Positions 1-64,000 of a stretch of DNA of 64,000 bases are shown one piece after another. Positions within the stretch are counted from its first letter, which is position 1. Every line of letters begins with the position of its first letter. The stretch comes from Candidatus Altimarinota bacterium. GTDB taxonomy: Bacteria > Patescibacteriota > Gracilibacteria > UBA4473. The notes under the pieces are model-generated. The model was not told the origin of the DNA, did no database searches, and saw only the letters and a list, made by a program, of their open reading frames with translations. The stretch spans positions 16,833 to 80,832 of the forward strand of contig JAIPGI010000005.1 of assembly GCA_021736215.1 (NCBI GenBank), read 5' to 3'. A program made the translations under genes and the position numbers.

Positions 1-70
1 GAAAGTTTGTTTGATCATTAAATTTGTTTGTGCAAAACCCTTTCCTCATTACAATCGCAGTGTTTCCACC

Positions 71-928
71 ATGACAGCAAAAATTATTTCTGGTCGCGAC
101 ATTGCTCAACGCATTATTGAGAAAGAGTTGAACCCTCGTGTTCAAAAATTAAAACAAAAAGGCATCACCCCAAAGCTCGTAGTTATTTTTGTGGGAGATC
201 ATTCAGCTTCTGCGAGCTATATCAAACAAAAAGAGAAATTTTCCGCTCTCGCAGGAGTTGTTTCTGAAGTACGACGATTCCCCGAAAGTCTGAGCGAAGA
301 AGCACTCTTAGGAGAAATTGCGAAAATAAATGCTGATAAAAGTATCCACGGAGTAATCGTTCAACTTCCTCTTCCCGCGCACATCAATATGAAAAAGGTG
401 ATTGAAAGCATTGCCCCTACGAAAGATGTTGATGGATTTGGAGAAGCCAACAATAAAGATTTAGATGTTCGTGAATCATCGCTCCCTCCCTGTACTCCAA
501 AGGGCATCATGACCATGCTCGAAAAATCAAAAATTCCCATCAGTGGAACTCGTGTGGTGGTTATGGGCAGATCTCATATTGTCGGTCGACCAGTAGCAGA
601 AATGTTATTGTACAAAGGAGCTCTCCTCAAAGTCCTCCATTCTCAAACTCCCCCCGATGAGGCGGCTCGAGCACTCAAAGAAGCCCAAGTCCTTATCGTT
701 GCCGTAGGGAAACCAGAATTGATTCATGGAGAACAACTCTCCAAAGGCGTCATCGTTATTGACGTCGGCATTCATAAACGCGAAGACGGATCAATGTGCG
801 GAGATGTTCATTTTGATTCTGTTAGCAAAGTCGCCTCTCTCATGAGCCCTGTGCCAGGAGGAGTTGGCCCAATGACGGTTGTCAGTTTGATTGAAAACAC
901 CGTCAAAGCGGCCGAACAAAAACTCTAA
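71..928 (+). CDS. folD: FolD bifunctional methylenetetrahydrofolate dehydrogenase/cyclohydrolase
   Basis: Interconverts 5,10-methylene-, methenyl- and 10-formyl-tetrahydrofolate in the cytosol, feeding one-carbon units to purines and formyl-Met. The 285-residue length is normal for the family. Visible signatures are the YIKQKEK segment (catalytic Tyr and Lys), VQLPLP, PTKDVDGF, PCTPKGIM, the Rossmann-type GRSHIVGRP and the C-terminal PGGVGPMT. The frame is open from base 11, but homology begins at the ATG at 71 (MTAKIISG). Stands alone on the plus strand, convergent with the channel gene. Confidence 0.96.
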   Translation: MTAKIISGRDIAQRIIEKELNPRVQKLKQKGITPKLVVIFVGDHSASASYIKQKEKFSALAGVVSEVRRFPESLSEEALLGEIAKINADKSIHGVIVQLPLPAHINMKKVIESIAPTKDVDGFGEANNKDLDVRESSLPPCTPKGIMTMLEKSKIPISGTRVVVMGRSHIVGRPVAEMLLYKGALLKVLHSQTPPDEAARALKEAQVLIVAVGKPELIHGEQLSKGVIVIDVGIHKREDGSMCGDVHFDSVSKVASLMSPVPGGVGPMTVVSLIENTVKAAEQKL

Positions 929-949
929 AGATTCGTTTCTTCTCCCCGC

Positions 950-1816
950 TTAATTTTCCGAATGATGATGTCGATGCTCTATAGCCTCGGCTTGTTCCAG
1001 TTTTTCTTTATCCAGTTGTGCTCCACAGTTTTTACAGAATTTTGCATCATGATCGTGGTACGGATAATGACAGAATTCACAGTGGTGGAGTCGTTTTCCA
1101 AAAAAATGATCAATAAAAATCTTAGTAATTGTTGCTGTCATAATGGCGACTGTTGCCAATCCTGACAGAACGATCACCGATCCAACAATTTTTCCCATAA
1201 CAGTAATGGGAACTACATCTCCATATCCCAAAGTTGACATCGTCACAAGTGCCCACCAAAGAGCATTCGGAATGTTATGAAATCCAGGGTTTACGCCATT
1301 TTCAAGGTAGTACAAACTGCAAGCACCAAATACCAGTACAATCAAAAAGGTCATAACAAATATCCGAATTTCATCACGGTAATATCGAAATGATCGAAAA
1401 AAAGACAGCATCACGTTTGAATAACGGACGGTCTTCATCATTTGTAAAATCCTCAAAATACGGAATCCTCTCAAAAACGCTAAATTGAAAAAACCTCCAA
1501 AAAATGGAAGAATTACGAATAAATCGATTAACCCTAAGGGGGAGAGCATAAATCCCAATCGATCCCGAGCAATAAGCACTCGAAGGACATACTCTAATGT
1601 AAAAGTAGCAACGACAAAAGCTTCGATATCACGAAAAAGCCAACCCCATTCCTGGACGAGAGAGGTCGTTTCAAGAATAAAAGCAAGAGTTGACCCGATG
1701 ATAAGAGTAATCAAAAAATACGCCACCATTCGACCGCCACGACTCTCATGATGGTCAAGCCAATCACGCAGGATGTCTTCCGTCGTTTCGAGCCACTCAT
1801 GAATACGGTTCATCAT
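950..1816 (-). CDS. Voltage-gated-type potassium channel with C-terminal zinc ribbon
   Basis: Six-transmembrane ion channel of the voltage-gated cation family. Helices lie at about residues 30-49, 63-83, 93-108, 114-133 (S4), 149-172 and 207-234. S4 carries spaced positive charges (R116, R119, R122, K128, R131). The pore loop has the K+ selectivity filter TLGYGD at 195-200. After the last helix comes a CxxC...CxxC ribbon (C246, C249, C261, C264) and a His-rich tail. A zinc ribbon at this place is unusual and might sense metal or aid assembly; that is inference. Two adjacent Met codons make the exact start uncertain by one residue. Confidence 0.9.
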   Translation of the reverse strand: MMNRIHEWLETTEDILRDWLDHHESRGGRMVAYFLITLIIGSTLAFILETTSLVQEWGWLFRDIEAFVVATFTLEYVLRVLIARDRLGFMLSPLGLIDLFVILPFFGGFFNLAFLRGFRILRILQMMKTVRYSNVMLSFFRSFRYYRDEIRIFVMTFLIVLVFGACSLYYLENGVNPGFHNIPNALWWALVTMSTLGYGDVVPITVMGKIVGSVIVLSGLATVAIMTATITKIFIDHFFGKRLHHCEFCHYPYHDHDAKFCKNCGAQLDKEKLEQAEAIEHRHHHSEN

Positions 1817-1913
1817 CTTTGTATTATACCAAATTCATGTAGGAAATACAACAAAACCCCTCTTGCACAAAGGATTAAAAAAAGTACAGTGACCTTCGAC
1901 TTCCCTTTTTGCA

Positions 1914-2672
1914 ATGCTGATTATAGAGAATCTCACCGCACAATATCAACAGAAACCTATTCTTAAAGGGATAAATCTTCGTGTTGGCGAAGGTGAAATA
2001 CATGCAATCTTGGGACCGAATGGATCTGGAAAATCAACTTTGGGACGAGTGCTTCTCGGAGATGGTAATTACCAAAAAACCGCAGGGAAAATTTTATTGA
2101 ACGATATGAATTTTGATGAGGCGAACCCTACTGAAAGATCAAAAGCTGGATTTTTTCTCAGTTTTCAATCTCCTCCCGAACTAGATGGTGTTTCGGCCAA
2201 AAACCTACTCCTAGCGGCGAAAAAATCAATGGATTCTACTTTTTCTTCTTCGTTTCGCCTTCGCAAAGAACTCACTGAAAATCTTAAGAAACTGCATCTC
2301 GGCGAAGAATTCCTTACACGAGAAGTTCACAAAGGAGCTTCTGGCGGAGAAAGACGGAAACTTGAGATGGTATCACTTTTGACTCTTAACCCAAAAGTAG
2401 CCTTCTTGGATGAAATCGATTCTGGTATTGATGTAGACGCAATGAAAGCTATTGCGGAGGTCATTCATGAATTCATGAGCCGTGGCAAAAAATCTATTAT
2501 TGTCGTTTCTCATACCGAAAAATTACTTCAACTTATCCGTCCAACACATTTCCATGTGCTCTGCGGAGGTATTATCGTGCAATCTGGTGGCAAAGAAATT
2601 CTTGAAGCCGTACATCAATGTGGATTTTGCCATTTTGCAGATACAAAAAACTGTCCTCTTCACCATGAGTGA
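1914..2672 (+). CDS. sufC: SufC Fe-S cluster assembly ATPase
   Basis: ABC-type ATPase of the SufBCD scaffold for Fe-S cluster assembly. Walker A GPNGSGKST is at residues 34-42, the signature GASGGE at 141-146, Walker B VAFLDE at 162-167, the D-loop SGID at 170-173 and the switch His at 200. The last 17 residues form a Cys/His tail (C236, C239, C247, H250, H251) that ordinary SufC proteins, which end near residue 250, do not carry in this form as far as I know. The stop overlaps the sufB start by 8 bases, so the two are translationally coupled. Confidence 0.95.
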   Translation: MLIIENLTAQYQQKPILKGINLRVGEGEIHAILGPNGSGKSTLGRVLLGDGNYQKTAGKILLNDMNFDEANPTERSKAGFFLSFQSPPELDGVSAKNLLLAAKKSMDSTFSSSFRLRKELTENLKKLHLGEEFLTREVHKGASGGERRKLEMVSLLTLNPKVAFLDEIDSGIDVDAMKAIAEVIHEFMSRGKKSIIVVSHTEKLLQLIRPTHFHVLCGGIIVQSGGKEILEAVHQCGFCHFADTKNCPLHHE

Positions 2673-4080
2673 CCCCCAAAGCAAAGTTCAATTTCAAGAT
2701 ATTTCTAGAAATGATCTCGATCGGGCAAATGCATCTGACTATGTCCATCAATTTCCAAAAGGATTGAACAAAAAAATTGTTCAAAGAATATCGGAAAACA
2801 AAAAAGAGCCGTCATGGATGCTCGATATTCGATTTCGAGCATTGGAAACTTTTGAAAAACTCCCTCTCCCCACATGGGGACCTGATTTATCAAAATTAGA
2901 TTTCAAAAACATCAGGTATTTTTCGACCGCTAGTGAAAATCCGCACGCTAAGTCGTGGGATGAAGTGAGTCCTGAAATCAAGCGAACGTTTGAACGCCTT
3001 CGGATTCCCGAAGCCGAAAAGGCCGTCTTGGCAGGAGTCGGAGCGCAATATGAATCAGAAAATGTGTATCATAATTTGAAAAAAGAATGGGACGATCAGG
3101 GTGTGATTTTCGAAGATTTTGATGTGGCGGTTCAGAAATATTCTGATTTAGTACGAAAATATTTTTCAAAATGTGTTCCAATTCTTGATCATAAATTTGC
3201 GGCACTTCACTACGCAGTAACCTCAGGAGGAACGTTTCTCTACGTTCCCAAAGGAATTAAAATAACACAACCCCTCCAAGCCTATTTTCGAATGAACTCC
3301 ATGAATCAGGGGCAATTTGAACATACCCTTATCATTGTCGAAGACGAAGCAGATGCTCATTACATTGAAGGTTGTTCTGCTCCCAAATACGGATCTCAAA
3401 GTCTCCATGCAGGATGCGTTGAAGTCTTTGTTGGGAAGGGGGCAAAAATGCGGTATTCCTCCGTCGAAAACTGGAGCAAAGATACCTACAATCTGAATAC
3501 CAAACGCGCCATCGTAGGTGATCATGGACGGATGGAATGGATTGGAGGAAATTTAGGATCAGGAGTTACAATGCTTTATCCCTGCTCTATTCTTGTTGGC
3601 AATTACGCGCAAGCAGACCACTTGGGCGTTGCCTTTGCCAATGCAGGACAAAATCAGGACACTGGAGCCAAAGTCATCATCCACGGGAAAAACTGTCGAA
3701 GTAAGATTGTTGCCAAAAGCCTTTCAAAGGGGGGTGGGACTTCCACCTATCGCGGAATGGTCAGTGTTTCTAAAAATGCTCAAAATGCCATTGTAAATGT
3801 GGAATGCGACGCTCTCATGCTTGATGATCATTCTTTATCCGACACAATCCCTCATATAAAATGTGAAAATTCAACAGCATCCATTACTCATGAAGCGAGT
3901 GCTGGAAAAATATCCGAAGAAGTTCTCCTTTATTTTCAGTCTCGTGGAATTGATGAAGAGGTGGCAAAGGGAATGATTGTGAATGGGTTTTTGGACGAGA
4001 TTGTCAAAACCCTGCCACTCGAATACGCCGCCGAACTGAACAGACTCATTGAGCTGGAGATGGAAGGTTCTATTGGATAA
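2665..4080 (+). CDS. sufB: SufB Fe-S cluster scaffold protein
   Basis: Beta-helix scaffold subunit on which Fe-S clusters are assembled with SufC and SufD. The 471 residues match the family length. Family blocks seen include TSGGTFLYVPKGI, the EGCSAP block, the SSVENWSKD block, NCRSKIVAKS and the C-terminal YFQSRGI. The frame is open from 2482 inside sufC, but the conserved N terminus starts at the ATG at 2665, overlapping the sufC stop. Second gene of the suf operon. Confidence 0.97.
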   Translation: MSDPQSKVQFQDISRNDLDRANASDYVHQFPKGLNKKIVQRISENKKEPSWMLDIRFRALETFEKLPLPTWGPDLSKLDFKNIRYFSTASENPHAKSWDEVSPEIKRTFERLRIPEAEKAVLAGVGAQYESENVYHNLKKEWDDQGVIFEDFDVAVQKYSDLVRKYFSKCVPILDHKFAALHYAVTSGGTFLYVPKGIKITQPLQAYFRMNSMNQGQFEHTLIIVEDEADAHYIEGCSAPKYGSQSLHAGCVEVFVGKGAKMRYSSVENWSKDTYNLNTKRAIVGDHGRMEWIGGNLGSGVTMLYPCSILVGNYAQADHLGVAFANAGQNQDTGAKVIIHGKNCRSKIVAKSLSKGGGTSTYRGMVSVSKNAQNAIVNVECDALMLDDHSLSDTIPHIKCENSTASITHEASAGKISEEVLLYFQSRGIDEEVAKGMIVNGFLDEIVKTLPLEYAAELNRLIELEMEGSIG

Positions 4081-4085
4081 CCCAA

Positions 4086-4124
4086 TACCCTCCCTCTTTA
4101 GCAAAGAGGGAGTTGGAGGGAGAT
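4086..4124. repeat. CTCCCTC-type palindromic repeat, copy 1
   Basis: Hairpin CCTCCCTCTTTAGC/AAAGAGGGAGT followed by a second G-rich block. The same theme recurs near 4180, 10641, 20398, 56527 and 59359. This copy sits directly after the sufB stop. Confidence 0.75.
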
Positions 4125-4179
4125 TTGAAACCCTCTATCATATAACAACAAAAACATGGTACTCCAAAATAACAATTAA

Positions 4180-4216
4180 AAAATCCCCCTCAATCCCCCT
4201 TTTTCAAAGGAGGAGG
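4180..4216. repeat. CTCCCTC-type palindromic repeat, copy 2, supplying the sufD ribosome site
   Basis: Reads AATCCCCCT...CCCTTTTTC then AAAGGAGGAGGG. The AGGAGGG at its right end lies about 8-9 bases before the sufD ATG, so the repeat itself provides a near-consensus ribosome binding site. Confidence 0.7.
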
Positions 4217-4225
4217 GAAAATACG

Positions 4226-4771
4226 ATGAAATTAAAAAATCCTACAGGCACCAAACGCATAGTCATCGACAACAACGATGTAACAACGCGCCATGGCGCG
4301 CCCCTACAAATAACACTAGAAGATTTTGATAGAGGAAGTCGAGAATTTAATCTAGAAGTTATTCTCAAAGGAGAAAATGCTCACTGCGAAATTCAGGGAC
4401 GAGCAACCGCGCAGGGTGAAGACAAGAAAATTTGGAATGTGAAGCAAGTATTTGAAGGCAAAAATCAAATCGGAAAAATCGAACTACGAGGAACCGCAAG
4501 TGAGAAAAGTTTTTTGCAATTTGATGGAACCGCCGAATTGACCCATAAATCAGTCGATGCCGATGCTCAAGTACGAGAAAAAATCATTCTTTTTGACGAA
4601 GCACGAGGGAAACTTCTTCCCATTCTCACCGTCAAGACAGACAAGGTTCTCGGGGCATCACATAGTGCTTCTATTGCCCCTGTAAGCGAAGATCAACTCC
4701 TCTACCTTCAATCACGAGGGATTTCGCAAAAAGAAGCAGAGAACGTCCTCAGGGAAGGATTTTTGAAATGA
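4226..4771 (+). CDS. sufD: SufD-like short scaffold subunit
   Basis: Third Suf subunit. The 181 residues cover only the C-terminal beta-helix half and helical end of SufD, which is usually about 400 residues. The segment VLGASHSASIAPVS followed by LLYLQSRGIS matches the SufB/SufD C-terminal core, including the conserved His. The frame runs upstream through two repeats to 4049. The start is placed at the ATG at 4226, behind AGGAGGG. The short form could be native to the lineage, or the N terminus may have been lost when repeats entered the spacer. Confidence 0.8.
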   Translation: MKLKNPTGTKRIVIDNNDVTTRHGAPLQITLEDFDRGSREFNLEVILKGENAHCEIQGRATAQGEDKKIWNVKQVFEGKNQIGKIELRGTASEKSFLQFDGTAELTHKSVDADAQVREKIILFDEARGKLLPILTVKTDKVLGASHSASIAPVSEDQLLYLQSRGISQKEAENVLREGFLK

Positions 4772-4772
4772 A

Positions 4773-5522
4773 TTATTCTAGGCGGACCAGATTTCCCACA
4801 TAATCTTTTATCCTCGTAATAAATTTCTGAAGAGGTTGATATTGTTTTTCCACTTCTGGATCATATTCAAGAATCGTAACTTTTTGTTTTAAACTTTCCG
4901 GAGTTTCTCCTTTCATATCTGACAATTCTCCTTTGTACTTGAATTTTTGAGAACTTCTCGGAGGGAATACCAATCGTTTCGATCCAATAACAACGACAAT
5001 TGGTGTATCAGAATCGTTACAGATATAAATTTCCCGTCCGAAATTCACAGAAACTGGACCCTGTACGACAACAACAGGACCGAGGCCATCAGCATCTCTG
5101 TTATCTATTAGTTCTTTTGAAATTTCATGGATCGGCAATGGTTTTTTCAATTCCATTGCAATATTCATCGTGATTATTCTTTCAACGGAAGAAACTTTTT
5201 CTGGGAACATGAGCGCACTAATCAATTTTTCATCTTTTGAAAAATCAAGGTTATTTATTTCCTCTCCCGGTAAAAGTTTAACTACCGTATTCCCAATCAG
5301 AACCGAGATAGTTAGTTGTTTATAATCATTTTTGATAGAAATATCTTTCACTCCTTGGTATACGAATTCAACCTCTCCTTTTTTCATAGAAAAAGAAAAA
5401 GGAGTTTTTTCATTTAAAACAGTAAAAATTTTGGATGCCTGTTGGAATTCCTCCGTTTCTTTTTGAAGAAGTTCTCCTTTCTCATCAGAAACATCAATTA
5501 CGGTTGTTTGTTCTTGGTCCAT
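4773..5522 (-). CDS. Hypothetical protein, 249 residues
   Basis: I do not recognise a family. It is soluble in appearance, with no signal peptide or membrane segment, acidic in its first 30 residues and rich in alternating beta-type stretches (for example VVVVQGPVSV and IVVVIGSKRLVF) through the second half. It ends one base after the sufD stop, so the two genes converge with no terminator between. ATG at 5522 follows an A/T-rich leader without a ribosome site. Confidence 0.6.
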   Translation of the reverse strand: MDQEQTTVIDVSDEKGELLQKETEEFQQASKIFTVLNEKTPFSFSMKKGEVEFVYQGVKDISIKNDYKQLTISVLIGNTVVKLLPGEEINNLDFSKDEKLISALMFPEKVSSVERIITMNIAMELKKPLPIHEISKELIDNRDADGLGPVVVVQGPVSVNFGREIYICNDSDTPIVVVIGSKRLVFPPRSSQKFKYKGELSDMKGETPESLKQKVTILEYDPEVEKQYQPLQKFITRIKDYVGNLVRLE

Positions 5523-5577
5523 AGTATTTAAAAAAATAATTCTTTTGCAAAATAATATTTATTTGAAAATTGTCAAT

Positions 5578-5603
5578 AAAAAAGCGCCCTCTCGGACGCT
5601 TTT
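5578..5603 (-). terminator. Rho-independent-type terminator after pnp
   Basis: AAAAGCG...CGCTTTT hairpin about 35 bases past the pnp stop. On the minus strand the stem runs straight into a T-rich tract. Confidence 0.7.
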
Positions 5604-5638
5604 CATTATTCATTCTTCATTATTCACTACTCATTGTT

Positions 5639-7747
5639 TCACGCGTCTTTCATCGACAATTGCGTTCGTCCCATTTTATCATTTCCCATAATCTTGACTT
5701 TGACTTTATCACCTTCTTTGACGAGATCGGATGGATGCTCTACTCGATGATTCGCCATAGCCGATACATGCACTAAGGCTTCCTTTCCTGGTAAATATTC
5801 TACAAACACTCCAAAGTCTTGAATCGATTTTACTGTTGCCTCAAAAACATCTCCAACTTTCGGTTCATAGACCAATGCATCAACAGCCGCACGAGCAGCT
5901 TTCGCATTTTCTTGGTTAGTAGAGGTAATCATGATTAAACCATCATCTTCAATATCAATTTTCACACCATACTCAGCACAGAGCCCTTGAATAGTTTCCC
6001 CTCCTTTGCCGATAACGATACGGATAAACTCTGGATTGATGTGGAATGAGTCGATGCGAGGTGCATACTGATTCATTTCTGCGCGTGGCGCAGCAATGCA
6101 TTCTTTCATAACTTTGAGAATCCCTGCTCGTGCTTTACGAGCTTTTTCAAGAGCTTCTTTGAGGAGCGACAACTTAAGTCCCTTGACTTTAATATCGAGC
6201 TGCAACGCGGTAATTCCTTCTTCATCTCCCGTTACCTTGAAATCCATATCTCCATCAAAATCTTCAAAGGACATAATATCGGTGAGAATTTGATAATCCC
6301 CTTTTCCTGGATTCATCATAAGCCCCATTGCTACTCCTGAAATAGCTTTTTTGATAGGCACTCCCGCATCCATGAGGGTGAGGGTTGATCCACAAACTGA
6401 TGCCATAGAAGAAGATCCATTACAGGTCATAATTTCTGAAACTACTCGAACGCAGTATGGGAAATTATCTTTCAATCGATCTGGCATCACGTATCTCAAC
6501 GCTCTCTCTGCCAAAGCTCCGTGCCCAATCTCACGTCGTCCAACCCCTCGAGATCCTCGAACTTCTCCTACTGAATAAGGAGGGAAGTTATAGTGGTGCA
6601 TATAATATTTCTTGGCTTCATCACGATCCGGATCGTCAAGAATCAAATTATCACCAGGCCCCCCCATAGTCGTCATAGAAAGCGCTTGTGTTTCTCCTCG
6701 TTGAAAGAGTGCTGATCCGTGAACTCGTGGGAAGAGTCCCACTTCACACTTCACCGGTCGGACTTCATCAATCGCTCGTCCATCGATTCGTTTTCCCGTT
6801 TTAAAAACTCGTTTACGCATTGTTGCAGCAAATCTTTTTTCAAAAAAGTAGAGGAGATCTCCCTTAGTCACTTCTTTATTTTCAATTTTGTCAGCACAAG
6901 CGGTAATAAGTTTCTCTTCTACGATATGCATTGCTGATTTTATTTCGTGTTTTTCAACTCCCTGAATAGATTCAAAATCGCTATCCGATAAAAGTTCATC
7001 AACGAGTTTGTGCGCAATTTCACTTGGTTCTTGGAGGATTGGTGTTTTTTTCTCAATACCTCCAACTTTCTTCACTAATTCCATTTGTGTTTTACAGATT
7101 TTCTTGATTTCATTGTGTCCAAATTCCAAAGCTTCAAGCATTTTTTCATCAGAAATGAGCTTGGCTCCCGCTTCCACCATAAGAATAGCGTCTTCTGTTC
7201 CTACGAGGATAAGATCCAGCATCCCATTTTCGGATTCATCAAATGTTGGATCAAGGAAAAATGAACCATCCTCTTTCATTCCAATCCTTACCGCTCCTAC
7301 AGGAGCTTCCATAGGCAAACCAGCCAATTGCACCGCCATGGAGCAAGCATTGATTGCTGTGGCTGAAGTGGTATTTTTTCCGTTTGCTTGAAAAAGTGTT
7401 GCTGAAATCTGAACATCATTGCGCATCATTTTGGGAAACAGTGGACGCAAAGGACGATCAATCATGCGACTCGTCAAAATGGCACTCTCTGGGGGTCTCG
7501 CTTCTCGTTTACTAAAACGAGAACCTTTGAATTTTCCCGTTGCATAGAATTTAGGATCATAATCAACCGTCATTGGAAAGAAGTCCGTTCCTTCTTTTAC
7601 TTCTTCGCTCATTCCTGCCGCCGCAAAAACAATTGTGTCGCCATAGGTAACCATAGCGGCTCCTTGGGCTTGATACGCAAAACGTCCAGTCTCAAAAATG
7701 AGATCGACTCCCCCGACCTTTACCGATACCGATTGTACATTTTTCAT
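5639..7747 (-). CDS. pnp: Polynucleotide phosphorylase
   Basis: 3'-5' phosphorolytic exoribonuclease of mRNA decay; acts as a homotrimer. At 702 residues it has the full family layout: two RNase PH-like domains separated by a helical linker, a KH domain (VIGKGGETIQGL) and a C-terminal S1 domain (VFEATVKSIQDFGVFVEY). The frame extends upstream to 7801, but homology begins at the ATG at 7747 (MKNVQSVSV). It follows rpsO on the same strand, the classical rpsO-pnp pairing. Confidence 0.97.
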   Translation of the reverse strand: MKNVQSVSVKVGGVDLIFETGRFAYQAQGAAMVTYGDTIVFAAAGMSEEVKEGTDFFPMTVDYDPKFYATGKFKGSRFSKREARPPESAILTSRMIDRPLRPLFPKMMRNDVQISATLFQANGKNTTSATAINACSMAVQLAGLPMEAPVGAVRIGMKEDGSFFLDPTFDESENGMLDLILVGTEDAILMVEAGAKLISDEKMLEALEFGHNEIKKICKTQMELVKKVGGIEKKTPILQEPSEIAHKLVDELLSDSDFESIQGVEKHEIKSAMHIVEEKLITACADKIENKEVTKGDLLYFFEKRFAATMRKRVFKTGKRIDGRAIDEVRPVKCEVGLFPRVHGSALFQRGETQALSMTTMGGPGDNLILDDPDRDEAKKYYMHHYNFPPYSVGEVRGSRGVGRREIGHGALAERALRYVMPDRLKDNFPYCVRVVSEIMTCNGSSSMASVCGSTLTLMDAGVPIKKAISGVAMGLMMNPGKGDYQILTDIMSFEDFDGDMDFKVTGDEEGITALQLDIKVKGLKLSLLKEALEKARKARAGILKVMKECIAAPRAEMNQYAPRIDSFHINPEFIRIVIGKGGETIQGLCAEYGVKIDIEDDGLIMITSTNQENAKAARAAVDALVYEPKVGDVFEATVKSIQDFGVFVEYLPGKEALVHVSAMANHRVEHPSDLVKEGDKVKVKIMGNDKMGRTQLSMKDA

Positions 7748-7862
7748 GTAGCAGAAGATTAAGATTACATCCTCCGCACTGAAGTGGTATTTTCGGAACA
7801 AAATTTAGGAATTTTTCTCAAAAAAAGAAAGAAAAACGCCCCGTCTTGCTCCGAAAAACTCT

Positions 7863-8186
7863 CTATTTACGGAGACCAAGTGTCTGCGTTACTTGGGTGT
7901 ATTTTTTGGCATCATGCATCTGAAGATATTTTAACATCTTTCGACGCTTACTCACCATACCCAAAAGTCCTTGACGAGAATGATTGTCTTTCTTGTGTTC
8001 CTTCAAATGAGCGGACAAAAGTTCGATTTTCTGCGTCAAAATAGCAACCTGCACTTGTGGGGATCCTGTATCCTTGGCATGCGCTTGATGCGACTTAATG
8101 ACTGCTTTTTTGTCACTAACGGTGACTGCTTCGACGGCTTTTGGAGCTGCCTTCTTGGTGGTGGTTTTCGTAGCTTTTGTTGGCAT
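7863..8186 (-). CDS. rpsO: Ribosomal protein S15
   Basis: Small-subunit protein that binds 16S rRNA with S6 and S18. The core holds the family signature DTGSPQVQVAILTQKI and HKKDNHSRQGLLGMVSKRRKMLKYL. The 107 residues include about 20 extra Lys/Ala/Thr-rich residues at the N terminus compared with the usual 88-89. Start chosen at the ATG at 8186 (MPTKATKT); the longer reading from 8237 has no homology. Upstream partner of pnp. Confidence 0.96.
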   Translation of the reverse strand: MPTKATKTTTKKAAPKAVEAVTVSDKKAVIKSHQAHAKDTGSPQVQVAILTQKIELLSAHLKEHKKDNHSRQGLLGMVSKRRKMLKYLQMHDAKKYTQVTQTLGLRK

Positions 8187-8306
8187 GAATGAGTAATTTA
8201 TGCGCGCAGATTGTATTTTTTGCACAGCAATCGTCAAGTTTTTATATAGGAAATTGTCTATTTTCTATTTCCCATTGGCAATTGACAATTGAAAATCACG
8301 AATTCC

Positions 8307-8894
8307 CTATTCCATACTTTCTTTCAAAATTCGACGAACAACATCTGCCCTAACCGCAAAAGAAACTTTTCGTGACATATCCCCTCCAACCAAAACTCCA
8401 AATATTTTTCCAGTTGCATCAAATACTGGTGATCCAGAATTCGGCACATCCGAAGTTCCAGAAAGAACTAAGACATCTCTTTTTATTTGGTCCTCTCCTA
8501 ACTCCGCAATGGAATGAACCTGCTCCTCTGCAATCTCTGCTCCATCAACCCAAAAGATTGCACTCCCCACAACTGGCGGACTATCACTCCAGATGGCTTC
8601 ATTTCCTACCCATCGATCTAATGTAAAAAAAAGCAGGTCATTATCAAAGTCTCTTGCTAAGACCTGTATCTCCTCTCCTTTCCAAAAAATATTTTCATAT
8701 GTTTGCAATAAATGGTCCGCTGTAACGAATATTTTATCCTGAATAGGAATCGCCATCCCTACCACATGATTTGTTGTATCAGAAAGAAGTATATGGAATG
8801 GTGTTCTGGGTGGTATCACAATGCGCGCTTCTTCCTGTTGTTGCATCCCACACCCGTATAAAAATACAGCACATAAAATTAATAACTTTTTCAT
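8307..8894 (-). CDS. Trypsin-like (HtrA/DegP-type) serine protease lipoprotein
   Basis: Small envelope protease of 195 residues with only the protease domain and no PDZ. The N terminus MKKLLILCAVFLYGC is a lipoprotein signal with Cys15 as the lipidation site. A chymotrypsin-fold triad is readable: His61 in VTADH, Asp86 in DFDND, and Ser155 in PNSGSPVFD, followed by IFGVLVGG. The frame continues upstream to 9086 through a decayed tRNA, but the lipoprotein signal fixes the start at the ATG at 8894. lgt and lspA in this window would mature it. The activity is inferred from motifs. Confidence 0.8.
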   Translation of the reverse strand: MKKLLILCAVFLYGCGMQQQEEARIVIPPRTPFHILLSDTTNHVVGMAIPIQDKIFVTADHLLQTYENIFWKGEEIQVLARDFDNDLLFFTLDRWVGNEAIWSDSPPVVGSAIFWVDGAEIAEEQVHSIAELGEDQIKRDVLVLSGTSDVPNSGSPVFDATGKIFGVLVGGDMSRKVSFAVRADVVRRILKESME

Positions 8895-9025
8895 TTTTCG
8901 TAGTATACACAATAAAAAATGGTCTACCAGTCTTGTTCCGTTACCCAATCCTACATCCAAAAGTCCACCATTCCCGAAGTCATGGTACACCAAAACATTC
9001 TTTTGGGATTCAAAAGAAAGAAAAA

Positions 9026-9111
9026 TGGTGAGCGATAGAGGATTCGAACCTCCGACCTTCCCGCCATGGCGGGACGCTCTAGCCATCCGCCTGAGGCGGA
9101 TAAACGTTCAA
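9026..9111 (-). pseudogene. Decayed tRNA-Val copy with palindromes in the D and anticodon arms
   Basis: Bases 9026-9058 are identical to the CCA end, acceptor 3' strand and T arm of the intact tRNA-Val at 9213. The CGCTCTAGCCA piece of the D arm also persists. The anticodon arm is replaced by CCCGCCATGGCGGG (9060-9073), and the D arm is followed by TCCGCCTGAGGCGGA (9086-9100). The 5' strand no longer pairs with the acceptor 3' strand. Very unlikely to be a working tRNA. Confidence 0.7.
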
Positions 9112-9212
9112 GATTTTTTTAAAATCCTCTCTCCTTTCGAATTTTTTAACACACATACAAAAAACATACCATAAACCTTCCCTTATAAATATTCTCTTTT
9201 ACAAGGAAGCAA

Positions 9213-9289
9213 TGGTGAGCGATAGAGGATTCGAACCTCCGACCTCCTGCGAGTCAAGCAGGCGCTCTAGCCAGCTGAGCTAACCGCTC
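9213..9289 (-). tRNA. tRNA-Val(GAC)
   Basis: 77 bases including encoded CCA. Acceptor GAGCGGT pairs with ATCGCTC. D arm GCTC...GAGC, anticodon arm CCTGC-TTGACTC-GCAGG with anticodon GAC, T arm GGAGG-TTCGAAT-CCTCT. All arms close normally. Confidence 0.95.
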
Positions 9290-9347
9290 TAAAAAAGCGG
9301 AGGAGTTTTACCGATTCCAGCTCCAATTGTCAAAAGAAATTCTAAAC

Positions 9348-9375
9348 TTGACTTTTCTCTCTAACTCTCTACATT
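9348..9375 (+). promoter_or_regulatory. Likely promoter of rpsT
   Basis: TTGACT (9348-9353), 16 bases, TACATT (9370-9375). About 40 bases before the rpsT ATG. Confidence 0.5.
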
Positions 9376-9416
9376 TCGCCCGTCAATTATTCATTGATAA
9401 TTGTTAATTGATTTTC

Positions 9417-9809
9417 ATGCCTATCATTAAATCAGCCATCAAAAGAGTTCGTCAAACGCACACTCGTACACGACGAAACACCATCGTAAAGAAGTCTTAT
9501 AAATTGTTGGTAAAGGATTTTCTTCTGCTTATTGACCAAAAAAAAGTGGAAGAAGCAGCAAAACTCTATCCACAAATCCAAAAAGCTATTGATTTGGCAG
9601 GGAAACAAAACATTCTTCACCCAAATGCCGCCGCTCGGAAGAAATCCCGTTTAGCAAAACTTATTGCCCAATCTGGCGTTTCTGGAGTAAAGGCTGCTGG
9701 AGAAAAAAAGGCTTCTCTGAAGAAAGAAATTACCCCAAAAGTAACAACTCCTAAAAAGGAAACTTCTGTTAAAAAACCTGCTGCTAAAAAGAAAACAGCA
9801 AAAAAATAA
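9417..9809 (+). CDS. rpsT: Ribosomal protein S20 with long basic tail
   Basis: 16S rRNA-binding small-subunit protein. The N-terminal 85 residues match S20 (PIIKSAIKRVRQ, then NAAARKKSRLAKLIA). At 130 residues it carries about 40 extra C-terminal residues of Lys/Ala/Pro/Thr repeats ending KKPAAKKKTAKK, histone-H1-like in composition. Start at the ATG at 9417 (MPIIKSA); no ribosome site is visible. Confidence 0.95.
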   Translation: MPIIKSAIKRVRQTHTRTRRNTIVKKSYKLLVKDFLLLIDQKKVEEAAKLYPQIQKAIDLAGKQNILHPNAAARKKSRLAKLIAQSGVSGVKAAGEKKASLKKEITPKVTTPKKETSVKKPAAKKKTAKK

Positions 9810-9819
9810 TTTCTTAATT

Positions 9820-9906
9820 GTCATTGCGAGCGACCAAATGAAGCGCGGCAATCTTCTTCGTGTTTTTTGAGATTGCTTCTTTCCCTCCCCAACGAGAAAA
9901 GGAAGC
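9820..9906. repeat. TCATTGCGAG...GCAATC intergenic repeat
   Basis: One of several copies of an element beginning TCATTGCGA and containing GGCAATCTTCTT; others start near 10416, 29819 and 55302. Lies between rpsT and lspA. Confidence 0.65.
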
Positions 9907-9917
9907 ATCGTCTTTTT

Positions 9918-10343
9918 TTATGACTTGGCCTTATTTAATTCATACCAAATAAAGAGTACTACCCCCGCAGTAATCCAAATATCAGCAAAATTAAAGATAG
10001 GTAAATCCCAAAATTTCAAAAAATCAGTCACCGAACCATAGAGGACCCTATCTATAAAATTTCCCGCAGCTCCCGAAAAAAGGAATAAAAATGCGACGGT
10101 TTCGATTTTAACAAGTTCTTTGGTAACCAAAACCCATCCCAATATCCCCAATAGTACTGCTGTCAAAATCAGAAGCAACAGTGGCGGGAACGGAAAAGAA
10201 AACGCAATACCTGAATTTTCTGTCATGTGGAGCGTCAGAAACGGCAAGACTTCCTTTGGTGGAGTAAAAAGAAATCGTGCGACAATTTTGGTCAGTTGAT
10301 CAATCCCCAAGAGGACAAGGAAAGCAAAGATTATTTTTTTCAT
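9918..10343 (-). CDS. lspA: Lipoprotein signal peptidase (signal peptidase II)
   Basis: Membrane aspartyl protease that cuts the signal peptide before the lipidated Cys. Its 141 residues give four hydrophobic helices. The family blocks are DQLTK, NSGIAFSF, GAAGNFIDR (first catalytic Asp) and FNFADIWITAG (second catalytic Asp). The frame runs upstream to 10514 through a repeat; the hydrophobic start MKKIIFAFLV puts the true ATG at 10343. Works with lgt at 33.4 kb. Confidence 0.95.
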   Translation of the reverse strand: MKKIIFAFLVLLGIDQLTKIVARFLFTPPKEVLPFLTLHMTENSGIAFSFPFPPLLLLILTAVLLGILGWVLVTKELVKIETVAFLFLFSGAAGNFIDRVLYGSVTDFLKFWDLPIFNFADIWITAGVVLFIWYELNKAKS

Positions 10344-10415
10344 ATTTGTGCCAGCACCCTTTAATATACCAACTTTGTCATGGCAAGCAAAGCAAAGGGA
10401 ATTACCACATTTCGT

Positions 10416-10482
10416 ATCATCATTGCGATTGTGTCTGTTGGGAACCATCAACGTGTGGCAATCCTTTTGAGATTGTTTCGCC
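10416..10482. repeat. TCATTGCGA-type repeat upstream of lspA
   Basis: Starts TCATTGCGATTG and contains GTGGCAATCC, matching the family at 9820, 29819 and 55302. Confidence 0.55.
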
Positions 10483-10536
10483 ATCCCATCGGCGGAACTC
10501 TTTGGTAATGACAACCCAGATACAGAATACTGGATA

Positions 10537-11697
10537 CTAGATACGAGATACTTTTTTCAAAATTTCTGCCTTCTGAAAGGTTTCTTTCCACTCTGCTCTC
10601 GGATCTGATTCATAAGTGATGCCTGCCCCCACAGGAAATTCCCATAGGGAACCCCCTTCCTTTTTTCTTCCTCCCCCCTTGGGGGAGGGCTGGGGAGAGG
10701 GCTGTGAGGAATTCAAAAAAAGAGTCCTAATGAGGATGTTAAAAATGGATTCGGTCGGTGAAAACTTCACACCAAATGTCCCCGTATAAAATCCTCTCTC
10801 AAAACTCTCGAGTTCTGAAATGTACTCCATAACTCGTTTTTTGGGAGCCCCAGAAATCGATCCCGCTGGAAGAAGTTTTCGATACATTTCCCATGTGAGA
10901 TCTGCTTGTGGACCAAGTGAAGCAAAAACTTCAGAATGCGCGTCCCAGAAATCTCCCCGATTGACCAAAACTCGTTCCTTCTCAACCCAAACACGTTGCG
11001 CAATTTGTCCCAAATCGTTCCGAAGGAGATCCGTAACCATAGCAAGTTCTGATATTTCCTTTTTGTTTTCCTTCAAATAAGAAAGCGTCCCCGTTCCCTT
11101 GATGGGAAACGTCGAAAGAGTCTGTCCTTTTTGGTGGAGAAAGATTTCCGGTGACATTGAACACATTTTTTGTTCATTAGTAAAAACCACTCCCCCGCAA
11201 TGATCTTTTTGGAGTTTTAGGAATCTATAAAAAAGTGATAAAAGGACCGTTTCATTTTCCATTTTTCCCGACAATTGATGCGCTAAATTCAAAACCCACA
11301 CATCTCCATTTTCCGCCGCATGGCGCACTCTTTTTGCTTTTGCGACAAATGATTCCTCTGTTTCATTTGAACACTGAGCCAAGTCAAAAGTTAATTCCCC
11401 AATAATATTGTTTAAAACTTGTGGAAATTCTTTATTCTCAAGTTCTGCACATTCGATACTAGAAAGAGTGTTTTCGAAATACCAAAAGTATTTCATGTCG
11501 CCTTTGAACGATGTCAAAGAAAAGAATGGAAACGGTCCCTGAGCAAAATCCACGTTGCGTTTCTTCCCCCATCCAAAAATCCATCGTTCCTGATTCCCTT
11601 GTTTTTCAGAAAAAAAGACTCCCTCATTCCCTTCTAAAAGTTTCGATGCAAATACAGAGAAGGCTTGAAGGGAAGTACTTACGATTGTTTCATCCAT
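10537..11697 (-). CDS. pabB: Aminodeoxychorismate/anthranilate synthase component I (chorismate-binding)
   Basis: Chorismate-using enzyme, probably making aminodeoxychorismate for folate. The chorismate-binding domain shows MSPEIFL, FPIKGT, HSEVFASLG, PAGSISGAPKKRVMEYI, RGFYTGTFG and VGAGITYESDP. The N-terminal domain is short; total length is 386. Between ILIRTLFLN and LWEFPVGAGIT an extra stretch reading about SSQPSPQPSPKGGG comes from a palindromic repeat inserted in frame (10641-10702). Its start overlaps the rnc stop by 19 bases. PabB is preferred over TrpE because no trp genes are nearby and folD is in the window; not certain. Confidence 0.82.
   Translation of the reverse strand: MDETIVSTSLQAFSVFASKLLEGNEGVFFSEKQGNQERWIFGWGKKRNVDFAQGPFPFFSLTSFKGDMKYFWYFENTLSSIECAELENKEFPQVLNNIIGELTFDLAQCSNETEESFVAKAKRVRHAAENGDVWVLNLAHQLSGKMENETVLLSLFYRFLKLQKDHCGGVVFTNEQKMCSMSPEIFLHQKGQTLSTFPIKGTGTLSYLKENKKEISELAMVTDLLRNDLGQIAQRVWVEKERVLVNRGDFWDAHSEVFASLGPQADLTWEMYRKLLPAGSISGAPKKRVMEYISELESFERGFYTGTFGVKFSPTESIFNILIRTLFLNSSQPSPQPSPKGGGRKKEGGSLWEFPVGAGITYESDPRAEWKETFQKAEILKKVSRI
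10641..10702. repeat. Palindromic repeat inserted in frame within pabB
   Basis: Contains CCTCCCCCCTTGGGGGAGG plus a GGGGAGAGGG block, similar to the intergenic copy at 56527. It adds about 20 codons to pabB without breaking the frame. Confidence 0.75.
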
Positions 11698-12383
11698 TTT
11701 TCTTTGTGAGCCAACGCATCAGCGGCCGCCGTGATTTGAGCTTCTTTTTTTGATCCTCCTTGTCCCTCTCCTGCTTTTAAATCTCCAATGTATGCGGCTA
11801 TAACAAATGTTTTTTCATGATCCAATCCACTTTCCAAAACGACTTCATAGTGGGGCGTGACACCAAGCTCTCCTTGCGTAATTTCTTGGAATTCTGATTT
11901 CGCGTCAATATGCTCTCTCTTGGCAATAATAGTATTTAAGTCACATAAAACAAATTCAGCAATAAAACTTCGAACTTTTTCAATCCCCTGATCCAAATAA
12001 ATAGCTCCGATAAAGGCCTCCACAAGATTTGCTAATAAATAGTCCTTATCAGCACCCCCTGAACGCTCTTCCCCCTTCGAAAGCATAAGATACTCCCCCA
12101 TGCATAGTTTCCGAGCAACCTGCGCCAAATGATCTCCTTTGACCAATGCCGAACGCAAATTCGTTAATTCTCCTTCAGGAGATTCAAACATGCGAAAAAG
12201 ATATTCCGTCGTTACTAATTCCAAAACAGCATCTCCCAAGAATTCCAAACGCTCATTGTGAGAGGGCAAACTCGAATTCTCATTGACGGCTGACCGATGA
12301 GTAAACGCTTCCGTCAGAAGTTTGGCATCCGAAATGGAAAACCCAACTCGCTTAAATAATGGTGCAAAATCCACACTATTCAT
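11679..12383 (-). CDS. rnc: Ribonuclease III
   Basis: Double-strand-specific endoribonuclease for rRNA processing. The catalytic signature NERLEFLGDAVLEL and the second acidic motif around LVEAFIGAIYLDQG lie in the N-terminal RNase III domain. A double-stranded-RNA-binding domain follows from about residue 160 (DAKSEFQEITQ to GGSKKEAQITAAADAL). 234 residues is typical. Lies between nusB and pabB in a minus-strand run. Confidence 0.96.
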   Translation of the reverse strand: MNSVDFAPLFKRVGFSISDAKLLTEAFTHRSAVNENSSLPSHNERLEFLGDAVLELVTTEYLFRMFESPEGELTNLRSALVKGDHLAQVARKLCMGEYLMLSKGEERSGGADKDYLLANLVEAFIGAIYLDQGIEKVRSFIAEFVLCDLNTIIAKREHIDAKSEFQEITQGELGVTPHYEVVLESGLDHEKTFVIAAYIGDLKAGEGQGGSKKEAQITAAADALAHKEKWMKQS

Positions 12384-12409
12384 TTTTCATTCCTTATTAA
12401 CTATTTCTA

Positions 12410-12844
12410 TTATTCCCCATCTTCGCGTTGTTTGCCAATACTTTTCCGAAAAGCATCAAGGACCCCATTAATAAAACTTGCTGATCGCTCTTCTCCAAAT
12501 TCCTTGGCAATTTCAATGTATTCGTTAATAACAACAATGGGGGGGGTATCAAAGTATTTTAATTCACAAACGCCTAAGATAAGGACAACTCGGTTAATGG
12601 GAGCTATTTTCTCAAATGGGAACTCTGGGGCAAATGCTTTTACAATCAAACGCACCTTCGCAATATTTTCCAAAGCGGTGTGAACCAATATTTCAGCAAA
12701 ATCATCTTTTTCCTTTTCATCCACTTCTACAACATGAGAAAAAACATCTTCGAGTTTCACTCGCTCCTCTCGAGATAAATACACAAAAAGCGTCTTGACC
12801 GCGATAATTCGGCTTTCATGACGCTCCTTTTTATTTTGAGACAT
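12410..12844 (-). CDS. nusB: Transcription antitermination factor NusB
   Basis: All-helical RNA-binding factor that joins NusE/S10 on boxA in rRNA leaders. At 144 residues it has the usual size. Signatures are RIIAVKTLFVY near the start, then INRVVLILGVCELKY and PIVVINEYIEIAKEFGEERSASFINGVLDA. Upstream of rnc with a 26-base gap. Confidence 0.94.
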   Translation of the reverse strand: MSQNKKERHESRIIAVKTLFVYLSREERVKLEDVFSHVVEVDEKEKDDFAEILVHTALENIAKVRLIVKAFAPEFPFEKIAPINRVVLILGVCELKYFDTPPIVVINEYIEIAKEFGEERSASFINGVLDAFRKSIGKQREDGE

Positions 12845-12885
12845 ACATTCTGGTTTTTAAAAAATCAAAACTACTGCGTATGTAT

Positions 12886-13125
12886 TTACGCTTCGATTTC
12901 TCGAATAGGGTCTGTTCCTTTTTGCTTTACATCAAAGACCTGTCGTCCTCGATATTTGCCGCTTGGGGAAGCAAAATGTCGTAATTTCGTCTCTCCTGTT
13001 TCAGAACATTTATCAAGAACCACAAGGTTTTTTAAATTCTCACGCTGATTTCGAACCCAAGCTGCGTGACGAGAGCGGGTAGAACTCACCGCTTGTTTTT
13101 TTGAAGGTACTGGTTTTTTTGCCAT
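12886..13125 (-). CDS. rpmF: Ribosomal protein L32, zinc-free form
   Basis: Large-subunit protein recognised by MAKKPVPSKKQAVSSTRSRHAAW at the start and KLRHFASPSGKYRGRQVF at the end. The usual Cys4 zinc knuckle is absent; only one Cys (in LDKCSETGE) remains and the later pair is Ser/Gly. It follows the membrane protein at 13138 and precedes nusB, in a ribosomal/processing cluster. Length is 79 residues against 56-60 in many bacteria. Confidence 0.85.
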   Translation of the reverse strand: MAKKPVPSKKQAVSSTRSRHAAWVRNQRENLKNLVVLDKCSETGETKLRHFASPSGKYRGRQVFDVKQKGTDPIREIEA

Positions 13126-13137
13126 ATGAAGTAAAAA

Positions 13138-14052
13138 TTAAGGTTTTATTTTTTTTGCTTTTGAGAGGTGAAGCATCAATGAATATAGAAACGTAACGAT
13201 AAGGGGCGTAAGGATAAAGAAAGAAAAAAGCCCGTCAAGCACCAGTATCCATGTCGGTTGGTATGTTTGTGGGTATCGACTAGTATAATCAGCCCAAATC
13301 TCAAAATTCATATTCCATCCATAATTCATCACAAAATCAGGAACAAGGAATAATCCCCTTGTTATGTTCAAAAGAGCAAAAAAGCCAACAAAAAACAAAA
13401 ATACTTTCCACCAATTTTTTTTGACCATATTGAGCCCTGCATCGAAGGCCTTGGCGGACGACGATACATCAAAATGAACGAGCGTTGGAGCAACGAGTAA
13501 AACATTTACAATCCTCCAAAGGAAGAGTCCCCCCGCCACAATGAATCCTGCAAGTATTGGAAATCCAGGAACAAAACGAGCAGCAATTCCTCCTATAGAT
13601 AACACCAAAATAATCGGCCACATAATATACCAAATGATTTTCAATCCCGTTAGAATATATCTTCCAAAATATTTCCAGCTGTGAACAAAATAAATGGAGA
13701 AAGGATTCTTTGATTTCTTCCCACTATGATTCTTTAAGGTCAACCAAATCGAAATCTTTCCAACAATCGAAAGAACGATAACTCCCAACAACCATACCAA
13801 AGCAAATCCTCCCAAAACCCAAATTTGAGGCATGATTTTTCCACCAAATTGTAAATTTGCAATGATTCCCTCGAGCGTGTCACGAAAAATCAAAAAAGCA
13901 ATTCCCACCAACAATCCTGAAATTACGACAATAGACAATAGCGTAATAATATTAACCAATCCAATACGCCACCAAAGTTTCGGAAAACCGATGAAGGCTT
14001 CTTTTACGAATGTTTTATAAGTACCGAATGGCAGGACCGATTTTTTTGTCAT
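13138..14052 (-). CDS. Polytopic membrane protein, function unknown
   Basis: 304 residues with about six hydrophobic helices (roughly 30-55, 88-110, 130-160, 165-190, 215-240 and 270-295). The N-terminal pattern (long first loop, paired helices with a central KKNWWKVFLFFVGFF) resembles glycerophosphodiester-phosphodiesterase-type membrane domains found in other bacteria, but no catalytic site is visible. Sits 10 bases before rpmE's stop and 12 after rpmF's start, so it is embedded in a ribosomal protein operon. Confidence 0.7.
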   Translation of the reverse strand: MTKKSVLPFGTYKTFVKEAFIGFPKLWWRIGLVNIITLLSIVVISGLLVGIAFLIFRDTLEGIIANLQFGGKIMPQIWVLGGFALVWLLGVIVLSIVGKISIWLTLKNHSGKKSKNPFSIYFVHSWKYFGRYILTGLKIIWYIMWPIILVLSIGGIAARFVPGFPILAGFIVAGGLFLWRIVNVLLVAPTLVHFDVSSSAKAFDAGLNMVKKNWWKVFLFFVGFFALLNITRGLFLVPDFVMNYGWNMNFEIWADYTSRYPQTYQPTWILVLDGLFSFFILTPLIVTFLYSLMLHLSKAKKIKP

Positions 14053-14061
14053 GGAAAAAAA

Positions 14062-14316
14062 TTAATCAGTTTTTTTAACGCGCTCCATTTGTCGTTTGAA
14101 TTTTTCAACACGACCAGAAGTGTCTACCAATTTTTGCTTTCCAGTAAAAAATGGATGGGAAGCCGAAGATATATCTAAACGTACCACAAAATGCTCAACA
14201 CCCTTTACTTTTTCGACTTCGTCAGAAGTAAGAGTAGAATACATAAGAAAATCCTTTCCAGCTCCCGCATCGCGGAAAATCACAGGATGAATCGTTGGAT
14301 GAATGTCTTTTTTCAT
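14062..14316 (-). CDS. rpmE: Ribosomal protein L31 (type B, no zinc ligands)
   Basis: Begins [16 protein letters not shown] and contains [27 protein letters not shown], which is the L31 type B pattern. The 84 residues contain no cysteine, so it is the zinc-independent form, like the L32 encoded nearby. Start at the ATG at 14316; the longer frame from 14340 lacks homology. First gene of the minus-strand cluster running down to pabB. Confidence 0.93.
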
Positions 14317-14776
14317 AATAATTTCCGAAAAATCGGGCAAATTGTATGAGTTAAACGGTGAAAGTCAAACTTTTTTGACTTGTCATTCTGGCTTGTCCAG
14401 AATCCTAATCCCAAAGCAATATTGTATAGAGCGAAGCGATAACAAATAAAAAGGATAATTCACTCCTCTCTCCGAGAGGTCGTTCAAGAAGAAATTTTTA
14501 TACTCACAGGATCCTCGACACCCTACTACGCCATAGCTACGCAGCGGCGAAAGCGAGGATGACTTTTCTTCTTTTACATTTTTCCCCTTCTTCTCTCCTC
14601 TCTCTCATCTCTTTCTCTGTGGTACGGTAAAACCTTCCGGATGCCACCGGCTCAGCCGGTGGTCTCTTGCGTTTTGATGACTTTGATTTGCTTACAAATT
14701 CTCTCTCCACAAGGAAAAGCCGCGACCCCTCACGGCTCTCCCATCTTAACCCACAAATTCCCACTATGCATCAATG
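14317..14776. other. Intergenic stretch with palindromes, no gene seen
   Basis: About 460 bases between rpmE and the surface protein. Holds a palindrome CCACCGGCTCAGCCGGTGG (14644-14662) and short C/T-rich blocks. A 75-codon minus-strand reading (14537-14764) is basic low-complexity sequence and is not convincing. Confidence 0.5.
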
Positions 14777-16063
14777 TTATTGTCGGCCTTTGGCTCCAAA
14801 AACCATAAGACCTAAGCCCATCGCGGCGAGTCCTACAAAAAGTCCAGGACCCGTACTGGGCAAAAGCGGAGCAGATGAATGATTTTCTTCTCCTTCCATA
14901 CTCGTTTTAGGATTATCATTTCCTTCACTCGGCGCCCCTGATTCAGAACTTGCTGAATATGTATTGATTGCAGAATTTGCTCCAAAAAAACTTCGAATCT
15001 GGAGCAAATAGTTCAAAAATCCATCTTTCGTGTTATCGACATCTTCTTCGATAGACACTTCTTCTCCATTGTTTACCATTTTGAGTAAGGCAGCATTTTG
15101 GCGTGCAATTTGGTCTTTTTTCTGACCTTCTAATCCCGTTGTATCCAAATATCTTCGAGCTTGATCTCCGGCTCCTGTATAGCGAATATATCCGGGACGA
15201 ACTGGCTTAGGTTCTTCTCCCTGCAGATCTGTTCCTCCCACCCCTTCATTACCAAAATCCCCCCCTCCATCTACATTAGAACTCGAGGCAACACATCGGT
15301 TTCCCGTATCATTGAGGATATATCCTTTATTGCATTCAATCTCACAACTGGGAGGACCACTAATAAAACCATTTTGAATTTTTGTGTCTGATGAACGAGA
15401 GCGAGGACACTTTGAAAAGAATTCCTGAACTAAAGTCACTTCATTCATTTCTTCTCGATCAGTAATACACATTCCATTCTTGACAACGCAGAAATCTCCT
15501 TCATCAATGATCCATTCGGTTTTACTCCCACTCGTCTTTTTAAAAGCATACCAAACTCGTTTTCCATCAGGAAGTGATACCACAAAAGAGAATTTTGCTG
15601 GGGTGGAAAAAGAAAATTCCTCATTACTCAATCCCATTTTAAAGGTTTTGACCGGATACACAGTACTAAACTCATGATTTCCTTCGACATCAAAGACGAT
15701 ATCTGATGTCATAGGATTTTGACTCACTAATGGCGCGGGAAGATAGCCCTCCCATGCTGTTTTTTCGTCATCTTCTCCCCATGTTCTTTCTGATTTGATA
15801 GTTGTTCCTCCGAAAACACTAATCCTCGGATATCCACCTCCTGTTTGGTAAGCAATAGTTAATGACCCCGCTCCCGAAAATTCCACAGAACTTACAAACT
15901 TATCGCTCCCCAAGTCTTCCGGCAAATCCACTCCATCAATAAGTACTTCATTGTAAAAAAACAAATCCTCATCTGTTTCTCCAAAAATCACATTTGCTGC
16001 AAAAGTGGTAGTAGAAAGAAGTACCAAGAGGAAAAGAAACGTACGCCAATCAAATCGTTTCAT
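14777..16063 (-). CDS. LPXTG-anchored surface protein
   Basis: Exported 428-residue protein with a signal peptide (about 1-23, FLFLLVLLSTTTFA) and a C-terminal sorting signal: LPSTG at 401-405, hydrophobic segment, then the basic tail AKGRQ. A sortase would link it to peptidoglycan. The middle has a Cys-rich EGF-like stretch (CPRSRSS... CEIECNKGYILNDTGNRCV) followed by a Gly/Asp linker and an acidic helical region. The N-terminal half looks beta-rich. No sortase gene is in the window. Binding partner unknown. Confidence 0.78.
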   Translation of the reverse strand: MKRFDWRTFLFLLVLLSTTTFAANVIFGETDEDLFFYNEVLIDGVDLPEDLGSDKFVSSVEFSGAGSLTIAYQTGGGYPRISVFGGTTIKSERTWGEDDEKTAWEGYLPAPLVSQNPMTSDIVFDVEGNHEFSTVYPVKTFKMGLSNEEFSFSTPAKFSFVVSLPDGKRVWYAFKKTSGSKTEWIIDEGDFCVVKNGMCITDREEMNEVTLVQEFFSKCPRSRSSDTKIQNGFISGPPSCEIECNKGYILNDTGNRCVASSSNVDGGGDFGNEGVGGTDLQGEEPKPVRPGYIRYTGAGDQARRYLDTTGLEGQKKDQIARQNAALLKMVNNGEEVSIEEDVDNTKDGFLNYLLQIRSFFGANSAINTYSASSESGAPSEGNDNPKTSMEGEENHSSAPLLPSTGPGLFVGLAAMGLGLMVFGAKGRQ

Positions 16064-16227
16064 TTTTTTATACGAGAGTAAAAAATTTATTCACCCCATA
16101 TTAAAGTAAATTACTTGAACATGTGCAATTTTTTTACTCAATTTCTTGTGGCGCAATTAAGTGTTTTGTTTTCTTTTGATATTTCAAATATTTGCTCATT
16201 CTTAACTCCTTCGTTTACAATGATGGC

Positions 16228-16851
16228 ATGAAAGTTCTCTTGTGGTTTTGTGGACTCATATGCTTTCCTTGTATCACTCTCGCCGCGACAGAAAATCCCG
16301 TTCTTTCTTGTCCGACGGAGCGAATTCCCGATTTCAAGATGAATGCTGATTGCCAAGCAAACCAAACTGAAAACGAAAAGACTCAAGTCTCTCGCATCCA
16401 AGAGATTGTCGTTCCACAAGAATTACAAAAAGAATTAGACATTTATCAGCAGACACTCGATACGATTTACCAAGACAACACATCAAATCCGAATTCAATC
16501 GCAGAAATTGGCATTTTGGAATTGCGAAAACACAACGAATGCCTCCGTGAAATTTGCTATGAAGCTTTTCTCAAGTGCACAAAAGATCTTTCTTCCGAAA
16601 AAGTGTTTTCTCAAGGATATGGTTGGTGTGATGCAAAATTAGCAGAAATGGATCTAATAGACCAAACGAAACTTTATTACGTCATCACACAAAATCAATC
16701 CAGAAAAGAAGTATCCCTGCAAAAACAAAAATGGGGAGCCCTTGAAACTCGCTCAAGGCAATATTTTCACCACTGGATTTCAAAATTCGTAAATGATTTC
16801 AGAACTTTTGTAGAAAAAGTATTTAATTTTATTACTACTCCAGTAAGTTAG
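16228..16851 (+). CDS. Small secreted protein, function unknown
   Basis: 207 residues with a signal peptide (about 1-19, LLWFCGLICFPCITLA), then a mostly helical region with paired cysteines (CPTER, NECLREICYEAFLKC, GYGWC) that could form disulfides. Divergent from the LPXTG gene, 164 bases away. Start chosen at the ATG at 16228 because it opens the signal peptide; the frame begins at 16192. I do not recognise a family. Confidence 0.65.
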   Translation: MKVLLWFCGLICFPCITLAATENPVLSCPTERIPDFKMNADCQANQTENEKTQVSRIQEIVVPQELQKELDIYQQTLDTIYQDNTSNPNSIAEIGILELRKHNECLREICYEAFLKCTKDLSSEKVFSQGYGWCDAKLAEMDLIDQTKLYYVITQNQSRKEVSLQKQKWGALETRSRQYFHHWISKFVNDFRTFVEKVFNFITTPVS

Positions 16852-16958
16852 GGAGAATTAAGAATTAAGAATTAAGAATTAGTGAAGACTTGTTTTTATG
16901 ATTTTGGAAATACAAAAGATTACTCAATACTTAATCCAAAAAATCGAATCTTTTTTTG

Positions 16959-16987
16959 TTGACACTTGATAGAAAAAAACTTAGATT
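16959..16987 (+). promoter_or_regulatory. Promoter of purA
   Basis: TTGACA (16959-16964), 17 bases, TAGATT (16982-16987), about 36 bases before the purA ATG. Confidence 0.6.
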
Positions 16988-17023
16988 CCCCCCCGCTGTC
17001 AATCACAAACCCCACACGAAAAA

Positions 17024-18307
17024 ATGAAAAAATTACTCAATGATTTAGGACAAAATGTTGCTATTTTGGGAACTCAGTGGGGAGACGAAGGGAAAGGGAA
17101 ATTGGTAGATGCACTCGCGCCAAATTTTGATATTGTTTGCCGAAGCGCTGGAGGAGCAAATGCTGGACACACTATTGTTACGGAAGGAAAGAAATTCGTT
17201 TTTCACGTTGTTCCCTCAAGCATGCTCCATGCCTCCCCAATTGGTGTTATCGGGAATGGGACCGTGGTAAGCATTCCTGATTTATCAAAAGAAATAGAAG
17301 AGTTGGAACAAAACGGACTAGAAATAGCCTCTCGTATAAAGCTTTCACTACGAGCACATATTATTTTTGATTTTCATAAAAAAATTGATGCCGAACTCGA
17401 AGGACGAAAGGGTGATCAAAAGATAGGAACGACCTGTCGAGGGATTGGTCCTGCTTATACTGACAAGATTTCTCGTATGGGGATTCGTTGCGAGGACCTG
17501 TTAGACACAGAACTTCTTCTTGAAAAAATTACGCAAAACTGTGAATTTCACAACAAAAATCTTGGGATGAGTCTCGATTCCAAACACGAGTTCGATATCG
17601 TTATGGAACACCGAGAAAAAATAAAACCTTTATTGTCTGATACAAGAAAATTCTTAAATGATGCCATTCATGCAGGAAAAAAATTAATGTTTGAAGGGGC
17701 GCAAGGATTCTTCTTGGACATAGATCACGGAACCTATCCATTTGTTACTTCTAGCTCCACGGGAGTAGGCGGCATATGTACGGGTCTTGGAGTTCCTCCT
17801 AAATCAATTTCTGGAATTATTGGTATTGCAAAAGCCTACACAACACGAGTTGGTTCTGGACCATTCCCATCAGAATTAGATGACCAGTTGGGAGAGCAAA
17901 TCCGCCAAGCAGGAGGTGAATTTGGTGCAACGACTGGACGACCACGTCGATGCGGATGGTTTGATGCGGTTGTTGTGAATAATTCCATAGAAACAAACGG
18001 GATTGATGCTATCAATCTTACAAAATTAGATGTCCTTTCTGGACTTCCTGAAATCAAAGTAGCAACAAAATATTTTTTGGACGATACAGAACTCTTCACT
18101 GTCCCTACTACAAGAAAGGCAAATCGAAAACTAAAAATCCAGTACGAAACGTTCCCTGGATGGGAAGACTCTTTGGGGCAATGTAAAACATTTGAGGATT
18201 TACCAAAAAATGCCCAAGCATATGTTTTGGGACTTGAAAAAATAATTCAAACACCTATCCGAGCCATTGGTGTAGGGCAGGATAGGAATGATTTAATTTT
18301 TCGATAA
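17024..18307 (+). CDS. purA: Adenylosuccinate synthetase
   Basis: GTP-dependent conversion of IMP and aspartate to adenylosuccinate on the way to AMP. The N-terminal loop GTQWGDEGKGK and the NAGHT motif are intact, as are SSSTGVGGICTGLG and TTGRPRRCGWFDAV. 427 residues is the normal size. First gene of a plus-strand run with the ybaK-like gene and dnaA. Confidence 0.97.
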   Translation: MKKLLNDLGQNVAILGTQWGDEGKGKLVDALAPNFDIVCRSAGGANAGHTIVTEGKKFVFHVVPSSMLHASPIGVIGNGTVVSIPDLSKEIEELEQNGLEIASRIKLSLRAHIIFDFHKKIDAELEGRKGDQKIGTTCRGIGPAYTDKISRMGIRCEDLLDTELLLEKITQNCEFHNKNLGMSLDSKHEFDIVMEHREKIKPLLSDTRKFLNDAIHAGKKLMFEGAQGFFLDIDHGTYPFVTSSSTGVGGICTGLGVPPKSISGIIGIAKAYTTRVGSGPFPSELDDQLGEQIRQAGGEFGATTGRPRRCGWFDAVVVNNSIETNGIDAINLTKLDVLSGLPEIKVATKYFLDDTELFTVPTTRKANRKLKIQYETFPGWEDSLGQCKTFEDLPKNAQAYVLGLEKIIQTPIRAIGVGQDRNDLIFR

Positions 18308-18371
18308 AAAAACTCACCCCTGAGTTATTGTTTCCCGCCATACACACGGCAATTCTCGACCCACAAATCCC

Positions 18372-18866
18372 ATGTCTTACCAAGATTTCTCCCAAGAGAT
18401 TCTCAATATACTCGAAAAAGAAAATGCTGATTTCCAGTTTTTTCGTCACGAACCCGTATTTACAAAAGAAGAAATTTTTGCCCTTGCGAATCGATTTCAT
18501 TTCAAAGGAGAAGAAATGAAAAACTTACTTCTCTGTGATAAAAAATCTAGAAATTTTTATCTCGTGTTGACTCTTGCAAGGAAAAATCGCACAAACCTTG
18601 AAAAAGTTGAAGAACTTCTCAATGAAAAAAAACTTAAAATGGCATCTCCTGAAAACGTAGAAAAAATAGCAAAAGCTGTCCCAGGATGTGTGTCTCCTTT
18701 TGGTTTTGATGACACAATAAAAATCATTGCTGATAACGAAATTTTTGAACCCGAATTTTTACTTTTTTCTGCAGGAGCTCCTGATAATACCATAGAGTTG
18801 GCTTCTCATGATTTACGGAAAATCTTAGAAAAATTACCGAATGAAATAATCTTTTCTTCTCTTTAA
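18372..18866 (+). CDS. YbaK/ProX-type aminoacyl-tRNA deacylase
   Basis: Editing domain that removes wrong amino acids from tRNA (family known for Ala- or Cys-tRNA-Pro hydrolysis). The 164 residues show the N-terminal FRHEPVFTKEE helix, the MKNLLLCDKKSRNFYLVLTLA strand block and PGCVSPFGF near the active site. PrdX/ProX-like members share the LCD.KKKNYYLV pattern. Its stop lies one base before dnaA, suggesting co-translation. Confidence 0.85.
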   Translation: MSYQDFSQEILNILEKENADFQFFRHEPVFTKEEIFALANRFHFKGEEMKNLLLCDKKSRNFYLVLTLARKNRTNLEKVEELLNEKKLKMASPENVEKIAKAVPGCVSPFGFDDTIKIIADNEIFEPEFLLFSAGAPDNTIELASHDLRKILEKLPNEIIFSSL

Positions 18867-18867
18867 T

Positions 18868-20277
18868 ATGGATAAAACACAAGTGTGGGATGCTGTTTTG
18901 ACAAGAATGAGTGAGAAAATCTCACGGATGGAATTTTGTACTTGGTTCCGAAAGGTACGTATTGCTGAGATTTCTGGAGCCGCGGTACTCATCAGTTGTC
19001 CCACGGAGATGAACAAAAACTGGCTAGAAAGCAAATACCACGGAATGATTCTTTCAAGCCTTAAGGCCGTATTGCCAGAAATTGATAAATTATTTTTTAA
19101 TGTGGATCTCTCTTTGGCTGATGCTCCTTCGAGTAGTCCTGACGTTTTTGAAAAACCAAAAAATCCAAGAAAACTACCCAACAAACCCGAAGTTCGATTC
19201 TCCCAGGGACTCGAATCTCGGATTGTACAATCGAAATTTACGCTCTCTAATTTCATTGTCGGAGAAGAAACTCGATTTGCCCATGCGGCTTGCATGGCAG
19301 TAGCCGAAAGCAAAATCAATGAAGCTAAAAAATATAATCCCCTCTTCATCTACGGAGGGGTAGGCTTAGGCAAAACACATCTCCTCCAAGGAGTTGCTAA
19401 TGAAATCACACGCCGAAACCCCGACAGCGTTATTATTTATACAACAGCGGAGCGATTTACGAACGAAATTGTAAAAGCCATACGAGAACGAAATACTGAA
19501 AAATTTCGAAGGAAGTTCCGTCAAGCCGATGCCTTAATTATTGATGATGTACAATTTTTCGAAGGAAAAGAGCAAACACAAGTAGAGCTCTTCAATACGT
19601 TCAATGACCTGCATGACCTCAGTAAACAAATTATATTTTCAGCCGACCGCCCACCAGCTCAATTAACTCAAATTATGGATCGATTGCGATCAAGGATGGA
19701 ATGGGGGCTCAGCGTGGATGTACAGATGCCTGGATACGAAACGCGACTCGCTATTGTTCAAAATAAATCACTCGAACTCGGCATTGTTCTCCCCCCTGAT
19801 GTACAAGAATTTATTGCGGCAAATACACGCCGACACCTGAGAGAATTAGAAAATGTACTCAATAAGATTTCTGGAGAAATAGAATTTACAGGGATATCTC
19901 CTACGATACAGTCTGTCGGAAAGATTTTTCGACAATTCAACCCTGAAGAGGACATAACCACTATTGGAGACGCAAAAAAAGGATTCGTCAAAACTCCTGA
20001 TGAAATCGTAACAGCTATTAGTGATTATTTTCAAATCCCTGCCACAGAAATACTGGGAGATTCACGAAAGAAAGAGATTGTTTTCCCTCGTCAAATTTGT
20101 TGGATGCTCTGCAAAGAAATTCTTAAAATGAGCTACGATGCCATTGGACGAGATTTCGGGGGAAAAAACCACACAACCATCATGCATGGAATTAAGAAAG
20201 TCCTAGAGCTTAGCCGTACAGATTCTGCTACGGCCCGACATATCCACGCATTGAAGAAGGATTTAGGAGTGAAGTGA
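18868..20277 (+). CDS. dnaA: Replication initiator DnaA
   Basis: AAA+ initiator that opens the replication origin. Domain I covers about 1-80 (VWDAVLTRMSEKISRMEFCTWF), a short linker follows, then the AAA+ core with Walker A GGVGLGKTH at 163-171 and Walker B ALIIDDVQFF. The C-terminal DNA-binding signature is FGGKNHTTIMHGI. 469 residues is normal. dnaN is not downstream; it lies 3.5 kb away on the other strand beyond mfd. Confidence 0.97.
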   Translation: MDKTQVWDAVLTRMSEKISRMEFCTWFRKVRIAEISGAAVLISCPTEMNKNWLESKYHGMILSSLKAVLPEIDKLFFNVDLSLADAPSSSPDVFEKPKNPRKLPNKPEVRFSQGLESRIVQSKFTLSNFIVGEETRFAHAACMAVAESKINEAKKYNPLFIYGGVGLGKTHLLQGVANEITRRNPDSVIIYTTAERFTNEIVKAIRERNTEKFRRKFRQADALIIDDVQFFEGKEQTQVELFNTFNDLHDLSKQIIFSADRPPAQLTQIMDRLRSRMEWGLSVDVQMPGYETRLAIVQNKSLELGIVLPPDVQEFIAANTRRHLRELENVLNKISGEIEFTGISPTIQSVGKIFRQFNPEEDITTIGDAKKGFVKTPDEIVTAISDYFQIPATEILGDSRKKEIVFPRQICWMLCKEILKMSYDAIGRDFGGKNHTTIMHGIKKVLELSRTDSATARHIHALKKDLGVK

Positions 20278-20397
20278 ATGACACTCCACGAGAAACGAGT
20301 GGCTAGTGGAATTCATCCCCGCGAAGGCAGTGATCTAAGCGCCTCCTTTGGAAAAGGGGGACTACGGGGGGATTTTTATTTGAGAAATAACTGTTAT

Positions 20398-20446
20398 TAG
20401 TATTTTTCAAATCTCCCTCCAACTCCCTCTTTTCTAAAGAGGGAGG
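20398..20446. repeat. CTCCCTC-type palindromic repeat, copy 3
   Basis: CAAATCTCCCTCCAACTCCC then TCTTTTCTAAAGAGGGAGGG. It is the reverse orientation of the copy at 4086. Between the convergent dnaA and mfd, where it can serve as a terminator hairpin. Confidence 0.75.
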
Positions 20447-20455
20447 GGGTTTTTA

Positions 20456-20478
20456 TCGAACACATTTATTGTTCAATA
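20456..20478. repeat. GAACA...TGTTC hairpin repeat, copy 1
   Basis: CGAACACATTTATTGTTCAAT, directly after the mfd stop. Same short hairpin as at 29781, 39292 and 54802. Confidence 0.6.
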
Positions 20479-20479
20479 A

Positions 20480-23400
20480 TTATTTTTTCCCTTCCGCCTT
20501 CTTTTTGACCTCCATCCATTTCACCTCTCGTATCAAATCCTCATACCAAGTTACCGGAAGTGCTGGCAAAGCGAGTTTTATAGCATTCGCAGTAATCACC
20601 CATTTGAGTTTGGTATTTTGTACCAATCCAAAAACCTGATCAGGAGTAAATTCTCGCCCCATACGCAACACTACCTCATATGATTTGTGTGAAGACTGAG
20701 ATATTTTTACCCCGGACATATTGGCTTTCCGCAAAATCATCTTGAGAGCAATAACACGACAGAGATTTTCTACTTCTCGAGGAAGCGTTCCATAATCCTC
20801 TCGAAGTTCGTGTCGAAGTTCGTCCAACTGCTCTGGCGTTTCGGCGGAAGCGAGTTCCTTGTAGACTTGAATTTTCTCATCTGCCCGCGGAATAAAACTT
20901 GACGGAATATATGCTGACAAAGGAATTTCGACCGTAATATTTTCTTCTTCGATTAATTCACTCGCCACTTCTCCACTCCGCATTTCTTCAATTGTTTTGT
21001 GAAGTAATCTCATAAAATGCGACACCCCAACTGTTCGGATAGTTCCCGATTGGGACACCCCCAAAACCTCTCCTGCTCCTCGAATTTCTAAATCTCTCAT
21101 CGCAATCTGAAACCCTGATCCCAGTTCTGAAGCTTCGACGATAGCTCTGAGGCGTTTTTTGGCCTCAAGCTCAAGCTTCTGCCCTTGGTAGAGGAAGTAC
21201 GCATAAGCCTGTATCCGTCGCCGTCCTACACGTCCTCGCAATTGATAGAGTTGAGACAACCCGAATTTTTCAGCGCGATTCACGATAAGGGTATTCGCAT
21301 TCGGAAGATCAATACCATTTTCGATAATGGTTGAAGCTACTAAGACATCTGCCTTCCCTTCTTTAAATTCTCGGATTCGCCCTTCTAGTTCTGTTGAGGA
21401 GAGCTGTCCATGAGCCACGATAAATCTAGCCTCTGGTATAAGAACTTGAAGTTGAGCCGCTTGAGCTTCAATCGTCTGTACGCGATTGTGTAAAAAATAT
21501 ATCTGTCCACCCCTCTCCACCTCGAAGAGAATTCGTTCACGAATAAGATTCAGATTGTATTTACGAACCTCTGTTACCACTGGTAATCGACCTGGGGGTG
21601 GCGTCGTAATTGTCGATATGTCCTTGAGTTTATTAAGACTCATATTAAGCGTTCGAGGAATAGGCGTCGCCGTCATCGTCAAAATATCCACTGAAGCTCG
21701 AAGTGTTTTGAGTTTTTCTTTTTGTTTCACCCCAAATCTCTGCTCCTCATCAATCACTAAAAGTCCCAATTTATGGAAAACAATATCATCAGATAATAAT
21801 CGATGTGTCCCAATAACTACATCAACAAGCCCTAATTTAATATCTTGAAGAATTTTTTTCTGTTCAGCCGCCGACTGAAATCGAGACATGAGTTCAATAC
21901 GAATACCATAATTCTTATCTTCAATACGTTTTAGAAAGTTTTGATAATGCTGTTCTGCAAGAATAGTAATTGGAGCGAGTATTGCGGCCTGCATGCCTGA
22001 TCGAAAACACTTGAATGCAGCTCGCATAGCGATTTCTGTTTTTCCAAATCCCACATCCCCGCATACCAAACGATCCATAGGTCTTGCGGTTTCCATGTCT
22101 CGTCGCACATCATCCCATGCCTGAGATTGCCCAGGAGTAAGCTCATAGGGGAATCCATCACAAAAATCTTTAACCATATCATCATCTTCAGAAAACTTCT
22201 TCCCCTTCGAAAGTTCCCGAGAGGCATATAATTTTAATAAATCTTTTGCGATACGCTCTGCCTCAACTTTTAATTTTCGCTGGGAAGTTGCCCATTCCGA
22301 AGATCCTAATCGCGTTAAACGCGGATCATCATCTCCAATAAATTTCGTGATTTTCTCAGCAGACTCGACTGGAACAAATAATTTATCATTCTCCGCATAA
22401 CAAAGCTTTAAATATTCTCTTGTTCCAAAATCTGCTCCCAAATCCCGTCTCACAATACCATCAAACCGTGCCAATCCGTGATCCACATGAACAACAAAAT
22501 CACCCGGTTTCAAGCTCGTCATCAAATCTAAATTCACTCCAGCGATAGCCTTTTTTTGACGAGAAGAACGATGAAACTGAAAAATCTCACGATCCGTAAG
22601 AAAAAATATTTTTCTATCATTGTTTTGAAATGAATGCGGTAAAAATTCTTCTGATTCCGTACGGATGATTTTGACAGTAGAGGGGGTTCTGTCATTCAAT
22701 TCTTCGGTAAACATCACTTCATTTTCTCTAAAAATTCTCTCAATTTCGCTATATCGTTTTGTCATAAGCACGATATGGAACTCCCTTCTTAATCGTTCTT
22801 TTATATCCACTACAAAATCCTGAATGGTATAGAAGGGAAGCACGGAAAAGAAATTCAAATGAAAAAATATCTCATCTTCTCTTGGAAAAGTTGTGAATTT
22901 GATTTTGAAAAAATCCCCTTGTGGGCAAATATCATTGTCCAAATCATCCGAGATAAAAAGGGAATGGTTTGACCCTTCGATAAAATCCATAAACCGACCA
23001 TTTAATGCCGATTCAAATCGAGCGGGGAATATTTCCAGTGTCGTACATTTTTCATTGTTTGGGAGACGAGATGAATCCGTCACGTTTTCTGCTGAATTTG
23101 TGGAAATTTGTTCAAATATATCGATATTTTCAATCACATCACCAAAAAGTTCTACTCTGTAACAGTGAGAAGCGTTGACGGGGTAAATAAATAGATTCTC
23201 CCCTCTTCTTACAAATTCCCCCTGTTTTAATATTTGATCCTCTGCCGATTCATATCCATGAAAAGACAATTGCTCAAAAATATCAAAAATACGAATTTTC
23301 TCTCCCGCGGTGAGGACTATTTTTTCACTCTTTATATTTTTTTCACTGGGAAGCGGCTGTGCCAATACTGCTTCTAAATTTTCAAAAAGGAAAAGTGAGT

Positions 23401-23710
23401 TACATTTATTACTAAGAAGTCCTCGCAGATTATAGAATTGAGCAAAAGTGAGGACTTCTGGAACCAAATGAACATTCCCATCAAAAAAAAGCTCTGCGGA
23501 AGAAAATATCTGATCCGCTTTTTCGTCTGTCGATGCCCAAAAAACATTTTGAAAGTTTGTACTTTTCAAAACATTCGAAATCACAAACGACTTCGCTGCA
23601 ATGTTTCCCAAGTTGACCAAAGTTAGTGACTTTTGTTTCTCTAACAGTGCAATTTGCTCTGCCAAATTTAGGTCAAAAGGAAGTTGAGTATGCTTATGAA
23701 ATGCTGTCAT
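20480..23710 (-). CDS. mfd: Transcription-repair coupling factor
   Basis: Removes stalled RNA polymerase and recruits UvrA. At 1076 residues it has the family order: UvrB-like N-terminal domain, RNAP-interaction (CarD-like) domain with LKPGDFVVHVDHGLARFDG, the helicase with GDVGFGKTEIAMRAAFK, the DEEQ box (VIDEEQRFGV) and TATPIPRTL, then the C-terminal TRCF domain. The UvrB-homology part is shorter than in E. coli (1148 residues). Same strand as dnaN, about 100 bases downstream of it. Confidence 0.96.
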   Translation of the reverse strand: MTAFHKHTQLPFDLNLAEQIALLEKQKSLTLVNLGNIAAKSFVISNVLKSTNFQNVFWASTDEKADQIFSSAELFFDGNVHLVPEVLTFAQFYNLRGLLSNKCNSLFLFENLEAVLAQPLPSEKNIKSEKIVLTAGEKIRIFDIFEQLSFHGYESAEDQILKQGEFVRRGENLFIYPVNASHCYRVELFGDVIENIDIFEQISTNSAENVTDSSRLPNNEKCTTLEIFPARFESALNGRFMDFIEGSNHSLFISDDLDNDICPQGDFFKIKFTTFPREDEIFFHLNFFSVLPFYTIQDFVVDIKERLRREFHIVLMTKRYSEIERIFRENEVMFTEELNDRTPSTVKIIRTESEEFLPHSFQNNDRKIFFLTDREIFQFHRSSRQKKAIAGVNLDLMTSLKPGDFVVHVDHGLARFDGIVRRDLGADFGTREYLKLCYAENDKLFVPVESAEKITKFIGDDDPRLTRLGSSEWATSQRKLKVEAERIAKDLLKLYASRELSKGKKFSEDDDMVKDFCDGFPYELTPGQSQAWDDVRRDMETARPMDRLVCGDVGFGKTEIAMRAAFKCFRSGMQAAILAPITILAEQHYQNFLKRIEDKNYGIRIELMSRFQSAAEQKKILQDIKLGLVDVVIGTHRLLSDDIVFHKLGLLVIDEEQRFGVKQKEKLKTLRASVDILTMTATPIPRTLNMSLNKLKDISTITTPPPGRLPVVTEVRKYNLNLIRERILFEVERGGQIYFLHNRVQTIEAQAAQLQVLIPEARFIVAHGQLSSTELEGRIREFKEGKADVLVASTIIENGIDLPNANTLIVNRAEKFGLSQLYQLRGRVGRRRIQAYAYFLYQGQKLELEAKKRLRAIVEASELGSGFQIAMRDLEIRGAGEVLGVSQSGTIRTVGVSHFMRLLHKTIEEMRSGEVASELIEEENITVEIPLSAYIPSSFIPRADEKIQVYKELASAETPEQLDELRHELREDYGTLPREVENLCRVIALKMILRKANMSGVKISQSSHKSYEVVLRMGREFTPDQVFGLVQNTKLKWVITANAIKLALPALPVTWYEDLIREVKWMEVKKKAEGKK

Positions 23711-23811
23711 ACAGACAAAAACATCACCTTACAAAAACTCTGCTTTGCTCTTACAGCTTAAAACAGAAAAACTCTCACTCAAGTAATAAAAAAGAACTTG
23801 AGTAGGAATTT

Positions 23812-24915
23812 TTACATTTTAAGAGGCATAATCAAGTGAATGAAGTCTTTTCCTTTTGTAGGACCGATAACAGCAGGGTTCATCTTCCCTTCAAGCTTCA
23901 TTCTGATTTTATCTTCTCCTTGCAAAGCCCCCAAAACATCCAATACATAATCTGAATTCAATGCAATAATATTCGTTCCTCCATCTAATTTGACCGCGAT
24001 AGTGGTTTTTTCTTCACCGATTTCTGTAGCATCAGTGGAAACCGTAAGTGTCCCATCATTCAAAAACTCCAATTTCATATGCTGATTATTCTCTTTGGCA
24101 AAGATAGATACTCGACGTACCGCCAACTCAAAAGCTTCTTTCTCGATTTCTGCTGTAGTAACACTTTTCTTCGGAATAATCTGTTGATAATCTGGAAACT
24201 GCCCCTCGATCAACCTCGACGTCAATTCCGTTCCATTCACAGAGAACATAACCTGATTCTCTACAATGGTGATGACAATCTTTTCTGCGCCAGCCGCTAA
24301 TCTATCAGCTTCAAACACAGCCCTTACGGGAATAACACAGGAGGTATCCACCACTTCCTTCTCTAAGTGGAGTATTTTCTCACTCAACCGATAAGAATCG
24401 GTAGCTGCCATGCGAAGTTCTTTTTGCAAAGCATGGAAATACACTCCAGAGAGAATCGGTCGTGAAGAGTTTTCTTGAGCCGCAAAAGCAACCTGATGAA
24501 CGGATTCTCGAAAATGTTTTCCGTCGAGTTCAAGTTTCACCCCTCCTTCAACCCGAGTAATTGCGGGAAATTCATCAGCAGCAATTCCCTTGATTTTCGT
24601 TTTAGATGTTTTGGATTTGATTTCCAGTGTCGTTCCCGCAGAAACTGCGAGTTCAATATCTTCATTCTTATCCAGGAGTGAAGCATAGGAGGTCAATATT
24701 TTGGATGGAACGGTAATCGCTCCTTCGTTTTTCACCGTTGCTTCACAAGAAGTAGATATCGAAATTTCAAGATTCGTAGCAGCAAAATACACTTTCTTTC
24801 CCTCACTTCGAATAAGAATGTTTCCGAGTACGGGGAGGGTGTTTTGCCCTGATACCGCCCGAGATACAATCTTGAGGCTTTCCAAAAGTGCTTCTTGAGA
24901 AATGATGACTTTCAT
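23812..24915 (-). CDS. dnaN: DNA polymerase III sliding clamp beta
   Basis: Ring-shaped processivity clamp. The 367 residues give three clamp folds; MKVIISQEALLESLKIVSRAVSG is the typical start and the C terminus HLIMPLKM is the usual clamp ending. Start set at the ATG at 24915 rather than 24951. Divergent from the CNNM gene and followed by mfd. Confidence 0.95.
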   Translation of the reverse strand: MKVIISQEALLESLKIVSRAVSGQNTLPVLGNILIRSEGKKVYFAATNLEISISTSCEATVKNEGAITVPSKILTSYASLLDKNEDIELAVSAGTTLEIKSKTSKTKIKGIAADEFPAITRVEGGVKLELDGKHFRESVHQVAFAAQENSSRPILSGVYFHALQKELRMAATDSYRLSEKILHLEKEVVDTSCVIPVRAVFEADRLAAGAEKIVITIVENQVMFSVNGTELTSRLIEGQFPDYQQIIPKKSVTTAEIEKEAFELAVRRVSIFAKENNQHMKLEFLNDGTLTVSTDATEIGEEKTTIAVKLDGGTNIIALNSDYVLDVLGALQGEDKIRMKLEGKMNPAVIGPTKGKDFIHLIMPLKM

Positions 24916-24958
24916 GTCGGGGTAATTGTACACGAAAACGAAAGCTGTCAAAAGATTT

Positions 24959-24986
24959 TTGACCCTTTTTTATCCCATGATACAAT
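24959..24986 (+). promoter_or_regulatory. Promoter deciding a leaderless start for the CNNM gene
   Basis: TTGACC (24959-24964), 16 bases, TACAAT (24981-24986). Transcription would begin near 24993, past the ATG codons at 24985 and 24988, so translation most likely begins at the ATG at 25000 with almost no leader. Confidence 0.6.
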
Positions 24987-24999
24987 GATGTCCCCAAAT

Positions 25000-26307
25000 A
25001 TGAACGATATAATCATTCTTGTGATACTACTAGCTCTCTCGGGATTCTTTTCAGGGGCAGAAATAGCTCTTTTTTCTTTAGGATCTGAGCGTATTCATGC
25101 CGCAAAACGCAATGCCAAGAACAAACGTCAAAAAAATCGTATTACGAAATTAGAATTTCTCAAAACTCGCCCCAATAGGCTTTTGGTAACGATTTTAATT
25201 GGAAACAATGTTGTAAATATTGCCGCTTCAGCAATGGCAACCGTCTTGGCAATGGAATTTGCTACACAGCTTGGATTTGAGGATGACTCAAGTCTTGTTG
25301 TGGGAACGGTAACAGGCGTGATGACTTTTTTGATTTTAATTTTTGGAGAAGTAACTCCTAAGGCTTTTGCTCATCGATATGCACTTAAGGTCGCTCTTTT
25401 TTCAACACCGATTATTTCCGTGCTCCAACTCATCCTCTACCCCATTGTTGTGCCACTTGCTTTCTTGATAAAAAAAGTTTCAGGGAATCATCAAATCGCG
25501 CAGGGAATGTCCGAAGACGAATTAAAAGCCGCCATAGAGCTCTCTGAACGAGAAGGAAAAATTGAAAGCGAAGAAAAGGAACTATTCGAAAAAGTGTTGG
25601 AATTCGATAAACACCCCGTTGATTCCATTATGACGCCTCGATCAAAAATATTTGCCCTTGCGAATAACACATCGCTTCTCGAAGCACATCGTTTTGTTGT
25701 TGAAAACAGATTTTCGCGCATCCCTATCTACAATGAGGACTTAGACCAAGTTATGGGAATTCTCACAGTACATACTCTCTTGGAAGAAATACAAAAACGG
25801 AATTCGAAAGAAAAGAAAGTTGCCAATCTTCCCTTACTCAACCCAATAAAAATTCCTCCAACTATGAAAATAGATACGCTGTTGCGAGAATTTCAAACAC
25901 AAAAAATGCACATGGCACTTGTCTATGATGAACACGGAGGACTCGTGGGACTCATCACTATGGAAGATGTTTTAGAAGAAATTTTTGGAGAAATTCAAGA
26001 TGAACAGGATGAAACTGAATTTTTCATTCGACGTATTGGAAAAAATAAATTTCTCTGCAACTCCAATACCGAACTAGAACATATTGAAGATTTTATTGAA
26101 AAGAAATTAAATCTCGATATTGAGCAATTCCCTTGGGAAGTCGTTGATGAAAACAATACTCTCAGTTATTTTCTCTTGGAAAAACTCGAACGATTCCCTC
26201 AAAAAAACGAATCTTTTGAAATCGCACTAGAACACCACCATTTTAAATTCACTGTCACCAAGACGAATGAGGAACAAATCGAAGAAGTTGAAGTGGAAGT
26301 GAAATAA
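25000..26307 (+). CDS. CNNM/CorC-type membrane protein with CBS pair
   Basis: Putative Mg2+/divalent-cation transporter or regulator of the CNNM (former hemolysin C) family. Layout: DUF21 membrane domain with about four helices (residues 1-190, including LSGFFSGAEIALFSL and FGEVTPKAFAHRYA), two CBS domains (TPRSKIFALANN... and LREFQTQKMHMALVYDEHGGLVGLITMEDVLEEIFGEI), and a CorC/HlyC-type C-terminal domain. 435 residues. The start at 25000 rests on the promoter position. Confidence 0.9.
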   Translation: MNDIIILVILLALSGFFSGAEIALFSLGSERIHAAKRNAKNKRQKNRITKLEFLKTRPNRLLVTILIGNNVVNIAASAMATVLAMEFATQLGFEDDSSLVVGTVTGVMTFLILIFGEVTPKAFAHRYALKVALFSTPIISVLQLILYPIVVPLAFLIKKVSGNHQIAQGMSEDELKAAIELSEREGKIESEEKELFEKVLEFDKHPVDSIMTPRSKIFALANNTSLLEAHRFVVENRFSRIPIYNEDLDQVMGILTVHTLLEEIQKRNSKEKKVANLPLLNPIKIPPTMKIDTLLREFQTQKMHMALVYDEHGGLVGLITMEDVLEEIFGEIQDEQDETEFFIRRIGKNKFLCNSNTELEHIEDFIEKKLNLDIEQFPWEVVDENNTLSYFLLEKLERFPQKNESFEIALEHHHFKFTVTKTNEEQIEEVEVEVK

Positions 26308-26426
26308 GAAAGAAGCGAGAGGGAAGGGAAAAAACAGAGAAGAGAGAAGAGAGAAGAATTATTTTATTTTTTGAGATTGTTTTCAGTTGTGAGTTTGGTT
26401 TTACCAAGAAGCCTAAGAAGCTCTTC

Positions 26427-26741
26427 TCAGTCTTCTAAAAGAGATTCTGCGAACCCTTCCTCTATTATTTTTGAATCCTTGAGTAAACGAATCCAAAACT
26501 TCGTCTCGCGCGCTTCCTTGTAAGAGATGCATATTTTTGCAAAAAAATCTTTTCTTGATTGACCGCCCATCGATTCCTCGATATTAGCACCAATCGAAGT
26601 TCCTGCGCGAAGCACCTGTTTAGCAATTCCAAATTCCTTCTTTTCAGAAACTAAGAATTTATATAATTTCACCATACGAATAGCGAATACGTAACTTTTT
26701 TGTTGCAGAATATTTTCTGATTTTTGAATACTATAAACCAT
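26427..26741 (-). CDS. Four-helix bundle (S23/IVS-type) protein, C terminus cut by an in-frame TGA
   Basis: Member of the 23S-rRNA-intervening-sequence four-helix bundle family, whose cellular role is unclear. Family pattern: ILQQKSYVFAIRMVKLYKFL, then LRAGTSIGANIEES.GGQSRKDFFAKICISYKEARET.FWIRLL. After SLLED a TGA (26427-26429) stops the frame, yet the same frame continues EELLRLLGKTKLTTENNLKK to a TAA at 26364, which matches the expected fourth helix. Either a recent nonsense mutation or, less likely, recoding. The ATG at 26741 fits family starts better than 26792. Confidence 0.75.
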   Translation of the reverse strand: MVYSIQKSENILQQKSYVFAIRMVKLYKFLVSEKKEFGIAKQVLRAGTSIGANIEESMGGQSRKDFFAKICISYKEARETKFWIRLLKDSKIIEEGFAESLLED

Positions 26742-26827
26742 TCTTCTCTCATTCTCACCAAAATATAGCAGTGGCACAAATATCCAATTCATTTAAATTT
26801 AATTTTTCTCTCTTCTCTCTTCTCTGA

Positions 26828-27478
26828 CTACTCTTCTCTGCGCCCCCCCTTCTCCGTCTCAAACATCATTTTTTGATATTTTTGAAGTACTTGATTGAGC
26901 CCATTAGCATCGAAATGTTCGACGTTTTGATCAGTCAAAAATCGTTTCAACATTTCCGAAAACTCTAAAGATAAAAATTCCACAAACACTTCTCTGTGTT
27001 GAAAATCTTGGAGCCTCGTGGAACGAGACACATGATCGGCCGCAAAAATATACGTCCACCAAAGAGAAATCCTTTCTGCCGACTTTTCATCAAGCTTTGC
27101 AAGAGAAACATCCGCTTTTTCCTCAATATATTTATGAAATTCCATATGACAGATTTTCCCCGCATCATTGGATTCCAGTGAAATCATCGCCAAAATGGTC
27201 AAACTCGGAATATCGTTATCTATTAAAAAAACAACAAGCTTGAGGGTATGCCGGTGAAGTCGTGGAATAAGTTTTGCCAGTTTTAGGTCAAAATCCTTCG
27301 ACTTTGATTCATCTTTATGAACTTGCGCCAGTTTCGCTTGAGCCGCGGCCAAACGTTCACGGAACTTCTCATCTGATTCACGAACCCCTTCGGAGTCATT
27401 CCCCATCATGAGATCATCGATACCTCCAACACTTTCTTCGCCCATATTCAAAAAATAATCGGATAGAGTATGACTCAA
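26828..27478 (-). CDS. Hypothetical helical protein, 216 residues
   Basis: No family recognised. Charged, with a probable coiled segment near residues 35-60 (EKFRERLAAAQAKLAQVHKDE) and otherwise helical; no signal peptide or membrane helix. Acidic N terminus with GIDDLMMGNDSEG. Lies in a minus-strand run with the 83-residue ORF and rpmA. Confidence 0.6.
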   Translation of the reverse strand: MSHTLSDYFLNMGEESVGGIDDLMMGNDSEGVRESDEKFRERLAAAQAKLAQVHKDESKSKDFDLKLAKLIPRLHRHTLKLVVFLIDNDIPSLTILAMISLESNDAGKICHMEFHKYIEEKADVSLAKLDEKSAERISLWWTYIFAADHVSRSTRLQDFQHREVFVEFLSLEFSEMLKRFLTDQNVEHFDANGLNQVLQKYQKMMFETEKGGRREE

Positions 27479-27503
27479 AAATTATATTTTTCAAAATATC
27501 AAT

Positions 27504-27755
27504 CTACAACTTGATACTTTGTTCCTCCAAAATATTCTGTACTTTTAAAAGCATCGATTTTTTAAATAAAACTGGGTATCCACATGCCTCTTGTCTTTTT
27601 ATAAAGTCGGGAGATGGCAAATCTTCTTCTGGGAACGAGCCAATAATTAAACTCACCATTTTATTGCTATAACAAGGGATCTCTAAATACCCATCAGAAT
27701 CAACACTCCCCCCTAAAAAATACCCCAAATCCGATAGCTCAAGTTTTTCTACCAT
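27504..27755 (-). CDS. Hypothetical small protein, 83 residues
   Basis: Unrecognised. Sequence is balanced and protein-like (GYFLGGSVDSDGYLEIPCYSNKMVSLIIGSFPEED). Between rpmA and the 216-residue gene on the same strand with gaps of about 40 and 25 bases, so probably co-transcribed with rpmA. Confidence 0.55.
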   Translation of the reverse strand: MVEKLELSDLGYFLGGSVDSDGYLEIPCYSNKMVSLIIGSFPEEDLPSPDFIKRQEACGYPVLFKKSMLLKVQNILEEQSIKL

Positions 27756-27796
27756 AAGATTTTTGTTTTTAAAAATGTGATTTTTGCGTAGAGAAA

Positions 27797-28075
27797 CTAC
27801 GCTGTTTCGATATTCACGAACCTCTTTTCGTAGCGACGTCCATCAAATCGACGAACGGCCTTTTCTGTATATTTCACCTTCCCAGTCGCAAGTGCAAAAA
27901 GAGTAAAATCGCTTCCCATACCGACATTTTCTCCAGCAACAAATTTTGTTCCTTTCTGACGAACAAGAATTTCACCAGCTTGGACAAATTCATCTCCAAA
28001 CCGTTTCACGCCTCGGCGCTTGGCTTTCGAGTCTCGTCCATTTCTGGAGGAACCACCGGCTTTTTTGTGTGCCAT
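27797..28075 (-). CDS. rpmA: Ribosomal protein L27
   Basis: Peptidyl-transferase-centre protein. Starts [20 protein letters not shown], as in L27 forms without a cleaved N-terminal extension, and continues [24 protein letters not shown]. 92 residues. The start is the ATG at 28075. The usual partner L21 (rplU) is not adjacent. Confidence 0.96.
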
Positions 28076-28142
28076 GTTGGGAAAAGTTCGTGCGGATTGT
28101 ACGAAGCAGAAAAAAAGTGTCAAATTAATTTTCTACAATCAC

Positions 28143-28178
28143 AATCCCGGGTTCTGGAAATTCTTTGAACCCGGGATT
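28143..28178. repeat. Hairpin AATCCCGGGTTC / GAACCCGGGATT
   Basis: Near-perfect 12-bp stem between rpmA and the antiporter promoter. A sister hairpin with the same core follows argG at 54757. Confidence 0.6.
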
Positions 28179-28204
28179 TACGAAAATATTACTCCCCCAC
28201 ACAC

Positions 28205-28234
28205 TTGACTTTTTACTATTTTTGAGTAAATAAT
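28205..28234 (+). promoter_or_regulatory. Promoter of the nhaD leader
   Basis: TTGACT (28205-28210), 18 bases, AATAAT (28229-28234). Gives a 5' leader of about 160 bases before the antiporter start. Confidence 0.5.
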
Positions 28235-28312
28235 AATCGCTTATCTCATCTTCAATACAAAAATACTTTTTCGTAAAGTGGATGGAAAGCGCTCTTTGAC
28301 AGGTCGGGAGTT

Positions 28313-28361
28313 GTGCGAAGAACTTTGCTTACTCGTGCAGGTAAGGCTCTTCGCACAAAAA
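28313..28361 (+). promoter_or_regulatory. Structured 5' leader element of nhaD
   Basis: TGTGCGAAGA and TCTTCGCACA close a long stem; inside it GCTTAC and GTAAGG form a second pairing around TCGTGCAG. Lies between the promoter and a strong ribosome site. Candidate cis-regulatory RNA; no known class recognised by eye. Confidence 0.45.
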
Positions 28362-28403
28362 TAACTAATTAACTTAATGTAACAAAAAACATCGGAGGAA
28401 ACA

Positions 28404-29705
28404 TTGTTAACGAACACAATTCATACGGAAATTGGGAATCTTCCCATATGGACAGTTATTCCATTTATCGGAATTTTACTCTCTATTGCCATTGTCCCAT
28501 TGATAAACGACAAATTGTGGCATCACAACTTTCCAAAAGTTTCTGCTTTCTGGGGAATCTTGGGGCTTAGCTTATTATTCTGGCAGGCCGAGACACCTCA
28601 TCTTGTAACAGAAATTAAGCATGTGGGACTCGAATTTTTCAGTTTCATAAGCCTTATTGGTTCACTTTATGTCATTGCTTTAGGTATTTACATTGAAGGA
28701 GATCTTCGTGCACACCCAGTCGTAAATGCAACAATAATGTTAGTAGGATCTGTTCTTGCTAATCTTATGGCCACGACTGGAGCTGCAATGATTCTGATTC
28801 CCTTTTTGGTAAATACAAACATTGAAAGAAAAAATATTAAACACACAATAATGTTTTTTATTTTTACAGTAGCAAATACCGGCGGAAGTTTAACCCCAGT
28901 AGGAGATCCTCCATTATTTTTAGGATTTCTCAAAGGAGTCCCCTTCCTATGGACACTCACCCTCATCCCAAATTGGGCATTTACTGTGGGCGCTATAATT
29001 GTAGTGTATCTTATTGTAGATACTTTGATGTACAATTCCGAGCCCAAAAGCGCAATTATAAAGGATGAAACACAAACTGCCGCTATAAAAATTCACGGTG
29101 GCGCAAACTTCTTTTTGGTCCTAGCTGTGATAGCTTCTGTTATATTTCTTCATGAAGGACTAAGAGAACTAGTCATGATTGGTTCTGCCATTATCTCTTT
29201 GATTATAACCCCTATAAAGGGCGTTGAAGGAAGAGTAAACACAAGAAAGAAAAATGAGTTCACATGGTTTCCTGTAAAAGAAGTAGCCATTTTGTTTGCG
29301 GGAATATTTGTAACCATGATTCCGGCTCTAGCAATTTTGAAATCATCTGGAGCTAGTCTAGGCGTAGATAGTCCCATAAAATTCTTTTTTGCTACGGGTG
29401 CACTTTCTGCATTTTTAGACAATGCACCAACTTATTTAGTGTTCCTCTCCACAGGACAAGGAATCCCTTGGCCAGCTGGATCAGAACTCATAGTCGATGT
29501 TCCCGTAAAGGTTTTAGCAGGAATATCAACTGGTGCTGTTTTTTTTGGAGCCATGACTTACATCGGGAATGCTCCGAATTTTATGGTAAAGTCCTACGCT
29601 GAAAGTCGTGGGATTGAAATGCCATCATTTTTTGGATACATGCTTTGGAGTGTTCCAATATTAGGAATCATATATCTCGCTCATTCTTATATTTTCTTAG
29701 GATAG
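28404..29705 (+). CDS. nhaD: NhaD-type Na+/H+ antiporter
   Basis: Inner-membrane sodium/proton antiporter of the arsenite/citrate-permease-like superfamily, 433 residues, about 11-12 helices. Typical blocks: ATTGAAMILIPFL, FTVANTGGSLTPVGDPPLFLGFLKGVPF, GALSAFLDNAPTYLVF and GAMTYIGNAPNFMVKSYAE. It starts with TTG at 28404 behind GGAGG (28394-28398) five bases upstream, one of few clear Shine-Dalgarno sites here. The long structured leader suggests RNA-level control, plausibly by Na+ or pH (inference). Confidence 0.9.
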   Translation: MLTNTIHTEIGNLPIWTVIPFIGILLSIAIVPLINDKLWHHNFPKVSAFWGILGLSLLFWQAETPHLVTEIKHVGLEFFSFISLIGSLYVIALGIYIEGDLRAHPVVNATIMLVGSVLANLMATTGAAMILIPFLVNTNIERKNIKHTIMFFIFTVANTGGSLTPVGDPPLFLGFLKGVPFLWTLTLIPNWAFTVGAIIVVYLIVDTLMYNSEPKSAIIKDETQTAAIKIHGGANFFLVLAVIASVIFLHEGLRELVMIGSAIISLIITPIKGVEGRVNTRKKNEFTWFPVKEVAILFAGIFVTMIPALAILKSSGASLGVDSPIKFFFATGALSAFLDNAPTYLVFLSTGQGIPWPAGSELIVDVPVKVLAGISTGAVFFGAMTYIGNAPNFMVKSYAESRGIEMPSFFGYMLWSVPILGIIYLAHSYIFLG

Positions 29706-29733
29706 TTAGTTTTCCCCTCCCACCTGTCCCCGT

Positions 29734-29763
29734 AATCCCGGCACCCTAAAAAGTGTCGGGATT
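29734..29763 (+). terminator. Hairpin after nhaD
   Basis: AATCCCGGCACCCT...AGTGTCGGGATT stem about 30 bases past the stop; lacks a clear T tract, so possibly a repeat acting as terminator. Confidence 0.5.
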
Positions 29764-29780
29764 CATTCCATACCTCATTC

Positions 29781-29804
29781 ATTGAACACATTTATTGTTC
29801 AATA
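29781..29804. repeat. TTGAACA...TGTTCAA hairpin repeat, copy 2
   Basis: ATTGAACACATTTATTGTTC then AATA; same unit as at 20456, 39292 and 54802. Confidence 0.6.
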
Positions 29805-29818
29805 AAAGACAACGCCTA

Positions 29819-29916
29819 TTGTCATTGCGAGGGAATCCCGCGTACGCGGGACAACCGAAGCAATCTTATGTTTTATTTGAGATTGCACCCACTTTAGCGG
29901 GGTTCGCAATGACAAT
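29819..29916. repeat. Full-length TCATTGCGAG palindromic repeat
   Basis: Opens TTGTCATTGCGAGG and closes GCAATGACAA, with internal TCCCGCGTACGCGGGA, so the entire element is an imperfect palindrome. Between nhaD and the murA stop. Confidence 0.65.
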
Positions 29917-29926
29917 AAAACAATAA

Positions 29927-31198
29927 TTATCCCACTCGCTTTATCTTCGCCCCCAGTTTCTTCAAATTCTCGTCAAAGTGCTCATATCCACGATCAATAT
30001 AATTAATATTGGTCACCTTTGTCATACCTTGGGCAATGAGCCCTGCAAGCACCATCGCTGCTCCCGCTCGCAAATCCCAACTCTGTACCTCTGTCCCCTT
30101 CAAACGAACAGGACCTGATACTTTGGCCTGATGGGCATTGATAAATTCGACACGTGCGCCCATTTTTTCCAGTTCGTGGAGATAAGTCAGACGGTTTTCG
30201 AAGAGTGTTTCAAAGATCACAGACTCTCCTTCACACTGCGTCAGAAGAACCCCGAAGGGCGATTGCAAGTCCGTCGAAAACCCTGGGTAAATGGCCGTTT
30301 GAAGCTTGGGAAGTGCTTTAAGTTTAAGAGAAGGAAGTATATGAAGCGCGTTCTCTTCCATTTCAAATTTCGCGCCAATCCGTTTCAACGTTCCATAAAA
30401 AGAAAAAAGCTCTGGATGATCCACGTTGTGAATCAGCAACTCCCCCCCTGTCAAAAGCCCTGCAATGGCATAGGTTCCAACCAAAAGTCCATCAGGAGGA
30501 ATGACGAAATCCCCTCCCCGAAGAGTCTCTGTCCCTATGATTTTGAGATGATGAGTGCCAATACCTTCAATGTCTGCACCCATTTGAACCAGCATTTTGA
30601 GCGTCGCCTGCACGTGTGGCTCCGCCGCACAGAAGAAAATTTCCGAAACTTCTGCTTTCCCAGACAAAAACATCGTCAAGTTCTCCGTTCCTGTCACAGA
30701 AGCTTCCGAAAGGAGAATTCTATTTTTGGCAAGTTTTTTTCGTGAGAATTGAAGAGACAGAGCCTCTTCTTCCTTCAACACTTCTGCACCTAAAGTTCGT
30801 AGTCCATCTGTATGAATAAAATTGGGCCGAGCTCCCAAAATACATCCTCCTGGTTGCACAATTTCTGCTTCTCCAAATCGGGACAAAACGGGACCCAAAA
30901 TCAAAATAGACGCTCTCAATTTGCACACCTTTCGACACTCTCGAAGTTTTTTGAGATTGACGGAGAGAGCTTGAATCGTGACTGTTTTTTTCTTGATATC
31001 ACGAGAAACATAAACTCCTATTTCTTCAAAAATACTCAAGAGCGTTTCAATATCTCCAATATCAGGAACATTGTGAAAGATACATTTTTCACTGGTCAGA
31101 AGTGCCGCACACATCATTGGCAAAGCTGCATTCTTCGCTCCAGAAATAGAAATCTCTCCGTGCAAAATGGAACCGCCTTGGATTTCAAAATGGGACAT
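29927..31198 (-). CDS. murA: UDP-N-acetylglucosamine 1-carboxyvinyltransferase
   Basis: First committed step of peptidoglycan synthesis, transferring enolpyruvate from PEP to UDP-GlcNAc. At 423 residues it is family length. Seen: the ISGAKNAALPMM start (catalytic Lys/Asn), the active-site Cys in VQPGGCILGARP, and the C-terminal DLRAGAAMVLAGL. The Cys implies the fosfomycin-sensitive type (family knowledge). The ATG at 31198 (MSHFEIQGG) is preferred over an upstream TTG at 31207. Confidence 0.96.
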   Translation of the reverse strand: MSHFEIQGGSILHGEISISGAKNAALPMMCAALLTSEKCIFHNVPDIGDIETLLSIFEEIGVYVSRDIKKKTVTIQALSVNLKKLRECRKVCKLRASILILGPVLSRFGEAEIVQPGGCILGARPNFIHTDGLRTLGAEVLKEEEALSLQFSRKKLAKNRILLSEASVTGTENLTMFLSGKAEVSEIFFCAAEPHVQATLKMLVQMGADIEGIGTHHLKIIGTETLRGGDFVIPPDGLLVGTYAIAGLLTGGELLIHNVDHPELFSFYGTLKRIGAKFEMEENALHILPSLKLKALPKLQTAIYPGFSTDLQSPFGVLLTQCEGESVIFETLFENRLTYLHELEKMGARVEFINAHQAKVSGPVRLKGTEVQSWDLRAGAAMVLAGLIAQGMTKVTNINYIDRGYEHFDENLKKLGAKIKRVG

Positions 31199-31334
31199 TT
31201 TTTTCAATTATCAATAAACAATGAACAGTGAGCAATAAAAAACCGATTATTCCCCTTCTTTATTGGGAAATATTTTTGTTTCTCAGCAAAGCCCAAATGC
31301 GAGAAATATGAATAATAAAATAGATATTCCTTCA

Positions 31335-32462
31335 TTACTTATTGTTTATCGTTAATTGACCCCAAAACCGCTCCGCAAACTCATCCGTCATCCCAGCGAT
31401 ATAATCACAAATTCTGCGTTCAATCGATTCCCCTTTCATAAAATCCGAAGGAATTTCGTCTTGGTGTGTAAACAGGAAATCAAATATTTCACTAATAATT
31501 TTCTTACCGCGATCTGCATTCTCGCGAATTTCAGAAGAAAGATAATATTTATCCCAGAGGAACTGTTTAAATGATTTAAATTTTTCGAAAAATGCAGGAG
31601 CAAATGCAACGATTTTTTCTGGACATTGTTGAACCTCTGATAGCGTGTGAATATTGTGTTTTTTTAGGTTTTCTTTTGTATCGCTAATAATCTGAGACAA
31701 AAGATGTCGGATAATACGCCGAATAATCGCTGATCGATCTTTTTTTTCCGAAGTATCAAGCGTCGCAATCGCCTCACTCGGAATTTCAACCGTTGATAAA
31801 TCGGGAATCTTAAAAAATCCTCCTCGCAAACCATCTTCTAAGTCTGCCGACAAATACGCAATTTCATCAGCAATATCTACTAATTGTCCCTCTAAATGTG
31901 GCCAAAGGATTTTTTTTCCATCCCCTCGATCAAAGAATGTCTCATGCTTCTGGATACCTTCTAATACTTCAAATGTAAGATTAAGTCCTGGGAATTCCTG
32001 ATATCGTGATTCAAAAACCTCAACCACCCGTAAACTCTGCTCATTGTGCTCAAAATGAGATTTGTGTTCTTTCATTTTTTTGTTCAAAGCTCCCTCTCCC
32101 GAATGACCAAATGGGGGATGTCCCAAATCATGTGCTAAAGCAATTGCCTCTGCCAAATCCTCATTAAGTTGGAGAGATCGAGCCAAGTCGCGAGCAATTT
32201 GAGAAACTTCCAATGTATGACTCAATCGATTTCTAAAATGATCTCCCTTGAGGGGAGAAACGACTTGCATTTTCCCTTTAAGTCGGCGAAACGCTTTGGT
32301 GTGAATAATACGGTCTCGATCTCTTTGAAAAGGAATCCTGCTAGGATCTGGAATTTCAGAATAACGACGCCCTCTTGAATTGGTATTATGTTGAGCATAA
32401 GGAGCCAACTGTGAATCAAATTGGGTGGCGAGAAAAGCCCCATCAAGAGTTTCTTTGCTCAT
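31335..32462 (-). CDS. dgt: dGTPase-like HD-domain phosphohydrolase
   Basis: Deoxyguanosinetriphosphate triphosphohydrolase-like protein, 375 residues. N-terminal motif DRDRIIHTKAFRRLKGKMQV, then the metal-binding HD motif RLSHTLEVSQIARDLA... ALAHDLGHPPFGHSGE, and a later DIADEIAYLSADLEDGL. The frame is open from 32690 but the conserved protein starts at the ATG at 32462. Divergent from a small gene at 32523. Confidence 0.92.
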   Translation of the reverse strand: MSKETLDGAFLATQFDSQLAPYAQHNTNSRGRRYSEIPDPSRIPFQRDRDRIIHTKAFRRLKGKMQVVSPLKGDHFRNRLSHTLEVSQIARDLARSLQLNEDLAEAIALAHDLGHPPFGHSGEGALNKKMKEHKSHFEHNEQSLRVVEVFESRYQEFPGLNLTFEVLEGIQKHETFFDRGDGKKILWPHLEGQLVDIADEIAYLSADLEDGLRGGFFKIPDLSTVEIPSEAIATLDTSEKKDRSAIIRRIIRHLLSQIISDTKENLKKHNIHTLSEVQQCPEKIVAFAPAFFEKFKSFKQFLWDKYYLSSEIRENADRGKKIISEIFDFLFTHQDEIPSDFMKGESIERRICDYIAGMTDEFAERFWGQLTINNK

Positions 32463-32522
32463 ATGAAATAAGAATTGTACAATCTGCATGGTAATTTGTA
32501 CCGCTTCAGATAAAAATCGCAA

Positions 32523-32696
32523 ATGAAAACTGAGAAAATGTTGAGCGAAAATATAGAATCGTCGTTTGGATTTACCATTGAAAAAGAAAATATACGTTCT
32601 ACTCCATGGGATCAGGAAATCGTGAGACGTTCTCAGTCTCTTTGGGGACGCCGAAGCGTAGAAACTTCTCTCAAATTCGTTCAAGCACATGAATAA
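32523..32696 (+). CDS. Small ORF, 57 residues, coupled to the next gene
   Basis: Opens MKTEKMLSEN and ends KFVQAHE, with the sequence RSTPWDQEIVRRSQSLWGRR in between. Too short for most gene callers. Its stop overlaps the start of the 224-residue gene (ATGAATAA arrangement, 8-base overlap), the same coupling seen for sufC-sufB, which supports it being real. No recognised domain. Confidence 0.5.
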   Translation: MKTEKMLSENIESSFGFTIEKENIRSTPWDQEIVRRSQSLWGRRSVETSLKFVQAHE

Positions 32697-33363
32697 TTAT
32701 TTTCGTGAACAACCCTATCCAAGTGGCTGGACTGGTCCGAGCACATGGGAAAAATTCTGGGGAAAATTTCTCGAGCTCATTCCAGAAGGGGTACGAGAAT
32801 TCCTCTGGAGGAGCATTCAGTGGTCTCTCCATATATGGGAAGAATATGCCGCATGGATTCTTCTTACGATTGTGATATTGGCACTTATTAAGTTAATACT
32901 CAATACAATCCGTAGACGAGAAAAAAATATTCAAAAGTTATGGTCATTTGTACTTTTCTTTTTATCAAAAAGACAAATGATGCTCCCTCTGGTTTATACC
33001 CTCGCCAAAAGAGATCAAATTCTTGGACAAGAAAAACTTGAAGAGCTCCTCCAAATACGAGAGGAATGCCGCAATACATCATTACGCTCTCATCCCGCAC
33101 TTCGACTCCAAAAAGAAGCGACTATTTCCCGTCTTCTTTTCGAATATTTTTCATTCTTGGAAAAACAGGGAAAAATAAAACCAAAATCTCAAATGGAAAG
33201 ATTGATGCATGATTTTGAGTTTATTGATCAAAAACTCATTGAATTACAAAAAATATACAACGCAGAAGCAATTTCGTGGGATAAAACGTATGATATATTT
33301 TTTATCACGCTCTTAGGGAAAATATTCTGCTTCCAAAGGTTTGATCCCTTTAAACAAAAATGA
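32689..33363 (+). CDS. Single-pass membrane protein, function unknown
   Basis: 224 residues. One transmembrane helix near residues 54-74 (WILLTIVILALIKLIL), a short Trp-rich N-terminal part, and a long helical cytosolic domain. I do not recognise a family. Probably co-transcribed with the small ORF before it and with lgt 46 bases downstream. Confidence 0.6.
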   Translation: MNNYFREQPYPSGWTGPSTWEKFWGKFLELIPEGVREFLWRSIQWSLHIWEEYAAWILLTIVILALIKLILNTIRRREKNIQKLWSFVLFFLSKRQMMLPLVYTLAKRDQILGQEKLEELLQIREECRNTSLRSHPALRLQKEATISRLLFEYFSFLEKQGKIKPKSQMERLMHDFEFIDQKLIELQKIYNAEAISWDKTYDIFFITLLGKIFCFQRFDPFKQK

Positions 33364-33409
33364 ATAACTCTCTACAAAACACTATATACTATATACTTGA
33401 CGTTCAATT

Positions 33410-34180
33410 ATGATCTGGGATTTCAACCCGATTGCGTTTTCTATTTTGGGGCTTGACGTGCGTTGGTACGGGCTCGTATATATCGGTGGATTTTTACTGA
33501 CGTTATGGCTTGGATATCGTCTTCAAAAAATAACTCTCAATTCCCCTTTTTCCAAAGAACAATTTGAAAATGCTATTTTCGGGGTATTCCTTTCTGGAAT
33601 TCTCGGTGGAAGATTAGGAGAATTTTTGTTTTATAGTCCACACACACTGCTGGATAACTTTTGGGAAGTTTTTAAAATATGGCATGGAGGGATGTCTATC
33701 CATGGAGGGCTTCTGGGAAGTTTAATATTCCTCATTATTTGGACGAGAAAAAACAAAATTCCACTACTGTCTCTGACAGACATTCTCGTTCTTCCCCTTG
33801 CTATCACACTTGTTTTCGGAAGAATTGCTAACTTCTTGAATGGCGAACTCGTTGGTCGCCCTACTGGAGGCGAATGGGGAATGATATTTCCCCATGTAGA
33901 CAATATTTTTCGACACCCAAGCCAATTATACGAATCAGGGAAAAATGCTTTTTTAAGTATATTAATTGCTTATTTTTTTATGCGAGGTTACTGGAAAAAA
34001 AGAGGGGGGGGGACTGTTCTTTTTGTGGGAGGGTACGGTATTCTAAGATTTTTTATTGAATTTTTTCGAGAACCAGATGGAATGATTGGATGGCTTTCCA
34101 CAGGACAATGGTTATGTTTAGGAATGATTTTCTCTGCTTTTCTCCTCGCAAAAAAAGAAAATTTTTGGCACAATGAATAG
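33410..34180 (+). CDS. lgt: Prolipoprotein diacylglyceryl transferase
   Basis: Membrane enzyme that adds diacylglycerol to the lipobox Cys, the step before LspA. 256 residues, about seven helices. The signature GRIANFLNGELVGRPTGGEWG and the earlier GGMSIHGGLLG (catalytic His) are present, as is RHPSQLYES. It precedes a lipoprotein gene it would modify. Confidence 0.95.
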   Translation: MIWDFNPIAFSILGLDVRWYGLVYIGGFLLTLWLGYRLQKITLNSPFSKEQFENAIFGVFLSGILGGRLGEFLFYSPHTLLDNFWEVFKIWHGGMSIHGGLLGSLIFLIIWTRKNKIPLLSLTDILVLPLAITLVFGRIANFLNGELVGRPTGGEWGMIFPHVDNIFRHPSQLYESGKNAFLSILIAYFFMRGYWKKRGGGTVLFVGGYGILRFFIEFFREPDGMIGWLSTGQWLCLGMIFSAFLLAKKENFWHNE

Positions 34181-34201
34181 TGTATCTACTTATACGTATT
34201 C

Positions 34202-34840
34202 ATGAATAAAAAAATATATTTTTTGATACTTTTCTCGGTTCTTTTCCTTTTGGGATGTGGAGACATCGGTCGATTTGAAGAAATTTCAAAAAGGATTGAT
34301 GGTGAGCGGGATAAACTAAGTGACTTATTTCCTCAAGAAAGATTTGTCACCGTTGCGATGTATTGTGACTTTGGGTCACTTCTCTGCAAACAAAGTTTTG
34401 AAGACTTTAAGTCCATAAAATCAGATTTTGGAATACGGGTAGATACGATATACAAGCATTTCCCCGTAGATAAAAATTTCGAGATAGTTTCTGAAGCCTC
34501 TGAATGTGCTAAAAACCAAAATAAATTCCAAGAATTTATCGATGGGTATTTTTCAAAATACGCTGGTTTCCATGATGAAGAACTGCTCCAAGAACTCGCA
34601 CTGGAATTAGGATTAGATATAGATGAATTCGATCTTTGTCTTAATTCACATTCTACTCATGATCGCATTGCTCAAAACATCAAAGAAGCCAAAAAGTATC
34701 GAGTAAATGAGGTGCCTTTTTTCGTCATCAATGAAGACATTCAGGTCCCTGGAGCTATTCCAGGCGATACTCTTCATAATTTGGTCGATAAACTTCTCCA
34801 TCCCGAGAAAAAAACGACTTCCAAAAATGAATCTAACTGA
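34202..34840 (+). CDS. DsbA/thioredoxin-like lipoprotein lacking one active-site Cys
   Basis: 212 residues. Lipoprotein signal MNKKIYFLILFSVLFLLGC with Cys19. A thioredoxin-4/DsbA domain follows, with the cis-Pro loop NEVPFFVINED. Where relatives read DF-x-C-P-x-C, this protein reads DFGSLLC, so the first Cys is Ser59 and only Cys62 remains (Cys55 lies earlier). It may be an isomerase-like, monothiol or non-redox binding protein. Overlaps the next gene by 14 bases. Confidence 0.75.
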   Translation: MNKKIYFLILFSVLFLLGCGDIGRFEEISKRIDGERDKLSDLFPQERFVTVAMYCDFGSLLCKQSFEDFKSIKSDFGIRVDTIYKHFPVDKNFEIVSEASECAKNQNKFQEFIDGYFSKYAGFHDEELLQELALELGLDIDEFDLCLNSHSTHDRIAQNIKEAKKYRVNEVPFFVINEDIQVPGAIPGDTLHNLVDKLLHPEKKTTSKNESN

Positions 34841-35105
34841 TTGGGAAACTACTTTTCGGGAGAAAATTAAAAAAGATTCTATTGCCTATTTGCGTGTAAA
34901 GATAATTCCGAGTAGTGCCAAAAGCGAATTAGTAGAAATTTTGGATGATGGAGAAAAAACGCTCAAAATACGAATCGCTGCTCCCCCAGAAAAAGGAAAA
35001 GCGAATAAAGAGATTTGTAAATTTTTGGGAAAATATTTCCAGTGCCAATGTGATATTATCTCTGGTGGAACAACGAGTGTGAAATTGATAAGGTTATTTC
35101 GTTAA
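34827..35105 (+). CDS. DUF167 (YggU-family) protein
   Basis: 92-residue protein of a widespread family of unknown function. Typical core: LRVKIIPSSAKSELVE..., KTLKIRIAAPPEKGKANKEICKFLGK and ISGGTTSVKLIRL. The frame opens at 34707, but homology and coupling to the upstream stop point to the ATG at 34827. Converges on the RAYT remnant with a few bases of overlap. Confidence 0.88.
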   Translation: MNLTDWETTFREKIKKDSIAYLRVKIIPSSAKSELVEILDDGEKTLKIRIAAPPEKGKANKEICKFLGKYFQCQCDIISGGTTSVKLIRLFR

Positions 35106-35481
35106 AATCCATCAATTAATTTGGAGGAACGAAGAGCAGTATATTTCCAAGTTTCAGATAACTCGTGTTTCCGAAAGTTATATTTGGTGCAGTTCCAATA
35201 GTTGTATAAATCTTGTTCATCATGAATGATGTGATTGTGAAAGGATGATTGCCATTGAAAACGGGAGAATTTATTTTGGGAACATCCATATTTTTTCATA
35301 AAATAGTTTCTCCATGTTTGAAGGCGAGAATCCACATTCTCGCCAATGAACCGATATTGAGGTTGTATATGGCGACATTGTGGAATGTCGCCTTCAAGGG
35401 GATTTAAACCAAACAAAATGCATACAATTCGATTTTTTTTAACTCTTTGCATAATTTCAATTCTTCAATCCATGGAGTAAT
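35102..35481 (-). pseudogene. Broken REP-associated tyrosine transposase (RAYT, Y1 family)
   Basis: Two pieces in different frames. Upstream (about 35410-35481) reads TPWIEELKLCKELKKIELYAF, matching the strand just before the HUH motif of Y1 transposases. Downstream reads RFQWQSSFHNHIIHDEQDLYNYWNCTKYN, matching the conserved WQ..FHDHIIR.E...YI..NP end. Between them, where the HUH motif (MPNHVH) should be, two inverted palindromes sit instead. The N terminus is missing. Not functional. Confidence 0.7.
35323..35392. repeat. Inverted pair of REP-like palindromes
   Basis: GGCGAGAAT-CCAC-ATTCTCGCC (35323-35344) and GGCGACATT-GTGG-AATGTCGCC (35371-35392). Similar stems and complementary loops, in opposite orientation, like a REP doublet next to its transposase. 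Confidence 0.7.
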
Positions 35482-35674
35482 ATTTTTTGAGATTTATTTG
35501 TGTAACAAATAAGTCCAAAAAACGACATCCCACTCAGTGGAGCAAATCACACAGTATTTCATTCCAGAAATAGGGGGCGTTTACCTTTGCCTTGGCAGTA
35601 AAATATTCTTCTAGTATGCGTCTTTGAGAGTTTCCATATGAGTTCATATCAAAAACCCCGAGAAGCATTTCTCT

Positions 35675-36002
35675 GTTTTATACAAATTTCATTTTAAAAA
35701 CTTTGGGAGTGAGAGAAATTTTTCATTTCATCACACTCAAAAGATACTCTCAAGCGATGGTTGCGAAATAGCGAGAACCCTCACAATGAATATCTACTTT
35801 TTCTTCCGGGTCAATATAGTTCCGTGTCCCACAAGGGGATAAAACATTACTTTCCCCGAGGCAGGAGAAATAACACCCACGAGGAATACACCCCCATATT
35901 TCTTTTGTTTCTACGACGATTTTCATACGGACTTCCCTTACTATTTTGTTGAATAAAAAATGTTTCTCTCCCAAAACCCTTAAATTCCGATTGTATAAAG
36001 AA
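35675..36002. repeat. Repeat-bounded unit A around a small ORF
   Basis: An imperfect inverted repeat (core TTTCTC..TCCCAAA....TTAAA....TTGTATAAA) is found in minus orientation near 35675-35716 and plus orientation near 35958-36000. It encloses a 58-codon minus-strand ORF. A similar unit follows directly. Confidence 0.4.
35750..35926 (-). CDS. Possible small Cys-rich protein, 58 residues
   Basis: Reads MKIVVETKEIWGCIPRGCYF and has four Cys in all. A ribosome-site-like AAGGGAAG lies about 5 bases before the ATG at 35926. No family recognised. Low confidence: it depends on the ribosome site and on the repeats around it. Confidence 0.35.
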   Translation of the reverse strand: MKIVVETKEIWGCIPRGCYFSCLGESNVLSPCGTRNYIDPEEKVDIHCEGSRYFATIA

Positions 36003-36568
36003 CAATTATGATTTGAGAACTTTGGGAGATGAGAAGTTTGACTTCAAGGGAGTTTGACTTTTTATTTAATTAAAAAGTCAAACTACTCATCTCTATACAA
36101 CAATTAATTTACTCGGGATTTCTCACAGTAGAGTCTATCTTCAACAAATTCTAAAAATTGTTGAAGGTTTTTCTCTGGAGAGATGCTTCGTTTTTCAAAA
36201 TCTTTTACAATAAAGTTTAAAATCATCTTCCCCTTGGAATGGATTCTCATGTTTCCTCTTAATTCATAAAAAAAATTTTTCTGACTAAACAGGTTTACGA
36301 TGCCCCGCAATATTTCGGGTACTTCCCGAGGCGATCCATTGAGTATTTCAACCCTAAATAGATAAAATTGATCTTGGAAAACTCGAGCTCCCAAGCTTTG
36401 GATTAAAATAAGGTGATTTTTTTCGGGCAGATTTAAAATCTTTAACCCAGTGTTCATTATTTTATTAAGTTTTTGTAACATATTCATAATGATTCTCCAC
36501 CATTGTTTTTTTAGAAAAAAAGTCGTCAAACTCCTCCCAAAATTCTCAAACCGTCCTGCAAAAGAACT
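35990..36568. repeat. Repeat-bounded unit B around a second small ORF
   Basis: Left copy TTTGAGAACTTTGGGAGATG (36012 onward) is matched in inverted orientation by CTCCTCCCAAAATTCTCAAA (36531-36550), with flanking TTTGACTT/AAGTCGTCAAA. It encloses the 127-residue ORF. Inside the left end, GTTTGACTTTTTA...TAAAAAGTCAAAC (about 36052-36083) forms a terminator-like hairpin for that ORF. Confidence 0.45.
36104..36487 (-). CDS. Hypothetical protein, 127 residues, inside a repeat-bounded unit
   Basis: Unrecognised, basic, mixed alpha/beta look (MLQKLNKIMNTGLKILNLPE; later FLFRVEILNGSPREVPEILRG-type strands). A good ribosome site, GTGGAGA, lies 7-8 bases before the ATG at 36487, unusual here. The framing inverted repeats suggest an acquired unit rather than core gene content. 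Confidence 0.5.
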   Translation of the reverse strand: MNMLQKLNKIMNTGLKILNLPEKNHLILIQSLGARVFQDQFYLFRVEILNGSPREVPEILRGIVNLFSQKNFFYELRGNMRIHSKGKMILNFIVKDFEKRSISPEKNLQQFLEFVEDRLYCEKSRVN

Positions 36569-36606
36569 ATTTGTATTTTAAATAAAAATATGAAAAAAGT
36601 CAATTT

Positions 36607-38514
36607 TTATAGATTCTTTAACACCTTCTCTATCGCATCACTATCTACTCCAGAATTGTGATAGAGTTGTGCGGATTTGCCTGACAATTGATATTCAGTA
36701 ACGGCTAAAGATTTGAAAAAGTCGAGCTCAATCCCCTTCTCGCGAGCCCACAAATTCACTGCTGTGGTATATCCAGAGAAAGGATTATGATCTTCGACAA
36801 CGATAACTTTTTTCGTTTTTTTCAACGATTTTTCAAGTGTTGCATCAAATTGTTTTGGAGAACTCACGATAATAATTTCAGCATCAACACCACTTTTTTC
36901 ACGGGCTTTGAGAGCTTCTGAAACGAGTGATCCACTCACCACAATGGTAACTTTGTTCCCTAACCGAAGCACATCACACTTCCCACATTGGTATTGATAG
37001 TTAGCATCATACAGAATTGAACCATCTTCTTTGGTTAAAATTGGCAAATTATGTCGTCCCATTCTCACGTAGAAGTTTCCATAGTGGCTCGCTACATATC
37101 GAATCATGTGATCGCAATGATTAGCATCAGCGGGTTCCAAAACATGTGTGAAGAAAAGTCCCATCATAGATCCCATATCATCAATCGCCTGATGAGTGGG
37201 TCCATCCTCCCCGACTGATAAACCACAATGGGTAGAGACCATTTTTACATTACAGTGATTGATATCATTGACTCGTGCTTGATCTTTGGCACGAGATGTC
37301 ATGAACGCTCCATACACAGAACAAAAAGGAATCAACCCTTCCAAACTCATCGCTCCATTTATCGTCATCATATTTTGCTCAGCGATACCAAACTCAATAA
37401 ATTGTTCTGGAAGTTCTTTCTCTACCAAGTTGGTACACACTGATTTAGAAACATCTGCCGTCGAAACATAGAGTTTTTTGTTATGTTGGGCTAAATCTAA
37501 TACTGCTTTCCCATAGGCCGTACGAGGAGCTACTGATTCTCCTGCCGCATAGGAAAAGTGTTTTCCCGTATTAACATCATTCATTTTTTTCAAATCCTCA
37601 CCAAAAACTTCTTTCGATGGATGAAAATTCCTCTCCTTTCGAAATGCTTCAAGTATTTGATTCTCTTCTAAACTCACATTTAACCGTGCCAACATAACCT
37701 CCGCTTGTTCAAGAGTTGGTGGGATACCATGCCAATCGGATTTCAGGGCGACTCCATCTCGTTCCATTTCCTCAATCCCCTTTCCCATGATGGTTTGAGC
37801 CAAGACTAATGTGGGTTTATCTGATTTATCCGCCTCTTGCACAGCGTGCCAAATAGCTTCTGCGTCATGTCCATCAATACGCAAAACATTCCATTTCAAA
37901 GATTGAAAAATTGCTGCAATATCAATAGGCATCACCTCATCCAAACTTCCCGAAAGTTGCACTCGATTGTAATCTACAAAAATAACTAAATTATTAAGCT
38001 TATATTTATTCGCAAAATATCCCATTTCGTATACTTGTCCTTCCTGAACCTCTCCATCTCCCATAAGAGCAAAAACTTTACCGTCCTTCCCTTCAAGTTT
38101 CTGTGAGAGAGCAAATCCTGCTGCCGCAGAAACGCCAACTCCCAAAGGACCTGTCCCATAGCATACCCCTGGTACATGACGATTGATATGTCCTTCAAAT
38201 GGAGATCCAAATTGGCGATAGGTGTGAATAAGATTTTCACGATCATCTATTGCCCCCATTTCATAGAGCAATGAGTAAATCCCTGGCGTAATATGACCGT
38301 TGGAAATAACAATTTTTTCGTGTGTTTTGGCAATGCGAAATGCATACAAAACCGAAAGAATATCTAAACTTGAAAGCGATCCTCCAGAATGTCCTGATTG
38401 AGCGGCCTTGAGCATTTCAATCATGGTTCTTTTACAAGACTTTTTAAAAGTTTCCAAAAACGCTAAACGCTGGGCACCAAGCTTTTCACCGTGAGATGGG
38501 TACGAAAAATCCAT
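36607..38514 (-). CDS. tkt: Transketolase (single chain)
   Basis: Thiamine-diphosphate enzyme of the non-oxidative pentose phosphate pathway, likely the route to ribose in a small genome. Its 635 residues hold the N-terminal TPP site (AQSGHSGGSLSSLD; GDGEVQEGQVYEMGYFANKY... VDYNRVQLSG), the Pyr domain with the catalytic Glu (IEFGIAEQNMM) and the C-terminal transketolase domain. In many lineages the two halves are separate genes. Start at the ATG at 38514. Confidence 0.94.
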   Translation of the reverse strand: MDFSYPSHGEKLGAQRLAFLETFKKSCKRTMIEMLKAAQSGHSGGSLSSLDILSVLYAFRIAKTHEKIVISNGHITPGIYSLLYEMGAIDDRENLIHTYRQFGSPFEGHINRHVPGVCYGTGPLGVGVSAAAGFALSQKLEGKDGKVFALMGDGEVQEGQVYEMGYFANKYKLNNLVIFVDYNRVQLSGSLDEVMPIDIAAIFQSLKWNVLRIDGHDAEAIWHAVQEADKSDKPTLVLAQTIMGKGIEEMERDGVALKSDWHGIPPTLEQAEVMLARLNVSLEENQILEAFRKERNFHPSKEVFGEDLKKMNDVNTGKHFSYAAGESVAPRTAYGKAVLDLAQHNKKLYVSTADVSKSVCTNLVEKELPEQFIEFGIAEQNMMTINGAMSLEGLIPFCSVYGAFMTSRAKDQARVNDINHCNVKMVSTHCGLSVGEDGPTHQAIDDMGSMMGLFFTHVLEPADANHCDHMIRYVASHYGNFYVRMGRHNLPILTKEDGSILYDANYQYQCGKCDVLRLGNKVTIVVSGSLVSEALKAREKSGVDAEIIIVSSPKQFDATLEKSLKKTKKVIVVEDHNPFSGYTTAVNLWAREKGIELDFFKSLAVTEYQLSGKSAQLYHNSGVDSDAIEKVLKNL

Positions 38515-38587
38515 GTGGGACGAACAATACTAAAAAATAGGGTCGGTCGAATTGTAAGGATTTGGAAAGAAACTACAAGAAAGATAT

Positions 38588-39244
38588 TTACTCTTTCCTG
38601 AGTAATATGTGCACATAAGACCACAAATTATCGGTAATAATACGATATCCTGCAGGATTTGGATGAATATTATCCGAAAGATTATATTCCGATCTCAACA
38701 TCACCCCAGATAAAAGCGAAGGCATAAGTACCGCATCAAATTCTCGTGCTAATTCCTTATACATTTCTTCGAAAGCCCCGATATAAGAAAATCCTCTTGT
38801 CGGAGGCGGAACAATCCCTGCAAGAATAATTTTAGCTTTATGATTCTGAATTTTCTCAAGGATTTTTTTAAGATTTTTTCGAGTCTCCTCAAGGGGAACT
38901 CTTTGAAAAGCATCATTCGCTCCCAACGCAACAATAACAATTTCTGGCTGGTGTTCAAACAGTGTTTCAGTTCTCTCTAAACCATCTTTAGTAGTATCTC
39001 CATCAATTCCAAAATTTAAAACATTGTAGTGCGGATACCCTTCTTGATTGAGCCGAAACTGCAGCAATGCCGGATAATTTTGTTGTTCCTCAACTCCATG
39101 TCCAGCGGTCAGACTATCGCCAAAAACAACAATCACTCCCGAATGAACAAATTCATTGGGATTACCATCTGGAATGCTGTTGGAAAAAAACCAAAAATAC
39201 CCGGCGAGAAGGATAATAACGATAGACACCCAATACTTTTTCAT
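38588..39244 (-). CDS. Membrane-anchored SGNH/GDSL esterase
   Basis: Lipase/thioesterase-I-like hydrolase, 218 residues. N-terminal membrane anchor or signal (about 5-22, WVSIVIILLAGYFWFF). SGNH blocks: GDSLTAGHG (Ser), NFGIDGDTT (Gly), ALGANDAF (Asn) and DNIHPNPAGY (Asp/His). Closest in layout to TesA-type periplasmic arylesterases; substrate unknown. Between transketolase and the PBP gene. Confidence 0.88.
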   Translation of the reverse strand: MKKYWVSIVIILLAGYFWFFSNSIPDGNPNEFVHSGVIVVFGDSLTAGHGVEEQQNYPALLQFRLNQEGYPHYNVLNFGIDGDTTKDGLERTETLFEHQPEIVIVALGANDAFQRVPLEETRKNLKKILEKIQNHKAKIILAGIVPPPTRGFSYIGAFEEMYKELAREFDAVLMPSLLSGVMLRSEYNLSDNIHPNPAGYRIITDNLWSYVHILLRKE

Positions 39245-39291
39245 GACGAACGAAGTATACTCTTGAATAAGAATAGAAAAAATAAGAAAAC

Positions 39292-39313
39292 TTGAACAAA
39301 TTATTTGTTCAAT
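39292..39313. repeat. TTGAACA...TGTTCAA hairpin repeat, copy 3
   Basis: TTGAACAAATTATTTGTTCA then AT, about 65 bases past the PBP stop; perfect 9-bp stem. Confidence 0.6.
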
Positions 39314-39376
39314 GGAATATTATTCATCCTCCCTACGTAAAAAAACTGAACCAACATGGTTGTTCTCTGATCTCTG

Positions 39377-41563
39377 TTATTTGTCCGGCGGTATCCCTAA
39401 ATGCTGAAAAAGAAACTCGGCAACTCTCCGAAATGTTCCTGCAGCAGTTTCCGATCCCCACTGCGAAGCTTTTGGATAGTCATATTTTACAAGGATGAGA
39501 AATGCTGGATCTTTCAATGGACCAAATCCAGCAAAAGTTGTAATCGTCGTTCCAACCCCCTCCAGTGCTTTTCCATTTTTATACGTTTGCGACGTTCCGG
39601 TTTTCCCCATGACTGTATAACCCCAAACACGTCCCCCACGAGCAATTCCATTGTTAACAGTATTGAGGAGCATGGCTTTGATAGTATGATAGGTTTCATC
39701 AGATATCACTCGACGCACACGTTCTGGATAAAACTTCTTTTCGGTCCCATCGGGGGCTTTAATATCTTCTATCAAGAGTGGTTTCATTAAATATCCCCCA
39801 TTGGCAAGTGCAGAAAAGGCCATTGCCATTTGAAGAGGTGTTCCCGTAATACCCTGTCCAAATCCTCGAGTGATCAATTCCGATTCGGACCAGTCCTTCC
39901 AAAATTCAATCTTTCCATCGGCTTCTCCATCCAATTCGATATCGGTGTATTGACCAAATCCAAAATTTTTAAAATATTCATACAAAAGTTGTGCGCCCAT
40001 TTTTCGGGTTATGAAAGCAATACCGGTATTCAATGATCTGTTCAAAACATCAATCATACTTGTCATTCCCGCATATACTTCATCTGAATTTCGGATTTTG
40101 TATTCATCTACTTCAATCGGCCCATTGTCATCATAAGTCGTCTGAGGAGTCACCTCATCAGCATTGAGTGCAGAAGCCATTGTTACGGCTTTCATAACCG
40201 ATCCTGGTTCATAAGTATCGGAAATTGTTTTATTTCTAAATACCGCTGGTCCCCATTTATTAAAGTAACGATAATACCTCCCTCCATCTACAACCGTTGG
40301 GATGCGTTGGTTAAATTCCACATCTTCTCGATCAGTTGCTTCTTGTTCAGAAGTAATTTCATAACGGGTAAATGCTTTTCCAAATTCATTAGGGTCAAAA
40401 CTGGGAGAATTTGCCATGGCTAATATTTTCCCTGTTTTGGGTTCAATCACTAGTACTTGTCCGAAATCAGCATCGAATCGTTTTCTATCTTCTTCAAGAA
40501 ATTTTTCCACTTGTCCCTGAATAACCCGATCAATCGAAATAACAATATCAGATCCATCACGAGCACGAAGTATCTCCGACTCCTTCGCCAAAATACGCTG
40601 TCCACGAGTATTAATGGCCCCGAAGATCATTCCGGCCTGTCCAGCAAGCTCCTGATCGAATCTCCCTTCTATACCGTATTGCCCCTTCCCTGTGGAATCA
40701 ACAAATCCCAAAACCTGTGCTGCCAATTCTCTTTCGGGATAATACCTCCAATGTTCATCTCGAAGCTGAATCCCACGTAAGATGTCCATATACCCAGGAT
40801 TTGACTTGAGTTCCAGAATTTTTTCGGAAACTTCTGGGACAATTTTGTTAGTAATTTCAACATATCGTTTTGGACGACGTTCTAACATTTGTTTCAATTT
40901 ATCGGTCTCTAAATTCAGTAAGGGTGCTAACTGCTCCGTTACCTTATCCAAATCACTGATAACCGTCGGATCCGCAATAAGTTTGTCATTCTCAAGCCAT
41001 ACTCCCGATAGTTTTAAATCTCGAATCATCTCAGATCGAGTGTCAGACATGTCTGTTTCCAAAACCACCCTTTTCCTTTCTATCTCCAGAAAAATTTTTT
41101 CCAGTTCTTCTCTATAAGCTTCGATAGCTATCTTTTCAGAAGGAGTCCACTTCGTAGAATCAGTCTCAATATTGCACCCTTCCACTTTTTCGCAGTGAGC
41201 ATGGATAAGGAGCGGAGCAAGAAGTTCTGCCACTAAAGCAGGATTCCCCTTTTCTTGCTGAAGAAAATCTAGGCGAGGATTGTAGTTGGGATATGCCAAA
41301 ACAATTGGATCTACGAAAAGCATTTTGAGGGTATTGTTTGTCGCCAAAGGCGTTAACTCATCTGTCAAACGATTTTTGTGGACAAGTATTTTCCCACGCT
41401 GAGCAGGAAGAATCGATCTTTTTTCGTGTTGTGCACGAGCCTCTGCATAATATTCATCCGCTTTCAAAACCTGTAAATCAAAAAGTCGTACTAGAAAAAC
41501 AACAAATACAAATACGAAGAAAAATTGTAAGGCACGAATCCGAGTTGAAAAATTCGCCTCCAT
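39377..41563 (-). CDS. Class B penicillin-binding protein (FtsI/PBP2-like transpeptidase)
   Basis: D,D-transpeptidase that cross-links peptidoglycan. One N-terminal membrane helix (ALQFFFVFVFVVFLVRLFDLQVL), a long dimerisation domain, then the penicillin-binding domain with SxxK in EPGSVMKAV, SxN in NRSLNTG and KTG in MGKTGTSQ. About 728 residues, longer than E. coli FtsI (588) because of an insert of about 130 residues near the N terminus. FtsI versus MrdA role cannot be settled without cell-division neighbours. Start at the ATG at 41563. Confidence 0.9.
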   Translation of the reverse strand: MEANFSTRIRALQFFFVFVFVVFLVRLFDLQVLKADEYYAEARAQHEKRSILPAQRGKILVHKNRLTDELTPLATNNTLKMLFVDPIVLAYPNYNPRLDFLQQEKGNPALVAELLAPLLIHAHCEKVEGCNIETDSTKWTPSEKIAIEAYREELEKIFLEIERKRVVLETDMSDTRSEMIRDLKLSGVWLENDKLIADPTVISDLDKVTEQLAPLLNLETDKLKQMLERRPKRYVEITNKIVPEVSEKILELKSNPGYMDILRGIQLRDEHWRYYPERELAAQVLGFVDSTGKGQYGIEGRFDQELAGQAGMIFGAINTRGQRILAKESEILRARDGSDIVISIDRVIQGQVEKFLEEDRKRFDADFGQVLVIEPKTGKILAMANSPSFDPNEFGKAFTRYEITSEQEATDREDVEFNQRIPTVVDGGRYYRYFNKWGPAVFRNKTISDTYEPGSVMKAVTMASALNADEVTPQTTYDDNGPIEVDEYKIRNSDEVYAGMTSMIDVLNRSLNTGIAFITRKMGAQLLYEYFKNFGFGQYTDIELDGEADGKIEFWKDWSESELITRGFGQGITGTPLQMAMAFSALANGGYLMKPLLIEDIKAPDGTEKKFYPERVRRVISDETYHTIKAMLLNTVNNGIARGGRVWGYTVMGKTGTSQTYKNGKALEGVGTTITTFAGFGPLKDPAFLILVKYDYPKASQWGSETAAGTFRRVAEFLFQHLGIPPDK

Positions 41564-41622
41564 GAATCGGAGGGAATGGTACAAGAATTATCACGAAAGT
41601 CGAGGTCGTTTTTTATAAAATT

Positions 41623-42465
41623 CTACTGATTATTATTGGCAACTTCTGCTTTTATTTGTGTTGGCTCTTCATTCTGCTCAATCCATGCTTTTCGAGAATC
41701 TGGGTTTTTGATAGTAATACGAGAGCGTTTAATCGTACTCTCTGCATCGACGGTTCTATTCTGTGCCCAAACTTCACTCTCCAAGGCATCTCTCTTCGCG
41801 ATTTGTTCTTTGGCATTTTTAAATGTAGCAGCAGTCCCCCCATGTTGGAGTTCTGATTGACGAAGCGAATATCGTGTTGTTCGAGTTTTTAATTCTACTG
41901 GTTCCAAACGCCTTACCCCCGCAACACGACGACTCTCAAGAGTATCCTTTGGTTTAGCCATAGTTTTCGTTCGGACAGGAACCGCAACTGAATTTTTTTG
42001 TAAGTTTTCATTGAGCGTTGATGTGCGCGTCCAAGGAGCAGCGCTCTTATACTGACTCCGCGCAGAAAGAAGTTGATAGTTAGGAGTGGTGAGCGATTGA
42101 GAACGAATCCCCGAACGCTTTTTATTACTAGCAGTACGACGTTCGTACGCATATTTTAGTAAATCTTCTGTTTCTAGATCTCCAGCCTTATATCCATAAA
42201 AAGTTTCTATTCCATTTCTATTTTCCCCTAAAAGTACTTTTGTTGTATCATAGAGTTCTCCTTCTTTTTTTTCTTTTGCATCATCCACTGAAGTTTCTTG
42301 TTCGCCATCAGTAGAAGGCGTAATTACCTCCTTTTCTGAACCCTCTTCCCCAAGAACTGAAGCTGTAAGATATTTCCCTGGATTATCGAAATAAAAAATC
42401 CCATTCAGCATCAGAACAAATCCTGAACAAAGAGTGAGTACAAATTTCGTGTTTGGATGAATCAT
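41623..42465 (-). CDS. Exported or membrane-anchored low-complexity protein
   Basis: 280 residues. Hydrophobic N-terminal segment (FVLTLCSGFVLMLNGIFYF), an acidic Glu/Lys stretch, then a basic Ser/Thr/Arg-rich unstructured region. No family recognised. Its stop lies 59 bases before the PBP start on the same strand, so it is likely expressed with the PBP and acts in the envelope (inference). Confidence 0.6.
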   Translation of the reverse strand: MIHPNTKFVLTLCSGFVLMLNGIFYFDNPGKYLTASVLGEEGSEKEVITPSTDGEQETSVDDAKEKKEGELYDTTKVLLGENRNGIETFYGYKAGDLETEDLLKYAYERRTASNKKRSGIRSQSLTTPNYQLLSARSQYKSAAPWTRTSTLNENLQKNSVAVPVRTKTMAKPKDTLESRRVAGVRRLEPVELKTRTTRYSLRQSELQHGGTAATFKNAKEQIAKRDALESEVWAQNRTVDAESTIKRSRITIKNPDSRKAWIEQNEEPTQIKAEVANNNQ

Positions 42466-42566
42466 ATTAATCTCTCTATTATAACACATAGAGCGACTAA
42501 AAGCAAACCATTCTCCTCCTTAAAAAAATTGGATAAACTAAAAAAATCCTATGACAAAATACCATT

Positions 42567-44579
42567 ATGGAAGCAAAAAAATATAATTCCCAAGACGCAC
42601 TCAAAAGAATACTTAAAAATATTGAGGAGTATTATCCAGGATTCAATGATGCTCAAAAAAAATTGGTTATCAAAGCATTTGATTACGCAAAATTAGCGCA
42701 CGAGGGACAATTCCGATCTTCTGGTTTCCCCTATTTTAGTCATATAACAGAAGCCACCGAGATACTCCTCTCCATAAAGCCCGATATAGAAACTATTTTA
42801 GCCTGCATCCTCCACGACGTCTTGGAAGATACGTCTGTTACGGGAGATCAACTCGAAGCAGAATTTGGATTAAAAATACGATTTTTATGTGAAGGTGTCG
42901 AAAAAATTTCGAAGGTACAACTCAAAGAAAACGAAAATTTTTCTCATGCGGAAAGTATTCAAAAACTTTTCATAGCCGTTGCCCAAGACATTCGAGTAGT
43001 ATTTGTGAAGCTTGCTGATCGCATTCATAATCTTCGCACACTTGAATTCGTTCCCAAAGAGAAACAAGAACGCATAGCCCAGGAATCTCTGCAAATATAT
43101 GCTCCAGTTGCAGATAAATTAGGTTTGTTTGAATTCAAGATACAGATAGAAGATTTGTGTCTCAAACATCTTCAACCCGAAATCTACCGAAACTTGGAGC
43201 GAGAAATTGCGAGTGTAAAAAGAAAAAAACATGGATTTTTGGAACGAGCAAAAAAGGAAATTCTAATGGCATTTCAAAAAGAAGCACTTCCTCTTTTGGA
43301 ACTACAAGGACGTCAAAAAAATCTCGCTTCTGTATTCAATAAGATGAAACGAAGGAATTATAACTCTGTGTTGGAAATTTATGATTTATTCGGATTTCGC
43401 GTGATTGTAAAAACAAAAGACGATTGTTATCGTGCCTTAGGGATTTTGCATACATATTGGAAACCTATGCCAAATCGATTTAAAGATTATATTGCTGTTC
43501 CCAAGCCCAACGGATATCAAAGCCTTCATACAACACTGTTGGGAATATCTGGAAGCAAATTCCCCACTGAAATTCAGATACGCACTCAGAAAATGCACGA
43601 AGGAGCCGAGTTTGGACCATCCGCACATTGGGCATACAAAAAGACACGCCATTCACATTTCGATGAGGATTATCTCAAGCGAACTAGTTGGTTTCCCCAA
43701 AATATCCCGCAAGAAACAAAAAATAACCCTGATAAATTTTTTGAAGAAATATCTCAGACCATTTTAGCCGACCGTATTTATGTCTTTACTCCCAAGGGAG
43801 ATATACAAACTCTCCCATCTGGATCAACCCCAGTTGATTTCGCCTTTATGATACATTCCGACGTTGGAAGCACTTCCGTCGGAGCCAAGGTCAATGGAAC
43901 TATTAAACCTCTTGATTATGAACTCCGAAATGGTGATATAGTCGAAATTTTAACCCGTGAGGGACGCACCCTGAATCCCGCTTGGCTTGAATTTGTAAAA
44001 TCATCACACGCACGCACACATATTCGCGCCTTCATAAACAAAAAACAAAGCGAATCTACAGAGAAAGCACCTTCAGAGATTAAACCTAAGAAAATTCCAT
44101 CTCCCAAATTAAAATCTGCTTCTTCTTTTTCCGTTCCATTAAAATCTAATTATACGACGATAATTATTGGTGGAGAACGAGACATCCCCTATAAAATCGC
44201 CTCTTGCTGTAATCCTCAAGCGGGAAAAAATATTATTGGGTACAAATCAAGAGGACCCCATTTCACCATTCACAAAGCAGACTGTAAACAGCTAAACCGA
44301 TTGGATCCATCTCGATTTTTAGAAGCCTATTTTATTAGTGAAAACAAATTCGAAATTAAGGCTTTTGATAGGGTTGGGCTTACTCGAGATCTCTCGACAA
44401 TTATAGCCAACAATGGCCTTAATATTGGAGAACTCTCCTCTCATTATGAATACAAAGAAGATAAACGTATTACTGTTTGGAACTTCTCACTGGAATCGGT
44501 CTCTCAAAATGAAATTGAAAAACTTATACGAGAACTCAAAGACGTAAGAAATGTCTTTGTTGTAAAGCAATTGACATAG
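42567..44579 (+). CDS. rel: RelA/SpoT-type (p)ppGpp synthetase/hydrolase
   Basis: Stringent-response enzyme, 670 residues. HD hydrolase domain with FSHITEATEILL, ACILHDVLEDTS and KLADRIHNLRTL; synthetase domain with GFRVIVKTKDDCYRALGILH and KDYIAVPKPNGYQSLHT; TGS domain starting IYVFTPKGDI; a conserved Cys/His zinc-finger-type region (IASCCNPQAGKNIIGY); and a C-terminal ACT domain. With both motifs intact it is probably bifunctional. Divergent from the secreted protein gene; tmRNA follows. Confidence 0.95.
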   Translation: MEAKKYNSQDALKRILKNIEEYYPGFNDAQKKLVIKAFDYAKLAHEGQFRSSGFPYFSHITEATEILLSIKPDIETILACILHDVLEDTSVTGDQLEAEFGLKIRFLCEGVEKISKVQLKENENFSHAESIQKLFIAVAQDIRVVFVKLADRIHNLRTLEFVPKEKQERIAQESLQIYAPVADKLGLFEFKIQIEDLCLKHLQPEIYRNLEREIASVKRKKHGFLERAKKEILMAFQKEALPLLELQGRQKNLASVFNKMKRRNYNSVLEIYDLFGFRVIVKTKDDCYRALGILHTYWKPMPNRFKDYIAVPKPNGYQSLHTTLLGISGSKFPTEIQIRTQKMHEGAEFGPSAHWAYKKTRHSHFDEDYLKRTSWFPQNIPQETKNNPDKFFEEISQTILADRIYVFTPKGDIQTLPSGSTPVDFAFMIHSDVGSTSVGAKVNGTIKPLDYELRNGDIVEILTREGRTLNPAWLEFVKSSHARTHIRAFINKKQSESTEKAPSEIKPKKIPSPKLKSASSFSVPLKSNYTTIIIGGERDIPYKIASCCNPQAGKNIIGYKSRGPHFTIHKADCKQLNRLDPSRFLEAYFISENKFEIKAFDRVGLTRDLSTIIANNGLNIGELSSHYEYKEDKRITVWNFSLESVSQNEIEKLIRELKDVRNVFVVKQLT

Positions 44580-44810
44580 CCAATCGATTGACATACAAGT
44601 CTTTTTGGAAGATAATTGTCTTCCGTTCTTTGACAAGGAAACTTGTCCCTACACGAGTAGAGGGTAGTTGAGTACGAGTAAGACGAGCGCGTGTAACAAG
44701 CGAGTCTGTAAAGCGAGTACGAAAATCTCTCTACGAGTGAGAGGAGGAGCGGGCGAAACAAACGAAGTTCTGACTTGTCAGAACAAAGTAAGTGCAGACC
44801 GCAACGACGA
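44580..44810. other. Spacer between rel and tmRNA
   Basis: About 230 bases with no ORF of note. Contains repeated GAGTACGAG/GCGAGT words and a TTGACA; no convincing promoter pair was found by eye, although the tmRNA must be transcribed from here. Confidence 0.4.
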
Positions 44811-45212
44811 GGGGGTGTCTGGTTTCGACAGAGAGAACTGAAATGTATTTTCTGCGAGTTCAGCGCGTACGGCCGCCGGTATATCCGCTGTACAACGATA
44901 AGTGCAAACTTCATCAAAAATACAGTTGCTCAAGCAAAAGCCCTTTTGGCTCCCGCTTACGCAATTGCTTAATATAATAAATCTTACTTGAGCCTATCGC
45001 TCGTGAGTGAAAAACACTTAATGATCCTAGAATGTTTTTCAAATTTTGGATCTCATCCCACACCTTTTGCCAAGGTGAGGGAGACATCTTCGGCAACCTC
45101 TTTTCACTTTTTGTTCATTTTCAAATGAAGAGAGTAAACAAATGAACTAGACTTCGTAGACGGAACTATGTTTCCTCCCTGGACGAGGGTTCAACTCCCT
45201 CCACCTCCACCA
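44811..45212 (+). ncRNA. ssrA: tmRNA (transfer-messenger RNA)
   Basis: Rescues stalled ribosomes and tags the peptide. 402 bases with encoded CCA. The 5' GGGGGTG pairs with CACCTCC before ACCA; TCTGGTTTCGACAG is the conserved 5' block; GAGGGTTCAACTCCCTC is the T arm. The reading frame opens at GCA 44904 and stops with TAA at 44970-44972. The tag has 22 residues, ANFIKNTVAQ ... ALLAPAYAIA. This is longer than most and ends in AIA rather than LAA. Confidence 0.96.
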
Positions 45213-45407
45213 CTAAAAATATCGATATCCCTTGTGGATAGCGAGGTTTTTAGATGTTAGAATGAGGAGAATCCGTATATGTACAGGGTTCGATAGGACG
45301 AAGTGAGGAAATGAAAGCCTGCCTGCCATAGGCGGGCTTGCTTATAATTTCCGAACGAGGAACTCACGACCTCGCAAAGCGAGGGAGTACTCCCTCCACC
45401 TCCACCA
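45194..45407. repeat. Direct repeat of the tmRNA 3' end
   Basis: ACTCCCTCCACCTCCACCA is present at 45194-45212 (end of tmRNA) and again at 45389-45407. A 19-base duplication of a tRNA-like 3' end is a classic trace of site-specific integration. Confidence 0.7.
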
Positions 45408-45633
45408 GTCTTCGCGACGAGCAACGCGAGGAAGAGAAGACTGCCGCGCCGAAGTACAACGAAGGCGGGCTGTTTTTGCATATCACTACGACTCGGCTAG
45501 CTAAATAAAATTCCAATTGTAGGGGCGCAGCATTGCTACGCCCTCGTTTGATTATCTGTAGAGACGCGATTAATCGCGTCTCTATCAACGGATATAAAAA
45601 CAATAATTCAAGTGAAAACTTTTTTTGTATTTT
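45213..45633. other. Spacer between tmRNA and recombinase gene
   Basis: About 420 bases, no gene seen. Holds the second copy of the tmRNA end, GCCTGCC...GGCGGGC palindromes, a GTAGGGGCGCAGC...GCTACGCCC hairpin near 45520-45542 and the perfect palindrome GAGACGCGAT-TA-ATCGCGTCTC at 45561-45582, which may end recombinase transcription. Confidence 0.5.
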
Positions 45634-46446
45634 TTATAATGGACTTTTAATATTTTTGAGTTTCGGATTTGTAACATGAGTGTATTGTTGTGTTGTCCGA
45701 ATATTCTGATGTCCGAGCAGTTCCTGAACATAACGAATATCAACTCCATTTTCGAGTAAGTGTGTAGCAAAAGAGTGTCTGAGCGAGTGAAAAGTCGCTT
45801 TTTTTTGGATACCAGAAAGATGCAGAGCTTTTTCAAAAATTTTTTGTGCTGTTCTGGTTGTTAGTTTTCCACCTCGTTCACTCTCAAAAAGAAGATCATT
45901 CCCTGATTTTCCCACAATTAAATTTTTCAGATTATCGACCAATTTTTCTGGCAATACACTGATACGATCTTTTTGACCTTTTGCTTGCTTGATATGAAGA
46001 GTCATTTCTTCTAAATCCATATCCTGAACCTTGAGAGCAATAACTTCACTCACTCTCAAACCTGCTCCATAAGCAAGCGATAAAAGAAGTTTGTGTTTTG
46101 TGTTTGGAGGGATTTGTAAAATTTTTTCAATTTCACTTCGAGAAAGAACCACTGGTAAACTTTTGGGCTTTTTTGCCGATTGTATTTCTATTTTTTGTGA
46201 ATTTTTTATCACATTTTGGTAGTAAAATTTAATCGCATTCAAAAATAAATTTCTGCTCTGAGGTGAAATTTTCCTTCTTTCACAATTGAGCAAAAAATCT
46301 CTCATGTTTTCTTGATCAAGTTTTGTATAATCACAACTCTTAAAAGAGAAATATTCTCGTAATCCATAAAGATAACTTTTTATTGTTTTGGAACTATAAT
46401 TCCTGATCTTTAGTTCTCGTTCGGTTTTCTGGAGTTCAGTTTGCAT
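45634..46446 (-). CDS. Tyrosine recombinase (short IntI/XerA-like integrase)
   Basis: 270-residue site-specific recombinase. N-terminal SAM-like core-binding domain (about 1-95), then the catalytic domain with R131 (GAGLRVSE), K156, H220 and R223 (HSLRHSFATHLL), H246 (LLGHQNI) and the nucleophile Y255 (QYTHV). It ends NIKSPL, as integron integrases and XerA-like proteins do, and LPVVLSRSEIEKIL also fits those groups. The extra helix insert typical of IntI (between the active-site Lys and HxxR) is not visible. Divergent from the cassette gene with a candidate attI between, the standard integron layout. Confidence 0.85.
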   Translation of the reverse strand: MQTELQKTERELKIRNYSSKTIKSYLYGLREYFSFKSCDYTKLDQENMRDFLLNCERRKISPQSRNLFLNAIKFYYQNVIKNSQKIEIQSAKKPKSLPVVLSRSEIEKILQIPPNTKHKLLLSLAYGAGLRVSEVIALKVQDMDLEEMTLHIKQAKGQKDRISVLPEKLVDNLKNLIVGKSGNDLLFESERGGKLTTRTAQKIFEKALHLSGIQKKATFHSLRHSFATHLLENGVDIRYVQELLGHQNIRTTQQYTHVTNPKLKNIKSPL

Positions 46447-46470
46447 AATTTATTGAAAAATAGATACAAT
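46441..46470 (+). promoter_or_regulatory. Candidate cassette promoter (Pc-like)
   Basis: TTGCAT (46441-46446), 18 bases, TACAAT (46465-46470). The -35 overlaps the recombinase start codon and the promoter points into the cassette, the usual position of Pc in integrons. Confidence 0.45.
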
Positions 46471-46503
46471 GAGGGTAGTTTTTATACGACTAAATTCCTC
46501 ATT

Positions 46504-46568
46504 ATTTCGCATAATACACAAATTATCGCTTAAATCATGAAAACATTTCGCATAAAAACGAGTTAGGC
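46504..46568 (+). other. attI: Candidate attI site
   Basis: Between the recombinase and the cassette. Two direct copies of ATTTCGCATAA (46504-46514 and 46545-46555) precede the R box GTTAGGC (46562-46568, consensus GTTRRRY), similar in plan to attI sites with integrase-binding direct repeats. Predicted crossover is between G46562 and T46563. Confidence 0.55.
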
Positions 46569-46630
46569 GAAAGAATAAAAATTCATTTAAAATCCTACGG
46601 ATTTTGTTTGGCAAAAAATTTTAAAATTTA
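46562..46630. repeat. Left arm of 69-base cassette-flanking inverted repeat
   Basis: Begins GTTAGGCGAAAGAATAAAA and ends TTTGGCAAAAAATTTTAAAA-TTTA. Pairs with 47943-48011. Contains its own hairpin AAAATCC-TAC-GGATTTT (46589-46605). Ends 10 bases before the cassette ATG. Confidence 0.8.
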
Positions 46631-46640
46631 TAACTTCAAT

Positions 46641-47945
46641 ATGAACAAATTTGAACAACAATCTCAGCCAGATCAAGAAACAGGAATATCAAGAAGGGAA
46701 TTTCTTAAAAAAGCAGGAATGGGTATTTTGGCATTAAAAGCATTTGAACTTGGATTACTAAGTGGCAACAGTGAAGCGAAAGAAAAAAATACTGAAGCAC
46801 TCAATGATTTAGATAAATTAATCAATGGCTACATAGAACAAGACACTTATTTATCAGAACAGGAAATTAGGGAATCTTTAGAAAAATGCGGTTTTATTGA
46901 AAATTTTAATATTCAAGAATTGCAGATAAAAAATCCATGGAAACCATTTACCAAAAGAGATGTTTTAAAAGAAGCTTTAAATGAAGCAATATCTACTGAC
47001 AATTTATCATTAAACGAAGACAATTTAAATATAGTACAAACTGATTTTAACAAAATCGGAGCTCTTTTTTGTGGAGCATTTTATTATGATGAATATAAAA
47101 GTATTTTTATAAATCAGGAAAATCCAAAATGGAAAAAAGATAGAATTGAAAGCTTGATTTATAGTGAAGTTATTTCCAGTGAGTATAAAAGAATTGAAAG
47201 CAGTTTTCATAATTCAGATATATCATACATTGAAAAAGACCAAAAAAGAGCTTCATTAGATGAATGGTTTGATAAAAGCATGAAAAATCCAAAAAAATAT
47301 ACAGAAATTCCTGACTTAGTTTTAAGACATAGGGAATCAATAATAAAATCAATTAGAGCATTCCGCACACGAGAGGCAATCAAGCAAATAATTACACAAA
47401 CCGGCTTGCCACACGAGGCTTTTCATTATTTTTATGAAACAGGATTTGTGAGAGAAGGTTATGAAGGACCAAGTGTAAATGAGTTATTAGCTATGGCTAT
47501 TCGCGGAAAACACCAACGATTTGGAGATAAAGATCCCGGGTACGCAAGTATTGGATATTTTTTAAAAGATATTGATATTAATGATAAGGAGAAATTAAAT
47601 AAATTTTGTAAAAATATTATTGATAAATATGATATCACATCAAATCCAAAAAAATACAGCCAAGAAGAATGGAAATATCTAAGTGATAAAGAAAAAGATG
47701 ATTGTTTGATACAAGAATCATTTTTTCAATTTTTAAACGAATATTTAGCCAGAATTTATAATGGAGCTGTTGGGAATGATCCTGTTAACGTGAAAATGAA
47801 ATTAGAAGAAGCTGTCATTCAGCAAAATGGCATATTGCCACAATATGATTTAGAAGATTTGTACCATGATCCAACAGACGAAGAGTTGGCGTTTCTTAAG
47901 CAAATGAAATGGAAAGGCACCCCTATTTTGAAAATCAAGGAATAA
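46641..47945 (+). CDS. Cassette-borne Tat-signal protein with HEAFH metallopeptidase-like motif
   Basis: 434 residues, no family recognised. N terminus has a twin-arginine signal, SRREFLKKAGMGILALKAF (17-35), pointing to folded export. Residues 258-262 read HEAFH, an HExxH zinc motif, and 19 residues on comes NELLA with E281, a possible third ligand as in gluzincins. The rest is charged and helical. I infer an exported zinc peptidase, unproven. Start at the ATG at 46641 (MNKFEQQ); the upstream frame from 46608 runs into the inverted repeat. No ribosome site seen. Confidence 0.65.
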   Translation: MNKFEQQSQPDQETGISRREFLKKAGMGILALKAFELGLLSGNSEAKEKNTEALNDLDKLINGYIEQDTYLSEQEIRESLEKCGFIENFNIQELQIKNPWKPFTKRDVLKEALNEAISTDNLSLNEDNLNIVQTDFNKIGALFCGAFYYDEYKSIFINQENPKWKKDRIESLIYSEVISSEYKRIESSFHNSDISYIEKDQKRASLDEWFDKSMKNPKKYTEIPDLVLRHRESIIKSIRAFRTREAIKQIITQTGLPHEAFHYFYETGFVREGYEGPSVNELLAMAIRGKHQRFGDKDPGYASIGYFLKDIDINDKEKLNKFCKNIIDKYDITSNPKKYSQEEWKYLSDKEKDDCLIQESFFQFLNEYLARIYNGAVGNDPVNVKMKLEEAVIQQNGILPQYDLEDLYHDPTDEELAFLKQMKWKGTPILKIKE

Positions 47946-48011
47946 ATTTTAAAATTTTTTGCCAAAATTCTGCTGTTGCAGAATTAATGAATTTTTATTA
48001 CATCGCCTAAC
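47943..48011. repeat. Right arm of 69-base cassette-flanking inverted repeat
   Basis: Begins at the cassette gene's TAA stop (TAAATTTTAAAATTTTTTGC) and ends at R'' GCCTAAC. Carries a hairpin ATTCTGC-TGTT-GCAGAAT (47967-47984) opposite the unrelated hairpin in the left arm. Confidence 0.8.
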
Positions 48012-48091
48012 AGCGTGTATGAGGCTACGGCTTTTTACAAAATCCTTCGCCCAAATTGCTTCGCAACTTCTCATACACGCAAACGTTATAT
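48005..48091 (+). other. attC: attC recombination site
   Basis: R'' GCCTAAC (48005-48011), then GCGTGTATGAG (48013-48023), a 46-base loop, CTCATACACGC (48070-48080), AAAC, and R' GTTATAT (48085-48091). The 11-bp inner stem is perfect. Extra unpaired bases (A on one side, AAAC on the other) lie between R and L boxes, like the extrahelical bases that set attC strand choice. R' differs from R'' after the G because the following bases belong to the insertion site. Confidence 0.75.
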
Positions 48092-48095
48092 TACT

Positions 48096-48129
48096 AAAAA
48101 AGACCCACTCTCGAGTGGGTCTTTTTTTT
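48096..48129. terminator. Bidirectional terminator
   Basis: AAAAAGACCCACTC-TCGA-GAGTGGG-type stem (48099-48122) with A tract before and T tract after; serves the cassette and the gene ending at 48148. Confidence 0.85.
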
Positions 48130-48147
48130 GTATCTCAAGATTCGTTC

Positions 48148-49686
48148 CTATTTTTTTATCTCCTCTTTTTTTACTATATCCTTCACCAATGGGACAATCA
48201 CTGATTGTGGACGAGAGTAGTACGGTTGGATATCCACTTGGTCTTTGTTTTTTTCGTCATCGTATTGGATTGGAAATACGAGTGCTGGAACAAAATACTC
48301 ATCGCTCACTTGATTATTCTCTCCGTATTTTTGTAAGAGGGTAAGTTGGAGACGAGGATCGGAAAGTTTCAAAGTGACCGTCTCATCTGGGCTTGCGTAG
48401 GAAATTCCTTGCATTCCTCCCTGATGAGCAACCTTCAAAATATCTTCTTTGCTATTTACGACATACTTACTGCTTTCGAGGAAAAGTGGTTCCATAGAGG
48501 CACTGGTGACTTTTTTGAAACGCATATTCACACTGATATACGTCCCTAATTCATTCCCATAATTGTCCATGAGAGGTGCCCCATCGACTACATACGGATA
48601 GAATACTTGTAATTCATCAGGCCAAAAATCTGGCTCTGTTGGCCCCTGATAATATGCCTCTTCCCAGTATTTTTTGACCTTTGGTGTTCCCCAAAACTCA
48701 TGCTTCATGCCATATGTTTTGAGAAAAGCATTGGCAATACGTATCAACTCATTGTCTGGAAGCATATCTGATTTCTTGAGTGGTTCAGGACCAGGACAAT
48801 ATCCATTTTTACAACGGTTCAAAGCTTGGTAGTACTTTTCCCACGATGGATAGTTTTGGTACAAGGAAAGTGATGGATATCTGAAATTTAAACTCAGGGA
48901 GTACCCCATTTCCCGATCTTCAACAAGAGATAAATTCTCAATTTCTAGATTTTTGAGCGTCGTCACGTCGAGAAGCTCTAAATGAGGAAAGTTGAATTGT
49001 GAAATATCAAAGGGCGTTCTCCACACATCTTTTTTCTTGTGGTACACAAAAACCTCTTCCGTTAATTGTGGCATATCTCCTTCATACACGTATTCATGAT
49101 TGATACGTCGTCCGTATGGATCATAGGGAGGCATGATTCCCATACCTCCTCCCCCACCCATTCCCATTCCACCCCCTCCAGATTGGGGACGAGTTGATGA
49201 TGCCATCTCAGGCATTTCAAGCGTACCAAAAGCATTTGCTGATTTTTCTTCAATAGTTGCGAGCGCGACCTCTTCTGACGCATCAGAGGCGAGAGATTCC
49301 TCTGTTCCTTCTCGTGCCATCATTTTGGAGTTTGTCATTTCTCGATGCTCAGGAGCTTTATTATTTTCCCCTCCTGAAGAAGGAGACATTATCATCGGCA
49401 ATACCACAAACGCCGCTCCCGCCAAAAGGATTCCAGCCGCAAAAGGTTTTCCATAGAAATGGAAAAAGTTTCCCCATCCACCATAAGCATTGTTTGAATG
49501 TACTACTCCTCCACATCGAGCAAGTATTTCTTTACGCAATGCTTTTTTAAAGGAATCATTGATGTTTGCATTGGGACGAGACTTAAGAAATTCTTCAATA
49601 AATTTTCTCAAATCTGCTTCGCGACCCGCTAATTCTGGATGTGATTTTAAAAGTTCCGAAAGAAGTTGTGTCACTTGTGTTTTCAT
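48148..49686 (-). CDS. Membrane protein paired with an ECF sigma factor (putative anti-sigma)
   Basis: 512 residues. Cytosolic N-terminal part (about 1-85, helical, MKTQVTQLLSELLKSHPELAG), one transmembrane helix (AAGILLAGAAFVVLPMIM), a Gly/Met-rich linker (GGGGMGMGGGGGMGIMPP) and a large extracytoplasmic domain. It follows the sigma gene with a 3-base gap, the usual anti-sigma position. The anti-sigma role comes from layout and topology; no zinc-binding HxxxCxxC motif is evident. Confidence 0.7.
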   Translation of the reverse strand: MKTQVTQLLSELLKSHPELAGREADLRKFIEEFLKSRPNANINDSFKKALRKEILARCGGVVHSNNAYGGWGNFFHFYGKPFAAGILLAGAAFVVLPMIMSPSSGGENNKAPEHREMTNSKMMAREGTEESLASDASEEVALATIEEKSANAFGTLEMPEMASSTRPQSGGGGMGMGGGGGMGIMPPYDPYGRRINHEYVYEGDMPQLTEEVFVYHKKKDVWRTPFDISQFNFPHLELLDVTTLKNLEIENLSLVEDREMGYSLSLNFRYPSLSLYQNYPSWEKYYQALNRCKNGYCPGPEPLKKSDMLPDNELIRIANAFLKTYGMKHEFWGTPKVKKYWEEAYYQGPTEPDFWPDELQVFYPYVVDGAPLMDNYGNELGTYISVNMRFKKVTSASMEPLFLESSKYVVNSKEDILKVAHQGGMQGISYASPDETVTLKLSDPRLQLTLLQKYGENNQVSDEYFVPALVFPIQYDDEKNKDQVDIQPYYSRPQSVIVPLVKDIVKKEEIKK

Positions 49687-49689
49687 AGG

Positions 49690-50247
49690 TTATAAAGAAA
49701 AAAAAGTAGAAAAAAACAGAAACAAAAAGAATTCTTTTTTGAGCTTCGCTATGCCTCGTGAAGCGGCCATCTTAACGCTTGCTTCAGACTTGCCAAGAAC
49801 TTCCGAAATTTCTACATAACTCATATCCTGCCAAAACCGCAGAGTGAGAATTTCTCGTTGTTCAGTTGTAAAAGACTGTAAGTGTTTTTGAAGCCTTTCG
49901 TAAGCGAGTCGCGCATCTGCTTGCATTTCCACATCATCAGAAGAAGCAATGTCCCAGACATCTTCTATATCACTTTCCGATTTAAATGTACGATAGTGGT
50001 CAATGACAGTATTCCGAGCAATGGCAAAAATCCAAGTTGAGAAAGAAGCTTTTTTGGGATTATAGGTTGATATTTTTTCCAATGCCTTAAGAAAAGTTTC
50101 ACTCGTCAAATCTTCGGCAGTTTCTCGATGGAATGTTTTGTGAAAAATAAAACCATATATCTTTTGAACATAAGCATCGTAAAGTAATGCAAATTGTTCA
50201 TGATCCCCTTCCTTGCAAGCAATGATGATTTTCGATTCGTCAATCAT
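49690..50247 (-). CDS. ECF-type RNA polymerase sigma factor (first of two)
   Basis: 185 residues. Region 2 with FALLYDAYVQKIYGFI... TAEDLTSETFLKALEKI... FSTWIFAIARNTVIDHYR, and region 4 with LTLRFWQDMSYVEISEVLGKSEASVKMAASRGIAKLKK. Ends in a hydrophobic Phe-rich tail (FFLFLFFSTFFSL), unusual for a sigma factor. Coupled to the putative anti-sigma gene downstream. Confidence 0.92.
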   Translation of the reverse strand: MIDESKIIIACKEGDHEQFALLYDAYVQKIYGFIFHKTFHRETAEDLTSETFLKALEKISTYNPKKASFSTWIFAIARNTVIDHYRTFKSESDIEDVWDIASSDDVEMQADARLAYERLQKHLQSFTTEQREILTLRFWQDMSYVEISEVLGKSEASVKMAASRGIAKLKKEFFLFLFFSTFFSL

Positions 50248-50310
50248 AGAAGAAAAAATTTTCAGCCATCACTGTATACGAATCTTTCTAAAAAAGGTAA
50301 CAATGTTTTT

Positions 50311-51141
50311 CTAAAATCGAGGAGGAAACATCTCTTCCGGTCGAGGAGGTCTTATTGGAGGAATAAGTTTATTTTTAGCTTTTTGTAGATCAATAAATTC
50401 GCCTCTTGGTCCCATCTCTGGTACAAATCTTCGTTTCCAATGTCCGCCCATCCAAGGACGAATCCCCAATGCTTTAAATTCGTGATCAGAAATTCTCTCT
50501 CCGATCATTTTCACTTTCTGACCCTCTTTTAAGATTTTATCTGACCTATATTTACTTTCCGAATAATCAACCACCCATTCCTGTTCGTGTAAATCATCAA
50601 GCACCAAAAATGTATCATCTTCGATTTTTATAATAGTACCAGCAAGAAATCCATCTTCCGCATTCGTCCAAAGATCATGCCTTTGTTGATTGACACTTCG
50701 ATAAAAGGTCATATGACGAGCCATCCCATCATCAAGTTCCTCTCCCACCTGAGATTGTTCCAGGAAAAATCCCGCTACAATCTGTGGTAAAAAGATAATT
50801 ATCGCCCACAGGATGAGTGAGACTTTGTATCCTTTGTTTGTGCGTTTCGCAAACATTAAAGCCATTACTCCAAAAAACACAGACAAACCTATCCATAAGA
50901 GTGGCACCCCCAAGAAAATCACCTTGGCAAAAATACGAGGGCTTTCCAAAAGGAACTCTAGAGATTCAGAAAAATTTAAGAAGTGAAAAATGATAGCCGA
51001 TGCTAGAGCCCCGAAGCAAAAGAAAAGGATTCCCAAAATCATCCCCAGTATATTACGAAGAATAAAATACCAGCGGCTTCGAGGGACAATATGTTCCTGT
51101 TTTATTTTCTTGAGAACCGAGTCCGATAAGTGTTTTTTCAT
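50311..51141 (-). CDS. Membrane protein paired with the second ECF sigma factor
   Basis: 276 residues. Short cytosolic N terminus (MKKHLSDSVLKKIKQEHI), three transmembrane helices (about 28-52, 72-95 and 105-125), then a soluble beta-rich domain (GTIIKIEDDTFLVLDD... EGQKVKMIGERISDHEFKALGI) resembling an OB-type fold and a Pro-rich end. Starts directly after the sigma stop (51142/51141). Likely sigma regulator by position. Confidence 0.7.
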   Translation of the reverse strand: MKKHLSDSVLKKIKQEHIVPRSRWYFILRNILGMILGILFFCFGALASAIIFHFLNFSESLEFLLESPRIFAKVIFLGVPLLWIGLSVFFGVMALMFAKRTNKGYKVSLILWAIIIFLPQIVAGFFLEQSQVGEELDDGMARHMTFYRSVNQQRHDLWTNAEDGFLAGTIIKIEDDTFLVLDDLHEQEWVVDYSESKYRSDKILKEGQKVKMIGERISDHEFKALGIRPWMGGHWKRRFVPEMGPRGEFIDLQKAKNKLIPPIRPPRPEEMFPPRF

Positions 51142-51708
51142 TTAAAATGAAATTTGGTGACGATTAGAGATGTCTTTGAATTGCGTTTTCGCTCTATTAA
51201 TAAGGGTTGCGATGGTACCAAGGGGCTTTTGGATAATATCTGATATCTCTTCATAGCTTTTTTCTTCAAGAAACTTAAGAATTAATATTTCTCGATACTT
51301 CACATCCATGAGAGCGAGAACTTCCTGAATATTTTGAACAGACATTTTTTTATCTAAGTCTCGAACAAAATCTATTTTGTCAGGAACAAATAGTTCTTCG
51401 ATAAGTTCTAATTGTTGATCTTCTCCTCGGGATTTCTGTTTCCGGTAAGTGGAAATTGTTTCGTTGTGAGCAATACGATAAATCCAGCTTGAGAACTTCA
51501 CACTCTGATCAAAATCATTGAGATTACGCCAACATTTGAGAAAGGTATCTTGCAAAATCTCTTCTGCCGTTTCTAAACAAAATCCAGAGATACGGATGAT
51601 GTAATACGTCAATTTCTGTTCATACCGCTCCATAAGAACCCGGAACATCTCTGTGTCTTTGAGAGATGATTTCACAAGTTCTTCATCAGAGATTTTTTTG
51701 ATATCCAT
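51142..51708 (-). CDS. ECF-type RNA polymerase sigma factor (second)
   Basis: 188 residues. Region 2: FRVLMERYEQKLTYYIIRI... TAEEILQDTFLKCWRNL... FSSWIYRIAHNETISTYRKQK. Region 4: KYREILILKFLEEKSYEEISDIIQKPLGTIATLINRAKTQFK. First of a four-gene minus-strand block: sigma, membrane partner, sigma, membrane partner. Confidence 0.92.
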   Translation of the reverse strand: MDIKKISDEELVKSSLKDTEMFRVLMERYEQKLTYYIIRISGFCLETAEEILQDTFLKCWRNLNDFDQSVKFSSWIYRIAHNETISTYRKQKSRGEDQQLELIEELFVPDKIDFVRDLDKKMSVQNIQEVLALMDVKYREILILKFLEEKSYEEISDIIQKPLGTIATLINRAKTQFKDISNRHQISF

Positions 51709-51887
51709 ATAAACACAGTTTTACAGGAATTTCCATTTAGAATCAAAGAACTGAAATCGAAACACTCTTTTCATCTCCTGTACTTATACGCAGAACAAAC
51801 ATTTTTCTTTCAAGAGCATAAGGAAAACCCCATTCGCCTTAGGCGGACAGGGTTTTTGACTTATCCCATAAACTTCACGATTCCTTG

Positions 51888-52514
51888 TTATTGACCTCGG
51901 AAGGAATTCCAGAAACCTCCCCCTCGTTTTCCTTGTCCAGGTTGATCTGTCGTCAGAGTCGCACCATCTGTTTCATTTTTATCCTGTCCAAATCGCCCAC
52001 CACGTCCAAATCCTTTTTTTCCTTCTTTGCCATCCTTGCCCCATCCGAGCCCTGTGCTTTCATCAGAATGACGCGTTTGAAGTTTTTCGATCATATCCTC
52101 GTCATCGGATGTAATCGTTATACGAATACCATTTGAAATATTTTCAGTAACCTTCGTCACCCCCTCCTGACGAGGTTCTTTTTCGTTTTCTCGATATTGC
52201 AAATGAGCTACTGCATCTGCATTGTCGGAAGTCATGGTAATAACAACTCCATTGTCGATATTTTCAACGTTTCGAGTGATTGTTTCACGAAGAGTTTGCA
52301 TTTCTTCGTGTTTTGCTTTCATCTCTTCACGTTTGGCTTCCATAATTGTTTTGAAAGACTCAAATGTGTTATTGGTGAAGAGTTGTTTCATTTCTTCGAA
52401 TTTTTCTTGGGTGAGATTGCGTCCTTCGCCTCCCCCCCAGAAAGCATTTGCAGAAGAAAGAAAAAATGTGGCAATAAGTGCCAATGATCCGAGTACGATA
52501 TTTTTCGTTTTCAT
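51888..52514 (-). CDS. Secreted protein with internal duplication
   Basis: 208 residues with a signal peptide (MKTKNIVLGSLALIATFFLSSANAF). A charged helix follows (KFEEMKQLFTNNTFESFKTIMEAKREEMKAKH), then two similar units of about 30 residues: RNVENIDNGVVITMTSDNAD and KVTENISNGIRITITSDDED. It ends with a Gly/Lys-rich tail. Start at the ATG at 52514. Upstream of the sigma genes on the same strand, so it may be a target of that system (inference). Confidence 0.65.
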   Translation of the reverse strand: MKTKNIVLGSLALIATFFLSSANAFWGGGEGRNLTQEKFEEMKQLFTNNTFESFKTIMEAKREEMKAKHEEMQTLRETITRNVENIDNGVVITMTSDNADAVAHLQYRENEKEPRQEGVTKVTENISNGIRITITSDDEDMIEKLQTRHSDESTGLGWGKDGKEGKKGFGRGGRFGQDKNETDGATLTTDQPGQGKRGGGFWNSFRGQ

Positions 52515-52649
52515 AAGAGTTAATAAATTAAGAAACAAAATCCGAAGCTTCACCCCCTTATACGTCGGTGAGATTTTTTTTCTTTCAAGAAAATTTCTTC
52601 ATTTTTTAACAGTGGGTTTAAATCCACTGCTAACTTTATAAAAAAATTC

Positions 52650-52689
52650 TTGACGGAATTTATTAGCACTCTATAATATGGAGTGCCAA
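52650..52689 (+). promoter_or_regulatory. hsp20 promoter with CIRCE operator
   Basis: TTGACG (52650-52655), 16 bases, TATAAT (52672-52677). The CIRCE inverted repeat TTAGCACTC-N9-GAGTGCCAA (52663-52689) straddles the -10; one base differs from the consensus. Implies control by an HrcA repressor encoded elsewhere. Confidence 0.9.
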
Positions 52690-52715
52690 TTTCTTATTTT
52701 TTAACCCTTTTTCTC

Positions 52716-53189
52716 ATGAAAGAAAATCGCAATCGGCAACGGCAAGACAATTGGTTGACCCCTTTTGAGGGAGGGGGCTTCAACAATTTTTTCGATGATT
52801 TCTGGGGTTTCCCTTCATCCCTCGACCGTCCTCGTTGGGGTATGACGAGAAATGAAAATTTCCTCCCCTCTATGGATATCAGTGAAACTGATAAAGAGTT
52901 TCAGATCACTGCTGATCTCCCAGGATTTGATCCCCAAGATGTCAACGTTGAAGTGGAAGAAGATGGCATTGCCATCAGTGGAAAACATGAATCCGAAGAA
53001 AAAAAAGAAGATACCAACTACTTGCGTTGTGAACGCCGTTCGGGATCTTTCTACCGCAAAGTAGTCCTTCCTCATTCTGCAGATTTATTGAAGATAAAAT
53101 GCAAATCTCGGAATGGAGTATTGCACGTATCAATTCCCAAAAAAGATGATTCCAAGCGCAAGTCAGTAAAAATTGAAGTGGAAGAATAA
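52716..53189 (+). CDS. Small heat-shock protein (Hsp20/alpha-crystallin)
   Basis: ATP-independent chaperone that holds unfolded proteins. 157 residues. Alpha-crystallin domain about 45-145: MDISETDKEFQITADLPGFD, VEVEEDGIAISGKHE, then FYRKVVLPHSADLLKIKCKSRNGVLHVSIPKK. Phe/Gly-rich N terminus as usual for the family. Start at the ATG at 52716, about 32 bases after the predicted transcription start in the CIRCE promoter. Confidence 0.95.
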   Translation: MKENRNRQRQDNWLTPFEGGGFNNFFDDFWGFPSSLDRPRWGMTRNENFLPSMDISETDKEFQITADLPGFDPQDVNVEVEEDGIAISGKHESEEKKEDTNYLRCERRSGSFYRKVVLPHSADLLKIKCKSRNGVLHVSIPKKDDSKRKSVKIEVEE

Positions 53190-53200
53190 TCTTTTTGGTG

Positions 53201-53225
53201 GGGACAGGTCGCGACCTGTCCCTAC
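53201..53225. repeat. Perfect palindromic repeat, copy 1
   Basis: 25 bases beginning GGGACAGGTCG and ending CCTGTCCCTAC; identical copy at 63304. The 22-base core is a perfect palindrome. Follows hsp20 and could end its transcript. Confidence 0.75.
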
Positions 53226-53285
53226 CGTCACAATTCGTAAAAAGTTTGAATGTGCATATAAACAAACCATTTACTTGATGAATAT

Positions 53286-53314
53286 TTGACAATCATTGCT
53301 TCCTTTCCTAATCT
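53286..53314 (+). promoter_or_regulatory. Likely promoter of argG
   Basis: TTGACA (53286-53291), 17 bases, TAATCT (53309-53314). Places transcription start near 53321, giving a 150-base leader. Confidence 0.5.
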
Positions 53315-53332
53315 AAAGTCGATGAGTTTCTC

Positions 53333-53433
53333 ACATTTGATATTTCAATTGCGTCGCCGCGGGGTCACCCGGGTCTAATTGATATATCAAATGTAATTTT
53401 GACCCGTACGAATCTATCCGTACGGGGGTTTTT
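53333..53433 (+). promoter_or_regulatory. Candidate attenuator or riboswitch leader of argG
   Basis: Stem ACATTTGATAT (53333-53343) with ATATCAAATGT (53384-53394), inner TCAATT/AATTGA, and a GC-rich apex with GGGTCACCC and CGGGTC. Then a terminator: CCCGTACG (53403-53410), loop, CGTACGGG (53419-53426), GG and five T. CGGGTC (53370-53375) can instead pair with GACCCG (53401-53406), which would break the terminator. argG starts 38 bases later. Confidence 0.6.
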
Positions 53434-53471
53434 ATATGTTCGCTTAAATATCTCTTAAAAACTTCTACACT

Positions 53472-54746
53472 ATGAAAACAGAAACTCTCTATCATAAAGT
53501 CGCTTCTCACGAAGCAAAAAAAGGCGAATTCAAAAAATGCCTCCTCCTTTATTCAGGAGGTTTGGATACCAGTACCATCCTTAAATGGATTCAAGATCAG
53601 TATGAATGCGAAGTCATCACCCTCACAATTGATATTGGTCAAACCGCCGATAATTTGGATGCCATTAAGCAAAAAGCACTTTCTCTCGGCGCCAAAAAAG
53701 CAATCGTCTATGACGCCAAAGATGAATTCGCCGACATTCTCCTAACAGAAGCCATTATGGCAAATGCTGATTATCAGGGCGGATATGCGCTCAGTTGCCC
53801 CTTAGGGCGTGTTATGATTTCCAAAGTCGCCGTTAAAATAGCTCACAAATATAACTGCCAAGTTATTGCTCATGGTTGTACGGGAAAAGGCAATGATCAG
53901 GTACGATTCGAAGGCTACATCACCACTCTTGATCCCAAACTCAAAACCATTGCCCCCGTAAGAGAATGGTCTATGGGAAGAGACGAACAAATTCTCTATG
54001 CCCAAAAACATGGAATTCCCGTAAAACAAAAAAAAGACATCCCCTATTCATACGATGAAAACATGTGGGGCAATACGGGAGAAGGCGGAGAAATTGAAAA
54101 TCCTTCAGAAATTCCTATTGAAGAAAAAATTCTTCAATGGTGTGTTTTGCCCGAAAAAGGAAATTATCGAAACGAAATCATCGATATAGAATTCGAAAAG
54201 GGAAAACCCATTGCCCTTAATGGAGAAAAGAAAAAACTCAGTGAGATCATCATGACCCTGAATAAAATTGGAGGGCAACATGGCGTCGGGATTGTCCATC
54301 TTATTGAAGACCGAATTGTTGGACTCAAGGTTCGAGGTGTCTACGAACAACCGGCCGCAAGCATTCTCATTGAAGCCCACAAGAAATTGGAAAAACTCGT
54401 TTCCACCCGAGAAGAAAATGAACTGAAAGCTTTTCTTGATAACAAATGGGCATATCTCACCTACGGGGCCAAATGGTACGATCCTGTCATGTACCACATT
54501 CATGCCTTTATTAACAGCCAAAATAAAAAAGTTACTGGTTCTGTAAAAGTAAAACTTTACAAAGGCAATATCACTGTCGTCGCACTGACTTCTACAAATT
54601 CACTTTTTGATCACAATCTCGCAACTTTTTATAAAAATGGCGCGTTTAATCAAAATGCTTCTGCAGGATTTATAGAGATTTATAACCTCGCCCAAAAAAC
54701 AGCATTCAACCTTCACGACTGGGAAAGCGACTTATACAAAAACTGA
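53472..54746 (+). CDS. argG: Argininosuccinate synthase
   Basis: ATP-dependent condensation of citrulline and aspartate, next to last step to arginine. 424 residues. P-loop-like LLYSGGLDTSTIL near residue 27-39, then ADYQGGYALSCPLGRVMISK, HGCTGKGNDQVRFE and the conserved IPYSYDENMWG. Preceded by a structured leader with terminator. Its partner argH lies 1.9 kb away on the other strand. Confidence 0.96.
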   Translation: MKTETLYHKVASHEAKKGEFKKCLLLYSGGLDTSTILKWIQDQYECEVITLTIDIGQTADNLDAIKQKALSLGAKKAIVYDAKDEFADILLTEAIMANADYQGGYALSCPLGRVMISKVAVKIAHKYNCQVIAHGCTGKGNDQVRFEGYITTLDPKLKTIAPVREWSMGRDEQILYAQKHGIPVKQKKDIPYSYDENMWGNTGEGGEIENPSEIPIEEKILQWCVLPEKGNYRNEIIDIEFEKGKPIALNGEKKKLSEIIMTLNKIGGQHGVGIVHLIEDRIVGLKVRGVYEQPAASILIEAHKKLEKLVSTREENELKAFLDNKWAYLTYGAKWYDPVMYHIHAFINSQNKKVTGSVKVKLYKGNITVVALTSTNSLFDHNLATFYKNGAFNQNASAGFIEIYNLAQKTAFNLHDWESDLYKN

Positions 54747-54756
54747 TGAAGAAACA

Positions 54757-54789
54757 AAACCCGGGTTCCAAATCCTAGAACCCGGGTTT
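54757..54789 (+). terminator. Hairpin terminator after argG
   Basis: AAACCCGGGTTC (54757-54768) pairs with GAACCCGGGTTT (54778-54789), 11 bases past the stop. Same core as the hairpin at 28143. Confidence 0.7.
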
Positions 54790-54801
54790 AAACACATATT
54801 C

Positions 54802-54826
54802 ATTGAACACATTATTTGTTCAATAC
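54802..54826. repeat. TTGAACA...TGTTCAA hairpin repeat, copy 4
   Basis: ATTGAACACATTATTTGTTC then AATA, touching the stop of the minus-strand membrane protein. Confidence 0.6.
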
Positions 54827-55224
54827 TACATCAAGAACATCAACATTCCTGCCATGTAGAGAATATACAACCCCAAAAGGAGCATAACTACGCCCCCAAC
54901 CATAGCCCATGTTTCGGTGCACATACACTTTTTCCAGCCAGACATCCAACTCGGGAAAAGTAACAAACAAATCCCTTTGAGAAAGGAAATCCATGCCAAA
55001 ACTGTGATAAGAACGACCCATCCACCAGTCCAAATATTTCCATGGTACAGAACCATCACTAAACCGGCTATCATAGTGACGAGCCCTGCGAAATACATCA
55101 ATGCACCATTTTTGAGAAAGTCTTCCATGACTTTCTTGTAATACTTGAGATTAAAAAGCATCCCAAGTCCGGCAACGACAAAAAACACACCAAATACTTT
55201 GGCGAGAAAGTAAGTTGTTTCCAT
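54826..55224 (-). CDS. Small four-helix membrane protein
   Basis: 132 residues, four hydrophobic helices (about 8-25, 40-60, 65-85 and 105-130). No catalytic motif or family recognised with confidence. The reading frame extends to 55332 through a repeat; the ATG at 55224 (METTYFLAKVFG) opens the hydrophobic region and is the sensible start. Between argG and the amidohydrolase. Confidence 0.65.
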   Translation of the reverse strand: METTYFLAKVFGVFFVVAGLGMLFNLKYYKKVMEDFLKNGALMYFAGLVTMIAGLVMVLYHGNIWTGGWVVLITVLAWISFLKGICLLLFPSWMSGWKKCMCTETWAMVGGVVMLLLGLYILYMAGMLMFLM

Positions 55225-55301
55225 GAAGGAAGGGGTTAAAAAGTAAGTCAACTTAAATTGTAGCATGGATACCCCAAAAAATGCAAAAATCCTCAATTTT
55301 G

Positions 55302-55346
55302 TCATTGCGACCCACCTCAGGCGGAGTGGCAATCTTCTTTCTTGTC
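55302..55346. repeat. TCATTGCGA-type repeat
   Basis: GTCATTGCGACCCACCTCAG ... GTGGCAATCTTCTT; same family as 9820 and 29819. Confidence 0.6.
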
Positions 55347-55435
55347 ATTCTCTCGCTTGACGACAGAATCCATGTTATCCAAAAGGTTCACAAATCCTCT
55401 CCAAGACAGTTTCATTCTTCATTCTTCATTCCTCA

Positions 55436-56425
55436 TTATTCATTGATCATTGATAGCACTGCTCTCCCATTGACCGTGGCAATGTCTACCAACTTATCCA
55501 CATCATAGAATCTCGTCGTCTCAATCAAAAACACTAATTCCGTAAAAATATCCCCATCAATAAACGGACAAAAAAAGTCGTGTACATTATCCACTCCCAA
55601 ACATACCCTCACTCCAGCCTCTAGTAAATGTGGTACTGGGGCAATGGAATTATGTACAGGAGCAAGTTTGTGTCGGGGTTGCTGATTATCAATCATCGCT
55701 CGGGGACAAACAATGACATTCATATCGGCTTCCTTGAGCAACTTCGCCACCTCACGAATATACTCGTCGCTCTGAGCAGCAAGCGAACAAGCATGTACTG
55801 CATTCACCTTTCCCTGCATTCCGTATTTAAGTACGAGCTTGGCCAGCATCTCGGTATCCCGTTCATCAGGATCATTATTCTGATCAATGTGCACATCAAT
55901 CATCTTGTTGTGTCGTTTGGCCACATCAAAAAGAAATGCCATATGCGCTTCTTCGTTGGGTCTATCACGAGAAGGAAGTCCTGCCAGTAAATCCATGTAG
56001 GGAGCGGCCTTCTCCACCATCTTTTGAGAATCAGGACTGAGTGCTCCCTCCAGCACTTGAGAGGCAATCTGAATTTCAATTTTATCTTTATATTTTTCTT
56101 TGACCTCCAAAGCCGCTTCGACGCATTTCATTCCAACCGTGCTATCCACATCAATATTTGTCCGAGTGATATCACACCCTTGAGCGATCATGGTTTCTGC
56201 CGCAAGGGAAATACGATGAACTAAGTCTTTGTGAGTATAGTTTTCTTTCACCTGTTTCCAAAGATCCCATTTGACCTCCATATGGTCATTACACATGGCT
56301 AAAGTTTCGGGAGTAATTACATACGCTTTATCAAAGTGCGCGTGACAGGAGACTCGCCCCCCTTTGGCTTTCACTTTTTCGCGCAGTAAGCCGAGCATGT
56401 TCCAAGAGTCAGTCATTGGGGTCAA
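55436..56425 (-). CDS. Cytosine-deaminase-like metal-dependent amidohydrolase
   Basis: 329-residue TIM-barrel amidohydrolase. Metal ligands: HxH in SCHAHFDK (H28, H30), His in IDVHIDQNNDPDE, His in NAVHACSL, and Asp in LGVDNVHD. The VH.D..ND and CPRA.IDN pattern is that of the cytosine deaminase/N-isopropylammelide group; the substrate could be a pyrimidine or related ring. It lies between argG and argH on the argH strand. An alternative start three codons in (56416) is possible. Confidence 0.8.
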   Translation of the reverse strand: MTPMTDSWNMLGLLREKVKAKGGRVSCHAHFDKAYVITPETLAMCNDHMEVKWDLWKQVKENYTHKDLVHRISLAAETMIAQGCDITRTNIDVDSTVGMKCVEAALEVKEKYKDKIEIQIASQVLEGALSPDSQKMVEKAAPYMDLLAGLPSRDRPNEEAHMAFLFDVAKRHNKMIDVHIDQNNDPDERDTEMLAKLVLKYGMQGKVNAVHACSLAAQSDEYIREVAKLLKEADMNVIVCPRAMIDNQQPRHKLAPVHNSIAPVPHLLEAGVRVCLGVDNVHDFFCPFIDGDIFTELVFLIETTRFYDVDKLVDIATVNGRAVLSMINE

Positions 56426-56526
56426 AGTGAGAAAGTCTACAAGTCTCTTAAAGATTGTATGAATTTTGAAGTAAAAAACAAACCGCCATCTTCACTGATA
56501 GGTTCTTTTTTTGTATTCGTTTTCCT

Positions 56527-56612
56527 TCCTCTCCCTTTACGGGAGAGGATTGAGGAGAGGGTGGAATTATTCCCCCGCCCCTTACTCCCCTCCCGCATGG
56601 GGAGGGGAATCC
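56527..56612. repeat. CTCTCCC-type palindromic repeats, two units
   Basis: CTCTCCCTTTACGGGAGAGG and CTCCCCTCCCGCATGGGGAGGGG between the amidohydrolase and argH; resembles the element inside pabB. Confidence 0.65.
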
Positions 56613-57991
56613 TATCGTTTCAATTTTTTAATTTCCTTTTCCAACTTCGCAAGTCCCAAATTTCCCGTCCCTCCCTGATGAGTGGACATCTTGAGCCATT
56701 TCCGCACTTCAGCAGGCGTGACTTTGATTTTGGCGATATTGGAACCCACCTCTCTGTACGCATCTCGAAATGTCATTCCTTGTTTTACTTTTTCGAAGGC
56801 CTTGTGAGCCGCAAAAAGCCCTGGACAATCTAACATGGATTTCATGAGAACTTTTTCATTGGGCGTGATATTGGCGACAATAGCACTCATTGCATCCAAA
56901 GACATTTCAGTATAGCGAAGTCCCAAGAAGAGTGGACGTTTCATTTCCTGCCCATCACGGTGATATCCAGAAATTTTGTTCAAGACATTCATCGTGATTT
57001 CATTCCGACACGAAAGTACGGTTGATGTTCGTCCACGAATGAGCTCTGCTACATCAAGATTTTTTTTCTGAGGCATAATGGACGATCCCGTAGAAATACT
57101 GTCATCGAGATCAAAAAAACGGAATTCCTGCGTCGTATAAAAAAGTAAATCTGACGCTAACTTATTGAGTGTCATCATTATCTGACAACACCCTTCAAGT
57201 ACCAATCCCTCAATTTTTCCACGAGAATTATGACAGTAAATAACATTATTTTGTGTTCGTGCAAAACCAAGTTCCTTACTCAATTTATCTCGATCGAAGT
57301 CAAATGGAGACCCATACCCAGCCCCCGAACCCAAGGGATTCTGATCGACAATTTCATCTGTGATAGATGTCAAAAGCCGAGCGTCATCAAGCAAGCTTTC
57401 TGCAAAGGCAGAAATCCATGTACCGACAGTCGTCGGCATAGCCTTTTGCATATGAGTATACCCTGGCATCGGTACCATCTCATAGTGTTTGGCAAATGCA
57501 ACAAATAACTCTGCCAGTTCTAATGTCTTGCGGCGGATAGAAACGGTTTTGTTTTTGAGAAAGTAACGCATCATGACCAAAACTTGATCATTTCGACTCC
57601 GTCCTGTATGAATTTTTTTGCCAGTATCCCCAAATTTCTCGATTAAATATTCCTCAATTTTGGTATGACAGTCTTCGTCTTCGATTTTGAGAACAAATTC
57701 TCCCTTTTCCCAGAGCTCCAAAATTTCATCAAGTCCCATCTCCAAATCTTTGAGCTCTTTTTTATTGAGAAGACCGTGTCGCTGCAACATTCGCGCATAA
57801 CAACGAGAACACCATACATCGTCTGGTATCATTTGCTGATCATAGAGAATATCCTCTCCAGCATTGTACTCTTCGACGATACGATTAAGGTTGACAGCTT
57901 TATTTTTGAACCAAATTTTCTTCTTTATAGAAGAAGTCGAAGATCCTTTTTTTGTAACCATGGGGTCATGGGAAAAGATAATTTTTTTCAT
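56612..57991 (-). CDS. argH: Argininosuccinate lyase
   Basis: Splits argininosuccinate to arginine and fumarate; homotetramer of the fumarase/aspartase superfamily. About 459 residues. Signature GSSIMPQKKN, plus HTGRSRNDQV, MPGYTHMQKAMPT (catalytic His) and NPLGSGAGYG. The frame is open to 58069; ATGs at 57991 and 57961 are both reasonable starts and precede conserved sequence at WFKNKAVNLN. Completes the two-step citrulline-to-arginine route with argG. Confidence 0.94.
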   Translation of the reverse strand: MKKIIFSHDPMVTKKGSSTSSIKKKIWFKNKAVNLNRIVEEYNAGEDILYDQQMIPDDVWCSRCYARMLQRHGLLNKKELKDLEMGLDEILELWEKGEFVLKIEDEDCHTKIEEYLIEKFGDTGKKIHTGRSRNDQVLVMMRYFLKNKTVSIRRKTLELAELFVAFAKHYEMVPMPGYTHMQKAMPTTVGTWISAFAESLLDDARLLTSITDEIVDQNPLGSGAGYGSPFDFDRDKLSKELGFARTQNNVIYCHNSRGKIEGLVLEGCCQIMMTLNKLASDLLFYTTQEFRFFDLDDSISTGSSIMPQKKNLDVAELIRGRTSTVLSCRNEITMNVLNKISGYHRDGQEMKRPLFLGLRYTEMSLDAMSAIVANITPNEKVLMKSMLDCPGLFAAHKAFEKVKQGMTFRDAYREVGSNIAKIKVTPAEVRKWLKMSTHQGGTGNLGLAKLEKEIKKLKR

Positions 57992-58202
57992 TGTAACCCA
58001 AAACAGGAAAGGGAAACAAGTGTTTAAAAAGCGCTTTTCGTTTGCTTTTTTGAGAAAAATTAGTAGCATCCCACCGTAAATCGTTGGTATCGTGAAAGTG
58101 TTTCCTGGTTCTTAAAGTGCGTACTCCACTCTCTAAGGTAGCCCATGAATGTCGCTCAACGAAGATCGTATGATTTACAAAGTATTTCTTTCTTTCCAAT
58201 CA

Positions 58203-58502
58203 ATGGATAACAAAAAATTGTACGTAGGAGGGCTATCCTACAGTGTGAAGAACGATGGTCTAGCTGCAGCTTTCGCTCCAGCTGGAACCGTGGTATCTGC
58301 TCAGGTCATCATGGATAAATTTTCCGGACGATCAAAAGGCTTTGGTTTCGTAGAAATGTCTACTGAAGCAGAAGCTCAGGCAGCTGTTGAAATGTTCAAC
58401 GGAAAAGAAATCGATGGACGCACGGTTACCGTGAATGTCGCTCGACCTCTTGCTGAACGACCACCACGACGAGACTTTCGTCCTCGAAACGATCGATACT
58501 AA
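58203..58502 (+). CDS. RRM-domain RNA-binding protein
   Basis: Small glycine-rich-type RNA-binding protein, 99 residues, one RRM: RNP2 KLYVGGL, RNP1 KGFGFVEM, then an Arg/Pro-rich tail (RPPRRDFRPRNDRY). Such proteins act as RNA chaperones in cyanobacteria and many other bacteria, often under cold stress. Start at the ATG at 58203 (MDNKKLYVGG) rather than 58149. Long leader upstream. Confidence 0.93.
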   Translation: MDNKKLYVGGLSYSVKNDGLAAAFAPAGTVVSAQVIMDKFSGRSKGFGFVEMSTEAEAQAAVEMFNGKEIDGRTVTVNVARPLAERPPRRDFRPRNDRY

Positions 58503-58524
58503 TATCTAGTAACATCGAATCAAA

Positions 58525-58557
58525 AAAGAAACAGGTTGAGTACGCCTGTTTTTTTTA
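58525..58557 (+). terminator. Terminator of the RRM gene
   Basis: AAACAGG-TTGAGTACG-CCTGTTTTTTTT, 25 bases past the stop. Confidence 0.85.
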
Positions 58558-58604
58558 TACCTTGAAAAAATTCATAGATTGAGTATAAATTGCTGGCTAT
58601 TTTG

Positions 58605-58665
58605 GCGCGTATCGTAAATAGGATTACACGGTCCTGCTCAGCGGGACTGAGATACAGAGTTTCTC
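58605..58665 (+). pseudogene. Decayed tRNA-Gly copy
   Basis: GCGCGTATCGTA-AATAGGATTACACGG copies the acceptor 5' strand and D arm of the intact tRNA-Gly at 58699, and CTGAGATAC matches its variable region. The anticodon arm is replaced by GTCCTGCT-C-AGCGGGAC, and the T arm/acceptor 3' side is lost. Confidence 0.65.
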
Positions 58666-58698
58666 AGAATACAAATTTTTCTGTCAGAGCAATAATTA

Positions 58699-58773
58699 GC
58701 GCGTATCGTATAATGGCTTTTACACGGCCTTGCCAAGGCTGAGATACGGGTTCGATTCCCGTTACGCGCTCCA
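58699..58773 (+). tRNA. tRNA-Gly(GCC)
   Basis: 75 bases with encoded CCA. Acceptor GCGCGTA pairs with TACGCGC; anticodon arm CGGCC-TTGCCAA-GGCTG with anticodon GCC; T arm CGGG-TTCGATT-CCCG. Confidence 0.94.
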
Positions 58774-59358
58774 CGAAAAATATCCCAAGTCCTTGTGACT
58801 TAGGATATTTTTTGTGTGGCAACGAAGTTGCTGAATTGAACCCACAGGGTTCGCGTCCACAAATGACCCTGAACGAAGTTGAAGGGGAATATTGTGGCGT
58901 TCTCGAACAAGCCCTGCTTTTGCGGGGCGCCGTGAGAGTTTCCCGTTACATGTCAAGCGGGCGCACCTCCAAAGCGGGATAGCCGTCTTTTCTTATGATC
59001 TGCGAATCAGGTTGAATCGAACACCCATGGTTCGCTCTGAAAACTGAGCGACTTTCGTCAGAAAGGAAGCGATGATTTGAAAAGTCTGACTGAGTTTTGA
59101 TTTATCAAAACGAAAGGGAAGACCTTCCCGTTACCTGCCTGCCGACAAGCGCGAATGACAGTACTTTTGTCATCCCCGCGTAGGCTGGGATCCAAACCTT
59201 TCAGAATAAAAAAAGCTGTACTAACTTTTGTCAGAGCTCATGCCATAGAATAGAAGCTTTAGATTCATGCCTCTCGCCGCACTAGCGCTGGCGTAGCAGG
59301 CCGCAGGATTGACAAGAGAGTATTTTTTAAGTCTGGACTCTAGGGGGAAAAATACAAA

Positions 59359-59394
59359 AATCTCCCTCAATCCCTCTTTGCAAAGAGGGAAGAA
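59359..59394. repeat. CTCCCTC-type palindromic repeat, copy 4
   Basis: ATCTCCCTCAATCCCTCTTT then GCAAAGAGGGAAGAAG; same family as 4086 and 20398. Confidence 0.65.
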
Positions 59395-59425
59395 GAATGA
59401 GATTACTTCTCCCGCGGACGCGGCA

Positions 59426-59464
59426 CAAAAAAATAGTCCCGCTTTATGCGGGGCTATTTTTTAT
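59426..59464 (-). terminator. Terminator after rpoB
   Basis: AAAAAATAGTCCCGC-TTTAT-GCGGGGCTATTTTTT, usable in both directions; 22 bases past the rpoB stop. Implies rpoC is not co-transcribed directly downstream. Confidence 0.85.
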
Positions 59465-59485
59465 TTCAATCTCAAACTTAATACA

Positions 59486-62400
59486 CTAATCTTTTTCTTC
59501 AAAATCATCTTCAATTTCTGGCTCTTCTCCGAATTCAGAAATTATATCTTCCTCTTCTTCCGAAGGCTCTCCTTCTTCCAAATCTCCTTCTTCATCTCCA
59601 ATGGTCATTTCTGATTCTTGCTCAATTTCTCCCTCGTCAGTCACTTGTTCTACATCTGAAGACTCTTCAATGAGTTCTTTTTCTGCGATGGGCTCGTCCT
59701 CTTCAAGTGCGGCAGTAACAATTTGTCCTGGTAAAATTTCCTCATCGTGCATCAAATCAACCTTGAGACAAAGAGCCTGAAGTTCCTTAATCAAGACATT
59801 AAACGACTCTGGAACAGAAACTGACTCAATTAACTCTCCTTTGACTAATGCTTCATATGCTTTGGCACGACCATGGACATCATCGGATTTAATCGTAAGC
59901 ATTTCCTGCAAGATATGAGCCGCACCGTAAGCTTCAAGTGCCCATACTTCCATTTCTCCAAACCGCTGTCCTCCATTTTGAGCCTTTCCTCCAAATGGTT
60001 GTTGTGTAACAAGCGAGTATGGACCAACTGATCGAGCATGCATCTTATCTTCGACAAGGTGGATCAGTTTCAACATGTAAACCACTCCCACAACAGTCGT
60101 ATGATCAAATTCTTCTCCTGTTCGTCCATCATAGAGTTGGAATTTTCCATCTTCTGGGAATCCGTTTTCTTTCAAAAATTCTTGAATTTTATCGACACTA
60201 ATACCGTTCAGCACGGGAGTAGCAATTTTGATACCCATTTTTTGAGCAGCCATTCCGAGATGCGTTTCAAGTACCTGTCCGATATTCATACGGGAGGAAA
60301 CTCCCAATGGATTTAAAATAATATCGACGGCTGTTCCATCTGCCAAATGTGGCATGTCTTCAACTGGAACGATACGAGAAATAACTCCTTTGTTTCCATG
60401 TCGTCCTGCCATTTTGTCTCCTGCTTCCAAATGTCGCAACTGAGCGACTTTGACCTGAACACGTTTGATAACACCTGTTGGCAAATCATCGCCCTCTGAA
60501 CGATCAAGAACGGAAACATCAATTACTTTTCCTCCTGATCCTCGTGGAAGACGAAGTGATGAATCTTTAACATCATGAGCTTTCTCTCCAAAGATAGCCC
60601 GAAGCAATCGATCTTCTGCCGTCAATTCCGTTTCTCCTTTAGGTGTTACCTTTCCAGCCAAAATATCTCCAGCCAAAACAGTCGCTCCTACACGCACTAA
60701 TCCGTTTTCATCCAAGTCTGTCAACTTCACTGCCGCAACATTGGGAATGTCGGAAGTGAGCTCTTCTGGGCCGAGTTTTGTATCTCGGACATCCATTTCA
60801 TATTTTTCGATGTGGATAGAATCAAAAAGTCCTTCACGGACGACTCTATCCGAAACAATAACCGCATCTTCATAGTTATACCCACTCCAAGACATGTACG
60901 CAACGAGCAGATTTTGCCCAACACCCAATTCTCCATTCTGAACCGATGCTCCATCAATAAGGACATCTCCTTTTTTGACTTTATCACCTGTCTCAACGCG
61001 AGGACGTTGTGTAATACAGGTTGATTGATTCGTTCGATGAAAGTTAATAATCGGGAATGTTGTTTTCTTTCCTGATTTCCCAACAAAAACAATTTCATTC
61101 GCATCCACATATTTTATCTCTCCGCTTTCGGGAGCACGAACACATTGTCCTTGGGAAGACACAGCTTCCATTCCCGTTCCTATAATTGGAGAATCTGGTT
61201 TAATAAGTGGCACCGCTTGTCTTTGCATGTTTGATCCCATAAGCGCACGAGTATTGTCGTCATGCTCTAGGAATGAAATCAATGCCGTAGAAAGAGACAC
61301 AATCTGTTTTGGAGAAATATCCATATGCGTAATTTCTGCTTCAGAATACGATCCTGGTTCGTAATTTTTACGAGCCGCAACCGTGTCTTTGGCAAATTCC
61401 CCCTGTTCGGTGAGAACAGTATTTGCTTGTGCAATACTCATGTCTTTTTCTGATTCAGCATCGTAGTAATCAACCTCGCTTGTAATATAAGCACGTACTG
61501 GAACGGTCTTCATCTCTTTTAACTTTTTAATTTCTTTCGCTGTTTTGGCATCAATAATATGTCCTCCTTTGGCTACAATTTTTCGCCCGTCTTTAATATC
61601 TGTTCCAGCCGTACGACCGACAGCTGATTCTCCGTCATTGGGAACAACATGAGAGACTGTTCGATATGGAGTTTCAATAAATCCGTATTCATTGACCCGT
61701 GCATAAGAAGCCAAGTGGAGCACCAACCCAATATTTGGTCCTTCAGGCGTCGTTACTGGACAAATACGTCCATAGTGAGAAGGATGCACATCACGAACTT
61801 CAAACGAAGCACGTTCTCGTGAAAGTCCTCCTGGACCCATGGCAGAAATTCGTCGCTTATGCTCCAATTCAGCAAGAGGGTTTGTCTGATCCATGAACTG
61901 CGAAAGCTGTGATGAAGCAAAAAACTCATGCATTGCTGCGGTAATTGGTCTACAGTTTACAATTTGCGTTGGAGTTACCGCTTCCAAATCGACAATGGAC
62001 ATACGATCCCGAACAATTCGTTCTGTTCGAAGAAGTCCAACACGGAATTTATTTTGAACCAGTTCTCCTACCGCACGAATACGTCGATTAGCTAAATGAT
62101 CGATATCATCAGCTCCTGGACCTCGTCCATCATTCAACACAATTAATTCGCGTACCATTTCTACAAAATCCTCAATACGGAATACGCGACCGTTCCCATC
62201 GTTTTTGACATTAAGTTTGAATCGCTTGTTTACTTTATAACGAGCGATAGATCCAAGATCATATTTTCGGAAGTTATGAAACATATCCTCAATAAAGTTC
62301 CGAGCATTATCTGGCGTTGCCAAATCTCCTGGACGGATACGTTTGTATACTCCTTGCCATGCGCCTTTTTCATCATCAGACTCATCTTTTTCCAATGTTT

Positions 62401-63091
62401 TCAAAATTGGATTTTCCATCATGTCCTTAACTTGATCTTTGAACAGATCCAATATTTCTTTATCTGTGGCATACCCAAATGCACGCAAGAACATCGTGAC
62501 GGGAATTTTTCGTTTTCGATCCACTTTTACCCAAAGGAGACCTTTTTTGTCGGTTTCAAGCTCCAACCAAGCTCCTCGTTTGGGAATCATTTTGGCACTA
62601 TATTTCCCAGGCATAGCGGCACTTACCGCAAAGAAAATACCAGGACTTCGAACAATCTGAGAAACAATAATTCGTTCAATACCGTTAATCAGAAACGTTC
62701 CATCTTTCGTGATTCGTGGAATTTGTCCAAAATACACATCCTGTTCTTTGATTTCTCCTGTTTCAAGGTTGGTCAAAGCCACATGCGCTCGAATAATAGA
62801 TTCATATGAAAGCCCTTTTACACGACAGGTTTCGATATCGTACTTTGGAGCTTCTATCTCATAACTCTGAATTTCGAGTCGTAACTTTTTCCCCGTTACA
62901 TCTTCAATGGGGTTAATTTCATCAAGCAGTTCCCGAATACCTTTATCAAGAAACCACTGATAAGAATTTGTCTGGACACCGATAAGATCCGGAAATGGAA
63001 AATCTTGTTCCACTTCTGTAAAAAAATACCGACCATTTTCTTCTTTGGTCGGATGTAATTTCGCGGGGAAATTGAGCGTTTTTTTTGCCAT
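59486..63091 (-). CDS. rpoB: RNA polymerase beta subunit
   Basis: 1201 residues. Full set of beta blocks, including the rifampicin region SSQLSQFMDQTNPLAELEHKRRISAMGPGGLSRERA (stated in parts: FASSQLSQFMDQTNPL and HKRRISAMGPGGL), the GPNIGLVLHLASYARVNEYGF block and AGDKMAGRHGNKGVIS. Ends with an acidic tail of roughly 70 residues, nearly all Glu/Asp/Ser (EEEEDIISEFGEEPEIEDDF), beyond the usual C terminus. A terminator follows, so rpoC is not the next gene as it is in most bacteria. Confidence 0.97.
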   Translation of the reverse strand: MAKKTLNFPAKLHPTKEENGRYFFTEVEQDFPFPDLIGVQTNSYQWFLDKGIRELLDEINPIEDVTGKKLRLEIQSYEIEAPKYDIETCRVKGLSYESIIRAHVALTNLETGEIKEQDVYFGQIPRITKDGTFLINGIERIIVSQIVRSPGIFFAVSAAMPGKYSAKMIPKRGAWLELETDKKGLLWVKVDRKRKIPVTMFLRAFGYATDKEILDLFKDQVKDMMENPILKTLEKDESDDEKGAWQGVYKRIRPGDLATPDNARNFIEDMFHNFRKYDLGSIARYKVNKRFKLNVKNDGNGRVFRIEDFVEMVRELIVLNDGRGPGADDIDHLANRRIRAVGELVQNKFRVGLLRTERIVRDRMSIVDLEAVTPTQIVNCRPITAAMHEFFASSQLSQFMDQTNPLAELEHKRRISAMGPGGLSRERASFEVRDVHPSHYGRICPVTTPEGPNIGLVLHLASYARVNEYGFIETPYRTVSHVVPNDGESAVGRTAGTDIKDGRKIVAKGGHIIDAKTAKEIKKLKEMKTVPVRAYITSEVDYYDAESEKDMSIAQANTVLTEQGEFAKDTVAARKNYEPGSYSEAEITHMDISPKQIVSLSTALISFLEHDDNTRALMGSNMQRQAVPLIKPDSPIIGTGMEAVSSQGQCVRAPESGEIKYVDANEIVFVGKSGKKTTFPIINFHRTNQSTCITQRPRVETGDKVKKGDVLIDGASVQNGELGVGQNLLVAYMSWSGYNYEDAVIVSDRVVREGLFDSIHIEKYEMDVRDTKLGPEELTSDIPNVAAVKLTDLDENGLVRVGATVLAGDILAGKVTPKGETELTAEDRLLRAIFGEKAHDVKDSSLRLPRGSGGKVIDVSVLDRSEGDDLPTGVIKRVQVKVAQLRHLEAGDKMAGRHGNKGVISRIVPVEDMPHLADGTAVDIILNPLGVSSRMNIGQVLETHLGMAAQKMGIKIATPVLNGISVDKIQEFLKENGFPEDGKFQLYDGRTGEEFDHTTVVGVVYMLKLIHLVEDKMHARSVGPYSLVTQQPFGGKAQNGGQRFGEMEVWALEAYGAAHILQEMLTIKSDDVHGRAKAYEALVKGELIESVSVPESFNVLIKELQALCLKVDLMHDEEILPGQIVTAALEEDEPIAEKELIEESSDVEQVTDEGEIEQESEMTIGDEEGDLEEGEPSEEEEDIISEFGEEPEIEDDFEEKD

Positions 63092-63336
63092 GCTCTTTTT
63101 CAGTTAAGAATTAAAGTATGTGGCAACCGCTGAACGAAATCACTTCTTATTTAGGAAGTCTTTTTCCCGTAAAACTTAGTGCCGAGATGTTTTTGAAGTT
63201 TTGCAGGCGCGCGCTTCGAGTGCGAGTGTAGAGAGCGAGCGGAAAATGTCAAAAGATTTTGATGTCTTTTTACAAAGGAATAGATATATCTATTTTTTGG
63301 TTAGGGACAGGTCGCGACCTGTCCCTACAGGCGGAA
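63092..63336. other. Spacer upstream of rpoB
   Basis: About 245 bases with no gene. Contains ACTTCTTATTTAGGAAGT with a T run on the plus strand and the second copy of the palindrome at 63304. A promoter for rpoB must lie here, but no clear -35/-10 pair was found on the minus strand. Confidence 0.4.
63304..63328. repeat. Perfect palindromic repeat, copy 2
   Basis: Identical over 25 bases to 53201-53225 (GGGACAGGTCG...CCTGTCCCTAC). Confidence 0.75.
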
Positions 63337-63657
63337 TTATTGGTTGAAAAAAATTGCAAGAGACACGAAAACCAGTATGGTGATACACAAGAGAATTCCC
63401 AGTGTTCCCATAAGAAGCTTTATCGCTTCTTTTTTCTTCCCATCGAGATACCACATTACGGGTCGCCCAAACACCAAAATCCCTGTTATTGCCGCAGAGC
63501 AGACAAAAAGTAAAAGCATTCCGATAGGAATGAGAACCATCTTGGGTTCTTCTTTGCCGAACAAGTGTTCACCAAAGGAGAGAAGCGTCACCACGCCTCC
63601 CACATAAAGGGCTGTTCCCAAAGCATGAAGAAAAGCGTATTTGAGATATGTTTTCAT
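63337..63657 (-). CDS. Small three-helix membrane protein
   Basis: 106 residues with hydrophobic helices at about 9-28, 38-64 and 82-104, and a charged loop DGKKKEAIKLL. No family recognised. The ATG at 63657 (MKTYLKYAFLHALG) is chosen over the frame start at 63861, which lies in the tRNA-Ser gene. Confidence 0.65.
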   Translation of the reverse strand: MKTYLKYAFLHALGTALYVGGVVTLLSFGEHLFGKEEPKMVLIPIGMLLLFVCSAAITGILVFGRPVMWYLDGKKKEAIKLLMGTLGILLCITILVFVSLAIFFNQ

Positions 63658-63848
63658 AGTTAGAGTATAGGATATTTCCAAGTGTGTGCACAATAGTGAA
63701 GCGTCAAAAGGTTTTGACGAGAAAGTTTTGTTGTTTACAATCGCCGCGCTCTTTTTTGAATTTTCAACGCGAGTATGGGGTAGTTCCAAAGGAAACCTCC
63801 ATGCGAGCGAGAGGAGTGGAGACGGAATGCAGTCTCCTAGCGATAGAT

Positions 63849-63935
63849 GGAGAGGTCGCATAGTGGTCTAGTGCGCTCGCTTGGAAAGCGAGTAACTCAA
63901 AAGGTTCGGGGGTTCGAATCCCCCCCCCTCCGCCA
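63849..63935 (+). tRNA. tRNA-Ser(GGA)
   Basis: 87 bases with encoded CCA. Anticodon arm CTCGC-TTGGAAA-GCGAG, anticodon GGA; long variable arm as in Ser tRNAs (TAACTCAAAAGGTTC); T arm GGGGG-TTCGAAT-CCCCC. Acceptor GGAGAGG with CCCCTCC has one A-C mismatch at the fifth pair. Confidence 0.92.
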
Positions 63936-63936
63936 G

Positions 63937-63984
63937 GAGAGGAAGTCCGTGCATCCCTTGTGGATGTAAGGACTTCCTCTTTTT
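63937..63984 (+). terminator. Terminator after tRNA-Ser
   Basis: GAGAGGAAGTCC ... GGACTTCCTCTTTTT, a long stem starting right after the CCA. Confidence 0.85.
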
Positions 63985-64000
63985 AGAGGTGGGGGATTAA

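Follow-up and report, generated by a model that had tools for sequence, protein, structure and literature searches.

A probable integron-type platform with a short tyrosine recombinase in a CPR bacterium

A recombinase gene, one cassette and its attC site

In the stretch of 64,000 nucleotides analysed here (the window), which comes from an uncultured bacterium of ultra-small size, a tyrosine recombinase gene and a divergent ORF flank the motif GTTAGGC, which starts at 46562, and the ORF is followed by the boxes and stem of an attC-type site (Table 1). Joining G48085 to T46563 gives GTTAGGCG, the complement of CGCCTAAC (48004-48011). A preliminary description made from the letters of the sequence had noticed this arrangement and proposed an integron; re-reading the sequence agrees with it base for base, and it had named the parts correctly as a recombinase, an attI, one cassette and an attC. 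What it overlooked is that the complementarity of the cassette ends extends over 26 bases and then resumes further in.

Table 1. Features of the locus, in window coordinates.
Feature	Position	Strand	Basis or remark
Putative short integron-type integrase, a tyrosine recombinase without the IntI-specific insert, 270 aa	45634..46446	-	profiles, PDB match, tree
First TTTCGCATAA copy in attI	46505..46514	+	possible accessory integrase site (putative function)
Second TTTCGCATAA copy, 41 bp further, adjoining the core site	46546..46555	+	direct reading
attI core GTTAGGCG, crossover predicted to fall between G46562 and T46563	46562..46569	+	direct reading, relatives
Terminal inverted repeat, left arm, 26 nt	46562..46587	+	88% complementary to 47986-48011
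Gene cassette, 1523 bp	46563..48085	+	left end complements its own R''
Inner complementary arm, left, 39 nt	46607..46645	+	85% complementary to 47928-47966
Cassette ORF, 434 aa, N-terminal signal-like stretch (by eye)	46641..47945	+	orphan gene
Inner complementary arm, right	47928..47966	+	pairs with 46607-46645
Terminal inverted repeat, right arm, ends in R'' CGCCTAAC	47986..48011	+	pairs with 46562-46587
attC: R'' 48004-48011, stem 48013-48023/48070-48080, branched tip, GTT at 48085	48004..48092	+	covariance models
Intrinsic-terminator-like hairpin	48096..48127	+	directly beyond the array

The attC site consists of GCCTAAC (48005-48011), an inner stem GCGTGTATGAG/CTCATACACGC of 11 perfect pairs, AAAC after that stem and then GTTATAT. 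The site is matched by a covariance model for which the sites of six relatives were used and the window was left out (R2), which places it at 48004-48092 with 62.5 bits and E 4.5e-12, the runner-up in the 64 kb having E 0.85; these E-values are rough, and the models are ones that we built, not the published attC model. A model with the window in its training set (R1) scores the same site at 84.4 bits and found no second attC elsewhere in the window's genome. The minus strand of 47950-48125, a stretch that includes the neighbouring terminator hairpin, folds better than 200 of 200 shuffles (z -8.4). Two-sided changes were found at 7 of the 11 stem pairs among seven sites. Over 105 sites, in an alignment fitted to the model, the stem covariation score was 0.603 against 0.119 for shuffled data, and two of the five measures were not above shuffles (9 pairs with two-sided changes, 8.7 in shuffles; 29 pair types, 31.5 in shuffles). 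At the level of sequence, these comparisons show the attC stems to be paired, with compensatory changes.

The window's integron has one cassette, whose gene is an orphan. Its ORF has no NCBIfam match at 0.01 and none above the Pfam cut-off (best E 0.031), and nothing was found for it in Pfam at 0.001 nor in PADLOC at 1e-4; nine homologues besides itself were found at E 1e-5, the two named ones belonging to CPR bacteria. In 63 of 71 cassettes the longest ORF points the same way as the array, and the Pfam and PADLOC scans, which took in 62 cassette ORFs and the window's and left out seven opposite-strand longest ORFs and one of 43 aa, indicate that some cassette genes of the class resemble anti-phage defence genes. 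A sigma-70 scan for a cassette promoter Pc gave results no richer than shuffles, and no empty-site allele of the window's locus was found among the genomes retrieved.

A tmRNA lies next to the module, and its position looks incidental. ARAGORN found no tmRNA in 24 of 24 related stretches (3.8-20 kb each, several ended by contig ends), and a tmRNA-targeted element as an account of the whole locus was therefore dropped.

The short recombinase and its relatives

The recombinase has Pfam Phage_integrase and SAM-like domains. Its best NCBIfam model is NF040815 (XerA_Arch), with 225.1 bits, above the cut-off of 220, followed by scores below cut-off for TIGR02249 (218.3 bits, cut-off 265) and for the XerC and XerD models TIGR02224 and TIGR02225 (193.2 and 187.3 bits, cut-offs 335.15 and 329.6). 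By sequence as well as by fold, the top PDB match by E-value is VchIntIA 2a3v. Where this protein has 58 residues, corresponding to the IntI-specific additional domain near patch III, the recombinase has 16, and the motif spacing is 64 in the short integrase against 106-108 in IntI (108 in VchIntIA), an insert of about 44 residues being absent. The preliminary description had thus guessed correctly that the insert was missing; of the two identities that it had considered, a primitive IntI or an XerA with acquired attC sites, neither is favoured by our quick tree. This tree was made from 77 hand-chosen proteins of 141, plus 11 others; proteins with stops or with a match span below 226 residues had been dropped, and some of the 141 are the same gene twice. 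It groups nine IntI rows, including two viral proteins assigned there by length, with a value of 100 and a CPR group of 42 rows with a value of 97, and the window's recombinase lies outside the IntI clade. It gives no branching order among CPR, IntI and other short integrases. In this phylogeny the putative integrase belongs to a clade separate from IntI.

An attI-like motif was found at 13 of 19 recombinase loci, a count that is partly fitted because alternatives in the pattern were designed so as to include the window, L025 and L032. Of the 13 attI regions compared by eye, 12 have an element resembling TTTCGCATAA and that of L032 has none. The recombinase gene adjoins a predicted attI with a conserved GTT, at which the crossover would fall.

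Of 288 class genomes 98 contain sites of the attC type, as do 61 of 379 phylum genomes. Close relatives of the recombinase, which we split from the Xer background at E 1e-45, a line drawn after the list was viewed and below which recombinase fragments in G126, G138 and G206 fell, are present in 85 of the 288 class genomes, 24 of them with no attC match. Recombinase and attC are found together in 61 class genomes, attC alone in 37, recombinase alone in 24 and neither in 166 (odds ratio 11, p 6.6e-18). The relatives are MAGs for the most part. Among the listed attC sites on the same contig as a recombinase, 51 of 52 lie divergently upstream of it; in 28 genomes with this layout on one contig the nearest listed attC is 428-7375 bp away, and next to the single recombinase of contig G105:C23 nine attC units are listed. 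Some non-CPR short integrases have attC downstream instead, a reversed layout (L129 was counted as CPR in this comparison), and ten viral loci with IntI-length matches yielded one doubtful attC. The module is one of very many such platforms, and the open-licence literature that we searched yielded no account of integrons from these bacteria.

The recombinase could be an ordinary enzyme of the Xer type that serves some other purpose, the cassettes being moved in trans by an IntI from elsewhere and the adjacency of gene and sites reflecting shared insertion hot spots. We regard this as very unlikely, even though the XerA_Arch match, the missing IntI insert, the 37 of 98 attC-bearing genomes that lack a close recombinase and an attI-like site in G174 with no integrase inside the 11.5 kb examined would all agree with it. 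The divergent arrangement of the listed sites and the strong co-occurrence of recombinase and attC argue otherwise, as does the attI beside the gene, which appears to use the same GTT crossover and in L120 holds sequences also found within arrays. Moreover, the recombinase is not the sole Xer-type gene of its genome, a separate one, 32% identical, being found on contig 5, and no protein of the window's genome, the one genome searched, scores above the TIGR02249 cut-off.

Cassette ends and the excised circle

In the window's cassette the two arms agree at all five R-box columns and at 12 of the 13 outer ones. Across 75 cassettes, the left end matches its own R'' box at all five positions in 50, as against 5.5% of mismatched pairs, and at three or fewer positions in 17. 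In the part of the arms outside the R box, a cassette's own ends match at 7.92 of 13 columns, a value that none of 10000 permutations reached, as against 3.97 with other cassettes of the same array. The arms are made up of an 8-bp R box, two conserved mismatches (columns 10-11) and about 12 bp more, with matching that stops near column 24. These inverted repeats, about 24 bp long and specific to each cassette, constitute a new feature; their pairing is predicted to be possible in the excised circle alone. The predicted hairpin is stabler in the circle form than in the array form in 48 of 49 cassettes, all picked for a perfect R-box match, a choice that favours the circle form; in 49 of 49 the bottom strand has a stabler predicted fold than the top strand. 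The left border at GTT that had been proposed recurs in similar cassettes of other genomes: in eight comparisons, selected from the BLAST list for starting at the cassette left end (other matches start inside cassettes), similarity starts at GTT, and it reaches the right end in just two of the cassettes.

Since the window's gene is flanked by inverted arms of 26 and 39 bp, one might think of a transposon-like element with the recombinase as its transposase. However, the recombinase lies outside the arms, which vary between cassettes, match chiefly their own partner and have two columns of conserved mismatches, and contigs such as G105:C23 combine nine listed attC units with one recombinase; we give this reading almost no credence. 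The arms could also be transcription terminators or mRNA-stabilising ends, symmetrical by chance and without a role in recombination, a reading that finds some encouragement in a terminator-like hairpin (47966-47985) that separates the inner right arm of the window's cassette from the terminal one. It seems improbable to us, given arms that lie one gene apart and would meet only in a circle, mismatches and a match end that are ill-suited to terminators, and the bottom strand's consistently better fold.

We are therefore highly confident in an integron-type platform, composed of a recombinase gene, a conserved attI and one attC-ended cassette, with predicted insertion and excision at G/TT despite the absent IntI-specific domain. 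The short integrase would insert and excise cassettes, cutting at G/TT, and, by analogy with IntI, would recombine a folded bottom-strand attC with a double-stranded attI. The arms of about 24 bp, specific to each cassette, would meet solely in the excised circle, where, according to the predicted folds, they may stabilise the attC hairpin and would therefore promote the re-insertion of circles and the use of the correct strand.

It is an even bet, in our judgement, whether such platforms form a second great branch of integrons, with short integrases that lack the IntI-specific domain, common in CPR bacteria and array-reversed in Bacteroidota, Bacillota, Spirochaetota and others, and with self-licensing cassettes, whose own arms of about 24 bp join only after excision, so that the free circle would be the preferred substrate, in the right orientation. 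If this is true, integron recombination would be older than the domain by which IntI is held to be defined, and would not depend on it. The genomes of CPR bacteria are tiny, and these bacteria are believed to live at the expense of other cells; the attC sites present in roughly one third of the class genomes sampled would partly explain their gene trade. With an integrase that lacks the IntI domain, recognition of folded attC and the origins of integrons become directly testable.

Comparison with known systems

In IntI integrons, the integrase gene is divergent from attI, the crossover is at G/TT, the boxes are of the RYYYAAC/GTTRRRY type and single-gene cassettes run mostly in one direction. 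The platform described here resembles them (class 1-3, Vibrio and other chromosomal integrons) in its divergent integrase, attI, G/TT, boxes, single-gene cassettes and palindromic attC. It differs in the CPR integrase, about 44 residues shorter and in a separate clade, and in the attC spacers, which measure 1 nt on one side and 4 nt (3 in L032) on the other side of an uninterrupted stem of about 11-14 bp, a spacing unlike the canonical one. The cassette ends are complementary over about 24 bp, and the canonical comparison consists of two class 1 cassettes only, in which the R box matches fully or nearly; the Pseudoalteromonas integron loci tried as a control for long arms had no usable arrays, and in E. 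coli plasmid AP027469, judged from annotation only, no cassette array is annotated beside the integrase. The integron attC is described as an imperfect palindrome with such boxes (PMC8946536), and of the complete integrons detected with IntegronFinder 2.0, 93% were in Gammaproteobacteria (PMC9024848).

Archaeal integrons, as portrayed in PMC9668308, share with the present ones a non-proteobacterial host and attC arrays, many without an integrase. In that paper the archaeal IntIs are sought by, and described with, the IntI-specific domain, which is presented as necessary for integron recombination; its absence from the CPR integrases counts against our reading. Searches that require this domain, as the one outlined there, would miss short integrases and report at most orphan clusters of attC.

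The window's recombinase is similar to archaeal XerA (4a8e, 5hxy) in length, domain content and motif spacing. XerA is the dif-resolving enzyme of archaea, whereas the close relatives of the window's recombinase, found in 85 of 288 genomes, adjoin attI and attC. Inverted integrons, such as that of Treponema denticola, are integrons outside Proteobacteria; their reversed layout is common to the non-CPR short-integrase loci, whereas the layout in the CPR group is divergent, as in canonical integrons.

The module of the window and its attC site

All of the bases named in the preliminary description, which had proposed an integron-like module of recombinase, attI, one cassette and attC, were present on direct reading of the window. 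The two cassette ends are complementary to each other over 26 bases and then again over 39. In the window's own genome (G000; 1.01 Mb in 17 contigs, 93% complete) we found one copy of the recombinase plus one distant Xer (contig 5, 32% identity), a single copy of the attI region, and one attC when scanning at E up to 1 with R1, an attC covariance model that includes the window's site.

Features of the module, in window positions
Feature	Position	Strand	Remarks
Recombinase gene	45634-46446	-	divergent from one ORF
Cassette ORF	46641-47945	+	divergent from recombinase
attI core GTTAGGCG	46562	+	read in sequence
attC	48004-48092	+	read in sequence
Predicted cassette	T46563 to G48085	+	1523 bp

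When the window had no part in training (R2, built from six relatives' sites), its attC still scored 62.5 bits. Across 19 sources R1 gave 12 matches at E < 0.01, including the seven sites used to train it. In the alignment of seven attC sites, 7 of 11 stem pairs had changes on both sides, and the covariation score was reached by 0 of 500 shuffles. A larger test used 105 sites from 26 sources, whose alignment had been fitted to the model. Paired cells made up 95.9% (69.7% when shuffled, 26-37% when slid) and 354 cells carried two-sided change against 103 shuffled, while neither the number of pairs with such change (9 versus 8.7) nor the pair types (29 versus 31.5) exceeded the shuffled values. 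One attC of a related locus (L026:7080-7277) is nearly 200 bases long with a second CGTTGTCTG within, and may be a fused site that has decayed.

An exact copy of the final 19 bases of the tmRNA gene lies 195 bp downstream (window 45194-45212 and 45389-45407), a repeat that could be a leftover of integration at the tmRNA 3′ end.

Cassettes, their borders and the long arms

Neighbouring attC sites delimit 75 units with a median of 891 bp. A cassette's own R″, the attC end box compared with its GTT-starting left end, matched at all five variable positions in 50 of the 75, as against 5.5% of cross-pairs. Among 71 units of 200-3100 bp, the longest ORF ran along the array in 63 and opposite in 7; one had none. 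When 62 of these longest ORFs and that of the window were scanned for protein families, the matches listed included HNH nucleases, methyltransferases, GNAT, GmrSD, DNA cytosine methylase, RelA/SpoT, Schlafen AlbA_2 and HicA, as well as several PADLOC models. The window's cassette ORF, which has nine homologues, matched nothing in the family or PADLOC scans. In one array (L101, genome G067), two 505-bp cassettes have near-identical left ends and are likely a duplication.

Borders were examined in eight selected comparisons, of six cassettes plus one near-copy, each against a similar sequence from a different genome. Identity over 60 bases was 73-95% inside the GTT versus 53-67% outside, as measured by gapped global alignment, in which unrelated DNA also gives about 0.6. 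Similarity reached the right cassette end in two comparisons (c52, c67) and stopped earlier in the others. One cassette is internal in genome G037, and G174 carries its left 2.2 kb next to an attI-like site, with no integrase found in the 11.5 kb fetched there; in locus L120 another cassette start occurs at attI as well as at an attC. The attI-like site at L097:2196-2213, with a cassette start, shows no integrase in its 11.5 kb stretch, and the genome concerned carries a close integrase on a different contig.

Beyond the R box, the cassette ends form long arms. Counting columns from GTT in the 50 cassettes with a full R-box match, column 9 pairs with its partner in 90% (null 71%). Columns 10-11 match in only 4% and 2% (null 6% and 2%), since the mismatches themselves are conserved (A against T in 31/50, A against G in 39/50). 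Matching resumes at column 12 (76%, null 60%) and columns 13-22 (64-82%, null 25-37%), and falls to background past column 24. Over all 75 cassettes the own-arm score was 7.92 of 13 versus 3.97 for other cassettes of the same array, and the summed score was equalled by 0 of 10000 permutations. Because the sequence varies while the pairing stays, the arms appear to be under selection for pairing; two conserved mismatches are not what a residue of copying should look like. Within an array the right-hand partner is part of the following cassette; the long hairpin would therefore form only in the circle. Predicted DNA folding of 49 cassettes, picked by R-box match, gave a bottom-strand mean of -44.3 kcal/mol for the circle versus -31.5 for the array; the circle was better in 48 of 49, and the bottom strand better than the top in all 49. 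By inference, the long arms would favour re-insertion of the circle and use of the correct strand.

Distribution among Patescibacteria-type bacteria (CPR) and beyond

With strict filters in both censuses, R1 found attC in 98 of 288 class genomes (E 1e-3, own included) and 61 of 379 phylum genomes (E 1e-4). In the same 288, 269 had some recombinase match at 1e-10, mostly at ordinary-Xer level only, and 85 had a close one (E < 1e-45, a line set after the list was seen). Both occurred in 61 genomes, attC alone in 37, the close recombinase alone in 24 and neither in 166 (Fisher p 6.6e-18). The matches listed include 52 attC on recombinase-bearing contigs, in 28 genomes, and 51 of these lie upstream of the recombinase, directed away.

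Of 60 close genomes, 19 (own included) had a recombinase match at E 1e-30. Six of the 18 other loci have a contig break on the attI side, <300 bases from the gene start, which would be expected of a variable flank. A motif resembling attI (AGTTR-NNN-G-NN-AT, or any of three near variants) precedes the gene in 13 of the 19 loci, which differ in sequence beyond it. The reverse complement of the attI 8-mer opens a downstream hairpin in seven loci: the window, L023, L026, L027, L031, L033 (stem bulged, by eye) and L032 (only 7/8 bases). L024 has the 8-mer, with no hairpin at its downstream complement. In L025, two unlike tyrosine recombinases adjoin (4431-5255 and 5318-6127), one integron-type and the other Xer-like (30% identical to the window's).

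Some relatives have a TGA inside the recombinase gene, probably read there as an amino acid; such genomes (G058, G121, G148, G205, G260 and others) have attC sites too. At E 1e-20, 7824 of 7997 candidates scored as homologues; many of the best 120 of these 7824 are on contigs of just 1-2 kb. Named relatives come from Peregrinibacteria, Gracilibacteria, Magasanikbacteria, Moranbacteria and Paceibacterota; together with the relatives that have an in-gene TGA, they put the window's genome in the CPR. Among the matches listed from open-licence literature there was no study of CPR integrons. An IntegronFinder survey of complete integrons (PMC12259885) covered 27,578 bacterial MAGs, including 3004 from CPR, and the available portion of its text mentions no CPR integron.

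Outside CPR, direct reading found attC-like sites in Flavobacterium, Paenibacillus, Nitrospirae, Spirochaetota, a deltaproteobacterium and a viral contig. A script check covered 84 loci (L111-L194 of 160 fetched; 70 non-CPR, 14 CPR). In 17 of the 70 non-CPR loci, the 400 bases downstream of the integrase held a GTT 8-mer whose complement opens a hairpin, and upstream this was so in 0 of 70; shifted controls gave 4/70 and 0, the four being perhaps real array positions. The 14 CPR loci, only 5 of which had upstream room, gave 2 upstream and 0 downstream. In L180, L128, L159, L191, L125 and L145 (Flavobacterium, Paenibacillus, Spirochaetota, viral contig, others), the downstream attC-like sites have the same direction as the short integrase. 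The Paenibacillus arm ends share the same GAAAT/ACATC.

The recombinase compared with IntI and Xer

The recombinase scores 225.1 bits with NF040815 (XerA_Arch, "site-specific tyrosine recombinase/integron integrase"), above the cut-off of 220, and 218.3 with TIGR02249, below that model's cut-off of 265. When its predicted structure (mean pLDDT 86) is compared with the PDB, 2a3v, that of VchIntIA, ranks first by E-value; judged by TM-score, other entries, among them the Tn1549 integrase, match equally well or better. In a quick tree, the 42 CPR proteins group together as one clade (97*) and IntI as another (100*). Inside the CPR clade family codes are scattered, a pattern expected under horizontal transfer. 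Three viral contigs (L195, L196, L197) encode IntI-length relatives of 311-314 aa; the two in the tree, L195 and L196, group with IntI1.

The insert region comprises 16 residues in the recombinase versus 58 in VchIntIA. The distance from KG-K-R to H-LRH has a median of 64 in CPR proteins (52-66; 39/42 measured) and is 65 in other short integrases (27/33), 67-69 in Xer (2/4) and 106-108 in IntI (8/9).
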